From Mumia flava (lineage in GTDB: Bacteria > Actinomycetota > Actinomycetes > Propionibacteriales > Nocardioidaceae), in assembly GCF_002797495.1 (NCBI RefSeq), contig NZ_PGEZ01000002.1, positions 496,001 through 560,000 of the forward strand: a DNA stretch of 64,000 bases. Direction: 5' to 3'. The notes under the pieces were generated by a model that did not search any database, was not told the DNA's origin, and saw nothing but the letters and a program-made list of their open reading frames with translations. A program made the position numbers and the translations under genes. Within the stretch, counting starts at the first letter, position 1, and every line of letters begins with the position of its first letter. Below, one piece after another: positions 1 to 64,000 of the stretch.

Positions 1-438
1 CGCGTCGTGCGGCGGACCGGACAGCAGGGGCGCCGGTCCCCGGCCGGTCCGGCCCTCGCTGAACCACCCGGCGACCGAAGCCGCGACGACGTGCGCTCCG
101 GAGGTGGCAGCGGAGCGGACCAGCGCCGCCGTCACGCGCTCCCGCAGCGCGTTCGTGCTCGCCAGCGAGCGGTCGAGCCTGCCGAACCCGGTCAGGCGCT
201 TGAGATCGGTGACCGCGGTGACGACGACGTCCGGCTGCGCGGCGCGCACGAGGTCGACGAGGTCGTCGACGGGCTGCGACCGCGAGCTCCACGGCACCGC
301 CTGCGCGCCGAGACTCGTGATCACCGCGCAGCCGTCGACACCCGACGCCGTCCCGACGACCTCGTGGCCGCCGGACAGCAGCAGCGGGAGGGCGCTGCGT
401 CCGATCACCCCGCTGGCCCCTGCGAAGAACACCTTCAT
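1..438 (-). CDS. NAD(P)-binding epimerase-like protein (3' end cut by window)
   Basis: The reverse strand reads from an ATG at 438 into a Rossmann-type N-terminus MKVFFAGASGVIGR, with the GxxGxxG signature of the extended SDR / NAD-dependent epimerase family. About 146 codons are visible and the frame runs off the left edge, so the C-terminus is missing. It is divergent from the GlxA-type regulator at 637 with a 198-bp gap. The family acts on nucleotide sugars or other carbonyl substrates using NAD(P); the visible part does not show which. The frame is open throughout with high GC at third positions. Confidence 0.75.
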   Translation of the reverse strand, partial: MKVFFAGASGVIGRSALPLLLSGGHEVVGTASGVDGCAVITSLGAQAVPWSSRSQPVDDLVDLVRAAQPDVVVTAVTDLKRLTGFGRLDRSLASTNALRERVTAALVRSAATSGAHVVAASVAGWFSEGRTGRGPAPLLSGPPHDA

Positions 439-624
439 GATGCGACCCCCCGTCCCGGCGACGACTGCTCGTGCGGTTCATGGGAGTCCGCGGTTCCTGC
501 GCGGACAAGGAACGAGCCCCTGCGCGGCGTTCCCTCATCGCTCGCCGTCCACCGGCACCGCCGATGGCCTGAAACAATCGGTGACCGTCCCACACGCCAC
601 TCGCCCGGCGCGCGCACCCGGACG

Positions 625-630
625 TACCGT
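625..630 (+). promoter_or_regulatory. Putative -10 (TACCGT) for a leaderless GlxA-type regulator mRNA
   Basis: TACCGT ends 6 nt before the ATG at 637 and no Shine-Dalgarno sequence lies between them. This is the arrangement expected for transcription starting at the A of the start codon. Inferred from position and hexamer only. Confidence 0.4.
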
Positions 631-636
631 GACCAG

Positions 637-1695
637 ATGACAGCGCATCGCGTCGCCGTGGTGGTCCCCGAGGACATCACGTTGTTCGAGCTCGGAGTCG
701 CGGCCGAGGTGTTCGGCCTGCGACGACCCGAGATGGGTCTGGACTGGTACGACGTCCGGATCTGCACGGCCGCGCCCGGCCAGGTGTCGGCGATGGGTCT
801 GCTCGATGCCGTCGTCCAGCACGGTCCGGAGGCGATCGACTGGGCTCAGACCGTCGTGGTCCCGCAGTGCGACACCCTCGAGCGGCCGGCTGCGCCCGAG
901 GTCCTGGAGGCGATCCGGCGGGCCTACCGTCGCGGCGCGCGCCTCGTGTCGTACTGCTCGGGCGCCTTCGTCCTCGCCGCCGCCGGTGTGCTCGACGGCC
1001 GCCGAGCGACGACGCACTGGAAGTTCACGCGTCGGCTGGTCCGGGACTACCCGCGGGTGCAGGTCGATCCCGACGTCCTCTACGTCGACGACGGACAGGT
1101 GCTGACGTCGGCCGGGACGGCGGCCGGGATCGACCTCAGCCTGCACATCGTCCGCCAGGACTACGGCGCGAAGGCCGCCCGGCACATCTCCCGCACGATG
1201 GTCGTCGCGCCGCACCGGGAAGGGGGCCAGGCACAGTTCGTGATGACCCCGGTGCCGCCGTCGTCCGAGGAGCCCGACGGCATCACCCAGACGATGGAGT
1301 ACGCGCTCACGCACCTCGAGGAGGATCTCGACCTCGAGTCGATGGCGCGACGGGCGTACATGTCGACGCGCCACTTCTCCCGCCGGTTCCGTGAGGTCTC
1401 CGGGACGACACCGATGCGCTGGCTGCTGCACCAGCGGCTGTCGCGGGCTCGCGAGCTGCTCGAGGACACCAACCTGTCGATCGACACGATCGCGGCGCAG
1501 ACGGGCTTCGGGAGCACCGTCACCCTCCGTCAGCGCTTCGCCAAGCACCTGTACACGTCGCCGTCGGCCTACCGCAAGGCCTTCCGTGCCCGGGTCTCCC
1601 CTCGTCTGCGTCAGGCTGCGCCGTCCGGTCCGCCTGCCGCCGCGACCCCGGGGCGGGGTCGCGCGCGGGCGTCGGACCTGCGCAGCGCGGGATAG
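637..1695 (+). CDS. GlxA family transcriptional regulator (DJ-1/PfpI + AraC HTH)
   Basis: 352 aa. Residues ~5-175 form a DJ-1/PfpI-like domain with the nucleophile-elbow motif SYCSGAFVLAAAG (Cys107). Residues ~225-325 form an AraC/XylS double helix-turn-helix domain containing STRHFSRRFREVSGTTP and TGFGSTVTLRQRF. This architecture is typical of GlxA-type regulators, in which the amidase-like domain is a sensor fold and the AraC domain binds DNA. The basic tail after residue ~325 is low complexity. The ATG at 637 is chosen because a -10 hexamer sits just upstream and the DJ-1 fold begins at once. The ligand is unknown; the neighbours are an epimerase-like gene (divergent) and an SDR. Confidence 0.9.
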   Translation: MTAHRVAVVVPEDITLFELGVAAEVFGLRRPEMGLDWYDVRICTAAPGQVSAMGLLDAVVQHGPEAIDWAQTVVVPQCDTLERPAAPEVLEAIRRAYRRGARLVSYCSGAFVLAAAGVLDGRRATTHWKFTRRLVRDYPRVQVDPDVLYVDDGQVLTSAGTAAGIDLSLHIVRQDYGAKAARHISRTMVVAPHREGGQAQFVMTPVPPSSEEPDGITQTMEYALTHLEEDLDLESMARRAYMSTRHFSRRFREVSGTTPMRWLLHQRLSRARELLEDTNLSIDTIAAQTGFGSTVTLRQRFAKHLYTSPSAYRKAFRARVSPRLRQAAPSGPPAAATPGRGRARASDLRSAG

Positions 1696-1750
1696 CTCGC
1701 GTCGGCTCGCCCGCGGCGAGGCAACAGCACCACACACGGAGGTCCCCACG

Positions 1751-2446
1751 ATGCCATCGCTGATCGTCGTCGGCGCCGGACCCGGGATCGGCGCCTCGGT
1801 CGCCGCCGCGCTGAGCGACGCGGGCGACCGGGTCGGCCTCGTCGCCCGCAGCCGTGCGGGCCTCGAGGTGGTCGCACAGCACCTGCCGCGCCGCCGGGTC
1901 CGGACCGCGAGGGCGGACGTCGCGGACGCACGCGCTCTCGACGAGGCGCTCGACACCCTGCTGGACGCGATCGGTCTCCCCGAGGTCGTCGTCTACAACG
2001 CCGGTCTGATCAGGGCCGACCGGCCCGGGGAGCTCAGCGACGCCGACCATCACCGGGCGTGGTCGGTCAACGTGCTGGGTGCCGCCCGGACGGCCGCGCG
2101 GATCGGCCCGGCGATGGCTGCTCGGGGACGGGGCACGCTGCTGTTCACGGCCGGCATGCCCGTCCCGGCCGCCTCGCACACGAGTCTGTCGCTCGGCAAG
2201 GCGGGGCTGCGCGCCCTGGTCGACCTGCTGGCCGACGACCTCGAACCGTCGGGTGTGCACGTGGCGGAGGTCACGGTCGGCGGTGCGGTCGAAGCGGGCG
2301 GCCGCTACGACCCCGACGCGATCGCCACGGCCTACCGCGCGCTCCTCGACGAGCCGTACGGACGATGGCGCCGGCACGTCGCCTACGACGGCCCGGCCGC
2401 GTCCACGCCCGCCGTACGGCCGCCGGTGCGCACGGGTGGCGGATGA
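1751..2446 (+). CDS. Atypical short-chain dehydrogenase/reductase family protein
   Basis: 231 aa. The N-terminus has a glycine-rich nucleotide-binding loop (VVGAGPGIGASVA) in place of the usual TGxxxGIG, and a YNAG motif near residue 86 matches the SDR NNAG element. The catalytic region reads SHTSLSLGKAGLRAL: the Lys of YxxxK is kept, but the Tyr is replaced by Leu and the upstream catalytic Ser position reads FTAG. Classical reductase activity is therefore doubtful. A GGAGG precedes the ATG. It is co-directional with the GlxA regulator 55 bp upstream and may be its partner. Its stop codon meets the 3' end of the convergent rnpB gene. Confidence 0.85.
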   Translation: MPSLIVVGAGPGIGASVAAALSDAGDRVGLVARSRAGLEVVAQHLPRRRVRTARADVADARALDEALDTLLDAIGLPEVVVYNAGLIRADRPGELSDADHHRAWSVNVLGAARTAARIGPAMAARGRGTLLFTAGMPVPAASHTSLSLGKAGLRALVDLLADDLEPSGVHVAEVTVGGAVEAGGRYDPDAIATAYRALLDEPYGRWRRHVAYDGPAASTPAVRPPVRTGGG

Positions 2447-2838
<392 letters not shown>

Positions 2839-2887
2839 GCGTCAGCCTACCGGACCCCCACGTGGCTCCCCGCCGGACGTCACGTAG

Positions 2888-3073
2888 GCTGGAGGTGAAA
2901 GGGAGTAGTCCCCAACTGTCCGTGTCGACACACTGACCTCCGGGTCCGGTGCGGACGGCGTCACCTCCGCGGTGGCGCGGACGAGACTTTCGACCAGTAC
3001 GCGACCCGATCGACGTGCCTGGTCGAAGGGTCGTCCTCAGGTCAGGCTCCTCGCCCAGGTGGCGAGGAGCCTT
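2888..3073 (+). promoter_or_regulatory. yybP-ykoY (Mn2+) riboswitch with RBS-sequestering hairpin
   Basis: The 5' UTR contains the conserved blocks AAAGGGAGTAGT (2898-2909) and GACGAGACTTTCG (2980-2992) of the yybP-ykoY manganese-sensing aptamer. Downstream, 2989-2997 and 3019-3027 are complementary (9 bp). A perfect 12-bp stem (3044-3055 with 3061-3072, 5-nt loop) buries the GAGGAG Shine-Dalgarno sequence at 3064-3069, which is 8 nt before the ATG of the GDT1/TMEM165 gene. The layout suggests translational (possibly also transcriptional) control by Mn2+. Aptamer assignment rests on motif and context; folding was not computed. Confidence 0.85.
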
Positions 3074-3077
3074 CTTC

Positions 3078-3659
3078 ATGCTGTACGCACTGCTGCTGAG
3101 CACCGCGGTCATCTTCGTGGCCGAGCTCGGCGACAAGAGCCAGCTGCTCGCGCTGGCGTTCGCGACGCGCTACCGCGCCCGCGACGTGCTGATCGGCATC
3201 ACGGTGGCGACCGCGGTGGTGCATCTCGCCTCGGTCGGGATCGGCTACCTCGTCGGTGAGGCGTTCGCCGAGGCGCAGCACTGGATCACGCTCGCGGCCG
3301 GGGTGGCGTTCCTCGGGTTCGCCGCGTGGACGCTGCGCGGCGACGAGCTGTCGGCTGCGGAGGAGTCGAAGGTGCGCAGCAGCCGGGGCGCCGCGATCTG
3401 GGCGGTCGGCGGTGCGTTCTTCCTCGCCGAGCTGGGTGACAAGACGATGCTCGCCACGATCACGCTCGCGACCCAGGAGGACTGGCTCGGCACGTGGATC
3501 GGCAGCACGGTGGGCATGGTGCTCGCCGACGCGCTCGCGATCGGGGTCGGGGTGCTGCTCGGCCGGCACCTGCCGGAGCGCGTCGTGCGGTACGGCGCGG
3601 CGGCGGCGTTCGCAGTCTTCGGTGTGCTGCTTGTCATCGAAGGCCTGGTGGCGGCCTGA
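3078..3659 (+). CDS. TMEM165/GDT1 (UPF0016) family Mn2+/cation exporter
   Basis: 193 aa, about six hydrophobic helices, with the two family signature motifs AELGDKS (Glu16-Lys20) and AELGDKT (Glu118-Lys122), one in each homologous half. GDT1/UPF0016 proteins (MneA, Mnx) export Mn2+ or Ca2+ across the inner membrane. The manganese riboswitch immediately upstream supports Mn2+ as substrate. The ATG at 3078 is fixed by the GAGGAG at 3064-3069, which lies inside the riboswitch hairpin. Length matches the family. Confidence 0.93.
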   Translation: MLYALLLSTAVIFVAELGDKSQLLALAFATRYRARDVLIGITVATAVVHLASVGIGYLVGEAFAEAQHWITLAAGVAFLGFAAWTLRGDELSAAEESKVRSSRGAAIWAVGGAFFLAELGDKTMLATITLATQEDWLGTWIGSTVGMVLADALAIGVGVLLGRHLPERVVRYGAAAAFAVFGVLLVIEGLVAA

Positions 3660-3727
3660 CCGGAGGGCGTCCGGGGCACCGCCGACTGCCCCGGCGGCCA
3701 CCCCCGCGGACCGAGGGCGCCGCACCG

Positions 3728-3733
3728 TAGGAT
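3728..3733 (+). promoter_or_regulatory. Putative -10 (TAGGAT) for leaderless yaaA
   Basis: TAGGAT ends 8 nt before the GTG at 3742, with no Shine-Dalgarno sequence between; consistent with a leaderless transcript. Confidence 0.45.
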
Positions 3734-3741
3734 GGCGCACC

Positions 3742-4506
3742 GTGCTCGTGCTGCTGCCGCCCTCGGAGGGCAAGACCGTCCCGACGCGCGGGAAGCGTCT
3801 CGATCTGGACGCGCTGTCGTTCGCCGCACTCACCGGCGTCCGCCGCCGGATCGCTGACGCCCTCGTCGAGCTCGCCTCGAGCGACCCCGCGAAGGCCGCC
3901 GACGTCCTCGGCCTCGGGCCGACGCAGTCCGAGGCGATCGAGCGCGACGCCGCGCTGTGGACCCAGCCCACCGCACGCGCCGACACGATCTACACCGGTG
4001 TGCTGTACGGCGCGCTCGACCTGCCGAGCCTGGACCCGGCGGCGCGGCGACGCGCCACCCGCACGCTGGTGTTCGCGAGCGGGCTGTTCGGCCTGCTGCG
4101 GCCCGGCGACCGGATCCCCGCCTACCGCCTGTCCGGCGACACCACCCTGCCGGGACTCGGCACGCTCGCCTCGCAGTGGCGCGACGTCCTCGGCGGGGTC
4201 GTCGCCGAGCAGGTCGGGTCCGGTCTGCTCGTGGACCTGCGCTCCGGCGCGTACACCGCGCTGTGGAAGCCGGCCGCCCCGCTGCGCGACCGGACCGCGA
4301 CCGTCCGCGTGCTGCACGAGGTCTCCGGTCGACGCAGCGTCGTCAGCCACTTCAACAAGGCGACGAAGGGCCGGATCGTCCGCGCGCTGCTCGCCGAGGG
4401 AGCGGCTCCGCGCACGGTCGCCGGGCTGGCCGAGGTGCTGCGTGATCTCGGATGGCACGTGGAGGTCGACGGGCGTCGGCTCGACGTGGTCGTCACCGAG
4501 GTCTGA
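3742..4506 (+). CDS. yaaA: YaaA family peroxide stress protein (DUF328)
   Basis: 254 aa. Starts VLVLLPPSEGKT, the hallmark of the DUF328/YaaA family, followed by the conserved ASGLFGLLRPGDRIPAYRL segment and the C-terminal SHFNKATKGR motif. E. coli YaaA lowers intracellular iron and protects DNA during H2O2 stress; its fold includes a DNA-binding helix-hairpin-helix-like part. The GTG start is chosen because the conserved N-terminus begins there and a -10 hexamer lies 8 nt upstream. The gene converges with the histidine phosphatase at 4534. Confidence 0.9.
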   Translation: MLVLLPPSEGKTVPTRGKRLDLDALSFAALTGVRRRIADALVELASSDPAKAADVLGLGPTQSEAIERDAALWTQPTARADTIYTGVLYGALDLPSLDPAARRRATRTLVFASGLFGLLRPGDRIPAYRLSGDTTLPGLGTLASQWRDVLGGVVAEQVGSGLLVDLRSGAYTALWKPAAPLRDRTATVRVLHEVSGRRSVVSHFNKATKGRIVRALLAEGAAPRTVAGLAEVLRDLGWHVEVDGRRLDVVVTEV

Positions 4507-4533
4507 GTCGCCGGACCGGGTCGACGGCCGTCG

Positions 4534-5214
4534 TCAGGGCACCAGGTCGAGCTCGCGCACGGTCGCGATCCCGTCCGGCCACACACGCACCGTGGAGATC
4601 GACGCGGGCTGGAGCTCCAGTCGGTGGATCGCCGACATCGGCGCACCGAGCGCGAGCCGCACGAACAGCTTGATCGGGGTGACGTGGCTGACCACGACCA
4701 CCGTCCGCCCCGCGTACGCGGCGACGAGGCGGTCGAACGCCTCCCGCACCCGCGCGTCGACCGCGTCGTACGACTCGCCGCCCGGGGGCGCGATCGCCGT
4801 CGAGCCGAGCCAGGCGTCGAGCCCGTCGGGGTCGCGCTCCTGGACCTGCGCGAACGTCAGACCGTCCCAGGCCCCGAAGGCCGTCTCGGCGACGAGCTCC
4901 TCGGTGACGACCGTCCGGCCGACGACCTCCGCGACGGTCGCCGCGGTCTCACGGGTCCGACGCAGCGGCGAGGCGACGACCGCGTCGGCACCTCCGCGCG
5001 CGGAGATCAGGGCTGCGGCCCGGGCCGCCTGCGCACGACCTTCCTCGCTCAGCCCCGGGTCGCTCCCGCCCGAGCCGCAGAACCGCTTCGCCAGCGTGTT
5101 CTCGGTGACGCCGTGGCGCAGCAGGACGAGCGTCGTCGGCGGCTCCGCCTCGGCGTCCCGCCAGCCGGCCATCGGGTTGCGCGCGGCGCCGCCGTCCGCA
5201 GCGCCTGCCGTCAC
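4534..5214 (-). CDS. Histidine phosphatase family protein (phosphoglycerate mutase-like)
   Basis: 226 aa. The N-terminal TTLVLLRHGVTENT contains the phospho-histidine RHG motif (Arg33-His34-Gly35); SPLRRTRETA and VVVSHVTPIK supply the second Arg and His of the active site. The start is the GTG at 5214, which overlaps the stop of the upstream zinc-ribbon gene (GTGA), so translation is probably coupled. In M. tuberculosis the gene at this place (Rv2228c) is an RNase HI fused to this phosphatase; here only the phosphatase half is present. Substrate not determinable from sequence; CobC-like alpha-ribazole phosphatase or a general acid phosphatase are possible. Confidence 0.88.
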   Translation of the reverse strand: MTAGAADGGAARNPMAGWRDAEAEPPTTLVLLRHGVTENTLAKRFCGSGGSDPGLSEEGRAQAARAAALISARGGADAVVASPLRRTRETAATVAEVVGRTVVTEELVAETAFGAWDGLTFAQVQERDPDGLDAWLGSTAIAPPGGESYDAVDARVREAFDRLVAAYAGRTVVVVSHVTPIKLFVRLALGAPMSAIHRLELQPASISTVRVWPDGIATVRELDLVP

Positions 5215-5954
5215 AGGTCGGAGTCCTCGGTGCGGATCAGGATCCGGTTGCACTCCGGGCAGCGCAGCACCTCGTCGTCGGGGGTCGCGGCGATCTCGCG
5301 CAGGTCGGCGCCGTTGATCTCGAGCCGGCACCCCTCGCAGCGCTTGTGCCGCAGCGCCGCGGCGCCGACCCCGCCGTGCTGCGCACGCACCTTGTCGTAC
5401 AGCGTGATCAGCGGGTCGCTGACCCGCTGCGCGGTCGCGTCGCGCTCGGTCCGCCGCTCGGCGAGGTCGGCGTCGATCGCGGACGCGGCCTTGTCCAGCT
5501 CGGTGGTCTCCTCGGTGATCCGCGCGTCGAGCTCGGCGACGTCACCGGTGGCGGCGTCCAGCTCCGCCTGCGCGGTCTCGAGCTCCTCCATCACCTCGAG
5601 CTCGGCGTCCTCGAGGGAGCCGATCCGGCGGTCGAGCGCGACCAGCTCGTGCTGGAGGCTCTGGAGGTCCTTCGGGTTCGTCACCTGGCCGGAGTCGAGG
5701 CGCTGCTGGTCGCGGTCGCGGCGGGCGCGGACGTTCGCGACCTCCTTGTCGGCCTGCTCCTGGTCGGCGGTGAGGTCGGAGACCCGTGTCTGCGCCTGCA
5801 CCCGGCGGGCGTCGACCTCGGCGCGCTCGGTCCTCAGCTGGTCGAGGCGGGCGATCTGCGGGAGGTTCGCGCGGCGGTGCGACAGCTGGGCCAGGGCGAC
5901 GTCGATCCCCTGCATGTCGAGCAGGGCGAGCTGGTCGGTGGGGTCGGCTTTCAG
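5211..5954 (-). CDS. C4 zinc-ribbon domain protein with N-terminal coiled coil, likely CTG start
   Basis: 247 aa if translation starts at CTG 5954. Residues ~20-185 are a long charged coiled coil; the C-terminus carries a four-cysteine ribbon, CEGC and CPEC, 30-odd residues apart. It matches the CT398/Rv2229c-type zinc-ribbon family, which in actinobacteria lies between nif3 and the RNase H/phosphatase gene, as here. Homologues usually begin MKA-x-P-x-DQ-LLD; here LKADPTDQLALLD is read from a CTG preceded by GAGGAG (5961-5966) with ideal spacing. The first ATG (5915) would remove 13 conserved residues and has no Shine-Dalgarno sequence. Function is unknown; roles in protein quality control or nucleic-acid binding have been suggested for relatives. 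Confidence 0.88.
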   Translation of the reverse strand: MKADPTDQLALLDMQGIDVALAQLSHRRANLPQIARLDQLRTERAEVDARRVQAQTRVSDLTADQEQADKEVANVRARRDRDQQRLDSGQVTNPKDLQSLQHELVALDRRIGSLEDAELEVMEELETAQAELDAATGDVAELDARITEETTELDKAASAIDADLAERRTERDATAQRVSDPLITLYDKVRAQHGGVGAAALRHKRCEGCRLEINGADLREIAATPDDEVLRCPECNRILIRTEDSDL

Positions 5955-6087
5955 CGGAGACTCCTCGTACGGGCGGCTGCGCGTCGGCGCGCAGCCGCAG
6001 GTGGTCGTGCCAGGAGGCCCAGCCTAGGACCTCCGCCGCACGGCCGACAGGGCCCGGTCCGCGAGGGCGTCCCGCGGTCGCGGCCGC

Positions 6088-7236
6088 TCAGCCTCGCGAC
6101 GACGGCAGGTGGAACGTCCACGGGTCGGTGACCTGCTCCGACACGCGGACCTCGACGTCGGTGAACGCGGCCCGCAGGCGGTCGGCGATCACGGGCAGCC
6201 AGGTCCACTCGGCGGCCCAGTGCGGCACGTCGAGCACCGCGGGCGCGCCCGCGTGCTCGCGCAGCTCGGAGACCGGGTGGTGGCGCAGGTCGGAGGTGAC
6301 GTAGGCGTCGACGCCGCGTGCACGCGCGGTCTCGAGCAGGAAGTCCCCCGCTCCCCCGCACAGGGCGAGCGTCCTGACCACGGCGTCCGGGTCACCTGCG
6401 ACGCGCACCGCCGACCCGTGGCCCGGGAGCGCATCGACGCAGCGCTGCGCGAGACCGGCGACGGTGGTCGGCTCCGCGAGCGTGCCGATCCGCCCGCTGC
6501 CGCGCTCGAGGTCGTCCAGCGCTGCGGTGGCGACGACCGAGTAGGCCGGCTCCTCGTACGGGTGGGCGCCGACCAGCGCCGTTCGTACGGCCTCGCGGAC
6601 CCGCGCGGCGGCGATCATCTCGACCCGCGTCTCCGGAACCGTCTCCTGGACGCCGACCTCGCCGATCGTCGGGTCCGCGCCGGGGTTGGGACGGAACGTG
6701 CCCTCTCCGGTGCTCGTGAACCGCGCACGGTCGTAGTCGCCGAGCGCGCCCGCCCCGGCGTCGTGCATCGCGAGCGCCACCCGTTCGGCCTCGGCGTGCG
6801 GGACGTAGACGGTCCACACCTCGAGCGGGTCCAGCGACGCGGGTTCGAGCGGGGTCACGTCGGTCAGCCCGAGCGCGTGCGCCATCGCCTCCGACACCCC
6901 GCCGCGGGGCGCGTCGGCGTTCGTGTGACAGGTGTGCAGCGCGATCCCGTGGCGGATCAGGTCGTGCACGACCCGGCCCTTCGGGGTCGTCGTCGCGACC
7001 GAGTGGACACCCTTGAGCAGCAGCGGGTGGTGGGTGACCACGAGGTCGGCGTCCCACGCGACCGCCTCGTCGACCACCGCCCGGAGCGGGTCGACGGCCA
7101 GCAGCACCCGTCGTACCGGGTCGGCAGGGTCTCCGACGCTCGTGCCGACGGCGTCCCAGCCGTCGGCGGTCGCGGGCGGGTACCAGGTGTCCAGGGCGGC
7201 GACGACGTCGCCGACGCTCACGTCGGGCTCGCTCAC
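6088..7236 (-). CDS. Nif3-like dinuclear metal centre hexameric protein
   Basis: 382 aa, the long form of the Nif3/YbgI/DUF34 family with an inserted PII-like middle domain. Metal ligands are visible in VVTHHPLLLKG (two His) and HTCHTNADAP in the N-terminal half and in HWAAEW near the C-terminus. Family members form toroidal hexamers with two metals per active site; the physiological reaction is unsettled (metal insertion/chaperone or GTP cyclohydrolase-like hydrolysis have been proposed). The GTG start lies 6 nt after a TAGGGT -10 (7243-7248), suggesting a leaderless first gene of the nif3 / zinc-ribbon / phosphatase operon. Confidence 0.92.
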   Translation of the reverse strand: MSEPDVSVGDVVAALDTWYPPATADGWDAVGTSVGDPADPVRRVLLAVDPLRAVVDEAVAWDADLVVTHHPLLLKGVHSVATTTPKGRVVHDLIRHGIALHTCHTNADAPRGGVSEAMAHALGLTDVTPLEPASLDPLEVWTVYVPHAEAERVALAMHDAGAGALGDYDRARFTSTGEGTFRPNPGADPTIGEVGVQETVPETRVEMIAAARVREAVRTALVGAHPYEEPAYSVVATAALDDLERGSGRIGTLAEPTTVAGLAQRCVDALPGHGSAVRVAGDPDAVVRTLALCGGAGDFLLETARARGVDAYVTSDLRHHPVSELREHAGAPAVLDVPHWAAEWTWLPVIADRLRAAFTDVEVRVSEQVTDPWTFHLPSSRG

Positions 7237-7242
7237 CCGGCC

Positions 7243-7248
7243 ACCCTA
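7243..7248 (-). promoter_or_regulatory. Putative -10 (TAGGGT) for leaderless nif3 operon
   Basis: TAGGGT on the minus strand ends 6 nt before the GTG start at 7236. Confidence 0.45.
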
Positions 7249-7267
7249 GCGGCGGGGTGGCGCCCGC

Positions 7268-8290
7268 TCAGTACGCGATCACGACCCGCCCGTCGATCGC
7301 GCCGCGCTCCATCTCGTCGAACACGTCGTTGATCTCGCCGAGCTCGCGGGTCGAGACGGTCGGGTGGATCAGCCCGCGAGCGTAGAAGTCGAGCGCCTCG
7401 ACCATGTCCTGGCGGGTCCCGACGATCGAGCCCCGCAGGGTCAGGCCCTTGAGCACCGTCTCGAAGATCGGGGCGGGGAACGTGCCGGGCGGCAGCCCGA
7501 CGAAGGAGATCGTGCCACCGCGCTTCGCGAAGCCGATCGCCTGCTCGAAGGCCTGCGGGCTCACGGCCGTGACCACGACGCCCGCGGTCCCGCCGAGCTC
7601 GTCCGTGATCACCGCGACGGGGTCCCGCTCGCGCGCGTTGACGACGAGGCTCGCCCCGTGCCGCGTGGCGAGCTCGAGCTTGTCGTCGGCGATGTCGACG
7701 GCGGCGACCTGCAGGCCCATCGCGACCGCGTACTGGACGGCGACGTGGCCGAGCCCGCCGATGCCCGAGACGGTCACCCAGTCCCCCGGCCTGGCCTCGG
7801 TGGACCGGAGCGACTTGTAGACCGTCACGCCGGCGCACAGCACCGGCGCCACCTCGACCAGGTCGGCGCCCGGCGGGATCCGCGGAGCGTAGGTCGCGTC
7901 GACGAGCATCAGCTCACCCAGCGACCCGTTCACCGAGTAGCCGCCGTTCTGCTGGCTCTCGCACAGCGTCTCCCAGCCGGTGCGGCAGTACTCGCACCGT
8001 CCGCACGCCGACCACAGCCAGGCGTTGCCCACGAGGTCGCCCACGGCGAGGTGCTCGACCCCGTCCCCGAGGGCGACGACCTCGCCGACGCCCTCGTGAC
8101 CGGGCACGAACGGTGGGCTCGGTCGCACCGGCCAGTCGCCGTGCGCCGCGTGCAGGTCGGTGTGACACACCCCGCTGGTCCGCAGGCGTACGAGCGCCTC
8201 GCCCGGCCCGGGCTCCGGAACCGGCCACTCGTCGATCTCCAGCGGTGCGCGGAACTCCCGGACCGTGGCAGCCCTCATCGTCGCGTCCAT
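7268..8290 (-). CDS. Zinc-dependent alcohol dehydrogenase (AdhP type)
   Basis: 340 aa, usual length for the class. The catalytic zinc site is in GVCHTDLHAAHGDW (Cys42) and PGHEGVG. The structural zinc lobe CGRCEYCRTGWETLC carries four Cys. The NAD(H) Rossmann motif is GIGGLGHVAVQYA. It oxidises primary alcohols or reduces aldehydes in the cytoplasm and is closest in pattern to bacterial AdhP ethanol-active dehydrogenases. Starts at ATG 8290 (a second in-frame ATG at 8278 is possible). It lies 31 bp upstream of nif3 on the same strand, but nif3 seems to have its own promoter. Confidence 0.92.
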   Translation of the reverse strand: MDATMRAATVREFRAPLEIDEWPVPEPGPGEALVRLRTSGVCHTDLHAAHGDWPVRPSPPFVPGHEGVGEVVALGDGVEHLAVGDLVGNAWLWSACGRCEYCRTGWETLCESQQNGGYSVNGSLGELMLVDATYAPRIPPGADLVEVAPVLCAGVTVYKSLRSTEARPGDWVTVSGIGGLGHVAVQYAVAMGLQVAAVDIADDKLELATRHGASLVVNARERDPVAVITDELGGTAGVVVTAVSPQAFEQAIGFAKRGGTISFVGLPPGTFPAPIFETVLKGLTLRGSIVGTRQDMVEALDFYARGLIHPTVSTRELGEINDVFDEMERGAIDGRVVIAY

Positions 8291-8376
8291 CGTGGCCCCC
8301 GTGGCTTCGACTGCTCAACGAGCCGACGGTAACCCCGGCGGGCGGAGCGCGCCGCCCCGATCGATCGCCACCGGGT

Positions 8377-8447
8377 GGGCGCAGAGGGGATCGAACCCCC
8401 GACCGCCTCGTTGTAAGCGAGGAGCTCTACCGCTGAGCTATGCGCCC
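8377..8447 (-). tRNA. tRNA-Val (anticodon TAC)
   Basis: The minus strand folds into a 71-nt cloverleaf starting GGGCGCATAGCTCAGC, anticodon loop CTTACAA within a CCTCG/CGAGG stem, T-arm with GGTTCGATCC, acceptor GGGCGCA/TGCGCCC. The CCA is not encoded. Confidence 0.95.
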
Positions 8448-8545
8448 GGACACCCGCGGAACGGGTGCGGCGCCACACACTACCCGACCGGCCCCGGGGG
8501 ACCGAACGACAGTCGTGCGACGTCGACGTTCGGACTCGGACAGAG

Positions 8546-8583
8546 GCGTGGCCGCTGGCGTCTCGGGTCACCAGCGGCCACGC
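8546..8583 (-). terminator. Hairpin terminator downstream of the peroxiredoxin operon
   Basis: A perfect 13-bp stem (8546-8558 with 8571-8583, 12-nt loop) lies 40 nt after the stop of the peroxiredoxin gene and before tRNA-Val. It lacks a long U-tract, as is common in actinobacteria. Confidence 0.6.
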
Positions 8584-8622
8584 GTTCTCAGTGTTGCACA
8601 CCCGGCGGGCGTGCGGGGGTTG

Positions 8623-9087
8623 TCACCCAGAGATTTCCTTGACGGCGTTCAGGTAGTCGCCGAGATCGCGTGCGTCGGGCAGTCCGTTCTCGACCTTCCA
8701 GCGCACCACGCCGTCGGTGTCGACCAGGAAGCTGCCGCGCAGCGCACAGCCCCGCTCGGGATCGAAGACACCGAAGGCGCTCGCGACCTCGCCGTGCGGC
8801 CAGAAGTCGCTGAGCAGCGAGAACTCGAGGCCGTCGGCGTCGGCGAACGCGCGCAGCGCGAACATCGGGTCGCACGAGATCGCCACGACCTGGGCACCGA
8901 GATCGTTGAACGCCGCGAGGTTGTCGCGGATCTCGCACAGCTCGCCGGTGCAGATCCCGCTGAAGGCGAACGGGTAGAACACCAGCAGCACCGGCTGCTC
9001 GGCACGCAGCTTGTCGAGCGAGACGGACTCGCCGTGCTGGTTCTTGAGGGTGAAGTCGGGGGCGGGGGTGCCGATCTCGATGGTCAT
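8623..9087 (-). CDS. ahpE: AhpE-type peroxiredoxin
   Basis: 154 aa thioredoxin-fold protein. The peroxidatic cysteine is Cys46 in FAFSGICTGELCEIRDN, matching the PxxxT/S-xx-C pattern of the one-Cys AhpE group; a second Cys (Cys51) is nearby. AhpE reduces alkyl hydroperoxides and peroxynitrite in the cytosol using mycothiol- or mycoredoxin-linked electrons in actinobacteria. ATG 9087 overlaps the stop of the upstream acyl-CoA synthetase (ATGA), so the two are translationally coupled. In M. tuberculosis ahpE (Rv2238c) also lies beside the DUF3052 gene and aceE, as here. Confidence 0.92.
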   Translation of the reverse strand: MTIEIGTPAPDFTLKNQHGESVSLDKLRAEQPVLLVFYPFAFSGICTGELCEIRDNLAAFNDLGAQVVAISCDPMFALRAFADADGLEFSLLSDFWPHGEVASAFGVFDPERGCALRGSFLVDTDGVVRWKVENGLPDARDLGDYLNAVKEISG

Positions 9088-10724
9088 TCGCTCTCGCTCT
9101 CGTCGTGTCGCAGGTGGCGCTTGAGGACCTTGCCGGTCGCGTTGCGCGGCAGCTCTTCGACGAAGACTACGGCGCGCGGCACCTTGTACCGCGCGAGGTG
9201 GGTGCGGACGTGCTCCTGGAGCTGTTCCTCGGAGACCGACGCGTCCGGACGCGTCGCCACCCAGGCGACCAGGCGCTGACCGAACTGCTCGTCGTCCACG
9301 CCGACGGCGGCGACCTCCAGCACGGCGGGGTGGCGCGCCAGGCAGTCCTCGACCTCCTGCGGGTACACGTTCTCCCCGCCGGACACGATCATCTCGTCGT
9401 CACGCCCCTCGACGAAGAGCAGCCCGTCGCGGATCGTGCCGACGTCGCCGGTCGCCATCAGTCCGGACCGCTGCTCCTTCGTCTCGCCGTTCGTGTAGCC
9501 CTCGAACTGCGCGGCGTTGCTGACGAAGACCCGCCCCGTGGAGCCGACGGACGGCCGGCCGTCGTCGTCGAGCAGCGCGACCGTCGTGCCGATCGGCGGC
9601 GCGCCCGCGGTGCCCGGGTGCGCCCGCATGTCGGCCGGCTGCGCGATCGTGGCCCACGCGCACTCGGTCGAGCCGTAGGTGTTGTAGAGGTTGTCGCCGA
9701 ACCGGTCCATCCAGGCGATCGCCAGGTCGCCCGGGAGCGCGGACCCGCTGGCGCCGACGACGCGCAGGGCGCTGAGGTCGTAGCGGGCCAGCTCCTCGTC
9801 GGGCAGCTCCATCGCGCGCTGGATCATCACCGGGACCACGATCGCGGCGTCGCACCGCTGCTCGGCGAGCGTCCTCAGGAAGTCGCGCGGGTCGAAGCGT
9901 CGCCGCAGCACCAGCGTGGAACCGAGCAGCATCGACAGGTTGAGGTGGGCCCAGCCCCAGGTGTGGAACATCGGCGCGGCGATGTGCGTGCGCATCCCGA
10001 ACCGGAGCGGGAGGCGCGACAGCAGCGCGGCCCCGGCGCCGATGGAGCCGGACCCGCGGTTCGCGCCCTTCGGCGTGCCCGTCGTGCCGGACGTGAGGAT
10101 CACGGAGCGCCCTTCGCGTGCCGGCTTGCCCGGCTCCGTGTCGTCCCCGGACGCGACCAGCTCGGCGACGGTCGCGTCGGCGCCGTCGACGTCGGCGGTC
10201 TCCTCCCAGGCCACGATCCGCGCGACGTCGGCCGGGACCGCGTCGACCACGGCGCCGAACTCCTCGTCGTAGATCACCGCCCGGGGCTTCTCCCGCTCGA
10301 GCAGCTCGACGGTCTGCGGTCCGGAGAACGCGGTGTTCAGGTAGAGCACGTCGGCGCCGAGGCGCCCGATCGCGACCGCCGCGACGACGAACCAGCGGTG
10401 GTTGCGCGCCATCAGCGCGACGGCGTCGCCCGCGCCGACGCCGCGGGCTGCGAGCCCGTGCGCCAGAGCGTTCGCCTGGCGATGGACCTCGCCGAAGGTC
10501 ATCGACCCCCGCTCGTCGTGCAGGGCGATCCCGTGGTCGTTGCGGGCGGCGAGCGAGGCGTACCCGCCGGCGGGCCCGGTGCCCCAGGTCACGAGCGCCT
10601 TGCCGATCCGCGCCAGCGTCACCGGGCCGTACGGGCGGACGAGCCCGGTCGCGAGCAGGGAGGCGGCGCTGCGTCCGGCGACGCCGACGGCGTGGGTGCC
10701 GGGCCCGTGCAGTTCGTTGGTCAT
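9084..10724 (-). CDS. Acyl-CoA synthetase (AMP-forming, FadD-like)
   Basis: 546 aa ANL-superfamily ligase. The phosphate loop TSGTTGTPKGA lies near residue 210, the YGSTECAW adenine motif near 345, TGDVG near 420, and the C-terminal catalytic lysine motif NATGKVLKR at the end. It activates a carboxylic acid, probably a medium/long-chain fatty acid, to the acyl-CoA through an acyl-AMP. It is inserted between ahpE and DUF3052, which are closer together in M. tuberculosis. Translationally coupled to the peroxiredoxin through a 4-nt overlap. Chain-length specificity cannot be read from sequence. Confidence 0.9.
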   Translation of the reverse strand: MTNELHGPGTHAVGVAGRSAASLLATGLVRPYGPVTLARIGKALVTWGTGPAGGYASLAARNDHGIALHDERGSMTFGEVHRQANALAHGLAARGVGAGDAVALMARNHRWFVVAAVAIGRLGADVLYLNTAFSGPQTVELLEREKPRAVIYDEEFGAVVDAVPADVARIVAWEETADVDGADATVAELVASGDDTEPGKPAREGRSVILTSGTTGTPKGANRGSGSIGAGAALLSRLPLRFGMRTHIAAPMFHTWGWAHLNLSMLLGSTLVLRRRFDPRDFLRTLAEQRCDAAIVVPVMIQRAMELPDEELARYDLSALRVVGASGSALPGDLAIAWMDRFGDNLYNTYGSTECAWATIAQPADMRAHPGTAGAPPIGTTVALLDDDGRPSVGSTGRVFVSNAAQFEGYTNGETKEQRSGLMATGDVGTIRDGLLFVEGRDDEMIVSGGENVYPQEVEDCLARHPAVLEVAAVGVDDEQFGQRLVAWVATRPDASVSEEQLQEHVRTHLARYKVPRAVVFVEELPRNATGKVLKRHLRHDESESE

Positions 10725-10821
10725 GTCAGCCCTCGAAGTCGGGTGCGGTCGATGCCCAGCATCGTAACCACGAGTGACACCATGAGGGACAGCACGACCC
10801 GAGAATCCGTCGCCCGACGCG

Positions 10822-11241
10822 TCAGCGCCGGTGCGTGGACAGCTTCGTCGCGCTCCAGTCGTCGCCGGCCGTCGCGGTCGTCGTCGTCGACAGCCCGGCG
10901 ATCGGTGCCGCCTCGGCGATGTCGGCGTTGTCGACGTAGCCGGGCCGGCCGACCTTGGGGGTCAGCAGCCAGACGTTGCCCCCGTCGGCGAGGTCCTGGA
11001 GGGAGTCGACGAGGGCGTCGACCAGGTCGCCGTCACCGTCTCGCCACCACAGCACGACGCCGTCGACCACCTCGCCGGACTCGCCGTCGACCATCTCGCT
11101 GCCGATCCGGTCCTCGATCGCCTCGCGAAGGGTGTCGTCGGCGTCCTCGTCCCAGCCCAGCTCCTGGACGACCATGTCGGGCCCGAACCCGAGCCGCTCG
11201 CCCAGTCCTGGGCGGTCCGCGTCCTTCGCGGTCGCGCTCAC
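10822..11241 (-). CDS. DUF3052 domain-containing protein
   Basis: 139 aa acidic protein. The segment GERLGFGPDMVVQELGWDEDADDTLREAIE is the conserved start of DUF3052, and WLLTPKVGRPGYVDNADIAEAAPIAGLSTTT its conserved end. The family (Rv2239c in M. tuberculosis) is actinobacterial, usually divergent from aceE, as here. No catalytic residues are evident and the function is unknown. GTG start, with GGGAGG upstream. Confidence 0.9.
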   Translation of the reverse strand: MSATAKDADRPGLGERLGFGPDMVVQELGWDEDADDTLREAIEDRIGSEMVDGESGEVVDGVVLWWRDGDGDLVDALVDSLQDLADGGNVWLLTPKVGRPGYVDNADIAEAAPIAGLSTTTTATAGDDWSATKLSTHRR

Positions 11242-11510
11242 CGATGCCTCCCTGATTCTTCCGTGCGTGTGTCGGTGCTCCCAGGCTCGCCTACGTGCTG
11301 CCTAGGCGCCACACACTAGCGCCAATGCACCCGTCGGGGCAGTCCGGCGCCCGTGATCGTTACCTGACCCGACCACGTCGCGAGACGACCGATCGCCTAC
11401 TCGCGGGTAGGAAGGGTGGGTGCCAAGATGGAACGTGATCGGCCCACCACGCCGGTCCTGTTCGTACGTGCGCACCCCTGCACGCGATCCCGACGAAAGA
11501 AGGCTTCATC

Positions 11511-14273
11511 GTGGCCCAGTCATCGGAGCGGCCCCCCGTCATCCACGAGGGTCTCCCCTCGCAGCTGCCCGACATCGATCCCGACGAGACGACCGAGTGG
11601 CTCGAGTCGTTCGACGAGATGGTCGGCAGCCGGGGCCGAGGCCGCGCCCGGTACGTGATGCTGCGACTGCTCGAGCGGGCCCGCGAGCGCCAGGTCGGCG
11701 TCCCCGCGCTGACGAGCACCGACTACATCAACTCCATCCCGCCCGAGCGCGAGCCGTGGTTCCCCGGGGACGAGGACGTCGAGCGTCGCATCCGCGCCTA
11801 CATCCGCTGGAACGCCGCCGTGATGGTCTCGCGCGCGAACCGCCCCGGTCTCGGGGTCGGCGGGCACATCGCGACGTACCAGTCGGCCGCCAGCCTGTAC
11901 GAGGTCGGCTTCAACCACTTCTTCCGGGGCAAGGACGCCGACGACGGCGGCGACCAGATCTACATCCAGGGGCACGCGTCGCCGGGCATCTACGCTCGCG
12001 CGTTCCTCGAGGGCCGCCTGGAGGAGGACCAGCTCGACCGGTTCCGCCAGGAGGTCTCGCACGGCCCCGGGCAGGGCCTGTCGTCCTACCCGCACCCGCG
12101 CCTGATGCCGGACTTCTGGGAGTTCCCCACGGTCTCGATGGGCATCGGGGCCCTGAACTCCATCTACCAGGCCCGGTTCAACCGCTACCTGCACAACCGC
12201 GGCATCAAGGACACGAGCAACCAGCACGTCTGGGCCTTCCTCGGCGACGGCGAGATGGGCGAGCCCGAGTCGCTCGGCGCGATCGGCCTCGCCGCCCGCG
12301 AGGAGCTCGACAACCTCACGTTCGTGATCAACTGCAACCTCCAGCAGCTCGACGGGCCGGTCCGCGGCAACGGCAAGGTCATCCAGGAGCTGGAGTCGTA
12401 CTTCCGCGGCGCCGGCTGGAACGTCATCAAGGTGATCTGGGGCCGCGAGTGGGACGACCTGCTCGCCCGCGACGTCGACGGCGTCCTGGTCAACCAGATG
12501 AACCGCACGCCGGACGGCCAGTTCCAGACGTACTCGATCGAGGAGGGCTCCTACACCCGGCAGCACTTCTTCGGTGCGGACCCGCGGCTGCTCAAGATGG
12601 TCGACCACCTCAGCGACGACCAGATCGCGCGCCTGCCGCGCGGCGGCCACGACTACCGCAAGGTGTACGGCGCGTTCAAGGCCGCGACCGAGCACACCGG
12701 GCAGCCGACGGTGATCCTCGCCCAGACCATCAAGGGCTGGACGATCGACGCGCTGGAGGGCCGCAACGCGACCCACCAGATGAAGAAGCTGACGAAGAAC
12801 GACCTCAAGGTCTTCCGCGACCGGCTGCACCTGCCGATCAGCGACGCCGCGATCGACGACAACGACCTGCCGCCGTTCTACCACCCGGGCGCGGACTCCG
12901 ACGAGATCCAGTACATGAAGGAGCGGCGCCGCCAGCTCGGCGGGTCGATCCCCCGCCGGCGGGTCGCGCCGACCTCGGTCGAGCTGCCCGGTGACAAGGC
13001 GTACGAGGAGCTGCGCGGCGGCTCGGGCAACCAGCCGATCGCGACGACGATGGCGTTCGTCCGCCTGCTGCGCAACCTGATGCGCGACAAGTCGATCGGC
13101 AAGCGGGTCGTGCCGATCGCGCCGGACGAGTTCCGCACGTTCGGGATGGACTCGATGTTCCCGACGGCGAAGGTCTACAACCCGCACGGCCAGTCCTACG
13201 AGTCGGTGGACCGCAAGATCCTGCTGGCCTACAAGGAGTCGGACTCCGGCCAGCTCCTGCACGAAGGCATCAGCGAGGCCGGGGCGGTCGCGTCGATGAC
13301 CGCCGCCGGCACCGCGTACGCCACGCACGGCGAGCCGATGATCCCGGTCTACATCTTCTACTCGATGTTCGGCTTCCAGCGCACCGGCGACTGGCTGTGG
13401 GCGCTCGGCGACCAGCTCGGGCGCGGGTTCCTCGTCGGTGCCACCGCCGGGCGCACGACCCTGACCGGCGAGGGGCTGCAGCACGCCGACGGCCACTCGC
13501 CGCTGCTCGCACGGACGAACCCGGCGGCGGTGCACTACGACCCCGCGTACGGCTTCGAGATCAGCCACATCGTCGCCGACGGCATGCGGCGGATGTACGG
13601 CTCGACCGAGGAGCACCCGCACGGCGAGGACGTCTTCTACTACCTGACGGTCTACAACGAGCCGATCGTGCAGCCGGCCGAGCCCGAGGGTCTCGACGTG
13701 GACGGTCTCCTGAAGGGGATGTACCGCTACCGCGCGGCCGGCGAGGCGGCCGCCGACGCGCCCCGCGCTCAGGTGCTCGCCTCCGGTGTCGCGATGCCGT
13801 GGGCGGTCGAGGCGCAGCAGATCCTCGCCGACGAGTACGGCGTGGCGGTCGACGTGTGGTCCGTCACGTCGTGGAACGAGCTGGCGCGCGAGGCCGACGA
13901 GGTCGCGCGCGAGAACCTCAACGCGCCGGGGAGCGAGCCGAGGGTGCCGTACGTCACCCGGACCCTGTCGGACCAGCCGGGCCCGGTCGTCGCGGTCAGC
14001 GACTACATGCGTGCGGTGCCGGACCAGATCGCCCGCTGGGTGCCGGGGCACTGGATGTCGCTGGGCGCCGACGGCTACGGCTTCGCGGACACGCGCGCAG
14101 CCGCACGGCGGTTCTTCCAGATCGACACCGCGTCGATCGTGGTCGGGGTCCTCGAGTCGCTGGCCGCGACCGGCGAGGTGAAGCCCGAGACCGCCGCGGA
14201 GGCGTACCAGCGCTTCGAGCTCGACGACCCCCAGGCGGTGGCGGACGTGCCGCAGGAGGGCGCGGACGCCTGA
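11511..14273 (+). CDS. aceE: Pyruvate dehydrogenase E1 component, homodimeric type
   Basis: 920 aa, the usual length. The thiamine-diphosphate motif is [20 protein letters not shown] followed by [14 protein letters not shown]; the pyrimidine-binding and transketolase-like central domains are intact ([18 protein letters not shown]). It decarboxylates pyruvate and acetylates the lipoyl group of E2, feeding acetyl-CoA to the TCA cycle and lipid synthesis. GTG start preceded by AGAAGG. The upstream 270 bp is a divergent promoter region shared with DUF3052. E2 and E3 are not in the window. Confidence 0.97.
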
Positions 14274-14332
14274 GCGTCGGCGCATGATCACGGGGGACGC
14301 GGCGGCACGTCGGGGCGCGCCCCCGCGTCCTC

Positions 14333-14338
14333 TAGAAT
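14333..14338 (+). promoter_or_regulatory. Putative -10 (TAGAAT) for leaderless PAP2 gene
   Basis: TAGAAT ends 7 nt before the ATG at 14346; no Shine-Dalgarno sequence in between. Confidence 0.5.
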
Positions 14339-14345
14339 CGCCCGC

Positions 14346-15530
14346 ATGGGTTCTGGCGACGACACGACGTCCGCCCCGAGCGTCGGCACGTCCGTGGCCA
14401 CGCCGGAGGCTGACGCGAGCAAGGAGGCAGCGGCGATGACGCCGACGTGGGTCCGTGTGGTGCGCTGGCCGTACACGTTCCTCGTGGCCTTCTCCGTGCT
14501 CGTCGGGATCTTCACGATCTCGACCTCGGCGTCGCTGGACCTCCCGCTGCGGGACCCGGAGGGCTTCCTCGGTCCGGCGTACGTCCGGCTGCCGATGCTC
14601 GGCGTGCTCTTCATCGCCGGCGGCGTCCTCGTCCAGGCTCTGGTCCAGAACCGCAGCGTCCGCGGGCTGTTCTCGCGGGCCGTGACGATCGTGCGGACCG
14701 AGTGGACCTGGGGGCGTCTGGCGCACGCCGCGACCGGGCTGATCTGCTTCTACGTCTGCTACGTCTGCTACCGCAACCTCAAGAGCTTCCTCCCGGTGAT
14801 CCGCGAGGACGTCCTCTACGACGCGGACCTGCTCAAGCTCGACCACTGGCTGTTCTTCGGGCACTACCCGGGCCTGCTGCTGCACGACCTCCTCGGCACC
14901 GGCGCCTCGGGCTTCGTGCTCTCGACGGTCTACACGTCGTACCTCATGCTCGTCCCGGTCTCGCTCGCCGCGGTCCTGGTCCTGAACCGCAACCTCTCCC
15001 TCGGGGCTTGGTACGCGACGGCGCTGAGCCTGAACTGGATCCTCGGCGTCGCCAGCTACTACCTCCTGCCGACCCTCGGGCCGGTCTTCGCCAACCCCTC
15101 GCTGTTCTACGACCTGCCGGCCGACTCCGGCGTCGCGAGCCTCCAGGAGTACCTCGCGGACAACGGGTACGAGGTCAGGCACGACCCGTGGTCCAGCGAC
15201 GCGATCTACGGGATCGCCGGCTTCGCGTCGCTGCACGTGTCGGTCGTGCTCACGGCGTGCCTGTTCTTCCGCCGGATCGGCCTCAACCGCTGGCTGATGA
15301 ACGTGCTGTGGGTCTACTTCGCCTGCACGGTGCTCGCGACGATCTACTTCGGCTGGCACTACGTCGTCGACGATCTCGGCGGTGCGGCGATCGCCTGGGC
15401 GTCGGTCGCGATCGGCGCGCTGGTCACGGGCAACCGCGGCTACCGTCGCCGCCGCGGACAGCTCGGGCGCGGCGACGCCGAGGTCGGCGCGACCACCGAC
15501 GACGCGACCACCGACGACGCGACGACCTGA
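14346..15530 (+). CDS. PAP2 family membrane phosphatase / AUR1-like transferase
   Basis: 394 aa integral membrane protein with about six helices. Catalytic motifs of the PAP2 superfamily are visible: LKLDHWLF (C1 region), GFASLHVSV (C2, His) and YFGWHYVVDDLGG (C3, His and Asp). The AUR1-like subgroup transfers or hydrolyses phospholipid headgroups on the extracytoplasmic face. The N-terminal 30 residues are polar, and an in-frame ATG at 14436 closer to the first helix is an alternative start, but the -10 hexamer supports 14346. The C-terminus ends in a short TTDDA tandem repeat. Confidence 0.87.
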   Translation: MGSGDDTTSAPSVGTSVATPEADASKEAAAMTPTWVRVVRWPYTFLVAFSVLVGIFTISTSASLDLPLRDPEGFLGPAYVRLPMLGVLFIAGGVLVQALVQNRSVRGLFSRAVTIVRTEWTWGRLAHAATGLICFYVCYVCYRNLKSFLPVIREDVLYDADLLKLDHWLFFGHYPGLLLHDLLGTGASGFVLSTVYTSYLMLVPVSLAAVLVLNRNLSLGAWYATALSLNWILGVASYYLLPTLGPVFANPSLFYDLPADSGVASLQEYLADNGYEVRHDPWSSDAIYGIAGFASLHVSVVLTACLFFRRIGLNRWLMNVLWVYFACTVLATIYFGWHYVVDDLGGAAIAWASVAIGALVTGNRGYRRRRGQLGRGDAEVGATTDDATTDDATT

Positions 15531-15575
15531 CGTACGGGCCCGGACCCCTGCGTCAGCGGTCCGGCCGGCCCGTGC

Positions 15576-16541
15576 TCAGCCCGCCTGGGGCGCGGCGTCC
15601 TCGGCCTCGTCCTCGTCCTCGACGACGGCACCGTGGGCCTGCAGCGCCGAGCGCCACATCTTCTTGCGGTAGCGCACGGCCGGCTGCTGGTCGACGAACG
15701 AGCTGAGCACCTCCACGAACAGCTCGGGCTCGTCCTTGTGCGGGAAGTGGCCGGAGCGCGGGAAGATCTCGACCCGCGTGGGCCCGGCCTCGCGTCGGGC
15801 GAGCGTGGCGTGCCGCGCCGGGATCACGTCGTCGCACGCGCCCCACACGAGGCACAGCGGGACCGACTCCGCGAGGTAGGCGCGGTCGTGCATGGTGACC
15901 CGCTGTCCCCGCCAGTCGATCACGTGGCTCGTCACGGCACGGATCGCCGCCCGCGCCGCCGGGTCGCACAGCTGCGCGTAGACGTCGGCGACCTCGTCGA
16001 GGTCGCGGGTGTGCGGGATCCCGGTGCGCGACAGTCCGCGCAGCAGCCGCCGCAGCGGCGCCCGTACGGGCGGGACCGACAGCAGCCCGAGGCCCACGCC
16101 GGCGCCCGGCAGGGTGAGGGCCCGGATCAGCGGCGACACCTCCGGTCCGAGGCCGCCGGGTGCGACCAGGCACAACCGTTCGGTCTGCTTGGGGAACTGG
16201 TAGGCGAACTGCATCGCCACCCCTCCGCCCAGGCTGTGCCCGACGACGGTCGCGCGGTCGAGGTCGAGGCACGCGAGCAGATCACGCATCCCGTTCGCGT
16301 ACCCACCGAGCGAGTAGTCCGCGCGGGGCTTGTCGGACGCGCCGTGACCGAGGAAGTCCGGCGCGAGCACGGTGTAGCGCTCGGCGAGCCGGCCCATCAC
16401 CGGGAGCCAGGTCGAGGAGTCGCACCCGAGGCCGTGCAGCAGCAGGAGCACCGGACCGTCGCCCGCGAGACGGTACGCGCGCCGGTGGCCGTGGACGGTG
16501 ACCCAGCGCGTCTCGAGGGCAGGGTCGGTCGCGCGCTCCAT
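15576..16541 (-). CDS. Alpha/beta hydrolase
   Basis: 321 aa. Nucleophile elbow VGHSLGGGVAMQ, oxyanion segment LLLHGLGCDSSTW, catalytic acid region near WGACDDVIPA and His in RSGHFPHKDEP complete the triad. The fold resembles haloperoxidase / epoxide-hydrolase-like esterases; the substrate is unknown. ATG 16541 is chosen because GAGGAGGG lies 6 nt upstream; longer in-frame starts lack this. The C-terminal ~30 residues are acidic low complexity. Divergent from the FasR-like regulator. Confidence 0.88.
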   Translation of the reverse strand: MERATDPALETRWVTVHGHRRAYRLAGDGPVLLLLHGLGCDSSTWLPVMGRLAERYTVLAPDFLGHGASDKPRADYSLGGYANGMRDLLACLDLDRATVVGHSLGGGVAMQFAYQFPKQTERLCLVAPGGLGPEVSPLIRALTLPGAGVGLGLLSVPPVRAPLRRLLRGLSRTGIPHTRDLDEVADVYAQLCDPAARAAIRAVTSHVIDWRGQRVTMHDRAYLAESVPLCLVWGACDDVIPARHATLARREAGPTRVEIFPRSGHFPHKDEPELFVEVLSSFVDQQPAVRYRKKMWRSALQAHGAVVEDEDEAEDAAPQAG

Positions 16542-16611
16542 GGCGGCCCTCCTCATCCCCCCGGACGAGTCCTCAGGCGTCACGATACCGGTCGGCGAGC
16601 CTCGCGCACCC

Positions 16612-16617
16612 TAGTCT
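16612..16617 (+). promoter_or_regulatory. Putative -10 (TAGTCT) for leaderless fasR-like gene
   Basis: TAGTCT ends 6 nt before the GTG start at 16624. Confidence 0.5.
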
Positions 16618-16623
16618 GGGCAC

Positions 16624-17847
16624 GTGACCCAGACCGCACGAGCACGCTACGCGGCCGTCCTGGACCGCTCTCTGGGCGACCTCACGACCGCGGCGATCGC
16701 GCGGATGGACTCCGAGCTCGACTGGTTCTCCGAGCTCGACGCCGAGCAGCGCTCGTGGATCTCGATGATCGCGCACGCGGGCATCGCCCAGTGCTCGCAG
16801 TGGCTGCGCTCCCCCGGGCGCCCGCTGGACGTCTCCGAGCAGGTCTTCGGGGCCGCGCCGCGCACGCTGACCCGCGACGTCAGCCTGCAGCGGACCGTGG
16901 CGATGGTGCGGACGACGATCGAGGTGATCGAGAGCCGGATCGTCGACCTGTTCGGTCCGGAGGAGGCGGACGAGGCGGCTCGCGCGATGTCGGAGTACGC
17001 GCGGGAGGTCGCGTTCGCCACGGCCGAGGTCTACGCACGCGCGGCGGAGGCGCGCGGAGCGTGGGACGCCAGGCTGGAGGCGCTCGCCGTGGACGCGGTC
17101 GTCCGCGGTGAGACCGAGGACCTGGTCCGCTCCCGGGTCGCGGTGCTCGGGTGGGACGCGGGCGGTCCGGTGGTCGTGGTGGTGGGCGCGGCCCCGCAGG
17201 CTCCCGGGGTCGACGACGAGACGGTCGTCGAGCAGGTGCGGTCGTGCGCCGGGCGCTCCGGGCTGACCGCACTCACCTCCGTCCAGCTCGACCGCCTCGT
17301 CGTGCTGCTGGCCGGCGCCGACGAGCCGCGTGCCGCAGCGCTCGCGGTGGCGTCGGCCTTCGGCGACGGTCCGGTCGTGGTGGGTCCGCCGGTCGGCTCG
17401 GTCGCGCAGGCGCACCGGTCGTCGCGCGCCGCGGTGGCGGGGTACCGCGCGGCGGGCGGCTGGCCGGACGCTCCCCGGCCGGTGCTCGCCGACGAGCTGC
17501 TCGTCGAGCGGGCCCTGGCCGGCGACGGGCATGCCCGTCGCGAGCTCGTCGGTCAGGTGTACGAGCGGCTCCGTGCCGACGACCCCGTCGTGCTCGGCAC
17601 CCTCGCTGCCTATCTGGAGGCCGGCTCGTCGGTCGAGGCCGCGGCCCGGCGCCAGTTCGTGCACCCCAACACGGTGCGCTACCGTCTGCGGAAGGTCCGC
17701 GAGACCACCCACTGGGATCCTCTGTCGGCTCGCGGCGCCTACACGCTGCGCGTCGCTCTGACGCTGGGGGGCCTCCTCGCGGCGGGCAACGGGACGGGAA
17801 ACCCTCCGAACTTGGAGGATTCCTCCAAACGAACGCCGCGAAGTTGA
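16624..17847 (+). CDS. fasR: PucR/CdaR-type transcriptional regulator, FasR-like
   Basis: 407 aa. The N-terminal ~150 residues form an all-helical domain seen in actinobacterial FasR-type proteins; residues ~165-290 are a degenerate CdaR/GGDEF-like domain; residues ~325-380 hold the PucR C-terminal helix-turn-helix (AARRQFVHPNTVRYRLRKV). In Streptomyces the FasR gene lies immediately before fabD-fabH-acpP-fabF and activates them; in M. tuberculosis the related Rv2242 lies between aceE and fabD. Here the same gene follows aceE, but the fab genes are absent. The symbol is assigned by position and architecture, so moderately sure. A dyad overlaps its last codons. Confidence 0.8.
   Translation: MTQTARARYAAVLDRSLGDLTTAAIARMDSELDWFSELDAEQRSWISMIAHAGIAQCSQWLRSPGRPLDVSEQVFGAAPRTLTRDVSLQRTVAMVRTTIEVIESRIVDLFGPEEADEAARAMSEYAREVAFATAEVYARAAEARGAWDARLEALAVDAVVRGETEDLVRSRVAVLGWDAGGPVVVVVGAAPQAPGVDDETVVEQVRSCAGRSGLTALTSVQLDRLVVLLAGADEPRAAALAVASAFGDGPVVVGPPVGSVAQAHRSSRAAVAGYRAAGGWPDAPRPVLADELLVERALAGDGHARRELVGQVYERLRADDPVVLGTLAAYLEAGSSVEAAARRQFVHPNTVRYRLRKVRETTHWDPLSARGAYTLRVALTLGGLLAAGNGTGNPPNLEDSSKRTPRS
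17812..17828. promoter_or_regulatory. Perfect 8-1-8 inverted repeat, candidate operator
   Basis: TTGGAGGATTCCTCCAA is a perfect palindrome around one central base, inside the last codons of the FasR-like gene. The one-base centre makes it unsuitable as an RNA hairpin, so a protein-binding dyad is likelier. It sits where a fabD promoter would lie in related genomes. Binding by the FasR-like protein is inference. Confidence 0.45.
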
Positions 17848-18159
17848 GTGGCGCCGCCTTCGTCTGCCGCGATCACCCCAGGCACTCTTGAGACGTGCTC
17901 GTCGATGGTGACGACACCACCGGAGATTCCGTCCTACGCGGTTCGGGGGACTCGGCGGTTGCGGCACCACCGGAGCGTGGCGGCCGCAAGCGCGGTCGAA
18001 CGGGGGTGGTCATCGCCGAGAGGCGGTGGCGAGTCACGCTGAGCACACGGTCCCGCCCGGGCGTTCGGGGGTCGCCCGTGGCGGGACCGGCGGCCGTGGT
18101 CCGGGGTTGATCCGGACCACGGCCGCATCCTTCCCTCTCGTGCTCCAGGAGAAGCCGCC
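17848..18159. other. 312-bp intergenic region with structured DNA
   Basis: No gene with normal codon bias is visible. A 71-codon frame at 17895-18110 has poor third-position GC and its stop lies inside a hairpin loop, so it is not called. The region holds two back-to-back long hairpins (18048-18126) and the Shine-Dalgarno sequence of the ACP-like gene (AGGAG). In related genomes this interval would carry fabD and fabH. Confidence 0.6.
18048..18126 (+). other. Tandem double hairpin upstream of the ACP-like gene
   Basis: Hairpin 1: 18048-18057 pairs with 18080-18089 and 18058-18063 with 18073-18078 (16 bp, one bulged T). Hairpin 2 abuts it: 18090-18104 pairs perfectly with 18112-18126 (15 bp, 7-nt loop). 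Could be the terminator of the regulator gene, an attenuator, or a palindromic repeat. No U-tract follows. Confidence 0.5.
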
Positions 18160-18435
18160 GTGTCGCGTCAGGATGCGCTGCGCAGTGCCCTCGTCGATCT
18201 CGTCGCCCCGCTGGTCGCCATGCCGGACGGCGCTCTCGAGTCGGACCCGTCGATCTCCGACCCGTCGTTCGCCGACCCGTCGTTCGCCGACCTGGGCCTC
18301 GACGAGGTAGCGCTGGACCAGCTCGTCCTCGGGATCGAGGACCGTTTCGGGATCACGGTCTCAGCCGGTGACATCGGTCTGCTCAGCACGCTCGGCGACA
18401 CCGCCGCGTACCTCGAGGGCCGCCTCCACGGCTGA
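18160..18435 (+). CDS. Acyl carrier protein-like protein lacking the phosphopantetheine serine
   Basis: 91 aa, ACP length. The C-terminal half aligns with the ACP helix II region: FADLGLDEVALDQLVLGIEDRFGI corresponds to the usual F-x-DLG-x-DSL-D-x-VEL pattern, but the Ser of DSL is Glu. No 4'-phosphopantetheine can be attached there. Just before it, a 15-bp unit is repeated three times (18244-18288), encoding DPSIS-DPSFA-DPSFA and lengthening loop 1. GTG start with AGGAG upstream. It occupies the acpP position between a FasR-like gene and DUF3145. Likely a relic or a protein with a non-carrier role. Confidence 0.8.
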   Translation: MSRQDALRSALVDLVAPLVAMPDGALESDPSISDPSFADPSFADLGLDEVALDQLVLGIEDRFGITVSAGDIGLLSTLGDTAAYLEGRLHG

Positions 18436-18510
18436 GGTCCTCGTCACTCGACGTGAACCGTCACCGTGCGTTTGTCATGATGGATCGCGTCCGCAGACCG
18501 AGGAGGACGG

Positions 18511-19071
18511 ATGGACCTGAGCCGCGACACGGTGACCGGTGAGCGCAACCGGTTCGCCCTCAAGGTCGTGCTCGGTCTGGTGATCGCCGGCGCGACGATC
18601 GGCCTGGCGACGGGCTTCCTCGGGGCGTCGGCGATCCGCGCCCTCGGCTTCTCCGCCGACGACGACCCCGCACCGGTCCAGCCCGCCGCGACCGACGACG
18701 CCGACGAGCCCTCCGACGAGCCCTCGCCGACGGACGAGCCCACCGCCGAGCCGACCACCGAGCCGACCACCGAGCCGGAGCCGGACGGCCAGAAGCCCAG
18801 GACCAGGTTCCAGGTCGAGCAGGACGCGGTCAGCGCGGGCGAGCGGATCGACCTGAGCGGCCGCGCCCCGAAGCTCGGTGCGGGCGAGACGCTCCAGATC
18901 CAGCGGCGCGAGGCGGCCTCCGGCTCGTGGTCGGACTTCCCGGTCACGGTGGAGACGCGCAAGGGCGGCCGGTTCTCGACGTGGATCGTGACGGGCCGCA
19001 CCGGCACGTGGGAGTTCCGGGCCGCATCCGGGGACTTCAGCACGCCGACCGCGACGGTCACGATCAACTGA
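18511..19071 (+). CDS. Predicted membrane-anchored protein with Pro/Thr/Glu linker and Ig-like C-terminus
   Basis: 186 aa. Residues 1-17 are basic/cytoplasmic, ~18-45 form one hydrophobic helix, ~50-95 are a low-complexity Asp/Glu/Pro/Thr linker with EPTTEPTTEPEP repeats, and ~97-186 are beta-rich, resembling a small extracellular Ig-like/bacterial adhesion fold (ETLQIQRREAASGSW, GTWEFRAASGDF). GAGGAGG precedes the ATG. No named family recognised. Probably an extracytoplasmic wall-spanning protein. It lies between the ACP-like gene and DUF3145, where fabF would be expected. Confidence 0.75.
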   Translation: MDLSRDTVTGERNRFALKVVLGLVIAGATIGLATGFLGASAIRALGFSADDDPAPVQPAATDDADEPSDEPSPTDEPTAEPTTEPTTEPEPDGQKPRTRFQVEQDAVSAGERIDLSGRAPKLGAGETLQIQRREAASGSWSDFPVTVETRKGGRFSTWIVTGRTGTWEFRAASGDFSTPTATVTIN

Positions 19072-19106
19072 CCCACCGACCGGCGACCGCCGTACGCCGG
19101 CAGGGC

Positions 19107-19607
19107 TCAGCCGACCTGGTTCAGCCAGCGGACCGGCGCGCCCTCGCCCGCGTGCCGGAACACCTCGAGCTCGTCGTCCCACCGTCGTCCCAGGAGCGCG
19201 TCGATCTCCTCGGCGAGCGAGCCCTCCCCGGCCGCTGCTCGTGCCGTCGCCGCTCGGAGCCGGTCCTCGTGCACGACGACGTCACCGTGCTGGCCGACGG
19301 CCGCGTGGAAGATCCCGAGCGAGGGAGTGTAGGAGTAGCGCGCGCCCTCGGTGGTCGCGGTGGGCTCCTCGGTGATCTCGAACCGGACCCGCTCCCACCC
19401 GCGCATCCGCGAGGCGCACGCGGCGGCCGAGCCGACCTCGTGACGCCACGTGACCTCGGCGCGGTAGGTACCGGGCTCGGCGGGCTGGGGACGCCAGGGC
19501 AGCGGAGTGGGCACGCCGAGGGCGTCGACGACCGCCCACTCGACGTGCGGGCAGAGCGCCGACGGCGCGGAGTGGACGTACAGGACGCCACGCGCAGCGT
19601 TGCTCAT
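19107..19607 (-). CDS. DUF3145 domain-containing protein
   Basis: 166 aa. Starts MSNAARGVLYVHSAPSALCPHVEW, the conserved opening of DUF3145, and ends with the conserved ELEVFRHAGEGAPVRWL. The family is actinobacterial, of unknown function, and in Streptomyces lies just beyond fabF in the fab locus. The ATG at 19607 follows GAGGAGG. Its presence here helps mark the boundary of the missing fab genes. Confidence 0.9.
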   Translation of the reverse strand: MSNAARGVLYVHSAPSALCPHVEWAVVDALGVPTPLPWRPQPAEPGTYRAEVTWRHEVGSAAACASRMRGWERVRFEITEEPTATTEGARYSYTPSLGIFHAAVGQHGDVVVHEDRLRAATARAAAGEGSLAEEIDALLGRRWDDELEVFRHAGEGAPVRWLNQVG

Positions 19608-19727
19608 CAGTGCCTCCTCGTTCGAGATGCGCCTTCCCCAACGACCTCGTACGACGGGCACTGCCACGGCCATTGTGCCGCATCCCGGCGCTTCGCACCA
19701 TGACCGGGCGCGTGACACGATGGAGGC

Positions 19728-20006
19728 GTGAACGAATCGGTGCAGCAGGATCCGCGGACCGGCAGCTTCGAGATCCTGGTCGACGGCGAGACCGCCGGCC
19801 GGATGGAGGTGGTCACGGACGACGGGCGGGCGACGATCCCGCACGTGTGGGTCGAGCCTCGGTTCGAGGGCCGCGGGATCGGGACGCGCCTGGTCGTCGC
19901 GGGAGCCGAGCGCCTCCACGCCGACGGTCTCGCGATCCGTCCGGTCTGCTCGTTCGCGGCGCGGGTGCTGCGTGCACGTCCCGACCTGACGGAGGTGAGT
20001 CGATGA
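19728..20006 (+). CDS. Small GNAT-fold N-acetyltransferase-like protein (YjdJ/NATD1 type)
   Basis: 92 aa. The acetyl-CoA loop is VEPRFEGRGIGTRLVVAGAERLHADGL and the short beta-strand N-terminus matches the single-domain YjdJ/NATD1 group. Substrate unknown. GTG start with GGAGG immediately upstream. The stop overlaps the ATG of the next gene by 4 nt (ATGA), so the two form an operon. Confidence 0.85.
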   Translation: MNESVQQDPRTGSFEILVDGETAGRMEVVTDDGRATIPHVWVEPRFEGRGIGTRLVVAGAERLHADGLAIRPVCSFAARVLRARPDLTEVSR

Positions 20007-20650
20007 AGATCGCGATCGCCGGCGGCCACGGCCAGATCGCCCTGCTGCTGACCCGTGCCCTGGCTGAGTCCGGGCACCAGGTGCGCAGCCTGATCCGCAA
20101 TCCCGAGCACGCCGACGAGGTTCGTACGGCCGGGGCCGAGCCTGTCGTGACGGACCTCGAGGACACCACGGCGACCCGGCTCAGCGAGGTGCTCGCGGGG
20201 TGCGACGCGGTGGTGTTCGCGGCAGGCGCCGGACCGGGTTCCGGGATCGAGCGGAAGTGGACGGTCGACCGTGACGGCGCGGTCCTGCTCGCGGCCGGAG
20301 CCCAGCTCGCCGGCGCGTTCCGCTACGTCCTGGTCTCGTCGATGGGAGCCGGCTCCCCCACGCCGGAGATGGACGAGATCTTCCAGGTCTACCTGCAGGC
20401 GAAGGGCGAGGCCGAGGACGCCGTGCGCGACAGCGCGCTCGACTGGACGATCGTGCGTCCCGGCATGCTCACCGACGATCCGCCGACCGGCGGCGTGCGG
20501 GTCGGCGAGAGCGTCGGTCGCGGCCCGATCCCCCGCGCGGACGTGGCTGCCGTGCTCGCGGCGACCCTGGAGCACGACGGTACGGTCGGCCGCACCTTCG
20601 AGCTGATCAGTGGGGAGACGCCGATCCCGGAGGCGCTGGACGCGCTGTGA
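20003..20650 (+). CDS. NAD(P)H-binding atypical SDR (YwnB/NmrA-like)
   Basis: 215 aa. Glycine-rich loop IAGGHGQIALLLTRAL at the N-terminus and VVFAAGAGPGSG and DWTIVRPGMLTDDPPTG typical of the NAD(P)H-binding PF13460 group. The catalytic Tyr/Lys pair is not obvious, as usual in this group, where members may act as sensors or isomerase/reductases. Translationally coupled to the GNAT gene. Confidence 0.87.
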   Translation: MKIAIAGGHGQIALLLTRALAESGHQVRSLIRNPEHADEVRTAGAEPVVTDLEDTTATRLSEVLAGCDAVVFAAGAGPGSGIERKWTVDRDGAVLLAAGAQLAGAFRYVLVSSMGAGSPTPEMDEIFQVYLQAKGEAEDAVRDSALDWTIVRPGMLTDDPPTGGVRVGESVGRGPIPRADVAAVLAATLEHDGTVGRTFELISGETPIPEALDAL

Positions 20651-20684
20651 GTCGCCGGCCTGCGGCGCGTGAGTCGCCGGCCGG

Positions 20685-20990
20685 TCAGGGCCCGACGAGC
20701 GTCGCCATCGCGGACACGACGTAGCGCCGGGGTCGCGCCTTCCCTGTGAACGCGGCACGGACACCTGAGTCGGCGTCCCCTTCCTCGACCACGGTGACCT
20801 CGTGGCTGATCGCGGCGATCCCGGCGGCGCCCTCGGCAGCCGCGACCTCCTGGAGCCGCTCGGCTGCCTGCGCCAGAGCCCGGGTGATCTGCTCGCTCGG
20901 GTCGGACGCGGCGAAGACCACCACGCCGTCCGGGCTCGGCTGCTCGCCGCTGGCGCTCCTGTCGGAGCCCGCCGACCGGTCGTCGACCAT
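20685..20990 (-). CDS. Hypothetical protein
   Basis: 101 aa. Not recognised. The ATG at 20990 follows AGGAGGAACG. The first ~18 residues are Ser/Asp rich, the middle (ITRALAQAAERLQEVAAAEGAAGIAAI) is a helical amphipathic segment, and the C-terminus (RAAFTGKARPRRYVVSAMATLV) looks like a beta strand. No signal peptide or cysteine. Convergent with the SDR gene at 20003 and separated from the iron-transport operon by the IdeR box. Confidence 0.65.
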   Translation of the reverse strand: MVDDRSAGSDRSASGEQPSPDGVVVFAASDPSEQITRALAQAAERLQEVAAAEGAAGIAAISHEVTVVEEGDADSGVRAAFTGKARPRRYVVSAMATLVGP

Positions 20991-21068
20991 CGTTCCTCCT
21001 CCTCGCCGGTGCCCCGAGGGTAGTCGAGCCCGCACGGGGGGCCGCCGGTCCACCACAGCCCGGACGGC

Positions 21069-21087
21069 TAAGGTAATCCTGACCTAA
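21069..21087. promoter_or_regulatory. IdeR/DtxR iron box
   Basis: TAAGGTAATCCTGACCTAA matches the 19-bp dyad TWAGGTWAGSCTWACCTWA bound by Fe2+-loaded IdeR/DtxR, with one central deviation. It lies 48 bp before the ATG of the siderophore-binding lipoprotein, so iron-dependent repression of the whole four-gene operon is expected. Confidence 0.85.
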
Positions 21088-21134
21088 GTCATGCGGGGCG
21101 TCGCCCCGCCCGATCCGACGAACGAAGGACTCCG

Positions 21135-22187
21135 ATGACTCCCCGGTTCGCCCGACGTACCCGACTCGCCGCCCTCACGCTCGCGGCGACGCTCCCGCTC
21201 GCTGCGTGCGGCGGCTCCGACGACTCCGCCGACGACGCCGAGTCCGGCGACGGCGGCAGCAGCTTTCCGGTCACGATCACCAGCTCGCTCGGCGAGACCA
21301 CGATCGAGGCCGAGCCGCAGAGCCCGGCCGCGGTGGGTTGGGGCAGCCAGGACGTCGCGCTCGCGCTCGGGGTGGTCCCGGTCGGCATGCCGTCGTTCGC
21401 CTACGGCGACGACGACGGCGACGGGATCCTCCCCTGGACCTACGACGCCCTCGAGGACGCCGGTGCCACGGGCGACGACACCCCCGCGCTGTACGACGAG
21501 ACGGACGGTGTGGACTTCGAGGCCGTCGCGGACGCGGCGCCCGACGTGGTCCTCGCGACGTACTCCGGCATCTCCGCGGAGGACTTCACGACCCTCTCGG
21601 AGATCGCTCCGACGGTCGGCTACCCCGATGCGCCGTGGGGCACCAAGTGGCGCGATCTCGTGACGATCAACGGCGAGGCGCTCGGCCTGGCCGACGAGGC
21701 CGAGGAGCTCGTCGCCGACCTGGAGGACGAGATGTCCTCCGGCTTCGACGAGTACCCCCAGCTCGACGGCAAGACGTTCGCGTTCACCTACGTCAACCCC
21801 GCCGACACCAGCACGGTCCCCGTCTACACCCCGCTCGACGCCCGCGTCTCGTACGTCTCCGACCTCGGTCTGGAGGTTCCGCAGAGCGTCAGCGACCTCG
21901 ACAACGGCGAGGACTTCTACGCCGAGGTCAGCGCGGAGAACGCCGACACGATCGACGCCGACATCATGATCACGTACGGCGACGACTCGACGCTCCAGAT
22001 GCTCCAGGACGATCCGCTGCTGTCGAAGATCCCGGCTGTCGCCTCGGGCGCGGTCGTCGTGCTCGAGGACGGCTCGCCGCTCGCCGGCGCGGTCTCGCCG
22101 CCGACGCCGCTGTCCATCGAGTGGGCGCTCGACGACTACCTGGAGCTGCTCGGCGACGCCGCCGACGCCGCCGACGCCGCGTCGTGA
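21135..22187 (+). CDS. Iron-siderophore ABC transporter substrate-binding lipoprotein
   Basis: 350 aa. Lipoprotein signal peptide with lipobox LPLAAC (Cys25), an Asp/Ser-rich tether to residue ~45, then a FepB/FecB-type periplasmic-binding fold (VTITSSLGETTIEAEPQ; PDVVLATYSGISAEDF). It captures a ferric siderophore outside the membrane and delivers it to the FecCD permeases encoded next. Its stop overlaps the GTG of the first permease (GTGA). Siderophore identity cannot be inferred. Confidence 0.93.
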   Translation: MTPRFARRTRLAALTLAATLPLAACGGSDDSADDAESGDGGSSFPVTITSSLGETTIEAEPQSPAAVGWGSQDVALALGVVPVGMPSFAYGDDDGDGILPWTYDALEDAGATGDDTPALYDETDGVDFEAVADAAPDVVLATYSGISAEDFTTLSEIAPTVGYPDAPWGTKWRDLVTINGEALGLADEAEELVADLEDEMSSGFDEYPQLDGKTFAFTYVNPADTSTVPVYTPLDARVSYVSDLGLEVPQSVSDLDNGEDFYAEVSAENADTIDADIMITYGDDSTLQMLQDDPLLSKIPAVASGAVVVLEDGSPLAGAVSPPTPLSIEWALDDYLELLGDAADAADAAS

Positions 22188-23239
22188 CCCTCCCGTCCGC
22201 GCCGACCGCTCCCGCGCAGGCCCGCAAGGCCCGTGCGGGAGCGGTGACGGCCCGGCGCCGGGTGGTCGGCCTGGTGGTCTGCCTGGTCGTCCTCCTGGTC
22301 GCCGTGGTCGCGTCGGTCGCGGTCGGGTCACGGGCGGTCTCGCTGCCCGACATCGTGGCGGGCGTCTTCTCGCCCGACCCGGACGACATCGCCCAGGTGG
22401 CGGTGCACCAGCGACTCCCTCGAACGCTCCTCGGGCTCCTGGTCGGCGCTGCGCTCGGGCTCGCGGGCGGCGTGATGCAGGGTCTGACCCGCAACCCCCT
22501 CGCCGACCCCGGTCTCCTCGGGGTGAACGCCGGCGCTTCCTTCTTCGTCGTGCTCGCGCTGTCGTTCCTGGGTGTGGGCAGCCTGTCGTCGGCCGTGTGG
22601 TTCGCCTTCGTCGGCGCGGCCGTGACGTCGGCCGGGGTGTGGGCCGTGGGCTCGCTGGGGCGGGCCGGCGCCACGCCCCTCAAGCTCGCCCTCGCGGGGG
22701 CGGCGACTGCTGCCGCCTTCACGTCGCTCACCACGCTGGTGCTCCTCAGCCAGCGCGAGGTGCTCGAGGTGTTCCGGTTCTGGCAGGTCGGCAGCGTGGG
22801 CGGCGCGTCGTTCTCGGAGATCCTCACGGTCCTGCCGTTCCTCGCCGTCGGCGCGTTCCTCGCGGTCGCTCTGGCCGGCGGCTTGACGAACCTCGCGCTC
22901 GGCGACGACGTCGCGACGGCACTCGGTCAGCGCACCGGACTCACCCGGGTGGCCGGAGGGGTGGCGGTGGTGCTGCTGTGCGGGACGGCCGTCGCCGTGG
23001 CCGGGCCGATCGGGTTCGTCGGGTTGACGATGCCCCATCTGGCCCGGCTCTTCACCGGTCCCGACTACCGCTGGATCCTTCCGTACGCCGCGGCGCTGGG
23101 AGCCGCGCTCCTCGTGCTCGCCGACGTCCTCGGCCGCGTGGTCGCCGACGGAGAGATCGAGGTCGGCGTGATGACGGCGCTGCTCGGCGCCCCGTTCTTC
23201 GTCGCCGTGGTCCGCCGCACCAGGCTGCGTGAGCTGTGA
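22184..23239 (+). CDS. FecCD-family siderophore ABC permease 1
   Basis: 351 aa, about nine or ten transmembrane helices. Conserved RLPRTLLGLLVGAALGLAGG, TRNPLADPGLLGVNAGA and PIGFVGLTMPHLAR are signatures of the BtuC/FecCD family. GTG start inside the stop of the binding-protein gene. It forms the heterodimeric channel with permease 2. Confidence 0.94.
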   Translation: MTLPSAPTAPAQARKARAGAVTARRRVVGLVVCLVVLLVAVVASVAVGSRAVSLPDIVAGVFSPDPDDIAQVAVHQRLPRTLLGLLVGAALGLAGGVMQGLTRNPLADPGLLGVNAGASFFVVLALSFLGVGSLSSAVWFAFVGAAVTSAGVWAVGSLGRAGATPLKLALAGAATAAAFTSLTTLVLLSQREVLEVFRFWQVGSVGGASFSEILTVLPFLAVGAFLAVALAGGLTNLALGDDVATALGQRTGLTRVAGGVAVVLLCGTAVAVAGPIGFVGLTMPHLARLFTGPDYRWILPYAAALGAALLVLADVLGRVVADGEIEVGVMTALLGAPFFVAVVRRTRLREL

Positions 23240-24291
23240 CCGCGACGGCCTCGACGCTCCGTACGGACCTCGCCTCGCGGATCTCCGCCGGCCGGCGAGG
23301 GCGGCGACGGCGCTGGTTCGCGGTGTGTGGCGTGCTCGCCGTGGTCGTGCTCGCGCTGGCGCTCCTCGGGCTGGTCTACGGGCGGACCGTGTATCCGCTG
23401 TCGGACGTGTTCGCGGTGCTCACCGGCCAGGAGGTCCCGGGTGCCTCGTTCACGGTCGGTCGGCTTCGGCTCCCCCGGGTGCTGACCGGTCTGCTGGTCG
23501 GCTTCGGCTTCGGGACGGCGGGCGTGATCTTCCAGACGATGCTCCGCAACGTCCTCGCCAGCCCCGACATCCTCGGGATCAGCACGGGCGCGAGCGCGGC
23601 CGCGGTCGTCGCCATCACGTTCTTCGGTCTGCGCGGAGGCGCGGTCTCGCTGATCGCGCTGCTCGGCGCCCTCGGCGTCGCGCTCGCGATCTACGGGCTG
23701 TCGTGGCGCGGTGGGGTCGCCGGTGCCCGGCTGGTGCTCGTGGGGATCGGGATCGGCGCGATGATGCAGAGCATCGTCGCGTACAGCCTGACCCAGGCGC
23801 AGATCACCGAGGCCGCCGAGGCGCTGCGGTGGCTGACCGGCAGCCTCAACGGCGCGTTCGCCGACGGCCTGCCGGTGCTCGCCGCCGCGATGGCGGTCCT
23901 GGTCCCGGCGGCGTACCTGCTCGACCGTCGGCTCACCATCCTTCAGCTCGGCGACGACACCGCCAACGCGCTGGGCGTCGACGCCGACCGGACCCGTCTG
24001 TGGCTGCTGCTCGTCGCGGTCACCCTGGTCGCGGTCGGCACCGCGGCCGCCGGCCCGATCGCGTTCGTGGCGTTCCTCTCCGGCCCGATCGCGGCCCGTC
24101 TGATGCGAGGCTCGGGCTCGTTGCTGCTCCCGGCCGGCCTGGTCGGGGCCGTCGTGGTGCTGGCCAGCGACTTCGCCGGCCAGTACCTGTTCGACCTGCG
24201 CTTCCCGGTCGGCGTCGTCACCGGCGCGGTCGGCGCCCCGTACCTGCTCTGGCTGCTCGCCAGGTCCAACCGCACCGGAGGCACCCTGTGA
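23236..24291 (+). CDS. FecCD-family siderophore ABC permease 2
   Basis: 351 aa multi-helix BtuC-type permease with RLPRVLTGLLVGFGFGTAG, LASPDILGISTGAS and GPIAFVAFLSGPIAARL. GTG start overlaps the stop of permease 1, and its own stop overlaps the GTG of the ATPase gene. It is the second half of the transmembrane channel. Confidence 0.94.
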   Translation: MTATASTLRTDLASRISAGRRGRRRRWFAVCGVLAVVVLALALLGLVYGRTVYPLSDVFAVLTGQEVPGASFTVGRLRLPRVLTGLLVGFGFGTAGVIFQTMLRNVLASPDILGISTGASAAAVVAITFFGLRGGAVSLIALLGALGVALAIYGLSWRGGVAGARLVLVGIGIGAMMQSIVAYSLTQAQITEAAEALRWLTGSLNGAFADGLPVLAAAMAVLVPAAYLLDRRLTILQLGDDTANALGVDADRTRLWLLLVAVTLVAVGTAAAGPIAFVAFLSGPIAARLMRGSGSLLLPAGLVGAVVVLASDFAGQYLFDLRFPVGVVTGAVGAPYLLWLLARSNRTGGTL

Positions 24292-25121
24292 CCGCGGACC
24301 ACCACACGCTGCGGGTCGAGGACGTCACGCTCGGCTACGACGAGCGGATCGTCGTCGACGGGCTGACCCTCGACGTCCCGTCGGGCGCGGTCACGATCGT
24401 CGTCGGCGCGAACGCCTGCGGCAAGTCGACGCTGCTGCGCGCCATGGCCCGTCTGCTCAAGCCGCGCTCCGGCTCGGTCCTGCTCGACGGCCGCGACATC
24501 GCCGAGCGTCACACCCGCGAGGTGGCGCGGATGCTCGGTCTGCTCCCGCAGACGCCCATCGCGCCCGAGGGGATCATCGTCGCCGACCTCGTCGGTCGCG
24601 GACGCCACCCGCACCAGAGCCTGCTGCGCCGGTGGAGCCGCACCGACGACGAGGCCGTCGCCGAGGCGCTCGAGGCGACCGCGACCACGGACCTGGCGGA
24701 GCGGCCCGTGGACGAGCTGTCCGGCGGTCAGCGCCAGCGGGTGTGGATCGCGATGGCGCTCGCGCAGCAGACCGACCTGCTCCTGCTGGACGAGCCGACC
24801 ACGTTCCTCGACGTCACCCACCAGGTCGAGGTGCTCGACCTGCTCACCGACCTCAACCACGACCGCGGGACCACGATCGTGATCGTGCTGCACGACCTCA
24901 ATCTCGCGGCCCGCTACGCCGATCACCTGGTCGCGCTCAAGGCCGGGCGCATCCACGCCCAGGGCGCTCCGGGCGACGTCGTCGACGAGGTGATGGTGCG
25001 CGAGGTGTTCGGGATGGAGTCGCGCGTGGTCAGCGACGAGGTCTCGGGGACTCCCCTCGTCCTCCCGGTCGGACGCCACCACACCCGTACGTCGGCCACC
25101 GAGCTGCCCGACGCGGGCTGA
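24288..25121 (+). CDS. Siderophore ABC transporter ATP-binding protein
   Basis: 277 aa FecE-type ATPase. Walker A GANACGKST, Q-loop LPQTPI, signature LSGGQRQRVWIAMAL, Walker B LLLLDEPTTFLD, switch His in VLHDLNLAARY. It powers ferric-siderophore import through the two upstream permeases. GTG start overlaps the permease stop. Last gene of the IdeR-box operon. Confidence 0.95.
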   Translation: MTADHHTLRVEDVTLGYDERIVVDGLTLDVPSGAVTIVVGANACGKSTLLRAMARLLKPRSGSVLLDGRDIAERHTREVARMLGLLPQTPIAPEGIIVADLVGRGRHPHQSLLRRWSRTDDEAVAEALEATATTDLAERPVDELSGGQRQRVWIAMALAQQTDLLLLDEPTTFLDVTHQVEVLDLLTDLNHDRGTTIVIVLHDLNLAARYADHLVALKAGRIHAQGAPGDVVDEVMVREVFGMESRVVSDEVSGTPLVLPVGRHHTRTSATELPDAG

Positions 25122-25150
25122 GCCCGACCCGGGGGGTCCCGACGCTCGAC

Positions 25151-25222
25151 CGTGGTGGGGCCGTCGAGCGTGGTGGGGCCGTCGGGCGTGGTGGGGCGGG
25201 CGAGCGTGGTGGGGCGGGCGGG
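25151..25222. repeat. Four tandem 18-bp repeats derived from the tRNA-Met 3' end
   Basis: Units at 25151, 25169, 25187 and 25205 read CGTGGTGGGGC followed by CGTCGAG/CGTCGGG/GGGCGAG/GGGCGGG. The last unit is the 3' acceptor strand plus ACCA of tRNA-Met (minus strand), so the upstream units are duplicates of the tRNA tail. Confidence 0.85.
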
Positions 25223-25284
25223 GCTCGAACCCGCGACCAGACGGATTATGAGTCCGCTGCTCTAACCAGCTGAGCTACCGCCCC
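25207..25284 (-). tRNA. tRNA-Met (anticodon CAT), CCA encoded
   Basis: The minus-strand cloverleaf begins GGGGCGGTAGCTCAGC; anticodon loop CTCATAA; T-arm GCGGG-TTCGAGC-CCCGC; acceptor GGGGCGG/CCGCCCC, discriminator A at 25210 and CCA at 25207-25209. The absence of the initiator C1-A72 mismatch and GGG/CCC anticodon stem argues for an elongator. A tRNA-Ile2 (lysidine-modified CAT) cannot be fully excluded. Confidence 0.9.
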
Positions 25285-25347
25285 GGAGCGTGCACAGCCT
25301 ACCGATCCCCGGCCGGCCAACGGCACGCGCCGCCCGCGGGCGAGCCC

Positions 25348-25353
25348 TAGGCT
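25348..25353 (+). promoter_or_regulatory. Putative -10 (TAGGCT) for leaderless PIG-L gene
   Basis: TAGGCT ends 6 nt before the ATG at 25360. Confidence 0.5.
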
Positions 25354-25359
25354 GGGTCC

Positions 25360-26106
25360 ATGACCGATGCACCCGGACCCGCGGCGCTCGCCCCGCTGCG
25401 TGAGGACTGGCAGACCGCGCTCGCCGTCGTCGCGCACCCCGACGACCTGGAGTTCGGCGCCGCGGCTGCCGTCGCGCGCTGGACCGGTCAGGGCAAGCGC
25501 GTCGTGTACTGCATGGTGACGAGCGGCGAGGCCGGCATCGACGGCATGGAACCCCTCCAGGCCCGCGAGGTGCGCGAGGCGGAGCAGATCGAGTCCGCAC
25601 GCGTCGTGGGCGTCGACGAGGTCGACTTCCTCCGGCTCCCCGACGGCATCCTGGAGTACGGGGTGCCGCTGCGCCGCGCGATCGCGCGCGTCGTCCGCGA
25701 GCACCGTCCCGAGATCGTGATCACCGGCAACTTCCGCGAGACGTTCGGCAACGGCGTGCTCAACCAGGCCGACCACATCGCGGTGGGACGTGCCACGCTC
25801 GACGCGGTGCGCGACGCGGGGAACCGGTGGGTCTTCGGTGAAGACGGTGTCGAGCCGTGGGGCGGTGTCCGTCAGGTCTGGGCCTCCGGCTCGCCCGACG
25901 CACGGCACGCCGTCGACACGACCGACACGTTCGACCTCGGAGTCGCCTCGCTGCGCGCCCACGCCGCGTACATCGACGGCCTCGGGTGGGCCGACTTCGA
26001 CGCAGCGATGTTCCTCGCCGGGATGTCCGAGCCGACCGGGGCTCGACTGGGCGTCGACCACGCTTCGCCGTTCGAGGTGTTCGCCCTCGGATGGGGCGAC
26101 GACTGA
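25360..26106 (+). CDS. PIG-L family deacetylase
   Basis: 248 aa LmbE/PIG-L fold. The zinc and catalytic motif AHPDDLEF (His26, Asp28, Asp29) is near the N-terminus, with NQADHIAVGR supplying another metal His. Family members remove N-acetyl groups from GlcNAc derivatives (MshB and Mca in mycothiol metabolism, others in antibiotic or lipid pathways). The sequence is shorter than typical MshB/Mca (~290-300 aa), so a different substrate is likely. Flanked by tRNA genes. Confidence 0.88.
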   Translation: MTDAPGPAALAPLREDWQTALAVVAHPDDLEFGAAAAVARWTGQGKRVVYCMVTSGEAGIDGMEPLQAREVREAEQIESARVVGVDEVDFLRLPDGILEYGVPLRRAIARVVREHRPEIVITGNFRETFGNGVLNQADHIAVGRATLDAVRDAGNRWVFGEDGVEPWGGVRQVWASGSPDARHAVDTTDTFDLGVASLRAHAAYIDGLGWADFDAAMFLAGMSEPTGARLGVDHASPFEVFALGWGDD

Positions 26107-26152
26107 CCCGGCGCGACGACGCCGTCCGGCTGCGGCTCCGACGGACGCGCAA

Positions 26153-26183
26153 GAGCGGCACGAACCGAAGGTCCGTGCCGCTC
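26153..26183. terminator. Bidirectional hairpin between the PIG-L gene and tRNA-Asn
   Basis: 26153-26162 pairs perfectly with 26174-26183 (10 bp, 11-nt loop). It lies after the PIG-L stop and just beyond the 3' end of the convergent tRNA-Asn. Confidence 0.55.
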
Positions 26184-26188
26184 CCGAC

Positions 26189-26265
26189 TGGCTCCCCCGA
26201 CTGGACTCGAACCAGTAACCTATCGGTTAACAGCCGATTGCTCTGCCAATTGAGCTACAGGGGAT
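26189..26265 (-). tRNA. tRNA-Asn (anticodon GTT), CCA encoded
   Basis: The minus-strand cloverleaf starts TCCCCTGTAGCTCAATTGGC; anticodon loop CTGTTAA; T-arm with GGTTCGAGTC; acceptor TCCCCTG/CGGGGGA, discriminator G at 26192, CCA at 26189-26191. Confidence 0.95.
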
Positions 26266-26335
26266 CACTGCACTGAGGCGACCGCCAGCCTAGCAAGGCG
26301 CCCCAGCCCGACCCAAACCGGGTCCGGCCTCGCGA

Positions 26336-26845
26336 TCACGCCGATCCGAGCTCCTCACGGACCGCGTCCAGGGCCTGCGCCAAGGCGTCCTGCACCTCGG
26401 GGTCGTCGCTCGTCAGGCCCGGGTCGAGCACGTACTGGAACACGGTCGGCCCTCCCCCTGCGGGCGACCGTCGCGCCAGCACGCTGACGGCCCCCGTACG
26501 GCGCCCGGACACGGTGCGCCGCGACCGGGCCAGGATGCTCGCCTCCACGCGCTCGCGCCCGAGCTCGACGATCCGTCCGGCGTCCGCCATCGCCACGGCA
26601 CGGTGGACCGGCTCCCCGTCGATCTCGGCCTCGATGCTCAGCGTCTTCTCCTGGGCGTCCCAGACCAGTCGGTGCACGGACTCCCACGGGATCCTCCGCC
26701 GGCCGCCGTCCTCGGCGAGCCAGAGGGCGCCCGGCGTCCCGGCGTGCCAGGTCCCGTCGTTGTCCTGCTGGACCGCGAGGACCCGCTCGCCCGACTCGCG
26801 TGCGATCTGGCGACGGGCCCTGCGTGCTTCGACCACCGAGAGCAT
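26336..26845 (-). CDS. Conserved actinobacterial hypothetical protein
   Basis: 169 aa. Not assigned to a named family. The centre (WLAEDGGRRRIPWESVHRLVWDAQEKTLSI) is beta-rich and resembles a PH-like fold; the C-terminus (QYVLDPGLTSDDPEVQDALAQALDAVREEL) is helical. No signal peptide or helix long enough for membrane insertion. ATG 26845 is preceded by GATGAT ending 6 nt upstream, suggesting a leaderless transcript. It follows the sigma-factor gene on the same strand with a 7-bp gap, so the two may share a transcript. Confidence 0.7.
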   Translation of the reverse strand: MLSVVEARRARRQIARESGERVLAVQQDNDGTWHAGTPGALWLAEDGGRRRIPWESVHRLVWDAQEKTLSIEAEIDGEPVHRAVAMADAGRIVELGRERVEASILARSRRTVSGRRTGAVSVLARRSPAGGGPTVFQYVLDPGLTSDDPEVQDALAQALDAVREELGSA

Positions 26846-26852
26846 GCTTCCA

Positions 26853-27713
26853 TCATCGCGCAGCCGAGAACGCCCTCAGCGCCGGGTGCCGCCGCAGGGC
26901 GACCAGACCGCGGCGCTCGTCACGACGCACGGCGCCGTGGTCGCGTCCGGTCTGGTCCGCGATCTCGCTCAGGCTCCAGGATCCGAGACCGTCGAGACCG
27001 AACCGGCGTTCGAGCACGTCGCGCTGGACGGACGGCAGCCCGGCCATCGCGTCCTCCAGGACCGTGACGAGCAGGATCGCGTCGTCGTCGCCCGGCCCTG
27101 GCACCGCCGGATGGTCGACGAGCTGCTCGTCCAGGGACAGCGTCGGTCCCGCGACCGCCAGCAGCCACGCGATCCGTTCCGGAGGTGTCCCGACCCGCGC
27201 AGCCAGAGCGCCGACGTCGGGCTCGCCCGACCTCGCCAGGCCGGCGCGGGCCAGCTCGGCGGCCACGGCACGAACCTCGACCAGCTCCCGCTCCGCCCGG
27301 GGAGGCAGCCGCACCATCCGACGACGACTCACCGCCCGCGCGATCCGGCTGCGGACCCAGGGGCGCGCGTACGCCGTGAAGCGGGTTCCTCGCTCCGGGT
27401 CGAACCGGTCGACCGCCTCGAGCAGCCCGATCACGCCCTCCTGCACGAGATCCTCGTGCGGCACGCCGAGGCCGTCGTACGGCCGGGCGAGCGCTGCGAC
27501 GTAACGCAGGTGGTCGAGCACGAGCTGCTCGCGCGTGGGGATCCCGACGTCCGGGCGCGTCGTATGCCTGCCGGCATGCTCAGCCGGAACGGCGGCGTGG
27601 TGGGAGACGGCGTGGTCGCACGCGGCGTGGTCGCACGCGGCGTGATCGGACGCGGCGTGATCGGACGCGGCGTGATCGGACGCGGGAGCAGCGGGGGCGG
27701 TGACGGGCGGCAT
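26853..27713 (-). CDS. Sigma-70 family RNA polymerase sigma factor (group 2/3-like) with repetitive N-terminus
   Basis: 286 aa from ATG 27713. Residues ~10-45 are a low-complexity DHAAS/DHAAC repeat encoded by 15-bp tandem copies. Region 2 follows (YVAALARPYDGLGVPHEDLVQEGVIGLLEAVDRFDP and FTAYARPWVRSRIARAVS), then region 3 (PDVGALAARVGTPPERIAWLL) and region 4 with a helix-turn-helix (WSLSEIADQTGRDHGAVRRDE). It retains regions 2-4 and lacks the long region 1 of RpoD, so it is an alternative, stress or stationary-type sigma factor. GAGACT, 7 nt before ATG 27713, may be its -10. Start uncertain; the conserved part begins near codon 60. Confidence 0.82.
   Translation of the reverse strand: MPPVTAPAAPASDHAASDHAASDHAACDHAACDHAVSHHAAVPAEHAGRHTTRPDVGIPTREQLVLDHLRYVAALARPYDGLGVPHEDLVQEGVIGLLEAVDRFDPERGTRFTAYARPWVRSRIARAVSRRRMVRLPPRAERELVEVRAVAAELARAGLARSGEPDVGALAARVGTPPERIAWLLAVAGPTLSLDEQLVDHPAVPGPGDDDAILLVTVLEDAMAGLPSVQRDVLERRFGLDGLGSWSLSEIADQTGRDHGAVRRDERRGLVALRRHPALRAFSAAR
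27611..27685. repeat. Five 15-bp tandem repeats in the sigma-factor N-terminus
   Basis: Units of CGTGGTCGCACGCGG (two) and CGTGATCGGACGCGG (three) at 27611, 27626, 27641, 27656, 27671. In frame they encode DHAAC/DHAAS on the minus strand. Copy-number change would keep the reading frame. Confidence 0.85.
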
Positions 27714-27899
27714 GCCGATCAGTCTCGGGACACATCGTCGCGCTGGACAGACGCCCGCGGGCGACTTGTGGACGACGAGGCGGTCGCCACCGACCTGTGG
27801 CGGCGAGCCGGACGCACCACCGGAGACTCGGTCACGGAGCACAGCCGCAGCCGGAGCCGTCAGCGCAGCGAGCCGCCGTCGGATCAGGCGGAGCCGCCG

Positions 27900-29843
27900 T
27901 CAGAGCAGCGAGCCGCCGACTGCACGCTCGCGCAGGCTGCGCCGCTGCTGCTCGAGGGCGAGCAGCTCGGAGAACGTGCGCTGGTAGTCGTCGGACGACT
28001 CGACGGGATCGGTGCGCTGGAGGCGGGACTTCATCGCATCGATGCGGCGCGCGAGCGCCAGCTCACGGACCCGTGCGACCAGCGCCTCGAGGAACGTGTC
28101 GTCGGGGACGCCGTGGACACGCAGCGGATCGAGCGCGAACCGCGCCAGCGCGCTGCGCCCCTGCTCGCTGTCGACCCGCTCACGCACCCGACCGGCCCAC
28201 TGCTGGTCCTCGCTCGCCGGCAGGCCCTCGGCGCTGACGGCGTCGAACACCTCGGCGGCGACCGGGTGGGTGAAGTCGTCGCGGGCCAGGTCGCCGGCGA
28301 GGGGCGCGACGAGATGGGGGTACTGGACGACCGCCTTGAGCAGCTCGCGCTCGTCGCCGAACCGGGGTTCGCCCAGGCTCGGCACGGGCGCCCCGGCCGC
28401 ACCCCCGCCGTCAGCGTCGCCGGCCGGCGGCGTACCGACCGCCTCGTCCCCCCGCTGCTGCTGGCCACCCGACCGGCTGCCCGGTGGGCCGGCCGGCGTG
28501 CTCCCCTTCGGACCTGCCTTCGCTGCTGCCTTGGCGGCGGCGCGTACCTCCTCCAGGTCGAGCCCGACCATGTCGGCGATCTCGCGGGCGAAGGCGTCGA
28601 GCTTCGTGCGGTCACGCACCGACGACAGGAGGCCGACCGCCTCGCGCATCGCGTTGATCCGTTGGTCGGCGCGGTCGAGGTCGTAGCGCTCGAGCACGTT
28701 GCGGAGGACGAACCGGTACAGCGGGATGCGCGACCCGACCAGGTCGCGGACCGCCTCGTCGCCGTCGCGCAGCCGCAGGTCGCACGGGTCGAGACCGTCC
28801 GGCTGCACCGCGACGTACGTCTGCGAGACGAACTGCTCGTCGCCCTCGAACGCCCGCAGCGCAGCCCGCTGACCCGCCTCGTCACCGTCGAAGGTGAAGA
28901 TCACCTCGCCGTGCAGCGCGTCGTGATCGGCGAGCAGCCGGCGCAGGACGCGACCGTGGTCCTGACCGAAGGCGGTGCCGCACGTGGCGACAGCCGTGGT
29001 GATGCCCGCCTGGTGGCACGCCATGACGTCCGTGTAACCCTCGACGATCACAGCCTGGCTGGCCTTCGAGATCTCCTTGCGGGCGAGGTCGATCCCGTAG
29101 AGGACCTGGCTCTTCTTGTAGAGCGGGGTCTCGGGGGTGTTGAGGTACTTCGCGGCGATCCGGTCGTCGTCGTACAACCGCCGAGCGCCGAATCCGACCA
29201 CGTCGCCGGCGGGGTCACGGATCGGCCAGATCAGCCTCCCGCGGAACCGGTCGTACGACCCGCGGGAGTTCTGGGCGACCAGGCCGCCGGCCAGCAGGTC
29301 GTCCTCGGCGAAGCCGCGGCCCCGCAGGTGACGCAGCAGCGCCTCACCGCCGCGCGGCGCGAACCCGACACCGAAGTGCTCCGCCGCCGCCCGGTCGAAC
29401 CCACGCTCGTCGAGGAACCGACGGCCGATCAGCGCATCGGGCCCGGCGAGCTGCTCGGAGAAGAACTCCGCGGCCGCCTTGTTCGCGGCGACGAGGCGGC
29501 CGCGCTGCGCGAAGTCCCGGCCCGGGCCGCTCGGCCCGTCGACGTAGCGCAGCGTGATGCCGTACCGCGCCGCGAGTCGCTCGACGGCCTCGCTGAACCC
29601 GATCTGGTCCATCTTCTGGAGGAACGTGAAGACGTCGCCGCCCTCGCCGCAGCCGAAGCAGTAGTACATCCCCCGCGAGGGGGTGACGTTGAACGACGGC
29701 GACTTCTCGTCGTGGAAGGGACACAGCCCTTTGCGCGAACCCCCACCCGCGTTGCGCAGCGTCACGTACTGCTCGACGACCTCGTCGATCCGCGCGCGCT
29801 CGCGGACGGCAGCGATGTCCTCCTCGCGGATCCGGCCGGTCAC
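27900..29843 (-). CDS. dnaG: DNA primase
   Basis: 647 aa. N-terminal zinc finger CPFH (Cys41, His44) and CFGC (Cys62, Cys65); RNA-polymerase core with RGRLIWPIRDPAGDVVGFGARRL; TOPRIM motifs VIVEGYTDVM and FTFDGDEAGQ; C-terminal helicase-interaction domain. It synthesises RNA primers at the replication fork. GTG start 7 nt after a TAGACT hexamer (29851-29856). The dgt-dnaG order is conserved with M. tuberculosis (Rv2344c-Rv2343c). The 186 bp between its stop and the sigma-factor start hold no gene. Confidence 0.97.
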   Translation of the reverse strand: MTGRIREEDIAAVRERARIDEVVEQYVTLRNAGGGSRKGLCPFHDEKSPSFNVTPSRGMYYCFGCGEGGDVFTFLQKMDQIGFSEAVERLAARYGITLRYVDGPSGPGRDFAQRGRLVAANKAAAEFFSEQLAGPDALIGRRFLDERGFDRAAAEHFGVGFAPRGGEALLRHLRGRGFAEDDLLAGGLVAQNSRGSYDRFRGRLIWPIRDPAGDVVGFGARRLYDDDRIAAKYLNTPETPLYKKSQVLYGIDLARKEISKASQAVIVEGYTDVMACHQAGITTAVATCGTAFGQDHGRVLRRLLADHDALHGEVIFTFDGDEAGQRAALRAFEGDEQFVSQTYVAVQPDGLDPCDLRLRDGDEAVRDLVGSRIPLYRFVLRNVLERYDLDRADQRINAMREAVGLLSSVRDRTKLDAFAREIADMVGLDLEEVRAAAKAAAKAGPKGSTPAGPPGSRSGGQQQRGDEAVGTPPAGDADGGGAAGAPVPSLGEPRFGDERELLKAVVQYPHLVAPLAGDLARDDFTHPVAAEVFDAVSAEGLPASEDQQWAGRVRERVDSEQGRSALARFALDPLRVHGVPDDTFLEALVARVRELALARRIDAMKSRLQRTDPVESSDDYQRTFSELLALEQQRRSLRERAVGGSLL

Positions 29844-29850
29844 GCTGGGC

Positions 29851-29856
29851 AGTCTA
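29851..29856 (-). promoter_or_regulatory. Putative -10 (TAGACT) for leaderless dnaG
   Basis: TAGACT on the minus strand ends 7 nt before the GTG start at 29843, inside the 28-bp dgt-dnaG gap. Confidence 0.45.
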
Positions 29857-29871
29857 CGGGGCGTCGCGGGC

Positions 29872-31152
29872 TCACAGCAGCGCTCGTCCCCAGGCTCGCG
29901 CCGACTCGTCGGTCAGGGATGCAACCTGGTCCACGACCACGCGCAGCCGTGCGGCGTCGTCGGCGGCAGCGTCGTGGTCGGCGACGAAGGCGGGCTCGAG
30001 TGCGTCGACACCGCGGCTCGCGAGCACCACGACGAGGTCGGCCAGCAGCGCACGCTGCTGCTCGAGCAGGGCGACCCGCTCGAACGCGCTCATCACGTAG
30101 TGGGCGGCGATCGACTTGAGCACCGCGATCTCGGCCCGGGTCTCGTCGGTCACCTGGAGATCCGCGTCGTAGCGGTGCAGCGGGACCGCGCCCGCCTCAC
30201 GACGGGTCGCAGTCAGCGTCTCCCCGACGAACCGCCCCACAAGCGCGCTGGTCGCGGACTTCAGCCCGGCCGATGCACGCCGAGATCCGTCGAACCGACC
30301 GGTCGGCCACTCGGGCATCCGACGGAGGCGGTCGAGCGCGGCGTCGAGGGTCGCGTCGTCGGCGTCGCGCACGTACCACTCCCGCGCGGTCGCCCACAGC
30401 GCGTCACGATCGCCGTCGAGCCGCTCCAGGTCGATCCGACCGCCGACCACACCGTCCTCGACGTCGTGCACGCAGTAGGCGACATCGTCGGCCAGGTCCA
30501 TCACCTGGGCCTCCAGGCACGGCACGCTGCTCTCGCGGCCGGCCCGCACCCACGCGAACACCTCGGCGTCGTCCGCGTACACGCCGAACTTGCGCACCGT
30601 CCGCGGGGACCCGTCCCCGTGCGCGCCGTAGGGGGCCGGAGCGTCCTCGAGCCGCCACGGGTACTTCGTGCACGCGTCGAGCGTCGCGCGGGTCAGGTTG
30701 AGCCCGGCGCTGCGGCCGTCCGGATCGAACGCCTTGGCCTCGAGCCGGGTCAGGATGCGCAGCGTCTGCGCGTTGCCCTCGAACCCGCCGCAGGCCTGCG
30801 CGACCTCGTCGAGCGCACGCTCCCCGTTGTGGCCGAACGGCGGGTGGCCGAGGTCGTGGGCCAGCGCCGCCGAGTCGACGACATCGGGATCGCAGCCGAG
30901 CGCCTTGCCGAGCTCGCGGGCCACCTGGGCGACCTCGAGCGAGTGCGTCAGCCGGTTGCGTACGAAGTCGTCCGTCGCCGGCCCGACGACCTGTGTCTTG
31001 GCCGCGAGCCGACGCAGCGCGGCCGAGTGCAGGATCCGCGCTCGGTCACGCTCGAAAGCCGTGCGGCTGCGCTGCTTGGCCGGCTCGTGCACGCGACGAG
31101 CCCGCGCGAAGGCGTCGTACTCGGCCCGCTCACCGGGGTTGGGGTCCGTCAC
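29872..31152 (-). CDS. dgt: Deoxyguanosinetriphosphate triphosphohydrolase-like protein
   Basis: 426 aa HD-domain protein. The HD signature is ALAHDLGHPPFGHNGE, with VMDLADDVAYCVHDVEDG supplying the later metal Asp; the N-terminal RRLAAKTQV is the conserved dNTPase opening. Hydrolyses dNTPs to deoxynucleosides and tripolyphosphate, affecting dNTP pools. GTG start 6 nt after TAGGCT (31159-31164). Located just upstream of dnaG. Confidence 0.93.
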   Translation of the reverse strand: MTDPNPGERAEYDAFARARRVHEPAKQRSRTAFERDRARILHSAALRRLAAKTQVVGPATDDFVRNRLTHSLEVAQVARELGKALGCDPDVVDSAALAHDLGHPPFGHNGERALDEVAQACGGFEGNAQTLRILTRLEAKAFDPDGRSAGLNLTRATLDACTKYPWRLEDAPAPYGAHGDGSPRTVRKFGVYADDAEVFAWVRAGRESSVPCLEAQVMDLADDVAYCVHDVEDGVVGGRIDLERLDGDRDALWATAREWYVRDADDATLDAALDRLRRMPEWPTGRFDGSRRASAGLKSATSALVGRFVGETLTATRREAGAVPLHRYDADLQVTDETRAEIAVLKSIAAHYVMSAFERVALLEQQRALLADLVVVLASRGVDALEPAFVADHDAAADDAARLRVVVDQVASLTDESARAWGRALL

Positions 31153-31158
31153 CCGACC

Positions 31159-31164
31159 AGCCTA
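31159..31164 (-). promoter_or_regulatory. Putative -10 (TAGGCT) for leaderless dgt
   Basis: TAGGCT on the minus strand ends 6 nt before the GTG start at 31152. Confidence 0.45.
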
Positions 31165-31270
31165 TCGATCGGCTCCGACGTCTTGCGCTGACACCATCAC
31201 TGTCACTACGTTTGGAACGCTGTTTCACATGGTCGTTCTCGGGCGCCGCACACCCCTACCGAGGAGCTCC

Positions 31271-32251
31271 ATGCTCACGAGACGCCCGACTCCCACCCAC
31301 GCCCTCCTCCGCTGCGTGCTGATGATCGCCACGCTCGTCGGCGGACTGCTCGCGACCGCCGCACCCGCGAGCGCCGCGTCCGCCTGCAACGGCTACACGT
31401 CCTCCAGCAGCGCCTGCGTCAGCTCCCCCGTGACGCTCGGCTCCAGCACGTACGACGCCGACTGGTACGTGCCCAGCACGACTCCCCAGGCGCTGGTTCT
31501 CGTCGAGCACGGTTTCGCACGCAGCTGTGCGAACCTGCGCGGGACCAGCCGTGCGATCGCCGAGCGCGGCCTGCTGGTGGTCTGCCTCGACGAGGACATG
31601 ACCGCCGGCAACCCCGAGCTCGCCGTGACGTTCGCCGACGCGCTGGCCGACCGCACCGTCACGCCGCCGGACGGGCTCGCCCTCCCCCAGCGCTACGTCG
31701 TCGGCGGGCACTCGGCCGGCGGTCATTTCGCGGCGCTGGTCGGCGAGCGCCTGGCCGAGCGCGGCTACGCCGGCCTGGCGGGCGCCGTGCTGTTCGACCC
31801 GGTCGCAGCCGAGGGGTTCAGCGACGCGCTCAAGGCGGTCTCCGACGGTGGCACCCGCCCGGTGCTCGCGGTGGCCGCCCGCCCGGGCGTCACGAACCTC
31901 GCGAACAACTCGTTCGGCGCCCTGCGCGACCTCGGCGCCGACTTCGTCGGGATCCAGCTCGTGTGGTCGAGGTTCGTCCTCGGCTGGCCCACCGGTGGCA
32001 GCTGCCACACCGACGTCGAGGGCGAGGACACGGACCTGATCGGCACCGCCGGCGCCCTCTGCGCGCCGACCAGCACGCAGACGACGAGACTGCGCGACTT
32101 CGGCGCGACCTGGGCGTACGACCTCGCCACCGGGACGCGGACTGCGTCCCACTGGTGTGGCGACGCCGACGTGCTCGCCAGCTGCGGCAGCGCCGTTTCC
32201 GGACTCGTGGACCGGACGCTACCCGTGGCGGCGTTGATCCCGAACGGCTGA
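31271..32251 (+). CDS. Secreted alpha/beta hydrolase (lipase/cutinase-like)
   Basis: 326 aa. Sec signal peptide with hydrophobic core ~14-30 and likely cleavage after APASA (residue ~36). Nucleophile elbow GGHSAGGH (Ser148), upstream LVEHGFARSC oxyanion region, and several paired cysteines in the mature part, typical of an exported enzyme. The arrangement resembles the dienelactone-hydrolase/poly-ester hydrolase group, but the substrate is not determinable. GAGGAG precedes the ATG. Divergent from dgt over a 118-bp gap. Confidence 0.83.
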   Translation: MLTRRPTPTHALLRCVLMIATLVGGLLATAAPASAASACNGYTSSSSACVSSPVTLGSSTYDADWYVPSTTPQALVLVEHGFARSCANLRGTSRAIAERGLLVVCLDEDMTAGNPELAVTFADALADRTVTPPDGLALPQRYVVGGHSAGGHFAALVGERLAERGYAGLAGAVLFDPVAAEGFSDALKAVSDGGTRPVLAVAARPGVTNLANNSFGALRDLGADFVGIQLVWSRFVLGWPTGGSCHTDVEGEDTDLIGTAGALCAPTSTQTTRLRDFGATWAYDLATGTRTASHWCGDADVLASCGSAVSGLVDRTLPVAALIPNG

Positions 32252-32260
32252 CGCCCCGGT

Positions 32261-32298
32261 CCGCGGCCGACTCCCGAGGTGCACGGAGCCGGCCGCGG
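32261..32298 (+). terminator. Hairpin terminator after the secreted hydrolase
   Basis: Arms 32261-32274 and 32285-32298 pair over 14 bp with one A-C mismatch, 10-nt loop, starting 9 nt after the stop codon. Confidence 0.55.
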
Positions 32299-32372
32299 AG
32301 GCGGCTGCATCGTCGCGGCGGCATGGTCGGCGTCAGGTGTCAGCGATCGGTGCTTCTGTCGGCGGCACCCGA

Positions 32373-32378
32373 TATCTT
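32373..32378 (+). promoter_or_regulatory. Putative -10 (TATCTT) for leaderless DUF222/HNH gene
   Basis: TATCTT ends 7 nt before the ATG at 32386. Confidence 0.4.
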
Positions 32379-32385
32379 CGAACGC

Positions 32386-33909
32386 ATGATCGAATCGCGT
32401 TCCGGCACCGGCCCCGCGGGATCGGCCGATGATGCGGCCGAGGTGGCGTCGACGGCCCTGAGCATGCTCGTCGAGCTGGAGCGACGTCTGACGACCGAGC
32501 TCGCCCGTGCCCGCGACGCCGTCACCGCGGCCTCCGAGCCCCACCTCGGCCAGGGTGCCGGCGAGGTCGAGGTCATCTCCGTGTGCGAGACGCTGGTTCG
32601 GATCGCCCAGGGACATCAGCACGACGCCGTGTCTTCGCTCCAGGCCCGACGCGAGGCCGCGGACCCCGCACCCTCTCCTGCTCGTCGAGCAGCCCGCGAA
32701 CGATCGCTGCGCTCCGAGGTCGGGATGGCGCGCGGCGTGGGCAACGGCGCCGGCCAGCACCACCTCGACGTCGCCGCGGCACTGCGTGACCATCCGTGCG
32801 CGCACGCACTCCTGCGCGACGGACTGATCAGCGCCGCCGTGGCCGCGGCGCTCGTCGCCGAGACCGTCACGCTCGATCGCGTCCGTCGGGCTCGAGTGGA
32901 CGAGCTCGTGGCCACGTCCCTACCGGGGGCCACACCACGCGAGGCCTCCGCGATCGCCCGACGCCACGTGCTCGCGCTCGACCCTGGGGGTGCGGAGGCT
33001 CGAGCGCGCGCGGCGCGGGCGACGCGGCACGTCCGCCTCCGCCGTCGTCCCGATGCGATGGCCGAGCTGGTCGTCCGGGGCTCAGCGGAGCAGGTCGTGG
33101 CGGCCTGGCGAAGGCTCGGCCGCGACGCGACCCTCACTCGGTCCCGGGGCGACTGCCCCGTCTCCGGCGGCGCCGCCACTGCCGACGTCGCCTCTGCCGG
33201 CGTCCCCACGGCCGACAGAGCCGAGCCGGCGACGGCCCAGCAGCTCATGTCCGACCTCGCGCTCGAGGCGCTCTCCGGCATCCCCGTCGCCGCGGACGGC
33301 AACGCTCCGACCGCACCGGTCGAGGTCGGGCTGCTGATGCGCCCGGAGGTGCTGTTCGGCACGGAGGACTCACCGGCCGTTCTCGAGGGGTACGGTCCCA
33401 TCCCGGCTGCGCTCGCGCGCCGCCTCGCCGGCAACGACACCAGCTGGCTCCGGCGACTCTTCACCGACGACCGCGGAGATCCGGTGGACTGCGACCCGCG
33501 CCGACGACGGTTCCCCGAGCGGATCGCACGCCTCGTCCGGGCGACGGACGGCCACTGCTTGCGACCGTACTGCGACTGCGACGTGACCGACATCGACCAC
33601 ACCCGTGCGCACGCCCGCGGCGGCACGACGACGCAGGACAACGGCGCCGGGACGTGCCGCCACGACAACATCCTCAAGGAGGGCCGGGGTTGGCGGGTCC
33701 GCACGTCAGCACCCCAGGTGGGCGAGGGATCGGTCCCGCAGCGCATCGCCTGGAGCACACCGACCGGCCACACGTACGTCGCCGACCGTCGTCACTCGGA
33801 CAGCCGCGGTCCCACCCTGATCGCCATCCGAAGACCACGCGCCGAGCTGACCCCGCTCGAAGAACACCTGCACGACCAGATCACCCGACACCGGCCACGC
33901 CGACAGTGA
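32386..33909 (+). CDS. DUF222 / HNH endonuclease domain protein (13E12-like)
   Basis: 507 aa. The N-terminal ~330 residues form the helical DUF222 domain with SALRSEVG-like and RDGLISAAVAAALVAETV segments. The C-terminal HNH part has CLRPYCDCDVTDIDHTRAHA, GGTTTQDNGAGTCRHDN and K, which keep the His and Asn metal/catalytic positions. Such genes are multicopy in Nocardioidaceae and Mycobacterium (the 13E12 repeat family) and are often linked to mobile DNA, but no terminal repeats or integrase are present here. Biological role unknown. Flanked downstream by a 15-bp tandem repeat. Confidence 0.88.
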   Translation: MIESRSGTGPAGSADDAAEVASTALSMLVELERRLTTELARARDAVTAASEPHLGQGAGEVEVISVCETLVRIAQGHQHDAVSSLQARREAADPAPSPARRAARERSLRSEVGMARGVGNGAGQHHLDVAAALRDHPCAHALLRDGLISAAVAAALVAETVTLDRVRRARVDELVATSLPGATPREASAIARRHVLALDPGGAEARARAARATRHVRLRRRPDAMAELVVRGSAEQVVAAWRRLGRDATLTRSRGDCPVSGGAATADVASAGVPTADRAEPATAQQLMSDLALEALSGIPVAADGNAPTAPVEVGLLMRPEVLFGTEDSPAVLEGYGPIPAALARRLAGNDTSWLRRLFTDDRGDPVDCDPRRRRFPERIARLVRATDGHCLRPYCDCDVTDIDHTRAHARGGTTTQDNGAGTCRHDNILKEGRGWRVRTSAPQVGEGSVPQRIAWSTPTGHTYVADRRHSDSRGPTLIAIRRPRAELTPLEEHLHDQITRHRPRRQ

Positions 33910-33942
33910 CACGCCGACCGTGACCCGCTGACGGCAACCGCG

Positions 33943-34017
33943 CGACCAGCGACCCCACGACCAGCGACCCCACGACCAGCGACCCCACGAGCACCGACGC
34001 CACGACCACCGACCCGC
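33943..34017. repeat. Five imperfect 15-bp tandem repeats between the HNH gene and mutM
   Basis: Three identical CGACCAGCGACCCCA units (33943, 33958, 33973) followed by two degenerate ones (33988, 34003). Located in the convergent gap; no coding role supported. Confidence 0.8.
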
Positions 34018-34042
34018 CGCCGGCGATCACAGGCACCGCGGC

Positions 34043-34894
34043 TCACCAACGCCCGCGACGCGGGCGCGGCTGACATCGCGGACAGGTGTACGACGAACGG
34101 TTCATGAAGGCGTCGCGGCGGATCGCTGTTCCGCAGCGTGAGCACGGCTCACCCTCCCGTCCGTACACCTCGAGCGAACGAGAGAAGTAGCCGCTCTCCC
34201 CGTTCACGCTCACGTACAGCGCGTCGAACGAGGTGCCGCCCTGCTCCAGGGCCGCCGCCATCACCTCGCGCACGGCGTCGAGAAGGACGGCGATCGTCGG
34301 ACGGTTCAGGGTCTCGGTCGGTCGTGCGAAGTGCAGGCGTGCGCGCCAGAGCGCCTCGTCGGCATAGATGTTGCCGACGCCCGAGACGAGGCGCTGATCG
34401 AGCAGCGCACGCTTGATCCCCGTACGTCGCGCGCGGACGCGTGCCGTGAAATCCGCGACGTCGAACGCGTGCTCCAACGGGTCCGGGGCCACGTGGGCGT
34501 ACTCGCGCGGCAGCTCGGCACCGCCGTCGCTGATGGCGAGGCCTCCGAACATCCGCTGGTCCACGAACCGCAGCTCGTGGCCGTCGTCCAGGTCCAGCAC
34601 GACCCGCAGGTGACGCTCGTACGCGGCCTCCGGTGGCTGGACGAGGAACTGGCCGCTCATCCCGAGGTGCGCCAGGATCGCGTCGCCGTCGTCCAGCGGC
34701 AGCCAGAGGTACTTGCCGCGTCGGCGCGCGCCGATGATCCGCTGCCCCCTCAGACGCGCCGAGAAGTCCTCCGGACCGGGAAGGTGACGACGGACCGGGC
34801 GGGGGTGCAGCACCCGCACCGCCTCGATCGTCCGTCCCACGGCGTGCTCGTGGAGGCCGCGCCGGACGACCTCGACCTCGGGAAGCTCAGGCAT
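34043..34894 (-). CDS. mutM: Formamidopyrimidine-DNA glycosylase
   Basis: 283 aa. N-terminal MPELPEVE gives catalytic Pro2 and Glu3; [11 protein letters not shown] and [14 protein letters not shown] are family signatures; the C-terminal zinc finger is CSRCG...CPRC. It excises 8-oxoguanine and ring-opened purines and nicks the abasic site. It lies 42 bp downstream of rnc, as in M. tuberculosis (rnc-fpg), and probably shares its transcript. Confidence 0.96.
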
Positions 34895-34936
34895 CCGTGC
34901 GCCCCGGCATCCCCCCGAGCTCAGGCAACGGAGTGC

Positions 34937-35743
34937 TCAGAGGTCCGCAGCCGGAGTGGACTCCGCCTCGTCGACCGCCGAGACGGCGTCGACCGCGTCG
35001 ACGCCGGCAGCGCCGGCAGCCTCGGTGGCGTCGACCGCCGCGCGGATCGCGCGCCATGCGGTCTCCGCGACCTGCTGCTCAGCCTCCTTCTTGGAGTGGC
35101 CGACGCCTTCCCCGTAGACCTGCCCTCCGACCCGGACGCGGGCCGTGAACGTCTTGTCGTGGTCGGGGCCTTCCTCGGAGAGGCGGTACTCGGGGACGCC
35201 GAGACCGTGGTCGGAGGCGATCTCCTGGAGGCTCGTCTTCCAGTCGAGCCCGGCGCCGAGCTCGGCGGCACGCTCGATCACCGGGTCGAACATGCCGTGC
35301 ACGACGTCGCCGGCGACAGCGAACCCCTCCTGGAGGTACACCGCGCCGATCAGCGCCTCGACGGTGTCGGACAGGATCGAGGACTTGTCGCGTCCTCCGG
35401 TCGCCTCCTCACCCCGCCCGAGCCGCAGGTGCTCGCCCAGACCGAGCGTGCGCGCCACACCCGCGAGAGCGCGCGCGTTCACGACCGCCGCGCGCAGCTT
35501 CGCGAGGCGGCCTTCGGGAAGGTCCGGATGGGCGTTGTAGAGCGTGTCCGTGACGACCAGACCGAGCACGGCGTCACCGAGGAACTCGAGGCGCTCGTTG
35601 TTCGGGATGCCGCCGTGCTCGTACGCGAACGACCGGTGGGTCAGCGCTTGGGTCAGCAGACCCGGCTCGAGACCGGGGACGCCGAGCCGGTCGGCCAGGC
35701 CCAGGGTCGGCTCCGCGTCCACGACGCTGTCGCCGTCGGGCAC
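34937..35743 (-). CDS. rnc: Ribonuclease III
   Basis: 268 aa. RNase III signature [16 protein letters not shown] with the catalytic acidic residues, [12 protein letters not shown], and a C-terminal double-stranded-RNA-binding domain ([14 protein letters not shown] to [14 protein letters not shown]). Processes rRNA precursors and structured mRNAs. GTG at 35743 is chosen because the conserved part begins soon after and the upstream frame is rpmF. The last ~30 residues are an Ala/Val/Asp low-complexity tail ([12 protein letters not shown]). Confidence 0.95.
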
Positions 35744-35754
35744 GTGCCGACCGC

Positions 35755-35940
35755 TCAGAGGACCTGACGCTGGTCGCCGCGCGGGCCGTACTGGCCGCAC
35801 TCGCTGCACGCGCGGTGCGGCAGGTGCTTGGCGCGGCAAGCCGGGTTGGCGCACGTGACGAGCTGGGGCGCGGTGGCCTTCCACTGCGAACGGCGGTGGC
35901 GGGTGTTGCTGCGCGACATCTTGCGCTTCGGGACAGCCAC
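35755..35940 (-). CDS. rpmF: 50S ribosomal protein L32
   Basis: 61 aa. [20 protein letters not shown] is the universal L32 N-terminus; the zinc-binding form is kept with CANPAC and CSEC. GTG start with GAGGAG upstream. It lies 3 bp after DUF177 and 11 bp before rnc, an arrangement conserved in most bacteria (yceD-rpmF). Confidence 0.97.
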
Positions 35941-35943
35941 TTC

Positions 35944-36540
35944 TTACTCCTCGTCCGGGCCGGATTCTCCGGCCGTCTCCGGACCGCCGGAGCGGTCCTC
36001 GTTGTTGTCGATCAGCTGGCTGAGCGCCGACCACCGGGGATCGACGGGCTCGCCGTGTGTGTGCTCTGGATCGTCCGCGAGCCGCGCCCCGCACTCGGGG
36101 CACAGTCCCGGGCAGTCCGGAACACACAACGGGTTCTGCGGCAGTGCGAGCACCACCGCGTCCCGCAGCACAGGCTCGAAGTCGAGCAGGTCGCCCTCGA
36201 GCCTGCGGACGTCGCCTTCCTCGTCCGAGGCGACCGGCTCGTCGTCGTGCACGAACAGCTCCTGCACGTCCACCGACAGGTCGTCGGAGACAGACTGCAG
36301 GCACCGCACGCACTCGCCGACGATGTGCACCTCGACGGTGCCTGTCGCCAGGACACCTTCCATGACCGACTCGAGCCGCAGCTCGAGATCGACGTCACTT
36401 CCCTCGGGCACACCGATCATGTCGACACCCAGTCCCGCCGGCGCTGACTCGCGACGTGTCACCTCACGCTGGGTCCCCGGCCGCCGAGCGATCTCATGGG
36501 TGTCGAGAACGTACGGCGCCCGAGCGTCAAGCGTGGTCAC
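35944..36540 (-). CDS. YceD/DUF177 family protein
   Basis: 198 aa. DUF177 with the conserved [22 protein letters not shown] block and the C-terminal CPDC[11 protein letters not shown] cysteine cluster, suggestive of metal binding. YceD proteins are linked to 23S rRNA/ribosome assembly and nearly always precede rpmF. GTG at 36540 follows AAGGAG with 5-nt spacing; a longer in-frame ATG start at 36600 has no such site. Confidence 0.92.
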
Positions 36541-36666
36541 ACTTGCTCCTTCAGGCACGACGAAACAGCCCGGGTACGGGCCACGGACCAGGATACCCAA
36601 CCGTCCCAGCCGGAGGCGAATCGGCGCCTCGTGCCGGTGAGTCGCGGCGGACCGGGCCGTACGGGA

Positions 36667-36687
36667 GGTCGCCGGTGGACGGCGACC
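36667..36687 (-). terminator. Hairpin downstream of coaD
   Basis: 36667-36674 pairs with 36680-36687 (8 bp, 5-nt loop), 20 nt beyond the coaD stop and before the DUF177-rpmF-rnc unit. Confidence 0.45.
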
Positions 36688-36706
36688 ACCCGCGCGGGGC
36701 GTCGGG

Positions 36707-37189
36707 TCAGCCGCCCTCGCCGATCCGCGCCTCCAGCGCGCTCAGCACCGTCGACGGGACGAGACCGGACACGTCGCCGCCGTGCCGGGCGACCTCCTTG
36801 ACGAGGCTGGAGGCGAGGAACGAGTACTCGGGGCTCGTCGGCATGAACAGCGTGTCGACCTGCGACAGCGTCGAGTTCATCTGGGCCATCTGCAGCTCGT
36901 AGTCGAAGTCGGAGACCGCCCTCAGACCCTTCACGATCGCGGAGACGTCGTTGGCGACGCAGAAGTCGACGAGCAGGCCCGAGAACGTCTCGACCCGCAC
37001 GTTGCCGAGGTCGGCGAGGACCTCCTCGAGCAGCGCGACCCGCTCGGCCGTGTTGAACATCACACGCTTGGAGTCGTTGATCCCGACGGCGACCACGACC
37101 TCGTCGAACAGCGACGCGGAGCGGCGGATGATGTCCAGGTGACCGTTCGTCACGGGATCGAACGAACCGGGACAGGCGGCCCTAGTCAT
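36707..37189 (-). CDS. coaD: Phosphopantetheine adenylyltransferase
   Basis: 160 aa nucleotidyltransferase. The TxGH motif is in PGSFDPVTNGHLDIIRR; the C-terminal SPEYSFLASSLVKEVA is the ISSR-like motif. Transfers AMP to 4'-phosphopantetheine in coenzyme A synthesis. The ATG at 37189 overlaps the end of rsmD by 8 nt, so translation is coupled (rsmD-coaD order is widely conserved). Confidence 0.96.
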   Translation of the reverse strand: MTRAACPGSFDPVTNGHLDIIRRSASLFDEVVVAVGINDSKRVMFNTAERVALLEEVLADLGNVRVETFSGLLVDFCVANDVSAIVKGLRAVSDFDYELQMAQMNSTLSQVDTLFMPTSPEYSFLASSLVKEVARHGGDVSGLVPSTVLSALEARIGEGG

Positions 37190-37742
37190 GGCTGCGACCG
37201 TACCAAAGCGCCGTCTCGCCGTAGCGGCGGTCACGCACCGGCTCGACCGAGCCCGGCCAGTCGAAGGGTGCGTCCCGCGCGGACCGCTCCACGACGATCA
37301 CACCGCCGGAGCTCCACCACGCCTCGGTGGTCACGGCCGCGACGACCGCGACCACCGCGGCCGCCTCCAGCGGGTACGGCGGGTCGAGCAGGACGAGGTC
37401 GTACGGGCGGGTCGGGGGTCGCTGCAGATACGTCTCGACCTTGGCGTCGACGACGTCCGCCGACAGGCCGAGGCTCCGCACGTTCCGCTGCGCGACCTGG
37501 GCCGTCCTGCGGTGGGACTCGACGAGGGTCGCGTGCTCCGCACCCCGTGACAGGGCCTCGAGCCCGAGCGCACCCGACCCGGCGTACAGATCGAGCACCC
37601 GGACGCCGTGCAGTCCGCCGAGCATCGACTCCAACGACGAGAACATCGCCTCGCGGACGCGCTCGGACGTCGGGCGCGTCCCCGAACCCGGCGGTGTCTC
37701 GAGCCGGCGCCCGCCGGCGGTGCCCGCGATGATCCGCGTCAC
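37182..37742 (-). CDS. rsmD: 16S rRNA (guanine966-N2)-methyltransferase
   Basis: 186 aa. SAM-binding VLDLYAGSGALGLEALSRG and catalytic LLDPPY (DPPY motif) identify RsmD. Opening TRIIAGTAGGRRLETPPG is the conserved family N-terminus. GTG start. Lies 33 bp after recG on the same strand. Confidence 0.95.
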   Translation of the reverse strand: MTRIIAGTAGGRRLETPPGSGTRPTSERVREAMFSSLESMLGGLHGVRVLDLYAGSGALGLEALSRGAEHATLVESHRRTAQVAQRNVRSLGLSADVVDAKVETYLQRPPTRPYDLVLLDPPYPLEAAAVVAVVAAVTTEAWWSSGGVIVVERSARDAPFDWPGSVEPVRDRRYGETALWYGRSHD

Positions 37743-37775
37743 GACCTCTCCACCCCACTCACACCGACCTCCCGC

Positions 37776-40019
37776 TCAGGACTTCTCCAGGAACTCGGCC
37801 TGGGCGGACTCCTCGAGCCGGTCGATCGCTCGTGCGAGCGCGGGCGACTCGACCAGCCCCGGATCGGCGGCCAGGACAGCTCCGGCATCCTCGCGCGCCT
37901 GGGCGATCACCTCGCCGTCGCGGACGACGGACAGCAGCTTGAGGCTCGAGCGGAGGCCGGACTGGCGGGCGCCGAGCACGTCACCCTCCCGTCGCAGCTC
38001 CACGTCGAGGCGCGCCAGGTCGAAGCCGTCCGCGGTCGCGGCGACCGCGTCCAGGCGCTCCCGGGACGGCGAACCCGCCTCGGCACCGGTGACCAGGAGG
38101 CACAGACCCTCGTGACTCCCCCGGCCCACGCGGCCGCGGAGCTGGTGCAGCTGGGAGACGCCGAAGCGGTCCGCGTCCATCACGACCATCGCGGTCGCGT
38201 TCGGGACGTCGACGCCGACCTCGATCACCGTGGTCGCCACCAGCACGTCGATGTCGCCGGCCGCGAACGCCGACATCGCCGCGTCCTTCTCGTCGGGCGG
38301 CATACGACCGTGCAGTCGACCGACCCGGACGTGCGCCAACCGTCCGGACTCCAGCACGTCCGCGAGTGCGAGCACACCGACGAGCTCGCGCTCGTCGTCG
38401 GCCTCGCTCCCGTCGTCCGGCGGAGGCGGTGCGCCGGTGTCGTCCTCGGCGGAGGGTCCCTCGAGTGCGGGGTCACCGATGCGCGGGCAGACGACGTACG
38501 CCTGCCTGCCGTTCGCGACCTCCTCGGCGAGTCGCTGCCACGCCCGGTCGAGCCAGGTCGGGTGCTCGGCCACCCCGACCACGGTCGACTGCACCGGCTG
38601 CCGACCTCGCGGCAGCTCACGCAGCGTCGAGGTGTCGAGATCACCGAACACGGTCATCGCGACGGTCCGTGGGATCGGGGTCGCCGTCATCACGAGCAGG
38701 TGCGGGGTCGTCCGCCCCTTCGCGACCAGCGCGGCACGCTGCTCGACCCCGAACCGGTGCTGCTCGTCGACGACCACGAGTCCGAGCTCGGCGAGCTGGA
38801 CGTTCTCCTCCAGCACGGCGTGCGTGCCGACGAGGATCCCGGCCTCCCCCGAGGCGGCGTCGAGCAGCGCCGCCCGGCGCGCCTTCTGACCCAGCGAGCC
38901 GGTCAGCAGTCGAACCCGGGTCGCGGCCTCCTCGCCGCCGAGCATCCCGGCCTCCGCCATGGGCCCGAGCATCGCCCGCATCGAACGCTCGTGCTGCTGC
39001 GCCAGCACCTCGGTCGGGGCGAGCAGCACGGCCTGGCCGCCGGTGTCGATCACCTGGAGCATCGCCAGGAGCGCGACGACGGTCTTGCCGGACCCGACCT
39101 CGCCCTGCAGCAGACGCTGCATCGGGTGCTCGCGCTCGAGGTCGTGGGCGATCTCGCCGAGCACCTCCTGCTGGCCGAGCGTGAGCGCGAACGGCAGGCG
39201 CTGCTCGAACCGGTCCCGCAGCCCGTCGCGGACGTGCGGTCGCGCCGTGGCGGGCTCGGCCGTCGCGACCGCCCGTCGACGCGCCAGGGTGGCCTGGAGG
39301 ACGAACGCCTCCTCGTACCTGAGTCGTTCCCGGGCCCGGACGTGGTCGTCGGTGCTGCGCGGCCGGTGAACCCCCTCCCACGCACGCGCCAGGCCGACCA
39401 GCCCGAGGCGGTCGCGGACCTCGGGCGGGACGGGGTCTGCGACGTCTCCCAGCACGTTCGGACCCAACGCGTCCAGCACGAGTCCGACCGACGACTGGAT
39501 CGCCCACGACGAGACCTTCTGGCTCGCCGGGTAGATCGGGATGATCGTCTCCGCGAACTCCCGGGCACGAGCGTCGTCGTCCTCGCCGTCCAGGGGGGCG
39601 ATCTCGGGGTGCAGCAGTTGCTTGCGCCCGCGGAAGGAGTTCACCTTGCCGGCGAACAGCCCCACCGTCCCGTATGTCAGGCGCTGCGCGATCCACGGTT
39701 GGCGGAAGAAGGTCAGAACCAGGCTCCCCGTCCCGTCCGTGACCGTCACCTCGGTCCTGACGTTGGTGCCGCCAGCGCGTCCACCGCCCTTCGGTCGGAA
39801 CGGGTAGGTCTTGACGTCGGCGACGCGCGCCAGCACCGTCACGTGCTCGTCGACCTGCAGCGCGGACAGGTCGGTCAGAGTGCCGCGCTCGGCGTAGCGA
39901 CGCGGGTAGTGGCGCAGCAGGTCGTCGACCGTGCGCAGGTCGAGGGTCTTCTCCAGCGCGTTCGCGGTCCGGGCGCCCAGCACGGTGGTCAGCCGTGTCT
40001 CCAGCTCCACCGCGCTCAC
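37776..40019 (-). CDS. recG: ATP-dependent DNA helicase RecG
   Basis: 747 aa. N-terminal OB/wedge domain (residues ~1-190), superfamily 2 helicase core with Walker A GEVGSGKTVVALL, DEQH box (VVDEQHRFG), motif III MTATPIPRT, and motif VI QLRGRVGRGSHEG. Remodels stalled replication forks and branch-migrates Holliday junctions. The insert around residues 490-525 (GAPPPPDDGSEADDE) is a species-specific acidic loop. Confidence 0.96.
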   Translation of the reverse strand: MSAVELETRLTTVLGARTANALEKTLDLRTVDDLLRHYPRRYAERGTLTDLSALQVDEHVTVLARVADVKTYPFRPKGGGRAGGTNVRTEVTVTDGTGSLVLTFFRQPWIAQRLTYGTVGLFAGKVNSFRGRKQLLHPEIAPLDGEDDDARAREFAETIIPIYPASQKVSSWAIQSSVGLVLDALGPNVLGDVADPVPPEVRDRLGLVGLARAWEGVHRPRSTDDHVRARERLRYEEAFVLQATLARRRAVATAEPATARPHVRDGLRDRFEQRLPFALTLGQQEVLGEIAHDLEREHPMQRLLQGEVGSGKTVVALLAMLQVIDTGGQAVLLAPTEVLAQQHERSMRAMLGPMAEAGMLGGEEAATRVRLLTGSLGQKARRAALLDAASGEAGILVGTHAVLEENVQLAELGLVVVDEQHRFGVEQRAALVAKGRTTPHLLVMTATPIPRTVAMTVFGDLDTSTLRELPRGRQPVQSTVVGVAEHPTWLDRAWQRLAEEVANGRQAYVVCPRIGDPALEGPSAEDDTGAPPPPDDGSEADDERELVGVLALADVLESGRLAHVRVGRLHGRMPPDEKDAAMSAFAAGDIDVLVATTVIEVGVDVPNATAMVVMDADRFGVSQLHQLRGRVGRGSHEGLCLLVTGAEAGSPSRERLDAVAATADGFDLARLDVELRREGDVLGARQSGLRSSLKLLSVVRDGEVIAQAREDAGAVLAADPGLVESPALARAIDRLEESAQAEFLEKS

Positions 40020-40073
40020 CGCAACCCCCTGCGTCCGTTCTCGTCCACTCCTGCCGCGCCCGTCTCCACGGTG

Positions 40074-41672
40074 CTACTCCACCGCCACCAGCAGCGGATA
40101 GCGTGCCTGCCGGCCGTCGTAGACGACGACGTCGACGTCGGGGCGGCGCTCGCGCAGCCAACTTTCGATCCGCTCGGGAAGGTCGGGCTGGAGACCCTCG
40201 CCGGTCACGAGCGTGACCAGCTCGGCGCTCCCCGAGACCAGGCGTTCGAGCACGGCCTCGACGACCTCGGCCTGCTCCGCGCCGACCGCCGCGAACTCGG
40301 CGTCGACCACGCCCAGCACGTCGCCGACCCGGCACGGCCCGGCCATCGTGATGCCGTCCTCCGTGGCGATCGTGATGGCGCCGTGCTGGGTGTGCGCCGC
40401 CGCACTGGTCATCGCGACCACGTCGTCGTCGAACGGACGGGCCGGGTCGTGCACCGCGAGGGCGGCCAAGCCCTGCACCTGGGTGTGGCTCGGCAGCACG
40501 GTCGCGTGCACCCCCGCCTCGCGTGCCTGCGCCGCGACGGCGTCGCAGATCCTCAGGTGGTCGCGGCTGTTCGGCAGGACCACGACGTCGTCGGCACCGC
40601 AGTCCAGGACCGTGTCCAGTACGCGGTCGAGGGCCAGAGCGGCTCCGACCGCGCACTCGACGACCACCGCACCCGCTTCGCTGAACAGGGCCGCCAGCCC
40701 GTCCCCTGCCGCGACCGCCACCACGGCGCGGGTCCGCTCGGCCGTGGAGGTCGCGGGCGTCTGCTCGGCGAAGTGCGTCACCTCGATCCGGTACGGACGA
40801 CCGGCGGCGATGCCCGCCTCGATGGCCGCGCCGGGGTCGTCGACGTGCACGTGGACGTTCCACAGCCCGTCCCCGCCGACGACCACGAGGCTGTCACCCA
40901 GCGAGTCCAGCCGCGTCCTCAGCCGCTCGATCCGGTCGTCGACCGCCTCGAGCAGGTACATCACCTCGTACGCCGGGCCGCCCGCGTGCAGGTCCGCGCT
41001 CGGCTGCGGAGGCGGGGGGAAGGCCACCGGCTCCGCAGCCGGAGCGAACCGCCCCGTCAGGAACCGCTCGGTGGTGTCGTACAGCACGACCAGGGCGCGC
41101 CCTCCGGCATCGACCACACCGGCCGCCGCCAGCAGCTCGAGCTGGTGCGGGGTCCGCGCCAGGGCCCGCCGCGCCTCCGCAGCAGCAGCACTGACCATCG
41201 CGTCGAGGGGCTGTCCGGCGTCGGCGGCCTCGCGTGCCGCGTCGGCGGCAGCCGCCGCCACCGACAGGATGGTGCCCTCGACGGGACGACCCACCGCGCG
41301 GTACGCCGCGTCGGCGGCCGTCTGCATCGCGTCCGCGACGACCCGCGCCTCCGCGGGCTGCGGCCCGGCGGCGATCGCGGGGATCGCCGCGCGGAGCAGC
41401 TGCGCGAGGATCACCCCCGAGTTGCCGCGGGCGCCGAGCAGCAACGCGTCGAGGTACTCCTTGACCATCGCGTCCAGCGGACGACCGGCGTCGGCGGCGG
41501 CCTCGGCTGCCTGCGCTGCCGCCTCGAGCGTCACGTAGACGTTCGTCCCGGTGTCGCTGTCGGCCACCGGGAACACGTTGAGAGCGTCGATCTCGGCCCG
41601 CGCGGCCCCCAGCGCGTCCGCGCACGCACGGGCCCACGACCGGAAGGTCGCAGACGTGACGGGCCGGTCCAT
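40074..41672 (-). CDS. DAK2/DegV-like phosphatase-kinase family protein (YloV/FakA-like)
   Basis: 532 aa. N-terminal DhaL-type ATP-binding domain with NVFPVADSDTGTNVYVT (metal Asp triad) and LLGARGNSGVILAQL; a C-terminal FakA-like/DegV-linked domain follows. Firmicute FakA phosphorylates fatty acids with FakB; the actinobacterial homologue lies between recG and rpmB, as in M. tuberculosis (Rv2974c). ATG 41672 is preferred over the GTG eight codons upstream because TAGTCT (41681-41686) lies 8 nt upstream. Substrate not proven; no FakB (DegV) partner in the window. Confidence 0.88.
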   Translation of the reverse strand: MDRPVTSATFRSWARACADALGAARAEIDALNVFPVADSDTGTNVYVTLEAAAQAAEAAADAGRPLDAMVKEYLDALLLGARGNSGVILAQLLRAAIPAIAAGPQPAEARVVADAMQTAADAAYRAVGRPVEGTILSVAAAAADAAREAADAGQPLDAMVSAAAAEARRALARTPHQLELLAAAGVVDAGGRALVVLYDTTERFLTGRFAPAAEPVAFPPPPQPSADLHAGGPAYEVMYLLEAVDDRIERLRTRLDSLGDSLVVVGGDGLWNVHVHVDDPGAAIEAGIAAGRPYRIEVTHFAEQTPATSTAERTRAVVAVAAGDGLAALFSEAGAVVVECAVGAALALDRVLDTVLDCGADDVVVLPNSRDHLRICDAVAAQAREAGVHATVLPSHTQVQGLAALAVHDPARPFDDDVVAMTSAAAHTQHGAITIATEDGITMAGPCRVGDVLGVVDAEFAAVGAEQAEVVEAVLERLVSGSAELVTLVTGEGLQPDLPERIESWLRERRPDVDVVVYDGRQARYPLLVAVE

Positions 41673-41680
41673 GACGTGGA

Positions 41681-41686
41681 AGACTA
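41681..41686 (-). promoter_or_regulatory. Putative -10 (TAGTCT) for leaderless DAK-family gene
   Basis: TAGTCT on the minus strand ends 8 nt before ATG 41672; the alternative upstream GTG would overlap the hexamer. Confidence 0.45.
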
Positions 41687-41800
41687 GCCGCGCCACGGGG
41701 TGTGCGGCAGCAGGCGAGGCCGATTGGCTCGCGCCTTGGTCGATCCGATACGCTTGACCGTTGGTATCTCCCCTTCGATTTTCCTTCAGGAGTGTTCGCT

Positions 41801-41986
41801 GTGGCTGCTGTCTGCGACGTGTGCGGCAAGAAGCCGGGTTTCGGCAACAACAAGCCGTGGTCGCGCAAGCGCACCCGGCGTCGGTTCGACCCCAACATCC
41901 AGCGGGTCCGCGCCAAGGTCGGCGCGACCCCGAAGCGGATGAACGTCTGCACCTCCTGCCTCAAGGCGGGCAAGGTCAGCCGCTGA
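41801..41986 (+). CDS. rpmB: 50S ribosomal protein L28
   Basis: 61 aa. AAVCDVCGKKPGFGNNKPWS with CDVC and later CTSC forms the zinc-binding variant of L28. GTG start preceded by AGGAG. Monocistronic, followed by a strong terminator. Divergent from the DAK-family gene as in many actinobacteria. Confidence 0.97.
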   Translation: MAAVCDVCGKKPGFGNNKPWSRKRTRRRFDPNIQRVRAKVGATPKRMNVCTSCLKAGKVSR

Positions 41987-42003
41987 CCTGACGCGGTTCG
42001 ACG

Positions 42004-42035
42004 AGGCGGGTCCCCCGAGGTGGGGCCCGCCTTTT
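42004..42035 (+). terminator. Rho-independent terminator of rpmB
   Basis: AGGCGGG-T-CCCC (42004-42015) pairs with GGGGCCCGCCT (42021-42031) with one bulge, then TTTT (42032-42035). The clearest intrinsic terminator in the window. Confidence 0.85.
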
Positions 42036-42040
42036 CGTGC

Positions 42041-42180
42041 TGTTTGGAGGCACAGCGTGCTGTTTGGAGGCACAGCGTGCTGTCCGGAGGCACAGCGTGC
42101 TGTCCGGAGGCACAGCGTGCTGTCCGGAGGCACAGCGTGCTGTCCGGAGGCACAGCGTGCTGTCGGCAGCCACGGTTCAG
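42041..42180. repeat. 20-bp minisatellite, six full copies plus a degenerate one
   Basis: Units start at 42041, 42061 (TGTTTGGAGGCACAGCGTGC) and 42081, 42101, 42121, 42141 (TGTCCGGAGGCACAGCGTGC); a degenerate copy begins at 42161. Each unit holds an inverted GCTGT/ACAGC pair across its junction. There are no spacers, so it is not a CRISPR. It abuts the rpmB T-tract and reaches the thiL stop codon. Confidence 0.95.
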
Positions 42181-43136
42181 CGGTAGTGCTGGTGGCCTCC
42201 CGAGCCCTCCCACGGAGCCCCGTCGACGGTGACGCTCACGGTCTCCGCGCTCCGCCGTTCACCCACCCGTCCGACGACCGTCCACCCGTCCGGCACGTCG
42301 TCGGCAGCGAACGTGGCCGCGAGCGGATGATCGTCTCCCCCGGCCAGCACGAACTGGAGAGGATCGGTGTTCGTGGCGGCGGCCACGTCCCGCAGCGGGT
42401 CGGCGATCTCGAACGCCGCCGAGTCGAGGTCGATCGTGACACCGCTGGCCCCAGCGACGTGACCCAGGTCGGCGAGCAGCCCGTCGCTGACGTCGATCAT
42501 CGCGGTGGCACCGGCGCGAGCGGCCTGCGGCCCCGCGTCGTACGGCGGTTCGGGTCGCCGGTAGGCGTCCACGACGACACGGGGCGAGCGGAAGCCGCGC
42601 CCGAGAACGGCCAGCCCGGCTGCCGCCCACCCGATCCGGCCGCGCAGGGCCACGACCTCACCGGGCCGTGCACCGTCGCGCCGTACGGCCCGCTCGCAGG
42701 TCCCGACCACGGTGACCGAGACGACGACCTGCTCGGCCGCGGTCACGTCGCCGCCCACCACCTCGGCACCGACGAGGGCCGCCTCGTCGGCGATCCCGCG
42801 CGCGAGGTCGACGGCCCAGCGCTCCGGCAGGTCCCCAGGCGCCGCGAACCCGACGGTGAGCGCCGTCGTCGTCCCGCCCATGGCGGCGATGTCGGCGAGG
42901 TTCGCTGCGGCCGCACGGCGGCCCACGTCGTACGCCTCGACCCAGTCGCGCCGGAAGTGCCGGTTCTCCACCAGCACGTCGGTCGCAACCAGCACCGGCG
43001 CGTCACCGACCCGGACCAGGGCGCTGTCGTCGCCCGGCCCGATCAGCACCCGCTCCGACAGCTCGGCCGGCACCACCTCGGCGATCAGACCGAACTCGCC
43101 CACGTCCGCGACCGTCGTCTCTGCGTCCACGCCCAT
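42177..43136 (-). CDS. thiL: Thiamine-monophosphate kinase
   Basis: 319 aa. PurM-like fold: GPGDDSALV and VLVENRHFRRDW near the N-terminus, AANLADIAAMGG, DVSDGLLADLGH and VLAGGDDH. Phosphorylates thiamine monophosphate to thiamine diphosphate, the cofactor needed by AceE. ATG 43136 chosen where conservation starts; an ATG six codons upstream is possible. Divergent from the RAM-domain gene. Confidence 0.95.
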   Translation of the reverse strand: MGVDAETTVADVGEFGLIAEVVPAELSERVLIGPGDDSALVRVGDAPVLVATDVLVENRHFRRDWVEAYDVGRRAAAANLADIAAMGGTTTALTVGFAAPGDLPERWAVDLARGIADEAALVGAEVVGGDVTAAEQVVVSVTVVGTCERAVRRDGARPGEVVALRGRIGWAAAGLAVLGRGFRSPRVVVDAYRRPEPPYDAGPQAARAGATAMIDVSDGLLADLGHVAGASGVTIDLDSAAFEIADPLRDVAAATNTDPLQFVLAGGDDHPLAATFAADDVPDGWTVVGRVGERRSAETVSVTVDGAPWEGSGGHQHYR

Positions 43137-43208
43137 GGCACCATGATCCGGCATCGGGCCGCGCGGTGTAGCGTGGCACGCGGTCACGTTCGAGACGGAG
43201 GAACGCAC

Positions 43209-43445
43209 ATGGTCGTGCAGGCGTACATCCTGGTCCAGACCGAGGTGGGCAAGGCGGCCGAGGTCGCTGCCGAGATCGCGGACGTCAAGGGGGTCACGCT
43301 CGCGGAGGACGTGACCGGGCCGTACGACGTGATCGTGCGCGCCGAGGCGACCCACGTCGACGAGCTCGGCGAGCTGGTCGTCGCGAAGATCCAGCGGATC
43401 GACGGCATCACCCGGACCCTGACCTGTCCCGTCGTCCACCTGTGA
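43209..43445 (+). CDS. Stand-alone Lrp/AsnC ligand-binding (RAM) domain protein
   Basis: 78 aa consisting only of the RAM/AsnC C-terminal domain (MVVQAYILVQTEVGKAAEVA ... VTGPYDVIVRAEATHVDELGELV). No DNA-binding domain. Such proteins oligomerise and bind amino acids; a transcription partner is not evident. GGAGG precedes the ATG. Its stop overlaps the GTG of DUF3515 (GTGA). Confidence 0.9.
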   Translation: MVVQAYILVQTEVGKAAEVAAEIADVKGVTLAEDVTGPYDVIVRAEATHVDELGELVVAKIQRIDGITRTLTCPVVHL

Positions 43446-43948
43446 CCCGGCGCGGCCCGTTCGCGGCCGCCGCCCGTCTGCTCGCCGGGGGTGGCCGTGG
43501 GGTGCACGTCGGCCTCGTGCTCGGCGGCAGCGGCCTCGCCCTGGCCGGGTGCGCCAGCACGGTGCCCGTGGACGAGACGTCACCGCACGGCGACGCGGTC
43601 GCGATCTGCGAGGCGGTGCTCGACGACGCGCCCGCAACGGTGGCCGGCGAGGAGCAGGTCCGCGTCGCCCCTCCCGACGCCGGCCGCGCCTGGGGCAGCC
43701 CGGCCATCGTGATGCGGTGCGGCGTCGACCGACCCGACGATCTCGAGGCGACCTCGCGCTGCGACGTCGTCGAGGACATCGGCTGGTTCAGCCAGGAGTC
43801 GACCGAGCGCTACGTGTTCACCACGATCGGACGGACCGCGTACGTCGAGGTCAGCGTGCCGAAGCGCTACGAACCCGCCTCCGACGCCCTGGCCGACCTG
43901 GCGGACGTGATCAGCGCGCACGACCCGGTGGTGCGCGCATGCCAGTGA
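43442..43948 (+). CDS. DUF3515 lipoprotein
   Basis: 168 aa. Signal peptide with lipobox LALAGC; mature part has four Cys (AICEAVL, VMRCGVD, SRCDVVED, VRACQ) and WGSPAIVMRCG typical of DUF3515. Actinobacterial family of unknown function, commonly between thiL and ddl (Rv2980 in M. tuberculosis). Translationally coupled to the RAM-domain gene. Confidence 0.9.
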   Translation: MTRRGPFAAAARLLAGGGRGVHVGLVLGGSGLALAGCASTVPVDETSPHGDAVAICEAVLDDAPATVAGEEQVRVAPPDAGRAWGSPAIVMRCGVDRPDDLEATSRCDVVEDIGWFSQESTERYVFTTIGRTAYVEVSVPKRYEPASDALADLADVISAHDPVVRACQ

Positions 43949-44006
43949 CGGGGGCACCCGCTCGGTCCCGCGCGTCGTTGCGCGGGTCGGCGACGTGGCC
44001 GGGACC

Positions 44007-45164
44007 TCAGCGCATCCCGGCAGGTCGGGCCAGGGCCTGCTCGAGCAGCGCCGCCACCAGCGTCGGGTAGTCGACACCGCTCGCTCCCCAGATCGCGGGA
44101 TACATCGAGAACGGCGTGAAGCCCGGCATGGTGTTCACCTCGTTGAGGTAGAACCGGCCCTCGACGAGGAAGAAGTCGACCCGCGCCAGGCCCTCGCAGC
44201 CGAGCGCACGGAACGCGCGCAGCGCCATCCGACGCACCTGCTCCCTCTGCTCGTCGTCGAGCGCTGCCGGGATGAGGTTCGCGGACGTGCCGTCGACGTA
44301 CTTCGCGTCGAAGTCGTAGAACGCGTGCCCGGCGCCGTGGTCGACCGCGATCTCGCCGACCGCTCCGGCGCGGAGCGTGCCGTCGACCTGCTGGAGCACG
44401 CCGCACTCGATCTCGCGTGCCTCGACCGCCGACTCGACGACGACCTTCGGGTCGAACTCCTGGGCGGTGGCGATCGCCTCGGACAGCCCGTCGTCGCTCG
44501 GCACCAACGTGCCGCCGAAGCTCGACCCGGCGCGCGACGGCTTGACGAAGACCGGGTAGTGCAACGAGGCAACCGTCTCCCGGACGGCTGCCGGGTCGTC
44601 CTTCCACTGCTCGGCCGTCACCACGGCGTACGGCAGCTGGGGCAGACCCGCCGCCGCGAACGCGACCTTCGCCACCGCCTTGTCCATCGCGAGCGCGCTG
44701 CCGAGCACCCCCGACCCGACGTAGCGCAGCCCGGCCATCTCGAACAGCCCCTGGATCGTGCCGTCCTCGCCCCACGGGCCGTGCAGCAGGGGAAGGGCGA
44801 CGTCCAGCCGGGCGTACGGCCGCCAGGCGCCGTCGTCGTCGAGGCGCAGCAGCGTCGTCCCCGCGAGCGCGACCTGCGGACCGGACGGCCGGACGGTCGG
44901 GAGCGCACCCGGCTCGGCCGCACCGACACCGTCCGGCTGGAGCACCCAGGTCCCGTCGCGGGTGATCCCGACCGGGACCACCTCGTAGCGCGCCGGATCC
45001 AGGGCAGCCATCACCTCGCGGGCCGTCATGCAGGACACCTCGTGCTCGCTCGAGCGCCCGCCGAAGACGAGGAGCACGCGGCGACGCGAGCCGTCCGGGG
45101 AGTCGGAGCCGACTGGAGCGGAGCTGCCTGACGCCGGAAGGGACGAGGCCTGCGGATCTGTCAT
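44007..45164 (-). CDS. ddl: D-alanine--D-alanine ligase
   Basis: 385 aa ATP-grasp ligase. VFGGRSSEHEVSCMTA and LLHGPWGEDGTIQG are the N-terminal signatures; VKPSRAGSSFG, ARVDFF and LNEVNTMPGFTPFSMYP are the ATP-grasp and C-terminal ones. Makes D-Ala-D-Ala for peptidoglycan. Start at ATG 45164, 7 nt after TAGGGT (45172-45177). The ~25 N-terminal residues before the fold are Ser/Pro rich. Divergent from the trans-sulfuration gene. Confidence 0.96.
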   Translation of the reverse strand: MTDPQASSLPASGSSAPVGSDSPDGSRRRVLLVFGGRSSEHEVSCMTAREVMAALDPARYEVVPVGITRDGTWVLQPDGVGAAEPGALPTVRPSGPQVALAGTTLLRLDDDGAWRPYARLDVALPLLHGPWGEDGTIQGLFEMAGLRYVGSGVLGSALAMDKAVAKVAFAAAGLPQLPYAVVTAEQWKDDPAAVRETVASLHYPVFVKPSRAGSSFGGTLVPSDDGLSEAIATAQEFDPKVVVESAVEAREIECGVLQQVDGTLRAGAVGEIAVDHGAGHAFYDFDAKYVDGTSANLIPAALDDEQREQVRRMALRAFRALGCEGLARVDFFLVEGRFYLNEVNTMPGFTPFSMYPAIWGASGVDYPTLVAALLEQALARPAGMR

Positions 45165-45171
45165 CGGGCCG

Positions 45172-45194
45172 ACCCTATCGCGGGTGGGGACAAT
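45172..45194. promoter_or_regulatory. Face-to-face divergent -10 elements of ddl and the trans-sulfuration gene
   Basis: TAGGGT on the minus strand (45172-45177) and GACAAT on the plus strand (45189-45194) sit in the 37-bp gap between the ddl ATG (45164) and the ATG at 45202, each 7 nt from its start codon. The two promoters must overlap. Confidence 0.5.
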
Positions 45195-45201
45195 GGTCGG
45201 C

Positions 45202-46314
45202 ATGCCGCACCCCGAACCCCGTCACCACGCCGCGACCACCACCGTCGCCGCCGGTCGCCCCACCTCCGTGCCCGACGCGCCCATGAACACCCCGCTGGTA
45301 CCGGCGAGCACGTTCGTCGCCGGCGGAGAGCGCGAGTACGGCCGCTACGGCAACCCGACCTGGGCAGCGTTCGAGGAGGTCGTCGGCGAGCTCGAGGGCG
45401 GGAGCGCCGTGATGTTCTCCTCCGGCATCGCCGCCGTCGCTGCCGCCCTGGGGACGATCGCGCCCGGGGGCCGCGTCGTCGTCGCCCACCAGTCCTACGC
45501 CGGGACGCACGCGCTGCTCGACGACCTCGCCGCGCACGGCGCCCTCGGCGTGACGCGGATCGACGTCACCGAGGCGGACGCCTTCACCCGTGCGCTCGAC
45601 GACGAGGGCGACGGAACGGGCGGGGCGACGACCGGCGAGCCGGGCGCCGTCTGCCTGTGGCTCGAGTCGCCGGCCAACCCGACGATGGAGGTGGTCGACA
45701 TCCAGACGATCACACGCGCCGCCCATGCCGCCGGGGCCCGCGTCGTCGTCGACAACACGTTCGCAACCCCGCTGCGGCAACGGCCCCTGGACCTCGGCGC
45801 CGACCTCGTCGTGCACTCCGCGACCAAGCTGCTCGCCGGCCACAGCGACGCTCTGGCCGGGGTCGCCGTCGCCCGTGACGAGCAGCTCCACCAGCGGGTC
45901 CTCTCCCATCGCAGCACCCATGGCGCCGTCCCGGGCATCCTCGAGGCCTACCTGGCGACCCGCGGCCTACGGACCCTCGCCGTGCGGCTCGACCGAGCCG
46001 AGTCGAACGCCCGGATGCTGGCCGAGCGCCTGTCGATGCATCCCGCCGTCGACCGCGTCCGCTACCCGGGGTTCGGGACGCTGTGCTCGTTCGAGCCGTC
46101 CGGCGGTGCCGACGCCGCCCACCGGGTCGTCATGGCGAGCGCGCTCGTCCGGGTCTCGACCAGCCTGGGCGGCGTCGAGTCGTCCTGGGAGCGGCGCCGT
46201 CGCTGGCCGGCCGAACCCGCCACCGTCCCCGAGGGCCTCATCCGCCTCTCGGTCGGGATCGAGCACGTCGACGACCTGTGGTCGGACATCGAGCGAGCGC
46301 TCGGCGCCGCGTGA
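45202..46314 (+). CDS. Trans-sulfuration PLP enzyme (cystathionine gamma-synthase-like)
   Basis: 370 aa Cys/Met-metabolism PLP-dependent protein. Schiff-base lysine in [15 protein letters not shown]; phosphate and substrate motifs in [20 protein letters not shown] and [11 protein letters not shown]. Members make cystathionine from O-acetyl/succinyl-homoserine or cleave cystathionine or methionine; the exact reaction is not resolvable here. ATG 45202 is taken because of the -10 at 45189; an in-frame ATG at 45193 lies within that hexamer. Its protein is a little shorter than MetB (~385). Confidence 0.88.
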
Positions 46315-46339
46315 GCCGCCCCGTACCTCCGGACCGTGG

Positions 46340-47341
46340 TCAGTGGATCTCGGGCTTCGGAGCACGAGCGACGAGCGAGGCGACCATCTCCTTCGGGGAC
46401 GACTCCCCACGGATCAGCGCAGCGACGTGCTCGACGATCGGCATGTCCACGCCGTGCGCGTGGGCGAGCTCCGAGATCGAGTCGCTCGACTTCACGCCCT
46501 CGGCGACCTGCCGGGTGGAGGCGACGATCTCGTCCACCGTCATCCCTCGGCCGAGCTTCTCACCGAAGGTCCGGTTGCGTGACAGCGGCGAGCTGCAGGT
46601 CGCGACCAGGTCGCCCATCCCCGCCAGGCCGGCGAGCGTCATCGGATCGGCACCCATCGCCATCCCCAGCCTCGCCGTCTCCGCGAGACCCCGAGTGATC
46701 ACCGACGCCTTCGCGTTGTCCCCGTAGCCGAGGCCGTCGGCGACACCCACGGCGAGCGCGATCACGTTCTTCGTCGTGCCGCCGAGCTCGCAGCCGACCA
46801 CGTCGGTGTTCGTGTAGGGCCGGAACATCGGCGTGTGGCACCAGCGCTGGAGGTCCTGCGCGACGTGCTCGTCGGCGCAGGCGACCACCGAGGCAGCCGG
46901 CTCCCGCAGCGCGATCTCGCGCGCGAGGTTCGGTCCGGTGACGACCGCGATGCGCTCGGGCCCGGCTCCGGCCAGCTCGGCGATCACCTCCGACATCCGC
47001 AGGTGCGTCCCGAGCTCCACCCCCTTCATCAGGCTGACCAGCACGGCGTCGTCGCGCAGGTGGTGCGCCCAGGCCTCGAGGTTCGGGCGCAGCTGCTGGG
47101 ACGGGACGGCCAGGACGACCCGCTCCGCGTCGGCCAGGACCAGCGCGGGGTCGTCGCTCGCCTTGACCGCCGCAGGAAGCTCGATCCCCGGCAGGTACTC
47201 CGGGTTCTCCTGCGTCTCGTTGATCGCCTCGCACACCTCGGCCCGGCGGCCCCACAGGTGTACGTCGTTCCCGGCGTCGGCGAGCACGAGCGAGAACGCG
47301 GTCCCCCACGATCCGGCTCCGAGCACGGCGGTCTTGGCCAT
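46340..47341 (-). CDS. gpsA: Glycerol-3-phosphate dehydrogenase [NAD(P)+]
   Basis: 333 aa. VLGAGSWGTAFSLVLADAG Rossmann loop, MKGVELGT with the catalytic Lys region, and CELGGTTKNVIALAVGVADGLGYG signature. Produces sn-glycerol-3-phosphate for phospholipids. It follows plsC by 4 bp, so the pair forms a phospholipid-precursor operon (plsC-gpsA), with ddl downstream on the same strand beyond the trans-sulfuration gene. Confidence 0.96.
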   Translation of the reverse strand: MAKTAVLGAGSWGTAFSLVLADAGNDVHLWGRRAEVCEAINETQENPEYLPGIELPAAVKASDDPALVLADAERVVLAVPSQQLRPNLEAWAHHLRDDAVLVSLMKGVELGTHLRMSEVIAELAGAGPERIAVVTGPNLAREIALREPAASVVACADEHVAQDLQRWCHTPMFRPYTNTDVVGCELGGTTKNVIALAVGVADGLGYGDNAKASVITRGLAETARLGMAMGADPMTLAGLAGMGDLVATCSSPLSRNRTFGEKLGRGMTVDEIVASTRQVAEGVKSSDSISELAHAHGVDMPIVEHVAALIRGESSPKEMVASLVARAPKPEIH

Positions 47342-47345
47342 GGAG

Positions 47346-48113
47346 TCAGCCTTCCTTCGTCAGTCGTGCCGGTCGGGGGCGCTGCTTGACCCGCGGGTCG
47401 TGCAGGGACAGCCGCTCGGCGGGTGGGACCTCGCCGCGGATCCCCGCCAGCAGCTCGGTGATCGCGGCCATGATGCGGTCCATGGCCTCCGCCAGGACCT
47501 CGTGGGTGATCTCGCGGCCACGCAGGTCGTCGAGGTCGACCGGCGGCCCGGCCGTGACCTCCATCGTCTTGCGCGGAAGGAACCTCGGGCGCGCCGTGTA
47601 CGGGGCGAGGAAGAGGTTCGGTCCCCACTGCGCGATCGGGATGACCGGGCACCCGGTGGTCAGGGCGACCCGAGCGGCTCCGCTCTTGCCACCCATCGGC
47701 CACTCTCCGGGGTCCCGGGTGATCGTGCCCTCCGGGTAGAAGATCACGCCCTCCCCCGACTCCACCGCGGCGCAGGCCGCGGAGTACGCGTCGGCGGCGT
47801 TGCTGGTCCCTCGGTAGACCGGGATCTGCCCGGTCGACCGCAGGATGCGACCGAGCACCGGTACATCGAGGATCGCGGCCTTCGCGAGGTACCGCGGCGG
47901 CGCACCGTTGTCGTACAGGAAGTGCGCCAGCATGATCGGGTCGATGTGCGAGACGTGGTTCGCGGCGATCACGAACCCCTCGTGCGGCGGGATGTTCTCG
48001 CCGCCGTTCCACCGACGTCCGACCATCGCCGTCACGGGAGCCCGGAGCAGCGCCACGATCAGTCGCAGGATCCAGCCGGGATCGCGCCGCGAGGAGGGGG
48101 TCTGGGTGCTCAT
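47346..48113 (-). CDS. plsC: 1-acyl-sn-glycerol-3-phosphate acyltransferase
   Basis: 255 aa. HX4D catalytic motif in ANHVSHIDPIM, EGTITRDP (block III) and VIPIAQWGPN (block IV). Acylates lysophosphatidic acid to phosphatidic acid at the membrane. ATG 48113; transcribed with gpsA and divergent from cofC. Confidence 0.93.
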   Translation of the reverse strand: MSTQTPSSRRDPGWILRLIVALLRAPVTAMVGRRWNGGENIPPHEGFVIAANHVSHIDPIMLAHFLYDNGAPPRYLAKAAILDVPVLGRILRSTGQIPVYRGTSNAADAYSAACAAVESGEGVIFYPEGTITRDPGEWPMGGKSGAARVALTTGCPVIPIAQWGPNLFLAPYTARPRFLPRKTMEVTAGPPVDLDDLRGREITHEVLAEAMDRIMAAITELLAGIRGEVPPAERLSLHDPRVKQRPRPARLTKEG

Positions 48114-48185
48114 CGGGACGAGCGTAGTTCATCCGGGAGGTGGGCCCGCCGTGGTTCCGCCCGTCCGGGGCGGGATGATCGACGG

Positions 48186-48794
48186 GTGGAGGGATGGGTC
48201 GTCGTCGTGCCGGTCAAGGACCCCAGGCGCGGCAAGTCACGGATGACTGCGGGCTTCGGGGTGCACCGCGCGACGCTGGCGCGCGCGATGGCGCTGGACA
48301 CCGTCGCGGCCATCCGTGCCGCGAGCCTCGTCGGCGACGTCGTCCTGGTGACCGACGAGCCGGACCTCGCCGACGAGGCGGGCGTCGCCTGGCACGCTGA
48401 CCCCGGTGCCGGGCTCAACGCCGCCGTGCGAGCGGGGCTGCGCTCCGTCGACGTCGACCGACCGCGCGCCGTCGTGACCGCCGACCTCCCGGCAGCCACG
48501 CCGGCCGAGCTCGACGCCACCCTGGAGCTGGCGCAGTCGGTCGAGCTGGGGGTGGTGCCCGACGCCGACGACGTCGGCACGACCATGCTCACCATGCGCG
48601 CCGGCCGGACGATCGACCCGGCCTTCGGTGGGCGCTCGCTCGCGGCTCACGTCGCCGCGGGCGCGCAGCGCCTGGACGTCCCTTCGGCGTGGGGTCTGCG
48701 TCGCGACGCCGACCGGCCGGAGCACCTGGAGCTCCTCGCGTCCGCGTGCGGGCCACGGACGGCCGCCCTGCTCGCGTCGATCACGGTACGGTGA
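48186..48794 (+). CDS. cofC: 2-phospho-L-lactate guanylyltransferase
   Basis: 202 aa. VVVVPVKDPRRGKSRM is the nucleotide-binding start and VTADLPAATPAELDATL the metal-binding LPL-like segment of CofC/FbiD. Activates 2-phospholactate or phosphoenolpyruvate with GTP in coenzyme F420 synthesis. GTG start; GATGAT ending 6 nt upstream may be its -10. Other F420 genes (fbiA, fbiB, fbiC) are not in the window. Position next to plsC-gpsA matches Rv2983 in M. tuberculosis. Confidence 0.9.
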   Translation: MEGWVVVVPVKDPRRGKSRMTAGFGVHRATLARAMALDTVAAIRAASLVGDVVLVTDEPDLADEAGVAWHADPGAGLNAAVRAGLRSVDVDRPRAVVTADLPAATPAELDATLELAQSVELGVVPDADDVGTTMLTMRAGRTIDPAFGGRSLAAHVAAGAQRLDVPSAWGLRRDADRPEHLELLASACGPRTAALLASITVR

Positions 48795-48798
48795 GCGC

Positions 48799-48990
48799 AT
48801 GCAGGCGACCGTCGCGAGCTTCGACCCCACGACCGGCGGCACGCTGGTGCTCGACGACGGGGTGACCGTCGACTACGACGCGGACGCGCTCGACGCCTCG
48901 CCCGTCCGTCACCTGCGGCCCGGGCAGCGCGTGATCGTCACCACGACCGATGACGAGCCGCCACGGGTGCAGGCCCTGCGGATCACCTAG
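48799..48990 (+). CDS. Small OB/cold-shock-like protein
   Basis: 63 aa. [20 protein letters not shown] and [17 protein letters not shown] recall the strand pattern of a cold-shock/OB fold (five short strands with a GQRV turn), but the RNA-binding motifs RNP1 (KGFGFI) and RNP2 (VFVHF) are absent. Spacing of 4 bp after cofC suggests one transcript. Function unknown. Confidence 0.7.
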
Positions 48991-48994
48991 CTCG

Positions 48995-49840
48995 CTAGCG
49001 AGCCGCAGACGTCTTCTTTGCCGGCGTGCGCTTCGCGGTGCTCCGCTTGGCCGTGCTCCGCTTCGCTGTGCTCCGCTTGGCCGGCGCCTTCTTCGCGGTG
49101 CTCTTCTTGGCGGCCGTCTTCTTCGCGGTGCTCTTCTTCGCCGGCGCCTTCTTGGCGGCCGTCTTCTTCGCGGTGCTCTTCTTCGCCGCGGTCTTCTTCG
49201 CCGGTGCCTTCTTGGCGGCCGTCTTCTTGGCGGCGGTCTTCTTGGCTGGGCTCTTCTTCGCCGCGGTCTTCTTCGCGGTGCTCTTCTTGGCGGTGCTCTT
49301 CTTGGCTGTCGCCTTCTTGGCCGCGGTCGCCTTCTTGGCGGCCGACTTCTTGGCGGTGGTCGCCTTCTTGGCTGCCGTCTTCTTCGCGGCGGTCGCCTTC
49401 TTGGCCGTGCTCTTCTTGGCTGCCGACGCCTTCTTCGCGGTCGTCTTCTTCGCCGTGGTCTTCTTCGCCGGCGACTTCTTGGCAGCGGCCTTCTTGGCCG
49501 TGCTCTTCTTCGCCGCAGACTTCTTCGCGGTCGCCTTCTTCGCCGCAGGCTTCTCGGCCTGCTTCACACCTGCCACCACGTTCCTCAGCTCCCCTCCGGG
49601 TTTGAACTTCGGGACTACTCGGGTACGGGTCCGGTGCACCGCACCGGTCCTCGGGTTGGTGATCAGTCGGCCGGAGCGGATCGCGTGCTGGAACGCACCG
49701 AACCCCGAGATCATGACCCGCTCCCCCTTGGACAGCTCCAGGGTGAGTGTCGAGATCACGGCGTCGAGTGCGTGACGGGCCTCCGTGCGGTTCCCTCCGA
49801 ACGAGGCCGCCAGCACATCGACGAACTGGCTCTTGTTCAC
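48995..49840 (-). CDS. hup: HU-family nucleoid protein with long Lys/Ala C-terminal tail
   Basis: 281 aa. Residues 1-~92 are a standard HU domain ([45 protein letters not shown]). Residues ~95-281 are histone H1-like AAKKxxAKK/PAKK repeats. Related to mycobacterial HupB but with a tail about twice as long. Binds and compacts DNA; the tail probably modulates DNA bridging and can be acetylated in relatives. GTG start with GAGGAG upstream. Lies beside leuD as in M. tuberculosis (Rv2986c-Rv2987c). Confidence 0.93.
49015..49560. repeat. Lys/Ala codon repeats in the hup tail
   Basis: Interspersed 12-15 bp direct repeats (minus strand GCC-AAG-AAG-based units) encode the AKK tail. Highly recombinogenic in appearance; in-frame length change between strains is likely. 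Confidence 0.7.
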
Positions 49841-50012
49841 CGGTCTCCTCCGTGAACGGGCCGCTGGTCCCGCTCGCCGATCGGGTGATCGGCTTTGTCC
49901 GACTTCCAACACCGTAGAGCCATTTGTGCACTTGTGTGCGGTTGTCCTTCGCGGGCGCGTCGGCGCGTCGTACGGCCGGCGTCGCTCGCGCACGGCACCA
50001 CCGGGAACGACA

Positions 50013-50053
50013 CGAGCCCGAGAACCACGGTGGCTACGTGGTTCTCGGGCTCG
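50013..50053 (-). terminator. 17-bp perfect hairpin terminating leuCD
   Basis: 50013-50029 pairs perfectly with 50037-50053 (7-nt loop). It lies 54 nt beyond the leuD stop and before hup. No U-tract on either strand. The rest of the 266-bp gap (49841-50106) shows no gene. Confidence 0.65.
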
Positions 50054-50106
50054 GCGCGATCGCGTCGACGGCAGCGTCGCGCGACCTGCTCGATGTCAGC
50101 GAGGTG

Positions 50107-50706
50107 CTACATCGTGGCGGGCTTGTGCGCGGGTCGCGTGCCTTCGTGCGCGCTGATGAGCTCGTCGTGACGCATCGTGAGGCTGATGTCGTCGAGTCCT
50201 TCGAGCAGCCGCCAGCGCGTGTAGTCGTCGATGTCGAACGAGTCCTCGACACGGTCCGGGCCGTCGCCCGCGCGCACGGTCCGCTCGACGAGGTCGACGC
50301 TGATCTCACCCCCGGGGTTGTCCTCGAGGTACGACCACAACGCCTGCACGGTCTTCTCGTCGACCTGCGCCGCGAGCAGTCCGGCCTTGCCGGCGTTGCC
50401 GCGGAAGATGTCACCGAAGCGCGGCGAGAGCACGACACGGAAGCCGTAGTTCTGCAGGGCCCACACCGCGTGCTCGCGCGACGAGCCGGTCCCGAAGTCC
50501 GGGCCGGCGACGAGCACGGTCGCCGACGCGTACGCGGGCTGGTTGAGGACGAACGCCTCGTCGCCGCGCCAGGCGGCGAACAGCCCGTCCTCGAACCCGG
50601 TCCGGGTCACCCGCTTGAGGTAGACGGCCGGGATGATCTGGTCGGTGTCGACGTTGCTGCGGCGCAGCGGCGCCCCGACTCCGGTGTGCGTGCTGAACTT
50701 GTCCAT
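50107..50706 (-). CDS. leuD: 3-isopropylmalate dehydratase small subunit
   Basis: 199 aa. [16 protein letters not shown] and [17 protein letters not shown] are LeuD signatures. Forms the heterodimeric [4Fe-4S] isopropylmalate isomerase with LeuC in leucine synthesis. It follows leuC by 26 bp in an operon. Confidence 0.97.
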
Positions 50707-50732
50707 CTCGATCCTTCGTCGTGAGCGGCTCG

Positions 50733-52139
50733 TCAGACCGACGCCAGGTCGGCCGGGGAGGCGAGGTGTCCGAGGACGGCCGTGGCAGCGGCCACCTCGG
50801 GCGAGACCAGGTGGGTCCGCCCGCCCTTGCCCTGACGACCCTCGAAGTTGCGGTTCGACGTCGACGCGCTGCGCTCGCCCGGCGTGAGCTGGTCCGGGTT
50901 CATCCCCAGGCACATCGAGCAGCCGGCGCCGCGCCACTCCGCCCCGGCCTCCTTGAAGAGCACGTCCAGGCCCTCGTCCTCGGCCTGGAGCCGCACCCGG
51001 ACCGAGCCGGGCACGACGAGCAGGCGGGTCGAGTCGGCGACCCGGCGGCCCGAGATCACCTCCGCGGCCGCGCGCAGGTCCTCGATCCGGCCGTTCGTGC
51101 ACGACCCGACGAACACGGTGTCGACGGCGACGTCGCGCATCGGCGTACCGGCGACGAGCCCCATGTACTCCAGCGCGCGCTCGGCGGCGACCTGGTCGCT
51201 CGGGTTGTCGAAGTCGTCGGGCGACGGGACGTTCGCCGACAGGGGCACGCCCTGGCCGGGGTTGGTGCCCCACGTGACGAACGGGGTGACCTTCGACGCG
51301 TCCAGCGTCACGACCTTGTCGAACTCGGCGTCGTCGTCGGTGACGAGGCTCGACCAGTGCGCGACGGCGGCATCCCAGTCCGCGCCCTCCGGCGCGTGGG
51401 CCCGCCCCTTCACGTACGCGAAGGTGGTCTCGTCCGGCGCGATCATGCCGGCCTTCGCGCCCCACTCGATCGACATGTTGCAGACCGTCATCCGCGCCTC
51501 CATCGACAGCGCGCGGATCGCCTCGCCGCGGTACTCGACGATGTAGCCCTGTCCGCCACCGGTGGTCTCCTGCGCGATCAGCGCGAGGATCAGGTCCTTC
51601 GCACTCGAGCCCTCGGGCAGCTCGCCGACGACCTCCACGGCCATGGTCTTCGGCTTCGCCTGCGGCAGCGTCTGCGTCGCGAGCACGTGCTCGACCTCGC
51701 TGGTGCCGATGCCGAACGCGATCGAGCCGAACGCGCCGTGGGTCGCGGTGTGCGAGTCGCCGCACACGATCGTCATGCCGGGCTGCGTCAGGCCGAGCTG
51801 CGGACCGACGACGTGCACGATGCCCTGCTCGACGTCGCCCATCGGGTGGAGCCGGACGCCGAACTCCTCGCAGTTGCGCCGCAGCGTGTCGACCTGGGTC
51901 TTGGAGACGGGGTCGGCGATGGGCTTGTCGAGGTCGGTCGTCGGGATGTTGTGGTCCTCGGTCGCCAGGGTCAGGTCGACCCGGCGCACACCGCGGCCGG
52001 CGAGGCGCAGGCCGTCGAAGGCCTGCGGGCTGGTCACCTCGTGCAGGAGGTGGAGGTCGATGAAGAGCAGGTCCGGCTCTCCGTCAGCACTTCGGACGAC
52101 GTGCTCGTCCCACACCTTCTCCGCGAGGGTCCTGCCCAC
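50733..52139 (-). CDS. leuC: 3-isopropylmalate dehydratase large subunit
   Basis: 468 aa aconitase-family protein. Iron-sulfur ligands in VGSCTNGR and [12 protein letters not shown] (three Cys); [13 protein letters not shown] and [12 protein letters not shown] are conserved. GTG at 52139 has GGAG upstream with 7-nt spacing; a longer in-frame start at 52196 lacks conservation. First gene of leuCD, divergent from the IclR-type regulator. Confidence 0.97.
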
Positions 52140-52234
52140 TGGTCTCTCCTTGTCCTCCGTGCCGCCACGGTGGATCCGTGACGGCGCCTGCGACACCGTG
52201 CCTCCGTCACCGGGGCGGGCGTGTCATCCCGAAT

Positions 52235-52254
52235 CTTGCATTTCACAATGCGAG
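52235..52254. promoter_or_regulatory. Candidate NdgR/LtbR operator in the leuC-ndgR gap
   Basis: CTTGCATTTCACAATGCGAG is an inverted repeat (CTTGCATT / AATGCGAG, one mismatch) in the divergent promoter region. Position and pairing with an IclR regulator suggest control of leuCD and autoregulation. Confidence 0.65.
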
Positions 52255-52270
52255 ACGTCAATATCAAGAC

Positions 52271-52990
52271 ATGGACAACTCTAGCGGAGTCGGCGTGCTC
52301 GACAAAGCAGCTCTCGTCTTGTCGGCGCTCGAGGCAGGCCCGGCGACGCTGGCCGGCCTGGTCGCGAGCACCGGGCTGGCCCGGCCGACCGCCCACAGGC
52401 TGGCTGTCGCCCTCGAGCACCACCGGCTGGTCGCACGCGACATGCAGGGCCGCTTCGTGCTCGGTCCGCGGCTCTCCGAGCTCGCCGCGGCGGCCGGCGA
52501 GGACCGGCTGCTCGCCGCGGCCGGCCCCGTGCTCGCGCGGTTGCGTGACATCACCGGCGAGTCCGCACAGCTGTTCCGTCGCCAGGGCGAGTACCGCGTC
52601 TGCGTCGCCGCCGCCGAGCGACCGACCGGGCTGCGCGACACCGTCCCCGTCGGCAGCCAGCTGACGATGAAGGCCGGGTCGGCGGCCCAGATCCTGCTCG
52701 CCTGGGAGGACCCGGAGCGGATGAACCGCGGCCTCCAGACGGCGTCCTTCTCCGCTGCCGCCCTCGCGCAGGTCCGGCGTCGCGGGTGGGCGCAGAGCGT
52801 CGGCGAGCGCGAGAGCGGCGTCGCGTCGGTCTCGGCCAGCGTCCGCTCCCCCTCCGGCAAGGTGATCGCCGCCGTGTCGGTCTCCGGTCCGGTCGAGCGG
52901 CTCACCCGCCAGCCGGGACGGATGCACGCCCCGGCCGTGGTCGCCGCCGCGGAACGACTGTCGCAGTCGCTGCGCCGCACGGGCGAGTAG
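52271..52990 (+). CDS. ndgR: IclR family transcriptional regulator (NdgR/LtbR-type)
   Basis: 239 aa. N-terminal winged helix (LAGLVASTGLARPTAHRLAVALEHHRLV) and C-terminal GAF-like IclR effector domain (MKAGSAAQILLAWEDPERM, GVASVSASVRSPSG). Divergent from leuC, the place of NdgR in Streptomyces and LtbR in Corynebacterium, which regulate leucine (and tryptophan/methionine-related) genes. CAATAT ending 9 nt or so before ATG may be part of its promoter. Symbol by synteny. Confidence 0.88.
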   Translation: MDNSSGVGVLDKAALVLSALEAGPATLAGLVASTGLARPTAHRLAVALEHHRLVARDMQGRFVLGPRLSELAAAAGEDRLLAAAGPVLARLRDITGESAQLFRRQGEYRVCVAAAERPTGLRDTVPVGSQLTMKAGSAAQILLAWEDPERMNRGLQTASFSAAALAQVRRRGWAQSVGERESGVASVSASVRSPSGKVIAAVSVSGPVERLTRQPGRMHAPAVVAAAERLSQSLRRTGE

Positions 52991-53030
52991 CGCCGCCCAC
53001 CGCCACCGGCTCACCCACGACAGGCCCGGA

Positions 53031-53555
53031 TCAGAACAGCGCCGCGTGCTCGATCGACAGCAGCGTCTGCTTGCGATCCAGCCCTCCGGCGTACCCCGTG
53101 AGCGTGCCGTCCGCCCCGATCACCCGGTGGCAGGGGACGACGACGGGGATCGGGTTCGAGCCGTTCGCGGCGCCGACGGCGCGCGCACCGTGGGGGCCGA
53201 GCTCGAGCTCGCGGGCGATCGCGCCGTACGTGCTGGTCGTGCCGTACGGGATCGCGCGCAGCCGTGCCCAGACCGCCTGCTGGAACGCCGAACCCCGCGG
53301 CGCGAGCGGGAGATCGAACTCCTCGAGGTCGCCGTCGAAGTACGCGCGCAGCTGACGGGTCGCCTCGACCAGCACCGCATCCTGGCCGTCGTCGTCCGAC
53401 GGGGTCGCGCCGAAGTCGATCGCCACGACGTGCTCCCCGTCGGAGTGCACGCGCAGCCCGCCGATCGGCGAGTCGAGGTACGCCGTCGCACGGCTGGTCG
53501 TCGGGACACCGATCGCGCTCGATCCGGTGCCGGTGTGGGGCGTGGGCATGGTCAT
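53031..53555 (-). CDS. ogt: Methylated-DNA--[protein]-cysteine S-methyltransferase
   Basis: 174 aa. Active-site motif PVVVPCHRVIG (Cys142) and helix-turn-helix IPYGTTSTYGAIARELELG. Removes alkyl groups from O6-guanine irreversibly. ATG 53555 overlaps the stop of the upstream Ada-AlkA gene (ATGA), so it is translationally coupled. Together the pair covers the activities that E. coli splits between Ada and AlkA. Confidence 0.95.
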   Translation of the reverse strand: MTMPTPHTGTGSSAIGVPTTSRATAYLDSPIGGLRVHSDGEHVVAIDFGATPSDDDGQDAVLVEATRQLRAYFDGDLEEFDLPLAPRGSAFQQAVWARLRAIPYGTTSTYGAIARELELGPHGARAVGAANGSNPIPVVVPCHRVIGADGTLTGYAGGLDRKQTLLSIEHAALF

Positions 53556-55030
53556 GCTGTCCTCCGCTCGGTCGAGCTCCACAGGTGGACCGCGGCGTAC
53601 GAGCGCCACGGGCTCCAGGTCGTCGTCGAGGCGGGATCGATCCCGCGCTCGGTCAGCCGGCGCCGTACGACGAGGTCGTCGGCGAGCAGCACGTCGGGGT
53701 CGCGGGTCGCGCGCATCAGCACGTAGTCGGCCGTCCACACCCCGATCCCGCGGATCTCGAGCAGCGCCTCGCGCAGAGCGGCACGGTCGGCGCTCGTCCC
53801 GAGGTCGAGCTTGCCGACCGCGACCGCGTCGGCGATCGCCGCCACGGTCGCGGCACGGGTCCGCGGCATCCCGAGCGTGCTCGGATCGGTCGTCGCGAGC
53901 CGGTCCGGCTCGGGGAAGAGCCGGGTCAGGCCGTACGCGTGCGCGAGCGGGGTCGGCGCCTCCAGGGGCGAGCCGTGGTCGGCGACGATCCGTCCGAGGG
54001 TGGTCCGCGCGCCCGCCACCGAGACCTGCTGCCCGACGACGGCGCGGACCGCGAGCTCGTAGCCGTCGACGTGCCCGGGCACGCGCAGGCCGGGCCGGGC
54101 CGCCACGTCCGGGCCGAGCGCCGGATCGGAGCCGAGGACCTCGTCGATCGCGACCGGGTCGGCGTCGAGGTCGAGCAGACTCCGGCACCGCGCGACCGCG
54201 GCCATGGTGTCGCGCAGGTCCGCGAGCTCGAGCGCGCAGCGCACATGATCGGCCGCCAGGGTGAGCGCGACGACACCCGAGCCGTGAGGCAGCCGCAGCG
54301 TCCGGGCGTACGTGCCGTCGCGGACGGCTTCGAGGCCGTCGACCGCACGCCGGGCCAGGAAGGCGAGCAGGCTCTCGTGGTCGAAGGGCGTCCGCACGGC
54401 GAGACGCAGCGTGATCCGGCCCGACGACGGCGCGGACCCGGTCGCTCCTCCCCCGCGCGCCCGACGCCGGGCCACCTCGCGCAGACTCGTCGGAGACGCG
54501 TCGTAGACCGTGCGCAAGGTCTCGTTGAACTGACGGACGGATGCGAACCCGGCCGCGAACGCGATGTCGGTGATCGGCACGTCGGTGGTCTCGATCAGGA
54601 TCCGGGCGTGGTGGGCGCGGTTCGACCGTGCCAGGGCGAGCGGACCCGCGCCGACCTCGTCGACGAGCATCCGGTTCACGTGGCGCGTGCTGTACCCCAG
54701 CCGCGCGGCGAGCCCGGTCACGCCGTCGCGCTCCACGACCCCGTCGCGGATCAGGCGCATCGCGCGCCCGACCGTGTCGCTGCGCACGTCCCACTCGGGC
54801 GACCCGGGTGCGGCGTCCGGACGGCACCGTCGGCAGGCGCGGAATCCCGCGTCGTGCGCCGCGGCGGCGCTGGCGTAGAACCGCACGTTGCTGCGCTTCG
54901 GCGTCCGCGCCGGGCACGACGGCCGGCAGTAGATCCCCGTGCTCGTCACAGCCGTGTAGAAGACCCCGTCGAAACGGGCGTCCCGCGCGCTCACCGCCCG
55001 GTAGCAGCGGTCCTGGTCCTCGATCACCAC
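53552..55030 (-). CDS. Ada metal-binding/AraC domain fused to AlkA 3-methyladenine glycosylase
   Basis: 492 aa. Residues 1-~80: Ada N-terminal zinc domain with Cys35, Cys39, Cys66, Cys69 (GIYCRPSC ... FRACRRC), where the first Cys is the methyl-phosphotriester acceptor. Residues ~85-190: AraC helix-turn-helix (GLAARLGYSTRHVNRMLVDE; DIAFAAGFASVRQFNETLR). Residues ~205-490: AlkA N-terminal domain and helix-hairpin-helix-GPD glycosylase (IRGIGVWTADYVLMRA) with catalytic Asp in ADDLVVRR. A sensor, transcription activator and repair enzyme in one chain. Start is one of two adjacent GTG codons (55030 or 55027). Confidence 0.93.
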   Translation of the reverse strand: MVIEDQDRCYRAVSARDARFDGVFYTAVTSTGIYCRPSCPARTPKRSNVRFYASAAAAHDAGFRACRRCRPDAAPGSPEWDVRSDTVGRAMRLIRDGVVERDGVTGLAARLGYSTRHVNRMLVDEVGAGPLALARSNRAHHARILIETTDVPITDIAFAAGFASVRQFNETLRTVYDASPTSLREVARRRARGGGATGSAPSSGRITLRLAVRTPFDHESLLAFLARRAVDGLEAVRDGTYARTLRLPHGSGVVALTLAADHVRCALELADLRDTMAAVARCRSLLDLDADPVAIDEVLGSDPALGPDVAARPGLRVPGHVDGYELAVRAVVGQQVSVAGARTTLGRIVADHGSPLEAPTPLAHAYGLTRLFPEPDRLATTDPSTLGMPRTRAATVAAIADAVAVGKLDLGTSADRAALREALLEIRGIGVWTADYVLMRATRDPDVLLADDLVVRRRLTERGIDPASTTTWSPWRSYAAVHLWSSTERRTA

Positions 55031-55088
55031 TCCAGCATGACGCGTCCCACCGACATCCACTCGCGGAAATCGGACACTGCCGTCCCGG

Positions 55089-56024
55089 TCAGTCCGCGAG
55101 ACCCACGAGCCCGGCGCTGTCACGCCACAGAGCATCGGCCACGTCGTCGTCGCGCGCCAGCACCGACGGCTCGGGCCAGGTGACCCGGCCCCGTCGTAGC
55201 GCCGCGTACGACGCTGCCCCCGGCGGACGCGCATGTCCGGTCGCCAGGTCGGTGAGCGCCCCCGCCGCCGCCGCGGCCGTGTTGAACGTCGGCCGCACGG
55301 CCCGCAGCGGGCGCGAGACCCAAGGCGTCCCGAGGACCTGCCAGGCGGCGCGCATCGGCAGCGGGAGGTCGGCGGCGAGACCCGTCCCGAAGACCTGACC
55401 AGGACACAGCGCGACCACGGTGATGCCGCGCCGTCGCACGTCCCCGTCCGCCGCGAAGCGCCGAGCCGTGAGCACCGCGCACAGCTTCGACGCGGTGTAC
55501 GCGTGCTGCCCGGACCGTCGCGGTCGCGCGTCCCGGCCCGGGTCGCGCTCGGGATGGGCGAGCAGGTCGGCGTCGGCGTGCCGAGGAGGCGCCAGGCCCG
55601 CACGCGTCGCGGGATCGTGGGTGCCGCTCGTGGTGATCACGACGACGGCGCCGTCGGCGAGTCGCGGCGCCAGCCGGCGCAGCAGCAGGAAGTGCGCGAG
55701 GTGGTTCGAGGCGAACGTCACCTCGAACCCGTCGGGGGTGCGGGCGTCGGTGTCGCGACGGATCACACCGGCGTTGAGCAGCAGCGCGCCGATCCGGTCA
55801 TCGCCGAGCACCGTCGCGACCGTGCCCGCGAACCGCTCGGTGGCGTCGAGCCGCGTCAGGTCGAGCGACAGCGGCTCGCCGTACGGGACGGCGCGGCGCG
55901 ACCCCAGGATCACGCGTGTGCGCGGCCGCCGCACCAGATCCTGCGCGGCGAGCGCACCGAAGCCGGAGGTGCCGCCGGTCATGACGACCGTCAGCGGACG
56001 GGGCTGCGGTGGCGCGGGGCTCAC
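55089..56024 (-). CDS. SDR family NAD(P)-dependent oxidoreductase
   Basis: 311 aa. TGGTSGFGALAAQDLV glycine motif, LLLNAGVI (NAG), catalytic Ser in VVITTSGTHDP and Tyr/Lys in YTASKLCAVL are all present, so it should be an active reductase. The C-terminus resembles retinol-dehydrogenase/protochlorophyllide-reductase-like SDRs. GTG 56024 lies 8 nt after TAGCGT (56033-56038). Substrate unknown. Confidence 0.88.
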   Translation of the reverse strand: MSPAPPQPRPLTVVMTGGTSGFGALAAQDLVRRPRTRVILGSRRAVPYGEPLSLDLTRLDATERFAGTVATVLGDDRIGALLLNAGVIRRDTDARTPDGFEVTFASNHLAHFLLLRRLAPRLADGAVVVITTSGTHDPATRAGLAPPRHADADLLAHPERDPGRDARPRRSGQHAYTASKLCAVLTARRFAADGDVRRRGITVVALCPGQVFGTGLAADLPLPMRAAWQVLGTPWVSRPLRAVRPTFNTAAAAAGALTDLATGHARPPGAASYAALRRGRVTWPEPSVLARDDDVADALWRDSAGLVGLAD

Positions 56025-56032
56025 GTCTGACC

Positions 56033-56038
56033 ACGCTA
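56033..56038 (-). promoter_or_regulatory. Putative -10 (TAGCGT) for leaderless SDR gene
   Basis: TAGCGT on the minus strand ends 8 nt before GTG 56024. Confidence 0.4.
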
Positions 56039-56125
56039 GAGGAATCAGGCGCTCGGCGGAACGCCGAGCGACCGCCGACGCCGACCACGTGCCGGAGATG
56101 CCGGAGAGATGCCGGAGAGACACCA

Positions 56126-56156
56126 AGGCGCCCGAGTCCGGTGGACTCGGGCGCCT
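56126..56156 (-). terminator. Hairpin terminator after tRNA-Glu
   Basis: 56126-56139 pairs perfectly with 56143-56156 (14 bp, 3-nt loop), starting 4 nt beyond the 3' end of tRNA-Glu. Confidence 0.7.
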
Positions 56157-56160
56157 GTTG

Positions 56161-56233
56161 TAGCCCCGACGGGATTCGAACCCGCGCTACCGCCTTGAGA
56201 GGGCGGCGTGCTAGGCCGCTACACAACGGGGCC
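56161..56233 (-). tRNA. tRNA-Glu (anticodon CTC)
   Basis: 73-nt minus-strand cloverleaf starting GGCCCCGTTGTGTAGCGGCC; anticodon loop CTCTCAA in a CCGCC/GGCGG stem; T-arm GGTTCGAATCC; acceptor closes with a G-U pair. CCA not encoded. Confidence 0.95.
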
Positions 56234-56278
56234 GTGGTGATGAAAGAACCTTACCGGACGGGCCGGAGGGCTCCTTCG

Positions 56279-56350
56279 CTGGGGTACTAGGACTCGAACC
56301 TAGACTAACGGTGCCAGAAACCGACGGGCTGCCAATTACCCCATACCCCA
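56279..56350 (-). tRNA. tRNA-Gln (anticodon CTG)
   Basis: 72-nt minus-strand cloverleaf starting TGGGGTATGGGGTAATTGGC with the U1-A72 pair typical of tRNA-Gln; anticodon loop TTCTGGC; T-arm GGTTCGAGTCC; discriminator G. Clustered with tRNA-Glu, 45 bp apart. Confidence 0.95.
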
Positions 56351-56456
56351 TGGCTGTGGTCCGGCTCCTTGCGGCCCCGAACCGAGAAGAACATTACCGG
56401 ATGGCTCCCGAGGACCCAAACCCGGGGTGGCCCTCCGGCATGCCTTCGCCGTGCTG

Positions 56457-57950
56457 CTAGGCGTCGCCGCCGCCGAGCGCTGCGGCGAGCCGTGTCAGGG
56501 TCCGCTCCTTGCCCAGCAGCTCGATCGACTCGAACAGCGGCGGGGAGATCCGGCGGCCGCTGACGGCGACCCGGACGGGCCCGAACGCGTGCCGCGGCTT
56601 GAGCCCCAGCCCCTCGACGAGCGCGTCGCGCAGCGCCTGCTCGATCGAGGGTGTGTCGAACGTCTCCAGCCCCGCCAGCGCATCGTGGGCCGCCCGCACG
56701 ACCCCGAGCCCGTCCTCGGTCAGCAGCTTCGCCGCGTCGTCGGGATCGACCCGGAACGTCGCGTCACCGACGAACAGGAACGCGAGCATGTCGACGGCCT
56801 CGGACAGCACCGTGATCCGCTCGTTGACCAGCGGCGTCGCCTGCGCGAGCAGCTCCAGCTCCGCGGACGTCGGCTCCGGCCCGAGCAGCCCGGCGTCGGT
56901 GAGGTACGGCACCAACCGCCCGGCGAGCTCGGAGACGTCCAGCTCGCGGATGTGCTGGGCGTTGATCGCCTCGCACTTCTTCAGGTCGAACTGCGCCGGG
57001 TTCGGGTTCACCCGCTCGATCTCGAACGCCTCGGCCATCTCGGCCAGGCTGAACAGCTCGCGATCGCCGCCGATCGACCAGCCCAGCAGCGCCAGGTAGT
57101 TGAGCAGGCCCTCCGGGAGGAAGCCGCGCTCGCGGTAGGTGTCGAGGCCACCGCCGGGATCGCGCTTGGACAGCTTGCGGTTGCCCGGGCCCATCACGAA
57201 CGGCAGGTGGCCGTACTGCGGCACGACGCCCTCGCCGATCCCGAGCGCGACCAGCGCACGGTGCAGCGGGATCTGGCGCGGCGTCGAGCTCAGCAGGTCC
57301 TCGCCGCGCAGCACATGGGTGATCCCCATCGCGGCGTCGTCGACCGGGTTGGTCAGGGTGTACAGAGGCTGGCCGTTCGCGCGCATGATCACGTAGTCCG
57401 ACACGTGCTCGGGGTCGAACGTGACCTCACCACGGACCAGGTCGTCGAAGGTGATCGGCTCGTCGGGCATCCGGAACCGCACGACCGGCTTGCGCCCCGT
57501 CGCCTCGAACTCCGCGCGCTGCTCCGCGGTGAGGTCGCGGTGCAGCCCGTCGTACCCGCTCGAGCGCCCCTCGGCCCGCGCCTGCTCCCGGCGCTCCTCG
57601 AGCTCCTCGGGCGTGTCGTAGGCGTAGTAGGCGTAGCCGGCGGCGATCAGCTTCTCGACCACCTCGGCGTACGTGTCCATCCGCTGCGACTGGCGGTACG
57701 GGCCGAGGTCGCCACCGACCTCCGGACCCTCGTCCCAGTCCAGCCCGAGCCAGCGCAGCGACGCGATCAGCCCCTGGTAGGACTCCTCGGAGTCGCGGGC
57801 CGCGTCGGTGTCCTCGACGCGGAAGACGAACGTCCCGCCGTGATGGCGGGCGAACGCCCAGTTGAACAGAGCCGTCCGGACGTTGCCGACATGCAGATTG
57901 CCGGTCGGGGACGGGCAGAACCGGACGCGGACCGCGTTCGACTCAGTCAC
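56457..57950 (-). CDS. gltX: Glutamyl-tRNA synthetase
   Basis: 497 aa class I synthetase. HIGH-like motif in [21 protein letters not shown] and KMSKS-like motif in [10 protein letters not shown]. Charges tRNA-Glu (a CTC isoacceptor is encoded directly downstream) and, if GatCAB is used, tRNA-Gln. GTG start overlaps the end of the FAH-family gene by 8 nt. Confidence 0.97.
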
Positions 57951-58722
57951 GTGGGACCACCTTGTTGGTCAGAGTTCCGATGCCTTCAACGGTGACGCTC
58001 ACCTCGTCGCCGACGTTCATCGGGCCCACCCCCTCGGGGGTGCCGGTGAGGATGACGTCGCCCGGGAGCAGCGTCATGAAGCCCGAGACGTACGCGATCA
58101 GCTCCGCGACGCCGAAGATCATCGACGAGGTCCGGCCGTCCTGGCACACCTCGTCGTTGCGGGTCGTCGTCAGCCGCAGGTCCGACGGATCGAGGTCGGT
58201 CTCGATCCACGGGCCCAGCGGGCAGAAGCCGTCCGCGCCCTTCGCGCGCGCCCACTGCCCGTCGCTGGCCTGCCGGTCCCGCGCGGTGACGTCGTTGGCG
58301 ACGGTGTAGCCGTAGATCACCTTCGCCGCGTCCTCGACCGGGACGTCGGAGCAGATCCGGCCGATCACGACGGCCAGCTCGCCCTCGTAGTGCAGGTCCT
58401 CGGTGAACGACGGGTACTGGATCGGGTCGCCCGGTCCGGTCACGCTGGTGTTCGGCTTGAGGAAGACGAGCGGCTCGGACGGCACCTCGTTGCCGAGCTC
58501 GGCGGCATGGGCGGCGTAGTTGCGGCCGATCCCGACGACCTTGCTCCGCGGCAGCACCGGGGCGAGCAGCCGGACCTCGTCGAGCCGCAGCTTCTCCCCC
58601 GTCAGCTGGATCCCCGCGTACAGCGGGTCGCCCGTGATCACGGCGATCACCGGGACGCCGTTGTCGTCGCCGACGAGCCCGAACCGCGGGTCCTCGTCGG
58701 TCGTGAATCTCGCGATGCGCAC
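57943..58722 (-). CDS. Fumarylacetoacetate hydrolase family protein
   Basis: 259 aa. FAH fold with [17 protein letters not shown], the metal-binding [11 protein letters not shown] and DVTARDRQ, and GTPEGVGPM. Likely a 2-hydroxyhepta-2,4-diene-1,7-dioate isomerase, acylpyruvate hydrolase or oxaloacetate decarboxylase; which one is not resolvable. GTG start 7 nt after TAGGCT (58730-58735). The FAH-gltX pair is conserved with M. tuberculosis (Rv2993c-Rv2992c). Confidence 0.92.
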
Positions 58723-58729
58723 GAGGGAC

Positions 58730-58735
58730 AGCCTA
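58730..58735 (-). promoter_or_regulatory. Putative -10 (TAGGCT) for leaderless FAH-gltX operon
   Basis: TAGGCT on the minus strand ends 7 nt before GTG 58722. Confidence 0.5.
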
Positions 58736-58740
58736 CGGCG

Positions 58741-59151
58741 TCAGCCTCCGGCCCCCGGATCCAGCAGGTCGCCGCCGACATAGACCCACCGACCCGCCCG
58801 ACGCTCGAAGCGGCTGCGCTCGTGCATCACGCCGACCGCGCCGCCCGCGCGGTGGTGCGCCCGGAACTCCACGACGCCCACCTCCGCGCCCGGGTCCGTC
58901 TCCGCCTCGACGATCTCGAGGCGCTCCCAGGTCAGGCCCGGCGCCGGCGTCACGTCATCCGGTCGGGTCCGTGGGTGCCACGTCCGGAACACGTAGTCGG
59001 TCAGGTCGAGGGCGTAGGCGGCGTAGCGCGACCGCATCAGCTCCTCGGGCGTGCGCGCCTGACGCTCGCCGCGGTGCAGCGGCCCGCAGCACGCGTCGTA
59101 GGCCGCGCCCGACCCGCACGGGCACGGCACCGGCGCAGCCGGCCAGCTCAT
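58741..59151 (-). CDS. YchJ/SEC-C-like UPF0225 family protein
   Basis: 136 aa. N-terminal [18 protein letters not shown] is a SEC-C-type zinc motif, followed by the conserved [21 protein letters not shown] block of the YchJ family. Fold similar to NTF2; function unknown. ATG 59151 overlaps the uppS stop (ATGA), so it is coupled to uppS. Confidence 0.9.
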
Positions 59152-59918
59152 GCGGAGCCGTAGCGCCGGTTGCGCTGCGCGTAGGTCTCGATCGCCTCCC
59201 ACAGCGCACGCCGGTCGACGTCGGGCCAGGCGATGTCGGAGAAGACCATCTCGGCGTACGCCGACTGCCACAGCAGGAAGTTGCTCGTGCGCTGCTCACC
59301 CGAGGTCCGCCAGAACAGGTCGACGTCCGGCATGTCGGGCTCGTCCAGATAGCGGGCGAGGACACGCTCGTCGATCTTGTCGGCGCGGACCTTCCCGGCG
59401 GCCACGTCGCGGGACAGTGCGGCAGCAGCGTCGGCGAGCTCGGCGCGGCCGCCGTAGTTCACGCACATCGTGAGGGTCAGGACGTCGTTGTCGCGGGTGA
59501 GGTCCTCGGCGGCCTCGAGCTCCTTGATCACGCTCCGCCACAGCCGCGGCCGCCGGCCCGCCCAGCGCACCCGCACCCCCAGCTCGTGCATCTCGTCGCG
59601 CCGGCGCCGGATGACGTCACGGTTGAACCCCATCAGGAAGCGCACCTCGTCGGGCGAACGCTTCCAGTTCTCGGTCGAGAACGCGTACGCCGAGATCCAG
59701 CGGACCCCGACCTCGATCGCGCCCTCGACCACGTCGAACAGCGACGACTCCCCCGCCTCGTGACCCGCCGTACGGGGCAGCCCACGCTGCTTGGCCCACC
59801 GACCGTTGCCGTCCATCACGACCGCGACGTGCTTCGGCACCAGGTCGGACGGGAGCACCGGCGCGGTCGCGCCGGACGGGTGCGGGCTCGGTGGACGGAC
59901 CTGACGACGACTGCTCAC
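59148..59918 (-). CDS. uppS: Isoprenyl transferase (cis-prenyl diphosphate synthase)
   Basis: 256 aa. Catalytic Asp in [18 protein letters not shown] and C-terminal [24 protein letters not shown] are the UPP-synthase signatures. Elongates prenyl diphosphate with IPP to the lipid carrier for cell-wall synthesis. GTG start 6 nt after CAGAAT (59925-59930). Its 28-residue N-terminal extension before the core is Pro/Arg rich. Chain length (C50 or C55) cannot be read. Confidence 0.94.
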
Positions 59919-59943
59919 CCGGCCATTCTGCCGTCCGGCCCGA

Positions 59944-60849
59944 TCACGACGTCGACTCGAGTCGCGCGACCACGCCCGCCAGGCTCTCCCGGACCGCACG
60001 AACGCCCGGCTGACGTGCCGACGCACGGCGGGCCGAGGTGAAGATGGTGCGCCGCGGCCGCGCCGCGAGACGGCGGAGCCCGACCGACGGGCTCCGCCCG
60101 AGCCACAGCAGGTCCGGCAGCAGCGCGACCGCGTTGCCGGACTCGATCAGCCGGATCTGCGCCTGCAGGTCGGCGGTCTCGTACCGCACGTCCGGCTCGA
60201 AGCCCGACCGCCGGCAGGCCTGCTCGGCGAAGTGGCGCGACGCGACCCCGCCCGGCTCCATCACCCAGGCCGCACCGGCGGCGTCGTCGATCGTGCGGAC
60301 CCGGCTCCACGGGCCGTCCGGCGGGACCGCGAGCCGGATCTCGTCGGTCGTCAGGTCGACCCGGTCCAGCTCCGGGAGCCACGGCGCGGCGTGCTCCGGG
60401 TACTGCTCGGCGACCACGAGGTCGAACTCGCGCGCCCACGTCTCGCGCAGGGCGGACTCGGGCTCGCTCTGGGTCATCGTCACCCGCAGACGCGGATGGG
60501 ACTCGGCGAGCGCCGTCAGGGTCTGCGGCATCAGCGCGAGCGCAGCGGACTGGAAGACCGCGAGCCGCACCGAGCCGGTCGCCTCCTCCAACGACGCCGC
60601 CATCTCCGCCTCGGCCAGCTCGAGCCGATCGAGCACGGCCGCGGCGTGCTCGGCGAGGATCTCGGCCTGCGGCGTCAGGCGTACGCCCCGCCCCGCCTTG
60701 CGCAGCAGCGGGACACCGACCTCCTTCTCCAGGAGGGCGAGCTGCTGGGACACCGACGACGGACTGAGGTGCAGGGCCTCGGCGACGCCCGCCAGCGTGC
60801 CGCGGATCTCCAGCTCGCGCAGCAGCCGCAGGCGACGGACCTCGAGCAT
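59944..60849 (-). CDS. LysR family transcriptional regulator
   Basis: 301 aa. N-terminal winged helix-turn-helix ([32 protein letters not shown]) and a periplasmic-binding-like effector domain ([30 protein letters not shown]). Divergent from the proline-catabolism gene, so it probably regulates putA in response to an amino acid or pathway intermediate. ATG 60849. Confidence 0.92.
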
Positions 60850-60889
60850 GCCGGTCTCCTTCCAGCACGGAGCTTAATGATCATGGGAA

Positions 60890-60907
60890 CCGATGGATAC
60901 TCATCGG
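60890..60907. promoter_or_regulatory. Inverted repeat in the lysR-putA promoter gap, candidate operator
   Basis: CCGATG-GATACT-CATCGG is a perfect 6-6-6 dyad in the 137-bp divergent gap, fitting a T-N11-A-like LysR site. CATACT at 60942-60947 may be the putA -10. Confidence 0.5.
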
Positions 60908-60986
60908 AAAACGTCGCTTTACCTTAACGGATCATCGTTCGCATACTGAAGGTGTGACCTGGACCTCGACCCTGCCGGAGGCCACC

Positions 60987-63900
60987 GTGAACCACCCCGC
61001 TCCCTCCGCCGTCCCGCACCCGGGCGACGACCCGCGCGACCTCGCCGACGACGCCGTCGCGCTGGTCCGGCGCTGGCTCGACGCGTCGGCCCGGATCCCG
61101 ACGGACAAGGCCGCCGCCCGGCTCGCCGACGTGCTGGAGGACCCCGACGGCCTCGCGTTCACGACCGGCTTCGTCGACGGCGTGATCCGGCCTGAGGACC
61201 CGTCCGTCGCCGCACGGACGTTCCGCGACCTGTCCCGCCGCTCGCCGCGGTTCCTGCCCTGGCACCTCCGTACGGGCGTCCGCGTCGGGGGCACCGTCGC
61301 CCCGGCACTCCCCCGGGCCGTCATCCCCGTCGTCCGCCGTGCGCTGCGCGAGATGGTCGGTCACCTGCTCGTCGACGCCTCGGACCGTCGCCTCGGCAAG
61401 GCGATCGCACACCTGCGCAGCGACGACGTCCGGCTCAACATCAACCTCCTCGGCGAGGCGGTCCTCGGCGAGCGCGAAGCGGCGCGACGGCTGTCGGGGA
61501 CGCGGAGGCTGCTCGCGCGCGCCGACGTCGACTACGTGTCGATCAAGGTCTCCTCGACCGTCGCGCCGCACTCTCCGTGGGCGTTCGACGAGGCCGTCGA
61601 GGACGTCGTCGACCACCTCGGGCCGCTTTTCCGGCAGGCCGCGCAGGCGCCGACGCGCAAGTTCATCAACCTCGACATGGAGGAGTACCGCGATCTCGAC
61701 CTGACCATCGCGGTCTTCACCCGGCTGCTCGACCAGCCCGACCTGATGGACCTCGAGGCCGGGATCGTCCTCCAGGCCTACCTCCCGGACTCGCTCGCCG
61801 CGATGATCCGCCTCCAGGAGTGGGCGGCCGACCGACGCTCCCGTGGCGGCGCCGGCATCAAGGTGCGGGTCGTGAAGGGCGCGAACCTGCCGATGGAGCA
61901 GGTCGAGGCCGCCCTGCACGACTGGCCGCTGGCGACCTGGGAGAGCAAGCAGGCCACCGACACGCACTACAAGCGGGTGCTCGACTACGCGCTGCGGCCC
62001 GAGCACGTCGCGAACGTGAGGATCGGCGTCGCGGGGCACAACCTCTTCGACCTCGCCTGGACGTGGCTGCTCGCCGGGCGCCGCGGCGTACGCGAGCAGA
62101 TGGACGTCGAGATGCTGCTCGGGATGGCGCAGAGCCAGGCCGAGGTGGTCCGCGCCGAGGTCGGGAGCCTCCTGCTCTACACCCCGGTCGTGCACCCGGG
62201 CGAGTTCGACGTGGCGATCGCCTACCTCGTGCGGCGGCTCGAGGAGGGCGCGAGCCAGGCGAACTTCATGTCCGCGGTCTTCGACCTGCACGACGACGCC
62301 GGATTGTTCGAGCGGGAGGAGCAGCGCTTCCGCCGCGCCCTCGACGCCCTCGACGACCACGTGCCCGCACCGAAACGCACCCAGGACCGTGCCGCCGAGG
62401 CCGCCGCAGGCATCCGTACGCCGTCGGGCACGCCGTTCCACAACACCCCGGACACCGACCCCGCGCTGCCGGCGAACCGCACGTGGGCGCGGGCGATCCT
62501 CGACCGCGTCGAGACCTCCGACCTCGGGCGCGACCTCGTCGACGCCCACACCGTCCGGACCGGCGAGGAGCTCGAGTCCGTCGTGAGCGGCGCCGTCGCC
62601 GCGGCCGACGGCTGGGCAGCGCTCGGCGGAGCCGGTCGCGCCGAGATCCTCGAGCGGGTCGCCGACGAGCTGGAGCAGCGCCGCGGCGAGCTGCTCGAGG
62701 TGATGGCGTCGGAGGCCGGCAAGACGATCGACCAGGGCGATCCCGAGGTGTCCGAGGCTGCGGACTTCGCGCGCTGGTACGCAGCGCTGGCGCGCGAGCT
62801 CGACGACGTCGACGGCGCCGAGCACGTCCCGGCCCGGCTGACGGTCGTCACCCCGCCGTGGAACTTCCCCATCGCCATCCCGACCGGCTCCACGCTCGCG
62901 GCGCTCGCGGCCGGCTCGTCGGTCGTCGTCAAGCCCGCACCGCAGTCCGCGCGCTGCGGCTCGGTCATGGTCGAGACCCTCTGGCGAGCGGGCGTCCCGA
63001 AGGACGTGCTGCGGCTCGCGCACGTCGACGAGGGCGACCTCGGCCGTACGCTCATCGCCGACCCGCGGGTCGACCGGGTGATCCTCACCGGCGCGTACGC
63101 CACCGCCGAGCTGTTCCGCTCGTTCCGTCAGGACCTGCCGCTGCTCGCCGAGACGAGCGGCAAGAACGCGATCGTGGTCACGCCCAGCGCCGACCTCGAT
63201 CTCGCGGCGAAGGACGTCGCCGCGTCGGCGTTCGGGCACGCCGGCCAGAAGTGCTCGGCGGCGTCGCTGGTGATCCTGGTCGGGTCGGTCGCGCGTTCGC
63301 GGCGGTTCCGCGACCAGCTCGTCGACGCGGTCACCTCGCTGACCGTCGGACCGCCGTCGGACCCGACCTCCCAGGTCGGCCCGCTGATCGAGCCGGCGAG
63401 CGGCAAGCTGCTCGACGCACTCACGACGCTCGCGCCCGGCGAGTCGTGGCTGGTCGAGCCGCAGCGCCTCGACGACGAGGGCCGGCTGTGGACCCCCGGC
63501 GTACGGACCGGTGTGCGGCGCGGCTCGCGCGTGCACCTGACGGAGTTCTTCGGCCCGGTGCTCGGTGTGATGACCGCCGAGACCCTCGACGAGGCGATCG
63601 ACATCCAGAACCAGGTGGACTTCGGCCTCACGGCCGGACTGCACTCGCTGGACTCCGACGAGATCGGCCTGTGGCTCGACCGCGTCGAAGCCGGCAACCT
63701 CTACGTCAACCGCGGGATCACCGGCGCGATCGTGCGGCGCCAGCCGTTCGGCGGCTGGAAGCGCTCCGCCGTCGGCGCCGGGACGAAGGCCGGCGGGCCG
63801 GACTACCTGATCGGGCTCGGCGACTGGCGTTCCCGCCCCGCTGCCGCCACCGCCCAGCCGGACGCCGCCGCCGCGACCCTGCTGCTCGCCGCCCGGGCCG

Positions 63901-64000
63901 CCGGCCTGGGTGAGGACGACCTGGCGCGTCTCGAGCGGTCCGCACGCAGCGACGCCGCCGCGTGGTCCGAGCGGTTCGCGACCGGGACGGATCCGAGCCA
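60987..64000 (+). CDS. putA: Bifunctional proline dehydrogenase / L-glutamate gamma-semialdehyde dehydrogenase (3' end cut)
   Basis: About 1005 residues visible. PRODH barrel ~45-400 (LNINLLGEAVLGEREA; VRVVKGANLPMEQVEA; VRIGVAGHNLFDLAW). ALDH domain ~510-970 with NAD site TPPWNFPIAIPTGSTLAAL, catalytic Glu in LLAETSGKNAIV and Cys in GHAGQKCSAAS. Oxidises proline to P5C (FAD) and then to glutamate (NAD). GTG 60987 follows GGAGG with 5-nt spacing; an in-frame GTG at 60954, 6 nt after a CATACT -10, is an alternative leaderless start adding 11 residues. No N-terminal DNA-binding (RHH) domain, consistent with separate LysR control. The C-terminal region is truncated by the window. Confidence 0.93.
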   Translation, partial: MNHPAPSAVPHPGDDPRDLADDAVALVRRWLDASARIPTDKAAARLADVLEDPDGLAFTTGFVDGVIRPEDPSVAARTFRDLSRRSPRFLPWHLRTGVRVGGTVAPALPRAVIPVVRRALREMVGHLLVDASDRRLGKAIAHLRSDDVRLNINLLGEAVLGEREAARRLSGTRRLLARADVDYVSIKVSSTVAPHSPWAFDEAVEDVVDHLGPLFRQAAQAPTRKFINLDMEEYRDLDLTIAVFTRLLDQPDLMDLEAGIVLQAYLPDSLAAMIRLQEWAADRRSRGGAGIKVRVVKGANLPMEQVEAALHDWPLATWESKQATDTHYKRVLDYALRPEHVANVRIGVAGHNLFDLAWTWLLAGRRGVREQMDVEMLLGMAQSQAEVVRAEVGSLLLYTPVVHPGEFDVAIAYLVRRLEEGASQANFMSAVFDLHDDAGLFEREEQRFRRALDALDDHVPAPKRTQDRAAEAAAGIRTPSGTPFHNTPDTDPALPANRTWARAILDRVETSDLGRDLVDAHTVRTGEELESVVSGAVAAADGWAALGGAGRAEILERVADELEQRRGELLEVMASEAGKTIDQGDPEVSEAADFARWYAALARELDDVDGAEHVPARLTVVTPPWNFPIAIPTGSTLAALAAGSSVVVKPAPQSARCGSVMVETLWRAGVPKDVLRLAHVDEGDLGRTLIADPRVDRVILTGAYATAELFRSFRQDLPLLAETSGKNAIVVTPSADLDLAAKDVAASAFGHAGQKCSAASLVILVGSVARSRRFRDQLVDAVTSLTVGPPSDPTSQVGPLIEPASGKLLDALTTLAPGESWLVEPQRLDDEGRLWTPGVRTGVRRGSRVHLTEFFGPVLGVMTAETLDEAIDIQNQVDFGLTAGLHSLDSDEIGLWLDRVEAGNLYVNRGITGAIVRRQPFGGWKRSAVGAGTKAGGPDYLIGLGDWRSRPAAATAQPDAAAATLLLAARAAGLGEDDLARLERSARSDAAAWSERFATGTDPS

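Follow-up and report, generated by a model that had tools for sequence, protein, structure and literature searches.

A locus in Mumia flava where type I appears to have replaced type II fatty-acid synthesis, leaving the regulator, its operator and a conserved non-coding segment

Why should a regulator of fatty-acid synthesis remain at a locus that no longer holds the synthase genes? The question is raised by the window, by which we mean the whole stretch of 64,000 nucleotides of Mumia flava that was analysed. Its left flank comprises aceE for pyruvate dehydrogenase E1 (11511..14273, + strand; TIGR00759, 1349 bits), a flank shared by relatives, then a PAP2-type membrane protein (14346..15530, +; PF14378) that is common to genera g9, g6, g20 and g15, and an alpha/beta hydrolase (15576..16583, -; PF12697), also compared with relatives. 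The right flank is a DUF3145 protein (19107..19607, -; PF11343, 225.9 bits), whose gene is present in 153 of 159 genomes of the family regardless of FAS type. Between them lie a MabR/FasR-type regulator of the PucR family (16624..17847, +), an ACP-like protein and a membrane protein, and the open reading frames match the gene order given in an earlier account drawn from the letters alone (the sequence-only reading).

That reading had also claimed that fabD, fabH and fabF are missing, and a tblastn search with Fab proteins found none between the flanks. These genes were lost here, because other genera carry regulator-fabD-fabH-acp-fabF between the same flanks; the prospect that relatives never had them there, which would have overturned the claim, is thereby removed. 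Of 15 family loci fetched from other genera, 14 show this order, and the last is cut off by its contig past fabH. Among named actinobacterial loci 66 of 67 show it, the exception being cut; that scan of named genomes contains no near relative of the window's genus. One locus, L096, has the complete set aceE-PAP2-hydrolase-regulator-fabD-fabH-acp-fabF-membrane protein-DUF3145.

The sequence-only reading had proposed looking for these genes in the rest of the genome (99.75% complete), and no fab cluster was found there, so that the other outcome by which its claim would have fallen did not arise either. PF00698, the search for fabD, matched only FAS I and one PKS-like frame. PF00550 matched the window ACP and 12 frames of 662-1851 codons, inferred to be PKS/NRPS-like. 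Two of the three FabF-model matches are listed (137 and 131 bits), namely that same PKS-like frame and FAS I; across the family, FabF proper scores at least 450 bits. The sole match of the FabH C-domain is a thiolase. The idea that the type II system was relocated within the genome rather than lost has no supporting evidence that we could find, and with acyltransferase, ACP, FabF and FabH C-domain searches all failing to return a cluster we treat it as ruled out for practical purposes.

A type I FAS is present elsewhere in the genome, as the sequence-only reading had supposed. AT, helical (PF08354), dehydratase, malonyl transferase and ketosynthase domains are all matched on a single chain; Pfam recognised neither its internal ACP nor its ketoreductase domain. 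An acpS-like frame, read by eye, follows FAS I in five of the six genus loci, the sixth being cut. Across the 159 family genomes FAS I occurs in 56 and FabF in 96, and the two never co-occur. The FAS I tree is unrooted and falls into three groups (g1+g20+g15; g5+g21; f5), so the number of acquisitions cannot be counted. We consider it near certain that type I FAS replaced type II and that this locus bears the scar.

The regulator is the part of this scar that distinguishes the genus. It is present in all 96 FabF genomes and missing from 50 of the 56 with FAS I, the six exceptions being the six genomes of the window's genus, which is the sole FAS I lineage retaining the regulator within this sample of 159. 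Its family assignment rests on sequence: PF17853 and PF13556 are matched, as are the GGDEF-like, PucR-type HTH and MabR N-terminal domains, and the best matches among solved structures come from MabR/Rv2242, one for each half (9f80, E 5e-56; 9fb1, E 1e-16), so the earlier call of a retained FasR-like regulator stands. The fabD-containing operon expected under such a regulator is lacking, there being no fabD. Ka/Ks is 0.06-0.35 for the regulator in the seven pairs listed, against 0.39-0.95 for the ACP, and by this estimate the regulator is under constraint; the window's own values (0.34-0.35) are similar to those of its flanks, not below them.

The regulator's last codons overlap a palindromic operator, TTGGAGGATTCCTCCAA (17812..17828, no strand assigned), of the kind found in the fabD promoter of MabR/FasR systems, a sequence match without binding data. 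The MabR site is given as TTTTGT(N)9ACAAAA (PMC5541348). The motif also precedes fabD in relatives and is symmetric in all six genus genomes; in the window both arms deviate from those of relatives yet still match each other. Each of the six genomes contains exactly one match to the pattern without mismatch, and one-mismatch sites are no more frequent than with the pattern reversed. Since these same sites were the source of the pattern, it would not pick up variants in other places. Because the only perfect site per genome is the old fabD operator, the suggestion that the regulator has acquired new or other targets is left unsupported. Downstream lies a putative relict of the fabD promoter (17829..17897, +), spaced as in relatives, with a vestigial GTG start at 17895 (GTGCTCGTC). 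From operator centre to this GTG the window has 75 nt; the distance is 75-77 nt in all six genus genomes, and of the 11 relatives measured 10 fall at 75-78 nt. The promoter has kept its spacing to the former fabD start. The same operator was also sought before FAS I: FAS I loci contain no strict site, no site with zero or one mismatch falls there, and the FAS I promoter has a different inverted repeat.

In the place of fabD and fabH, as far as sequence comparison can tell, is a conserved non-coding segment specific to the genus (17895..18126, +; ends approximate). An RNA model, built from the same six sequences it recovers and run as a wide search under strict filters, found the segment in 6/6 genus genomes and 0/153 others. 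Its longest invariant run was equalled in none of 20,000 column shuffles. Outside the conserved blocks, identity between the window and the others is 0.61-0.65 and pS at synonymous sites is 0.34-0.54, so conservation there appears little above that of synonymous sites. A conserved hairpin with the invariant core GGGCGTTCGGGGGTCGCCC (18052..18085, +) has 92.4% of alignment cells paired and two compensatory pairs, weak support, as 41 of 500 shuffles reach every measure. At the downstream side of the segment as drawn lies a GC hairpin with a perfect 15-bp stem (18090..18126, +), terminator-like by sequence and fold and without a U run. No known RNA family was recognised by Rfam in window positions 16000-20500 (two hits, E 8.3 and 8.5, far below cut-offs). 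A short gene was likewise rejected: in G002 and G003 translation from the old GTG would meet a stop after 10 codons, and in the remaining genomes the conserved blocks lie in different frames. The operator, the vestigial fabD start and the segment are all absent from the sequence-only reading.

The ACP relict (18160..18435, +) matches PF00550 at 28 bits and has GLDEV at the position of DSL in aligned ACPs, so that Glu stands in place of the phosphopantetheine serine on which a functional ACP depends. G002 and G003 have the ACP only as a serine-less copy, and in G001 and G005 no free ACP was found. The earlier statement that the ACP is inactivated thus holds for the window and two further genus members; of the other three, one keeps an intact ACP and two lack it. 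Within the genus the ACP was inactivated on no fewer than three occasions (Glu; Ala/Gly; deletion). A free ACP is usually regarded as indispensable in bacteria. Related FAS I genera have the same ACP with its serine intact, usually fused to the neighbouring membrane protein, as in g20 and g15. In the window the membrane protein (18511..19071, +) is separate, with one predicted membrane segment, a PT-rich linker and a C-terminal domain that is a beta sandwich in a structure model of a fused homologue.

Comparison with relatives shows that fabD beyond its first codons, fabH and fabF are gone, that a FAS I is encoded elsewhere, and that the regulator and its operator survive together with the fabD start codon and the promoter's spacing to it. 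On this we build a proposal. For MabR, the signal has been proposed to be long-chain acyl-CoA. The regulator would still sense the fatty-acid state and switch the old fabD promoter, whose product would now be a structured RNA, some 200 nt long and terminating at the GC hairpin; the ACP, its carrier role lost, would have decayed independently in different species. The segment may encode a new small RNA, whose production and function are both inferred. This chain, from replacement through retention of the control elements to the RNA as the promoter's product, we hold to be probable in the absence of transcript or binding data. Beyond this chain, and weakest of all, is the inference that the RNA acts in trans to adjust lipid or envelope genes.

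The same elements could be passive debris, leftovers that have not decayed yet. The adjoining ACP is in decay, and the 20 fetched loci of other FAS I lineages have neither the regulator nor a strict operator. However, the regulator is retained in all six genomes at the low Ka/Ks given above, the operator has kept its symmetry through a two-arm change in the window, and an invariant run lies downstream of it, and we find decay in progress a poor explanation. More room must be left, though we still think it unlikely, for the segment being a cis-acting leader of the ACP/membrane-protein transcript and not a free small RNA, a reading that bears on one step of our proposal and is compatible with the rest. 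In every genome that has both genes, the segment immediately precedes them and is oriented as they are; yet it is retained in G001 and G005 although the ACP gene is gone, and the membrane gene is preceded by a separate conserved block of its own, TTTGTCATGATGGA, in all six genomes.

For the ACP alone, loss of the serine might mark a new role that involves no acyl chain, for instance as a scaffold, and not decay. All three serine-less genomes preserve the open frame, and Ka/Ks is 0.53 for G002 against G003. However, the window copy gives 0.70-0.95 against the three other genus copies and contains a short internal repeat, DPSFADPSFAD, the G003 copy has no PF00550 match, and two members have no ACP at all; a new role thus seems to us distinctly unlikely.

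Here the replacement of a basic pathway has been caught part-way, with its stages visible within one family: the intact cluster, the cluster without enzymes, the ACP with or without serine, and no ACP. The regulator-operator-segment module offers a testable prediction on how a regulator can persist once its operon is lost, and the fusions of ACP to the membrane protein suggest that holo-ACP is also used outside type II synthesis. We tentatively suggest, granting it somewhat less than an even chance, that a fatty-acid regulator was rewired from an enzyme operon to a new structured RNA in the gap, an acyl-CoA-responsive RNA for FAS I bacteria. On the same view the orphaned ACP would either decay, leaving some members with no free ACP, or be turned, in related genera, into a carrier tethered to the membrane by fusion to an ectodomain protein. 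Among the titles listed in literature searches none deals with this locus, which does not show its absence from print.

Among known systems, the fasII operon of MabR (Rv2242) and Streptomyces FasR is like the window in both regulator domains, in the palindrome with a 9-nt spacer and in placing this module between aceE and the fabD start. Unlike it, the window has no operon behind the operator, and its genome's FAS I is elsewhere, behind a different inverted repeat. The genus resembles the mycobacterial fas-acpS operon in that an acpS-like frame comes after a single-chain FAS I; mycobacteria, however, retain FAS II besides FAS I (PMC5541348), whereas the genus has FAS I only. The window ACP is like the free-standing AcpP and AcpM in cluster position, length and second-half sequence, and unlike them in the replacement of its serine, while the g20 and g15 copies depart from them in being fused to the membrane protein.

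The interval at 16624-19607 holds the genes that a sequence-only reading had listed for it: a PucR-family regulator, an ACP-like protein of 91 residues, a membrane protein encoded between the ACP-like gene and DUF3145, and DUF3145 itself, on the strand opposite to the other three. The regulator matches both solved pieces of MabR (Rv2242). The ACP-like protein is similar to ACPs in its second half and has no carrier serine, the phosphopantetheine position being occupied by Glu. Farther along, the translations at 21135-25121, read by eye, look like those of an iron-siderophore transporter made up of a substrate-binding lipoprotein, a pair of permease-like ORFs and an ABC ATPase.

The proposed loss of the enzymes holds genome-wide (4.40 Mb, 99.75% complete, with the window at 496001-560000 of contig C2): acyltransferase, PF00550, FabF and FabH searches found no fab cluster elsewhere. 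Acyltransferase domains are confined to FAS I and one PKS-like frame, the 13 PF00550 matches are the window ACP and 12 in frames of 662-1851 codons, and the sole match in the FabH C-domain search is a thiolase. The FabF model gives three matches, the two listed scoring 137 bits (the PKS-like frame) and 131 bits (FAS I). The twelve carrier-domain matches in long frames, PKS/NRPS-like by inference, fall at about 794-833 kb of contig C2 and 2743-2753 kb of C1. The type I synthase that had been suspected is a frame of 3,097 codons with the expected domains, followed directly by an acpS-like frame in five of the six genus loci (read by eye; the sixth is cut). In all six genomes (L016, L154-L158) the FAS I promoter contains a conserved inverted repeat, AACATGAGG...CCTCATGTT, which is unlike the MabR-type operator and is perhaps the site of another regulator.

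Had relatives never carried fab genes between these flanks, the idea of a loss would have failed; instead, the order regulator-fabD-fabH-acp-fabF is found in 14 of 15 family loci (fetched out of 100 other-genus genomes with a regulator match), the fifteenth being cut after fabH, and in 66 of 67 named actinobacterial loci, the last again cut. The absence of fab enzymes at this locus of the window is a loss. PAP2 and membrane genes also occur in three of the 15 loci (L093, L094 and L096, from genera g9 and g6), and because L096 has an alpha/beta hydrolase besides, it shows the complete ancestral set.

Across 159 family genomes, FAS I (called by PF08354) was found in 56, FabF (at least 450 bits) in 96, both in none and neither in seven. 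Four of these seven are less than 80% complete (G022, G054, G060 and G121), in G031 the regulator sits on a contig of 3.3 kb, and G123 has a FAS I-like ketosynthase in a broken frame. G084 (genus g7) is rated 100% complete, yet has no FAS I, regulator or DUF3145 match and FabF-model matches of at most 168 bits; either its fatty acid source is not explained by the matches or the region is absent from the assembly. The regulator is present in 96/96 FabF genomes and absent from 50 of the 56 with FAS I (two 46-bit hits were set aside), the remaining six being the window's genus, while DUF3145 persists in 153/159. On the aceE tree (41 rows from 45 loci supplied, the others lacking a long aceE), FAS I requires three changes, two of them forced: in g1, in g20 with g15, and within g5, a part of which nests among FAS II genera. 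The unrooted FAS I tree groups g1 with g20 and g15, and g5 with g21. Class-wide, FAS I occurs in 25 of 246 sampled genomes, confined to this family and family f5. FAS II was replaced by FAS I, and the locus was stripped, with leftovers that vary by lineage.

The ACP is one such leftover. Within the genus, its motif is DSL in G004, and the serine has become Ala in G002, Gly in G003 and Glu in the window; no ACP was found in G001 and G005. PF00550 matched nothing in the other five genomes except their own ACP, and nothing in G001, G003 and G005, an absence that is bounded, since the search likewise fails to pick up the ACP domain expected within FAS I. In the trees the window lies outside the five remaining genus members, G004 outside G001 with G005, and G002 with G003 (support 81/33 on aceE, 100 on FAS I), which implies at least three inactivations. 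In the loci fetched from other FAS I lineages, an ACP has DSx wherever one was found (DSL in 7/7 g5 loci and 1/1 g21 loci), and elsewhere none was found. A survey of 44 loci from g20 (42), g15 (1) and g21 (1) found ACP and membrane protein joined in one frame in 28 (L134, L137, L139, L147-L150, L153 and 20 further g20 loci), the two encoded by separate genes in three, and the membrane protein with no ACP detected in 11, one of them (G156) on a 3.7 kb contig; the ectodomain match was absent in two, G137 and G025, the latter with a separate ACP. DSx is kept in all 31 ACPs scored. The partner in the fusions is a membrane protein that crosses the membrane once and ends in a beta-sandwich domain: in an AlphaFold model of one of them, residues 1-77 form an ACP fold, 105-134 a helix and 185-272 a seven-stranded sandwich (mean pLDDT 73, pTM 0.38, the two end domains about 80-96), and the nearest solved structures to the model are ACPs, with various beta-sandwich proteins matching more weakly. 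From their sequences, we suggest that the DSx fusions may serve FAS I bacteria as a carrier tethered to the membrane.

At the junction of regulator and fabD, relatives have a palindrome resembling TTGTAGG-N3-CCTACAA, the strict pattern being met in 9/15 family and 30/67 named loci (counted from the listing). A search pattern composed from these sites themselves is matched perfectly only once per genome in all six members of the genus, always at this locus; sites with at most one mismatch number 3-9 per genome vs 4-11 for the reversed pattern. In the window operator (17812-17828), TTGGAGGATTCCTCCAA, both arms differ from those of relatives, and symmetry is retained even though the arm change abolishes the TAG with which the regulator gene ends in G001-G004. 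The operator centre lies 75-77 nt from a GTG in 6/6 genus genomes; from centre to fabD start, relatives have 75-78 nt in ten of 11 and 68 nt in one (12 submitted, start obtained in 11). The first fabD codons are still present, as GTGCTCGTG in G003 and GTGCTCGTC in the window. The strict operator, the only pattern applied, is absent from all 20 loci of other FAS I lineages.

The place of fabD-fabH is taken by a non-coding segment of 200-odd nt (17895-18126 in the window, where it ends in a 15-bp GC hairpin) with conserved hairpin-like blocks. A covariance model trained on the six genus copies finds one copy in each of these genomes and, in a wide search under strict filters, none in the other 153 of the family. 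Invariant columns make up 61 of the 129 ungapped, and the longest run, 20 columns (19 contiguous), was reached in 0/20,000 column shuffles, which take no account of phylogeny. Covariation is weak, conservation outside the blocks is little above that of synonymous sites, Rfam gave no match to the segment, and no reading frame in it is conserved. In G002 (L085), a unit of about 24 bp spanning the ACP gene end is repeated about five times and the end hairpin has long G and C runs, reflecting instability or assembly error.

We hypothesize that in this genus the regulator, operator and promoter were retained as a set and now seem to serve a new conserved transcript; both the production of this RNA and its action are inferred. 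The segment could instead be a cis-acting leader, not a free small RNA, which we regard as unlikely. Replacement of FAS II by FAS I, with the kept regulator, operator and promoter driving a new RNA, is in our judgment the best explanation as a whole and a probable one. Our confidence in it is lowered because regulator Ka/Ks in window pairs is not below that of the flanks. By Nei-Gojobori, on seven chosen pairs per gene where present, regulator Ka/Ks is 0.06 (G002/G003), 0.15 (G001/G005), 0.18 (G004 pairs) and 0.34-0.35 (window pairs); flanking genes in window pairs give 0.20-0.58, against which the window regulator shows constraint, though not to an exceptional degree. ACP values are 0.39-0.53 among relatives and 0.70-0.95 in pairs with the window. 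Window-pair Ks is about 0.8, making these ratios rough.

The window regulator may sense long-chain acyl-CoA, an inference; for MabR such sensing is itself a proposal (PMC5541348). According to that paper, S. coelicolor FasR is said to recognise repeats of high similarity some 67 bp ahead of the start, and the MabR recognition sequence is TTTTGT(N)9ACAAAA (PMC5541348), with which the junction palindrome of relatives agrees.
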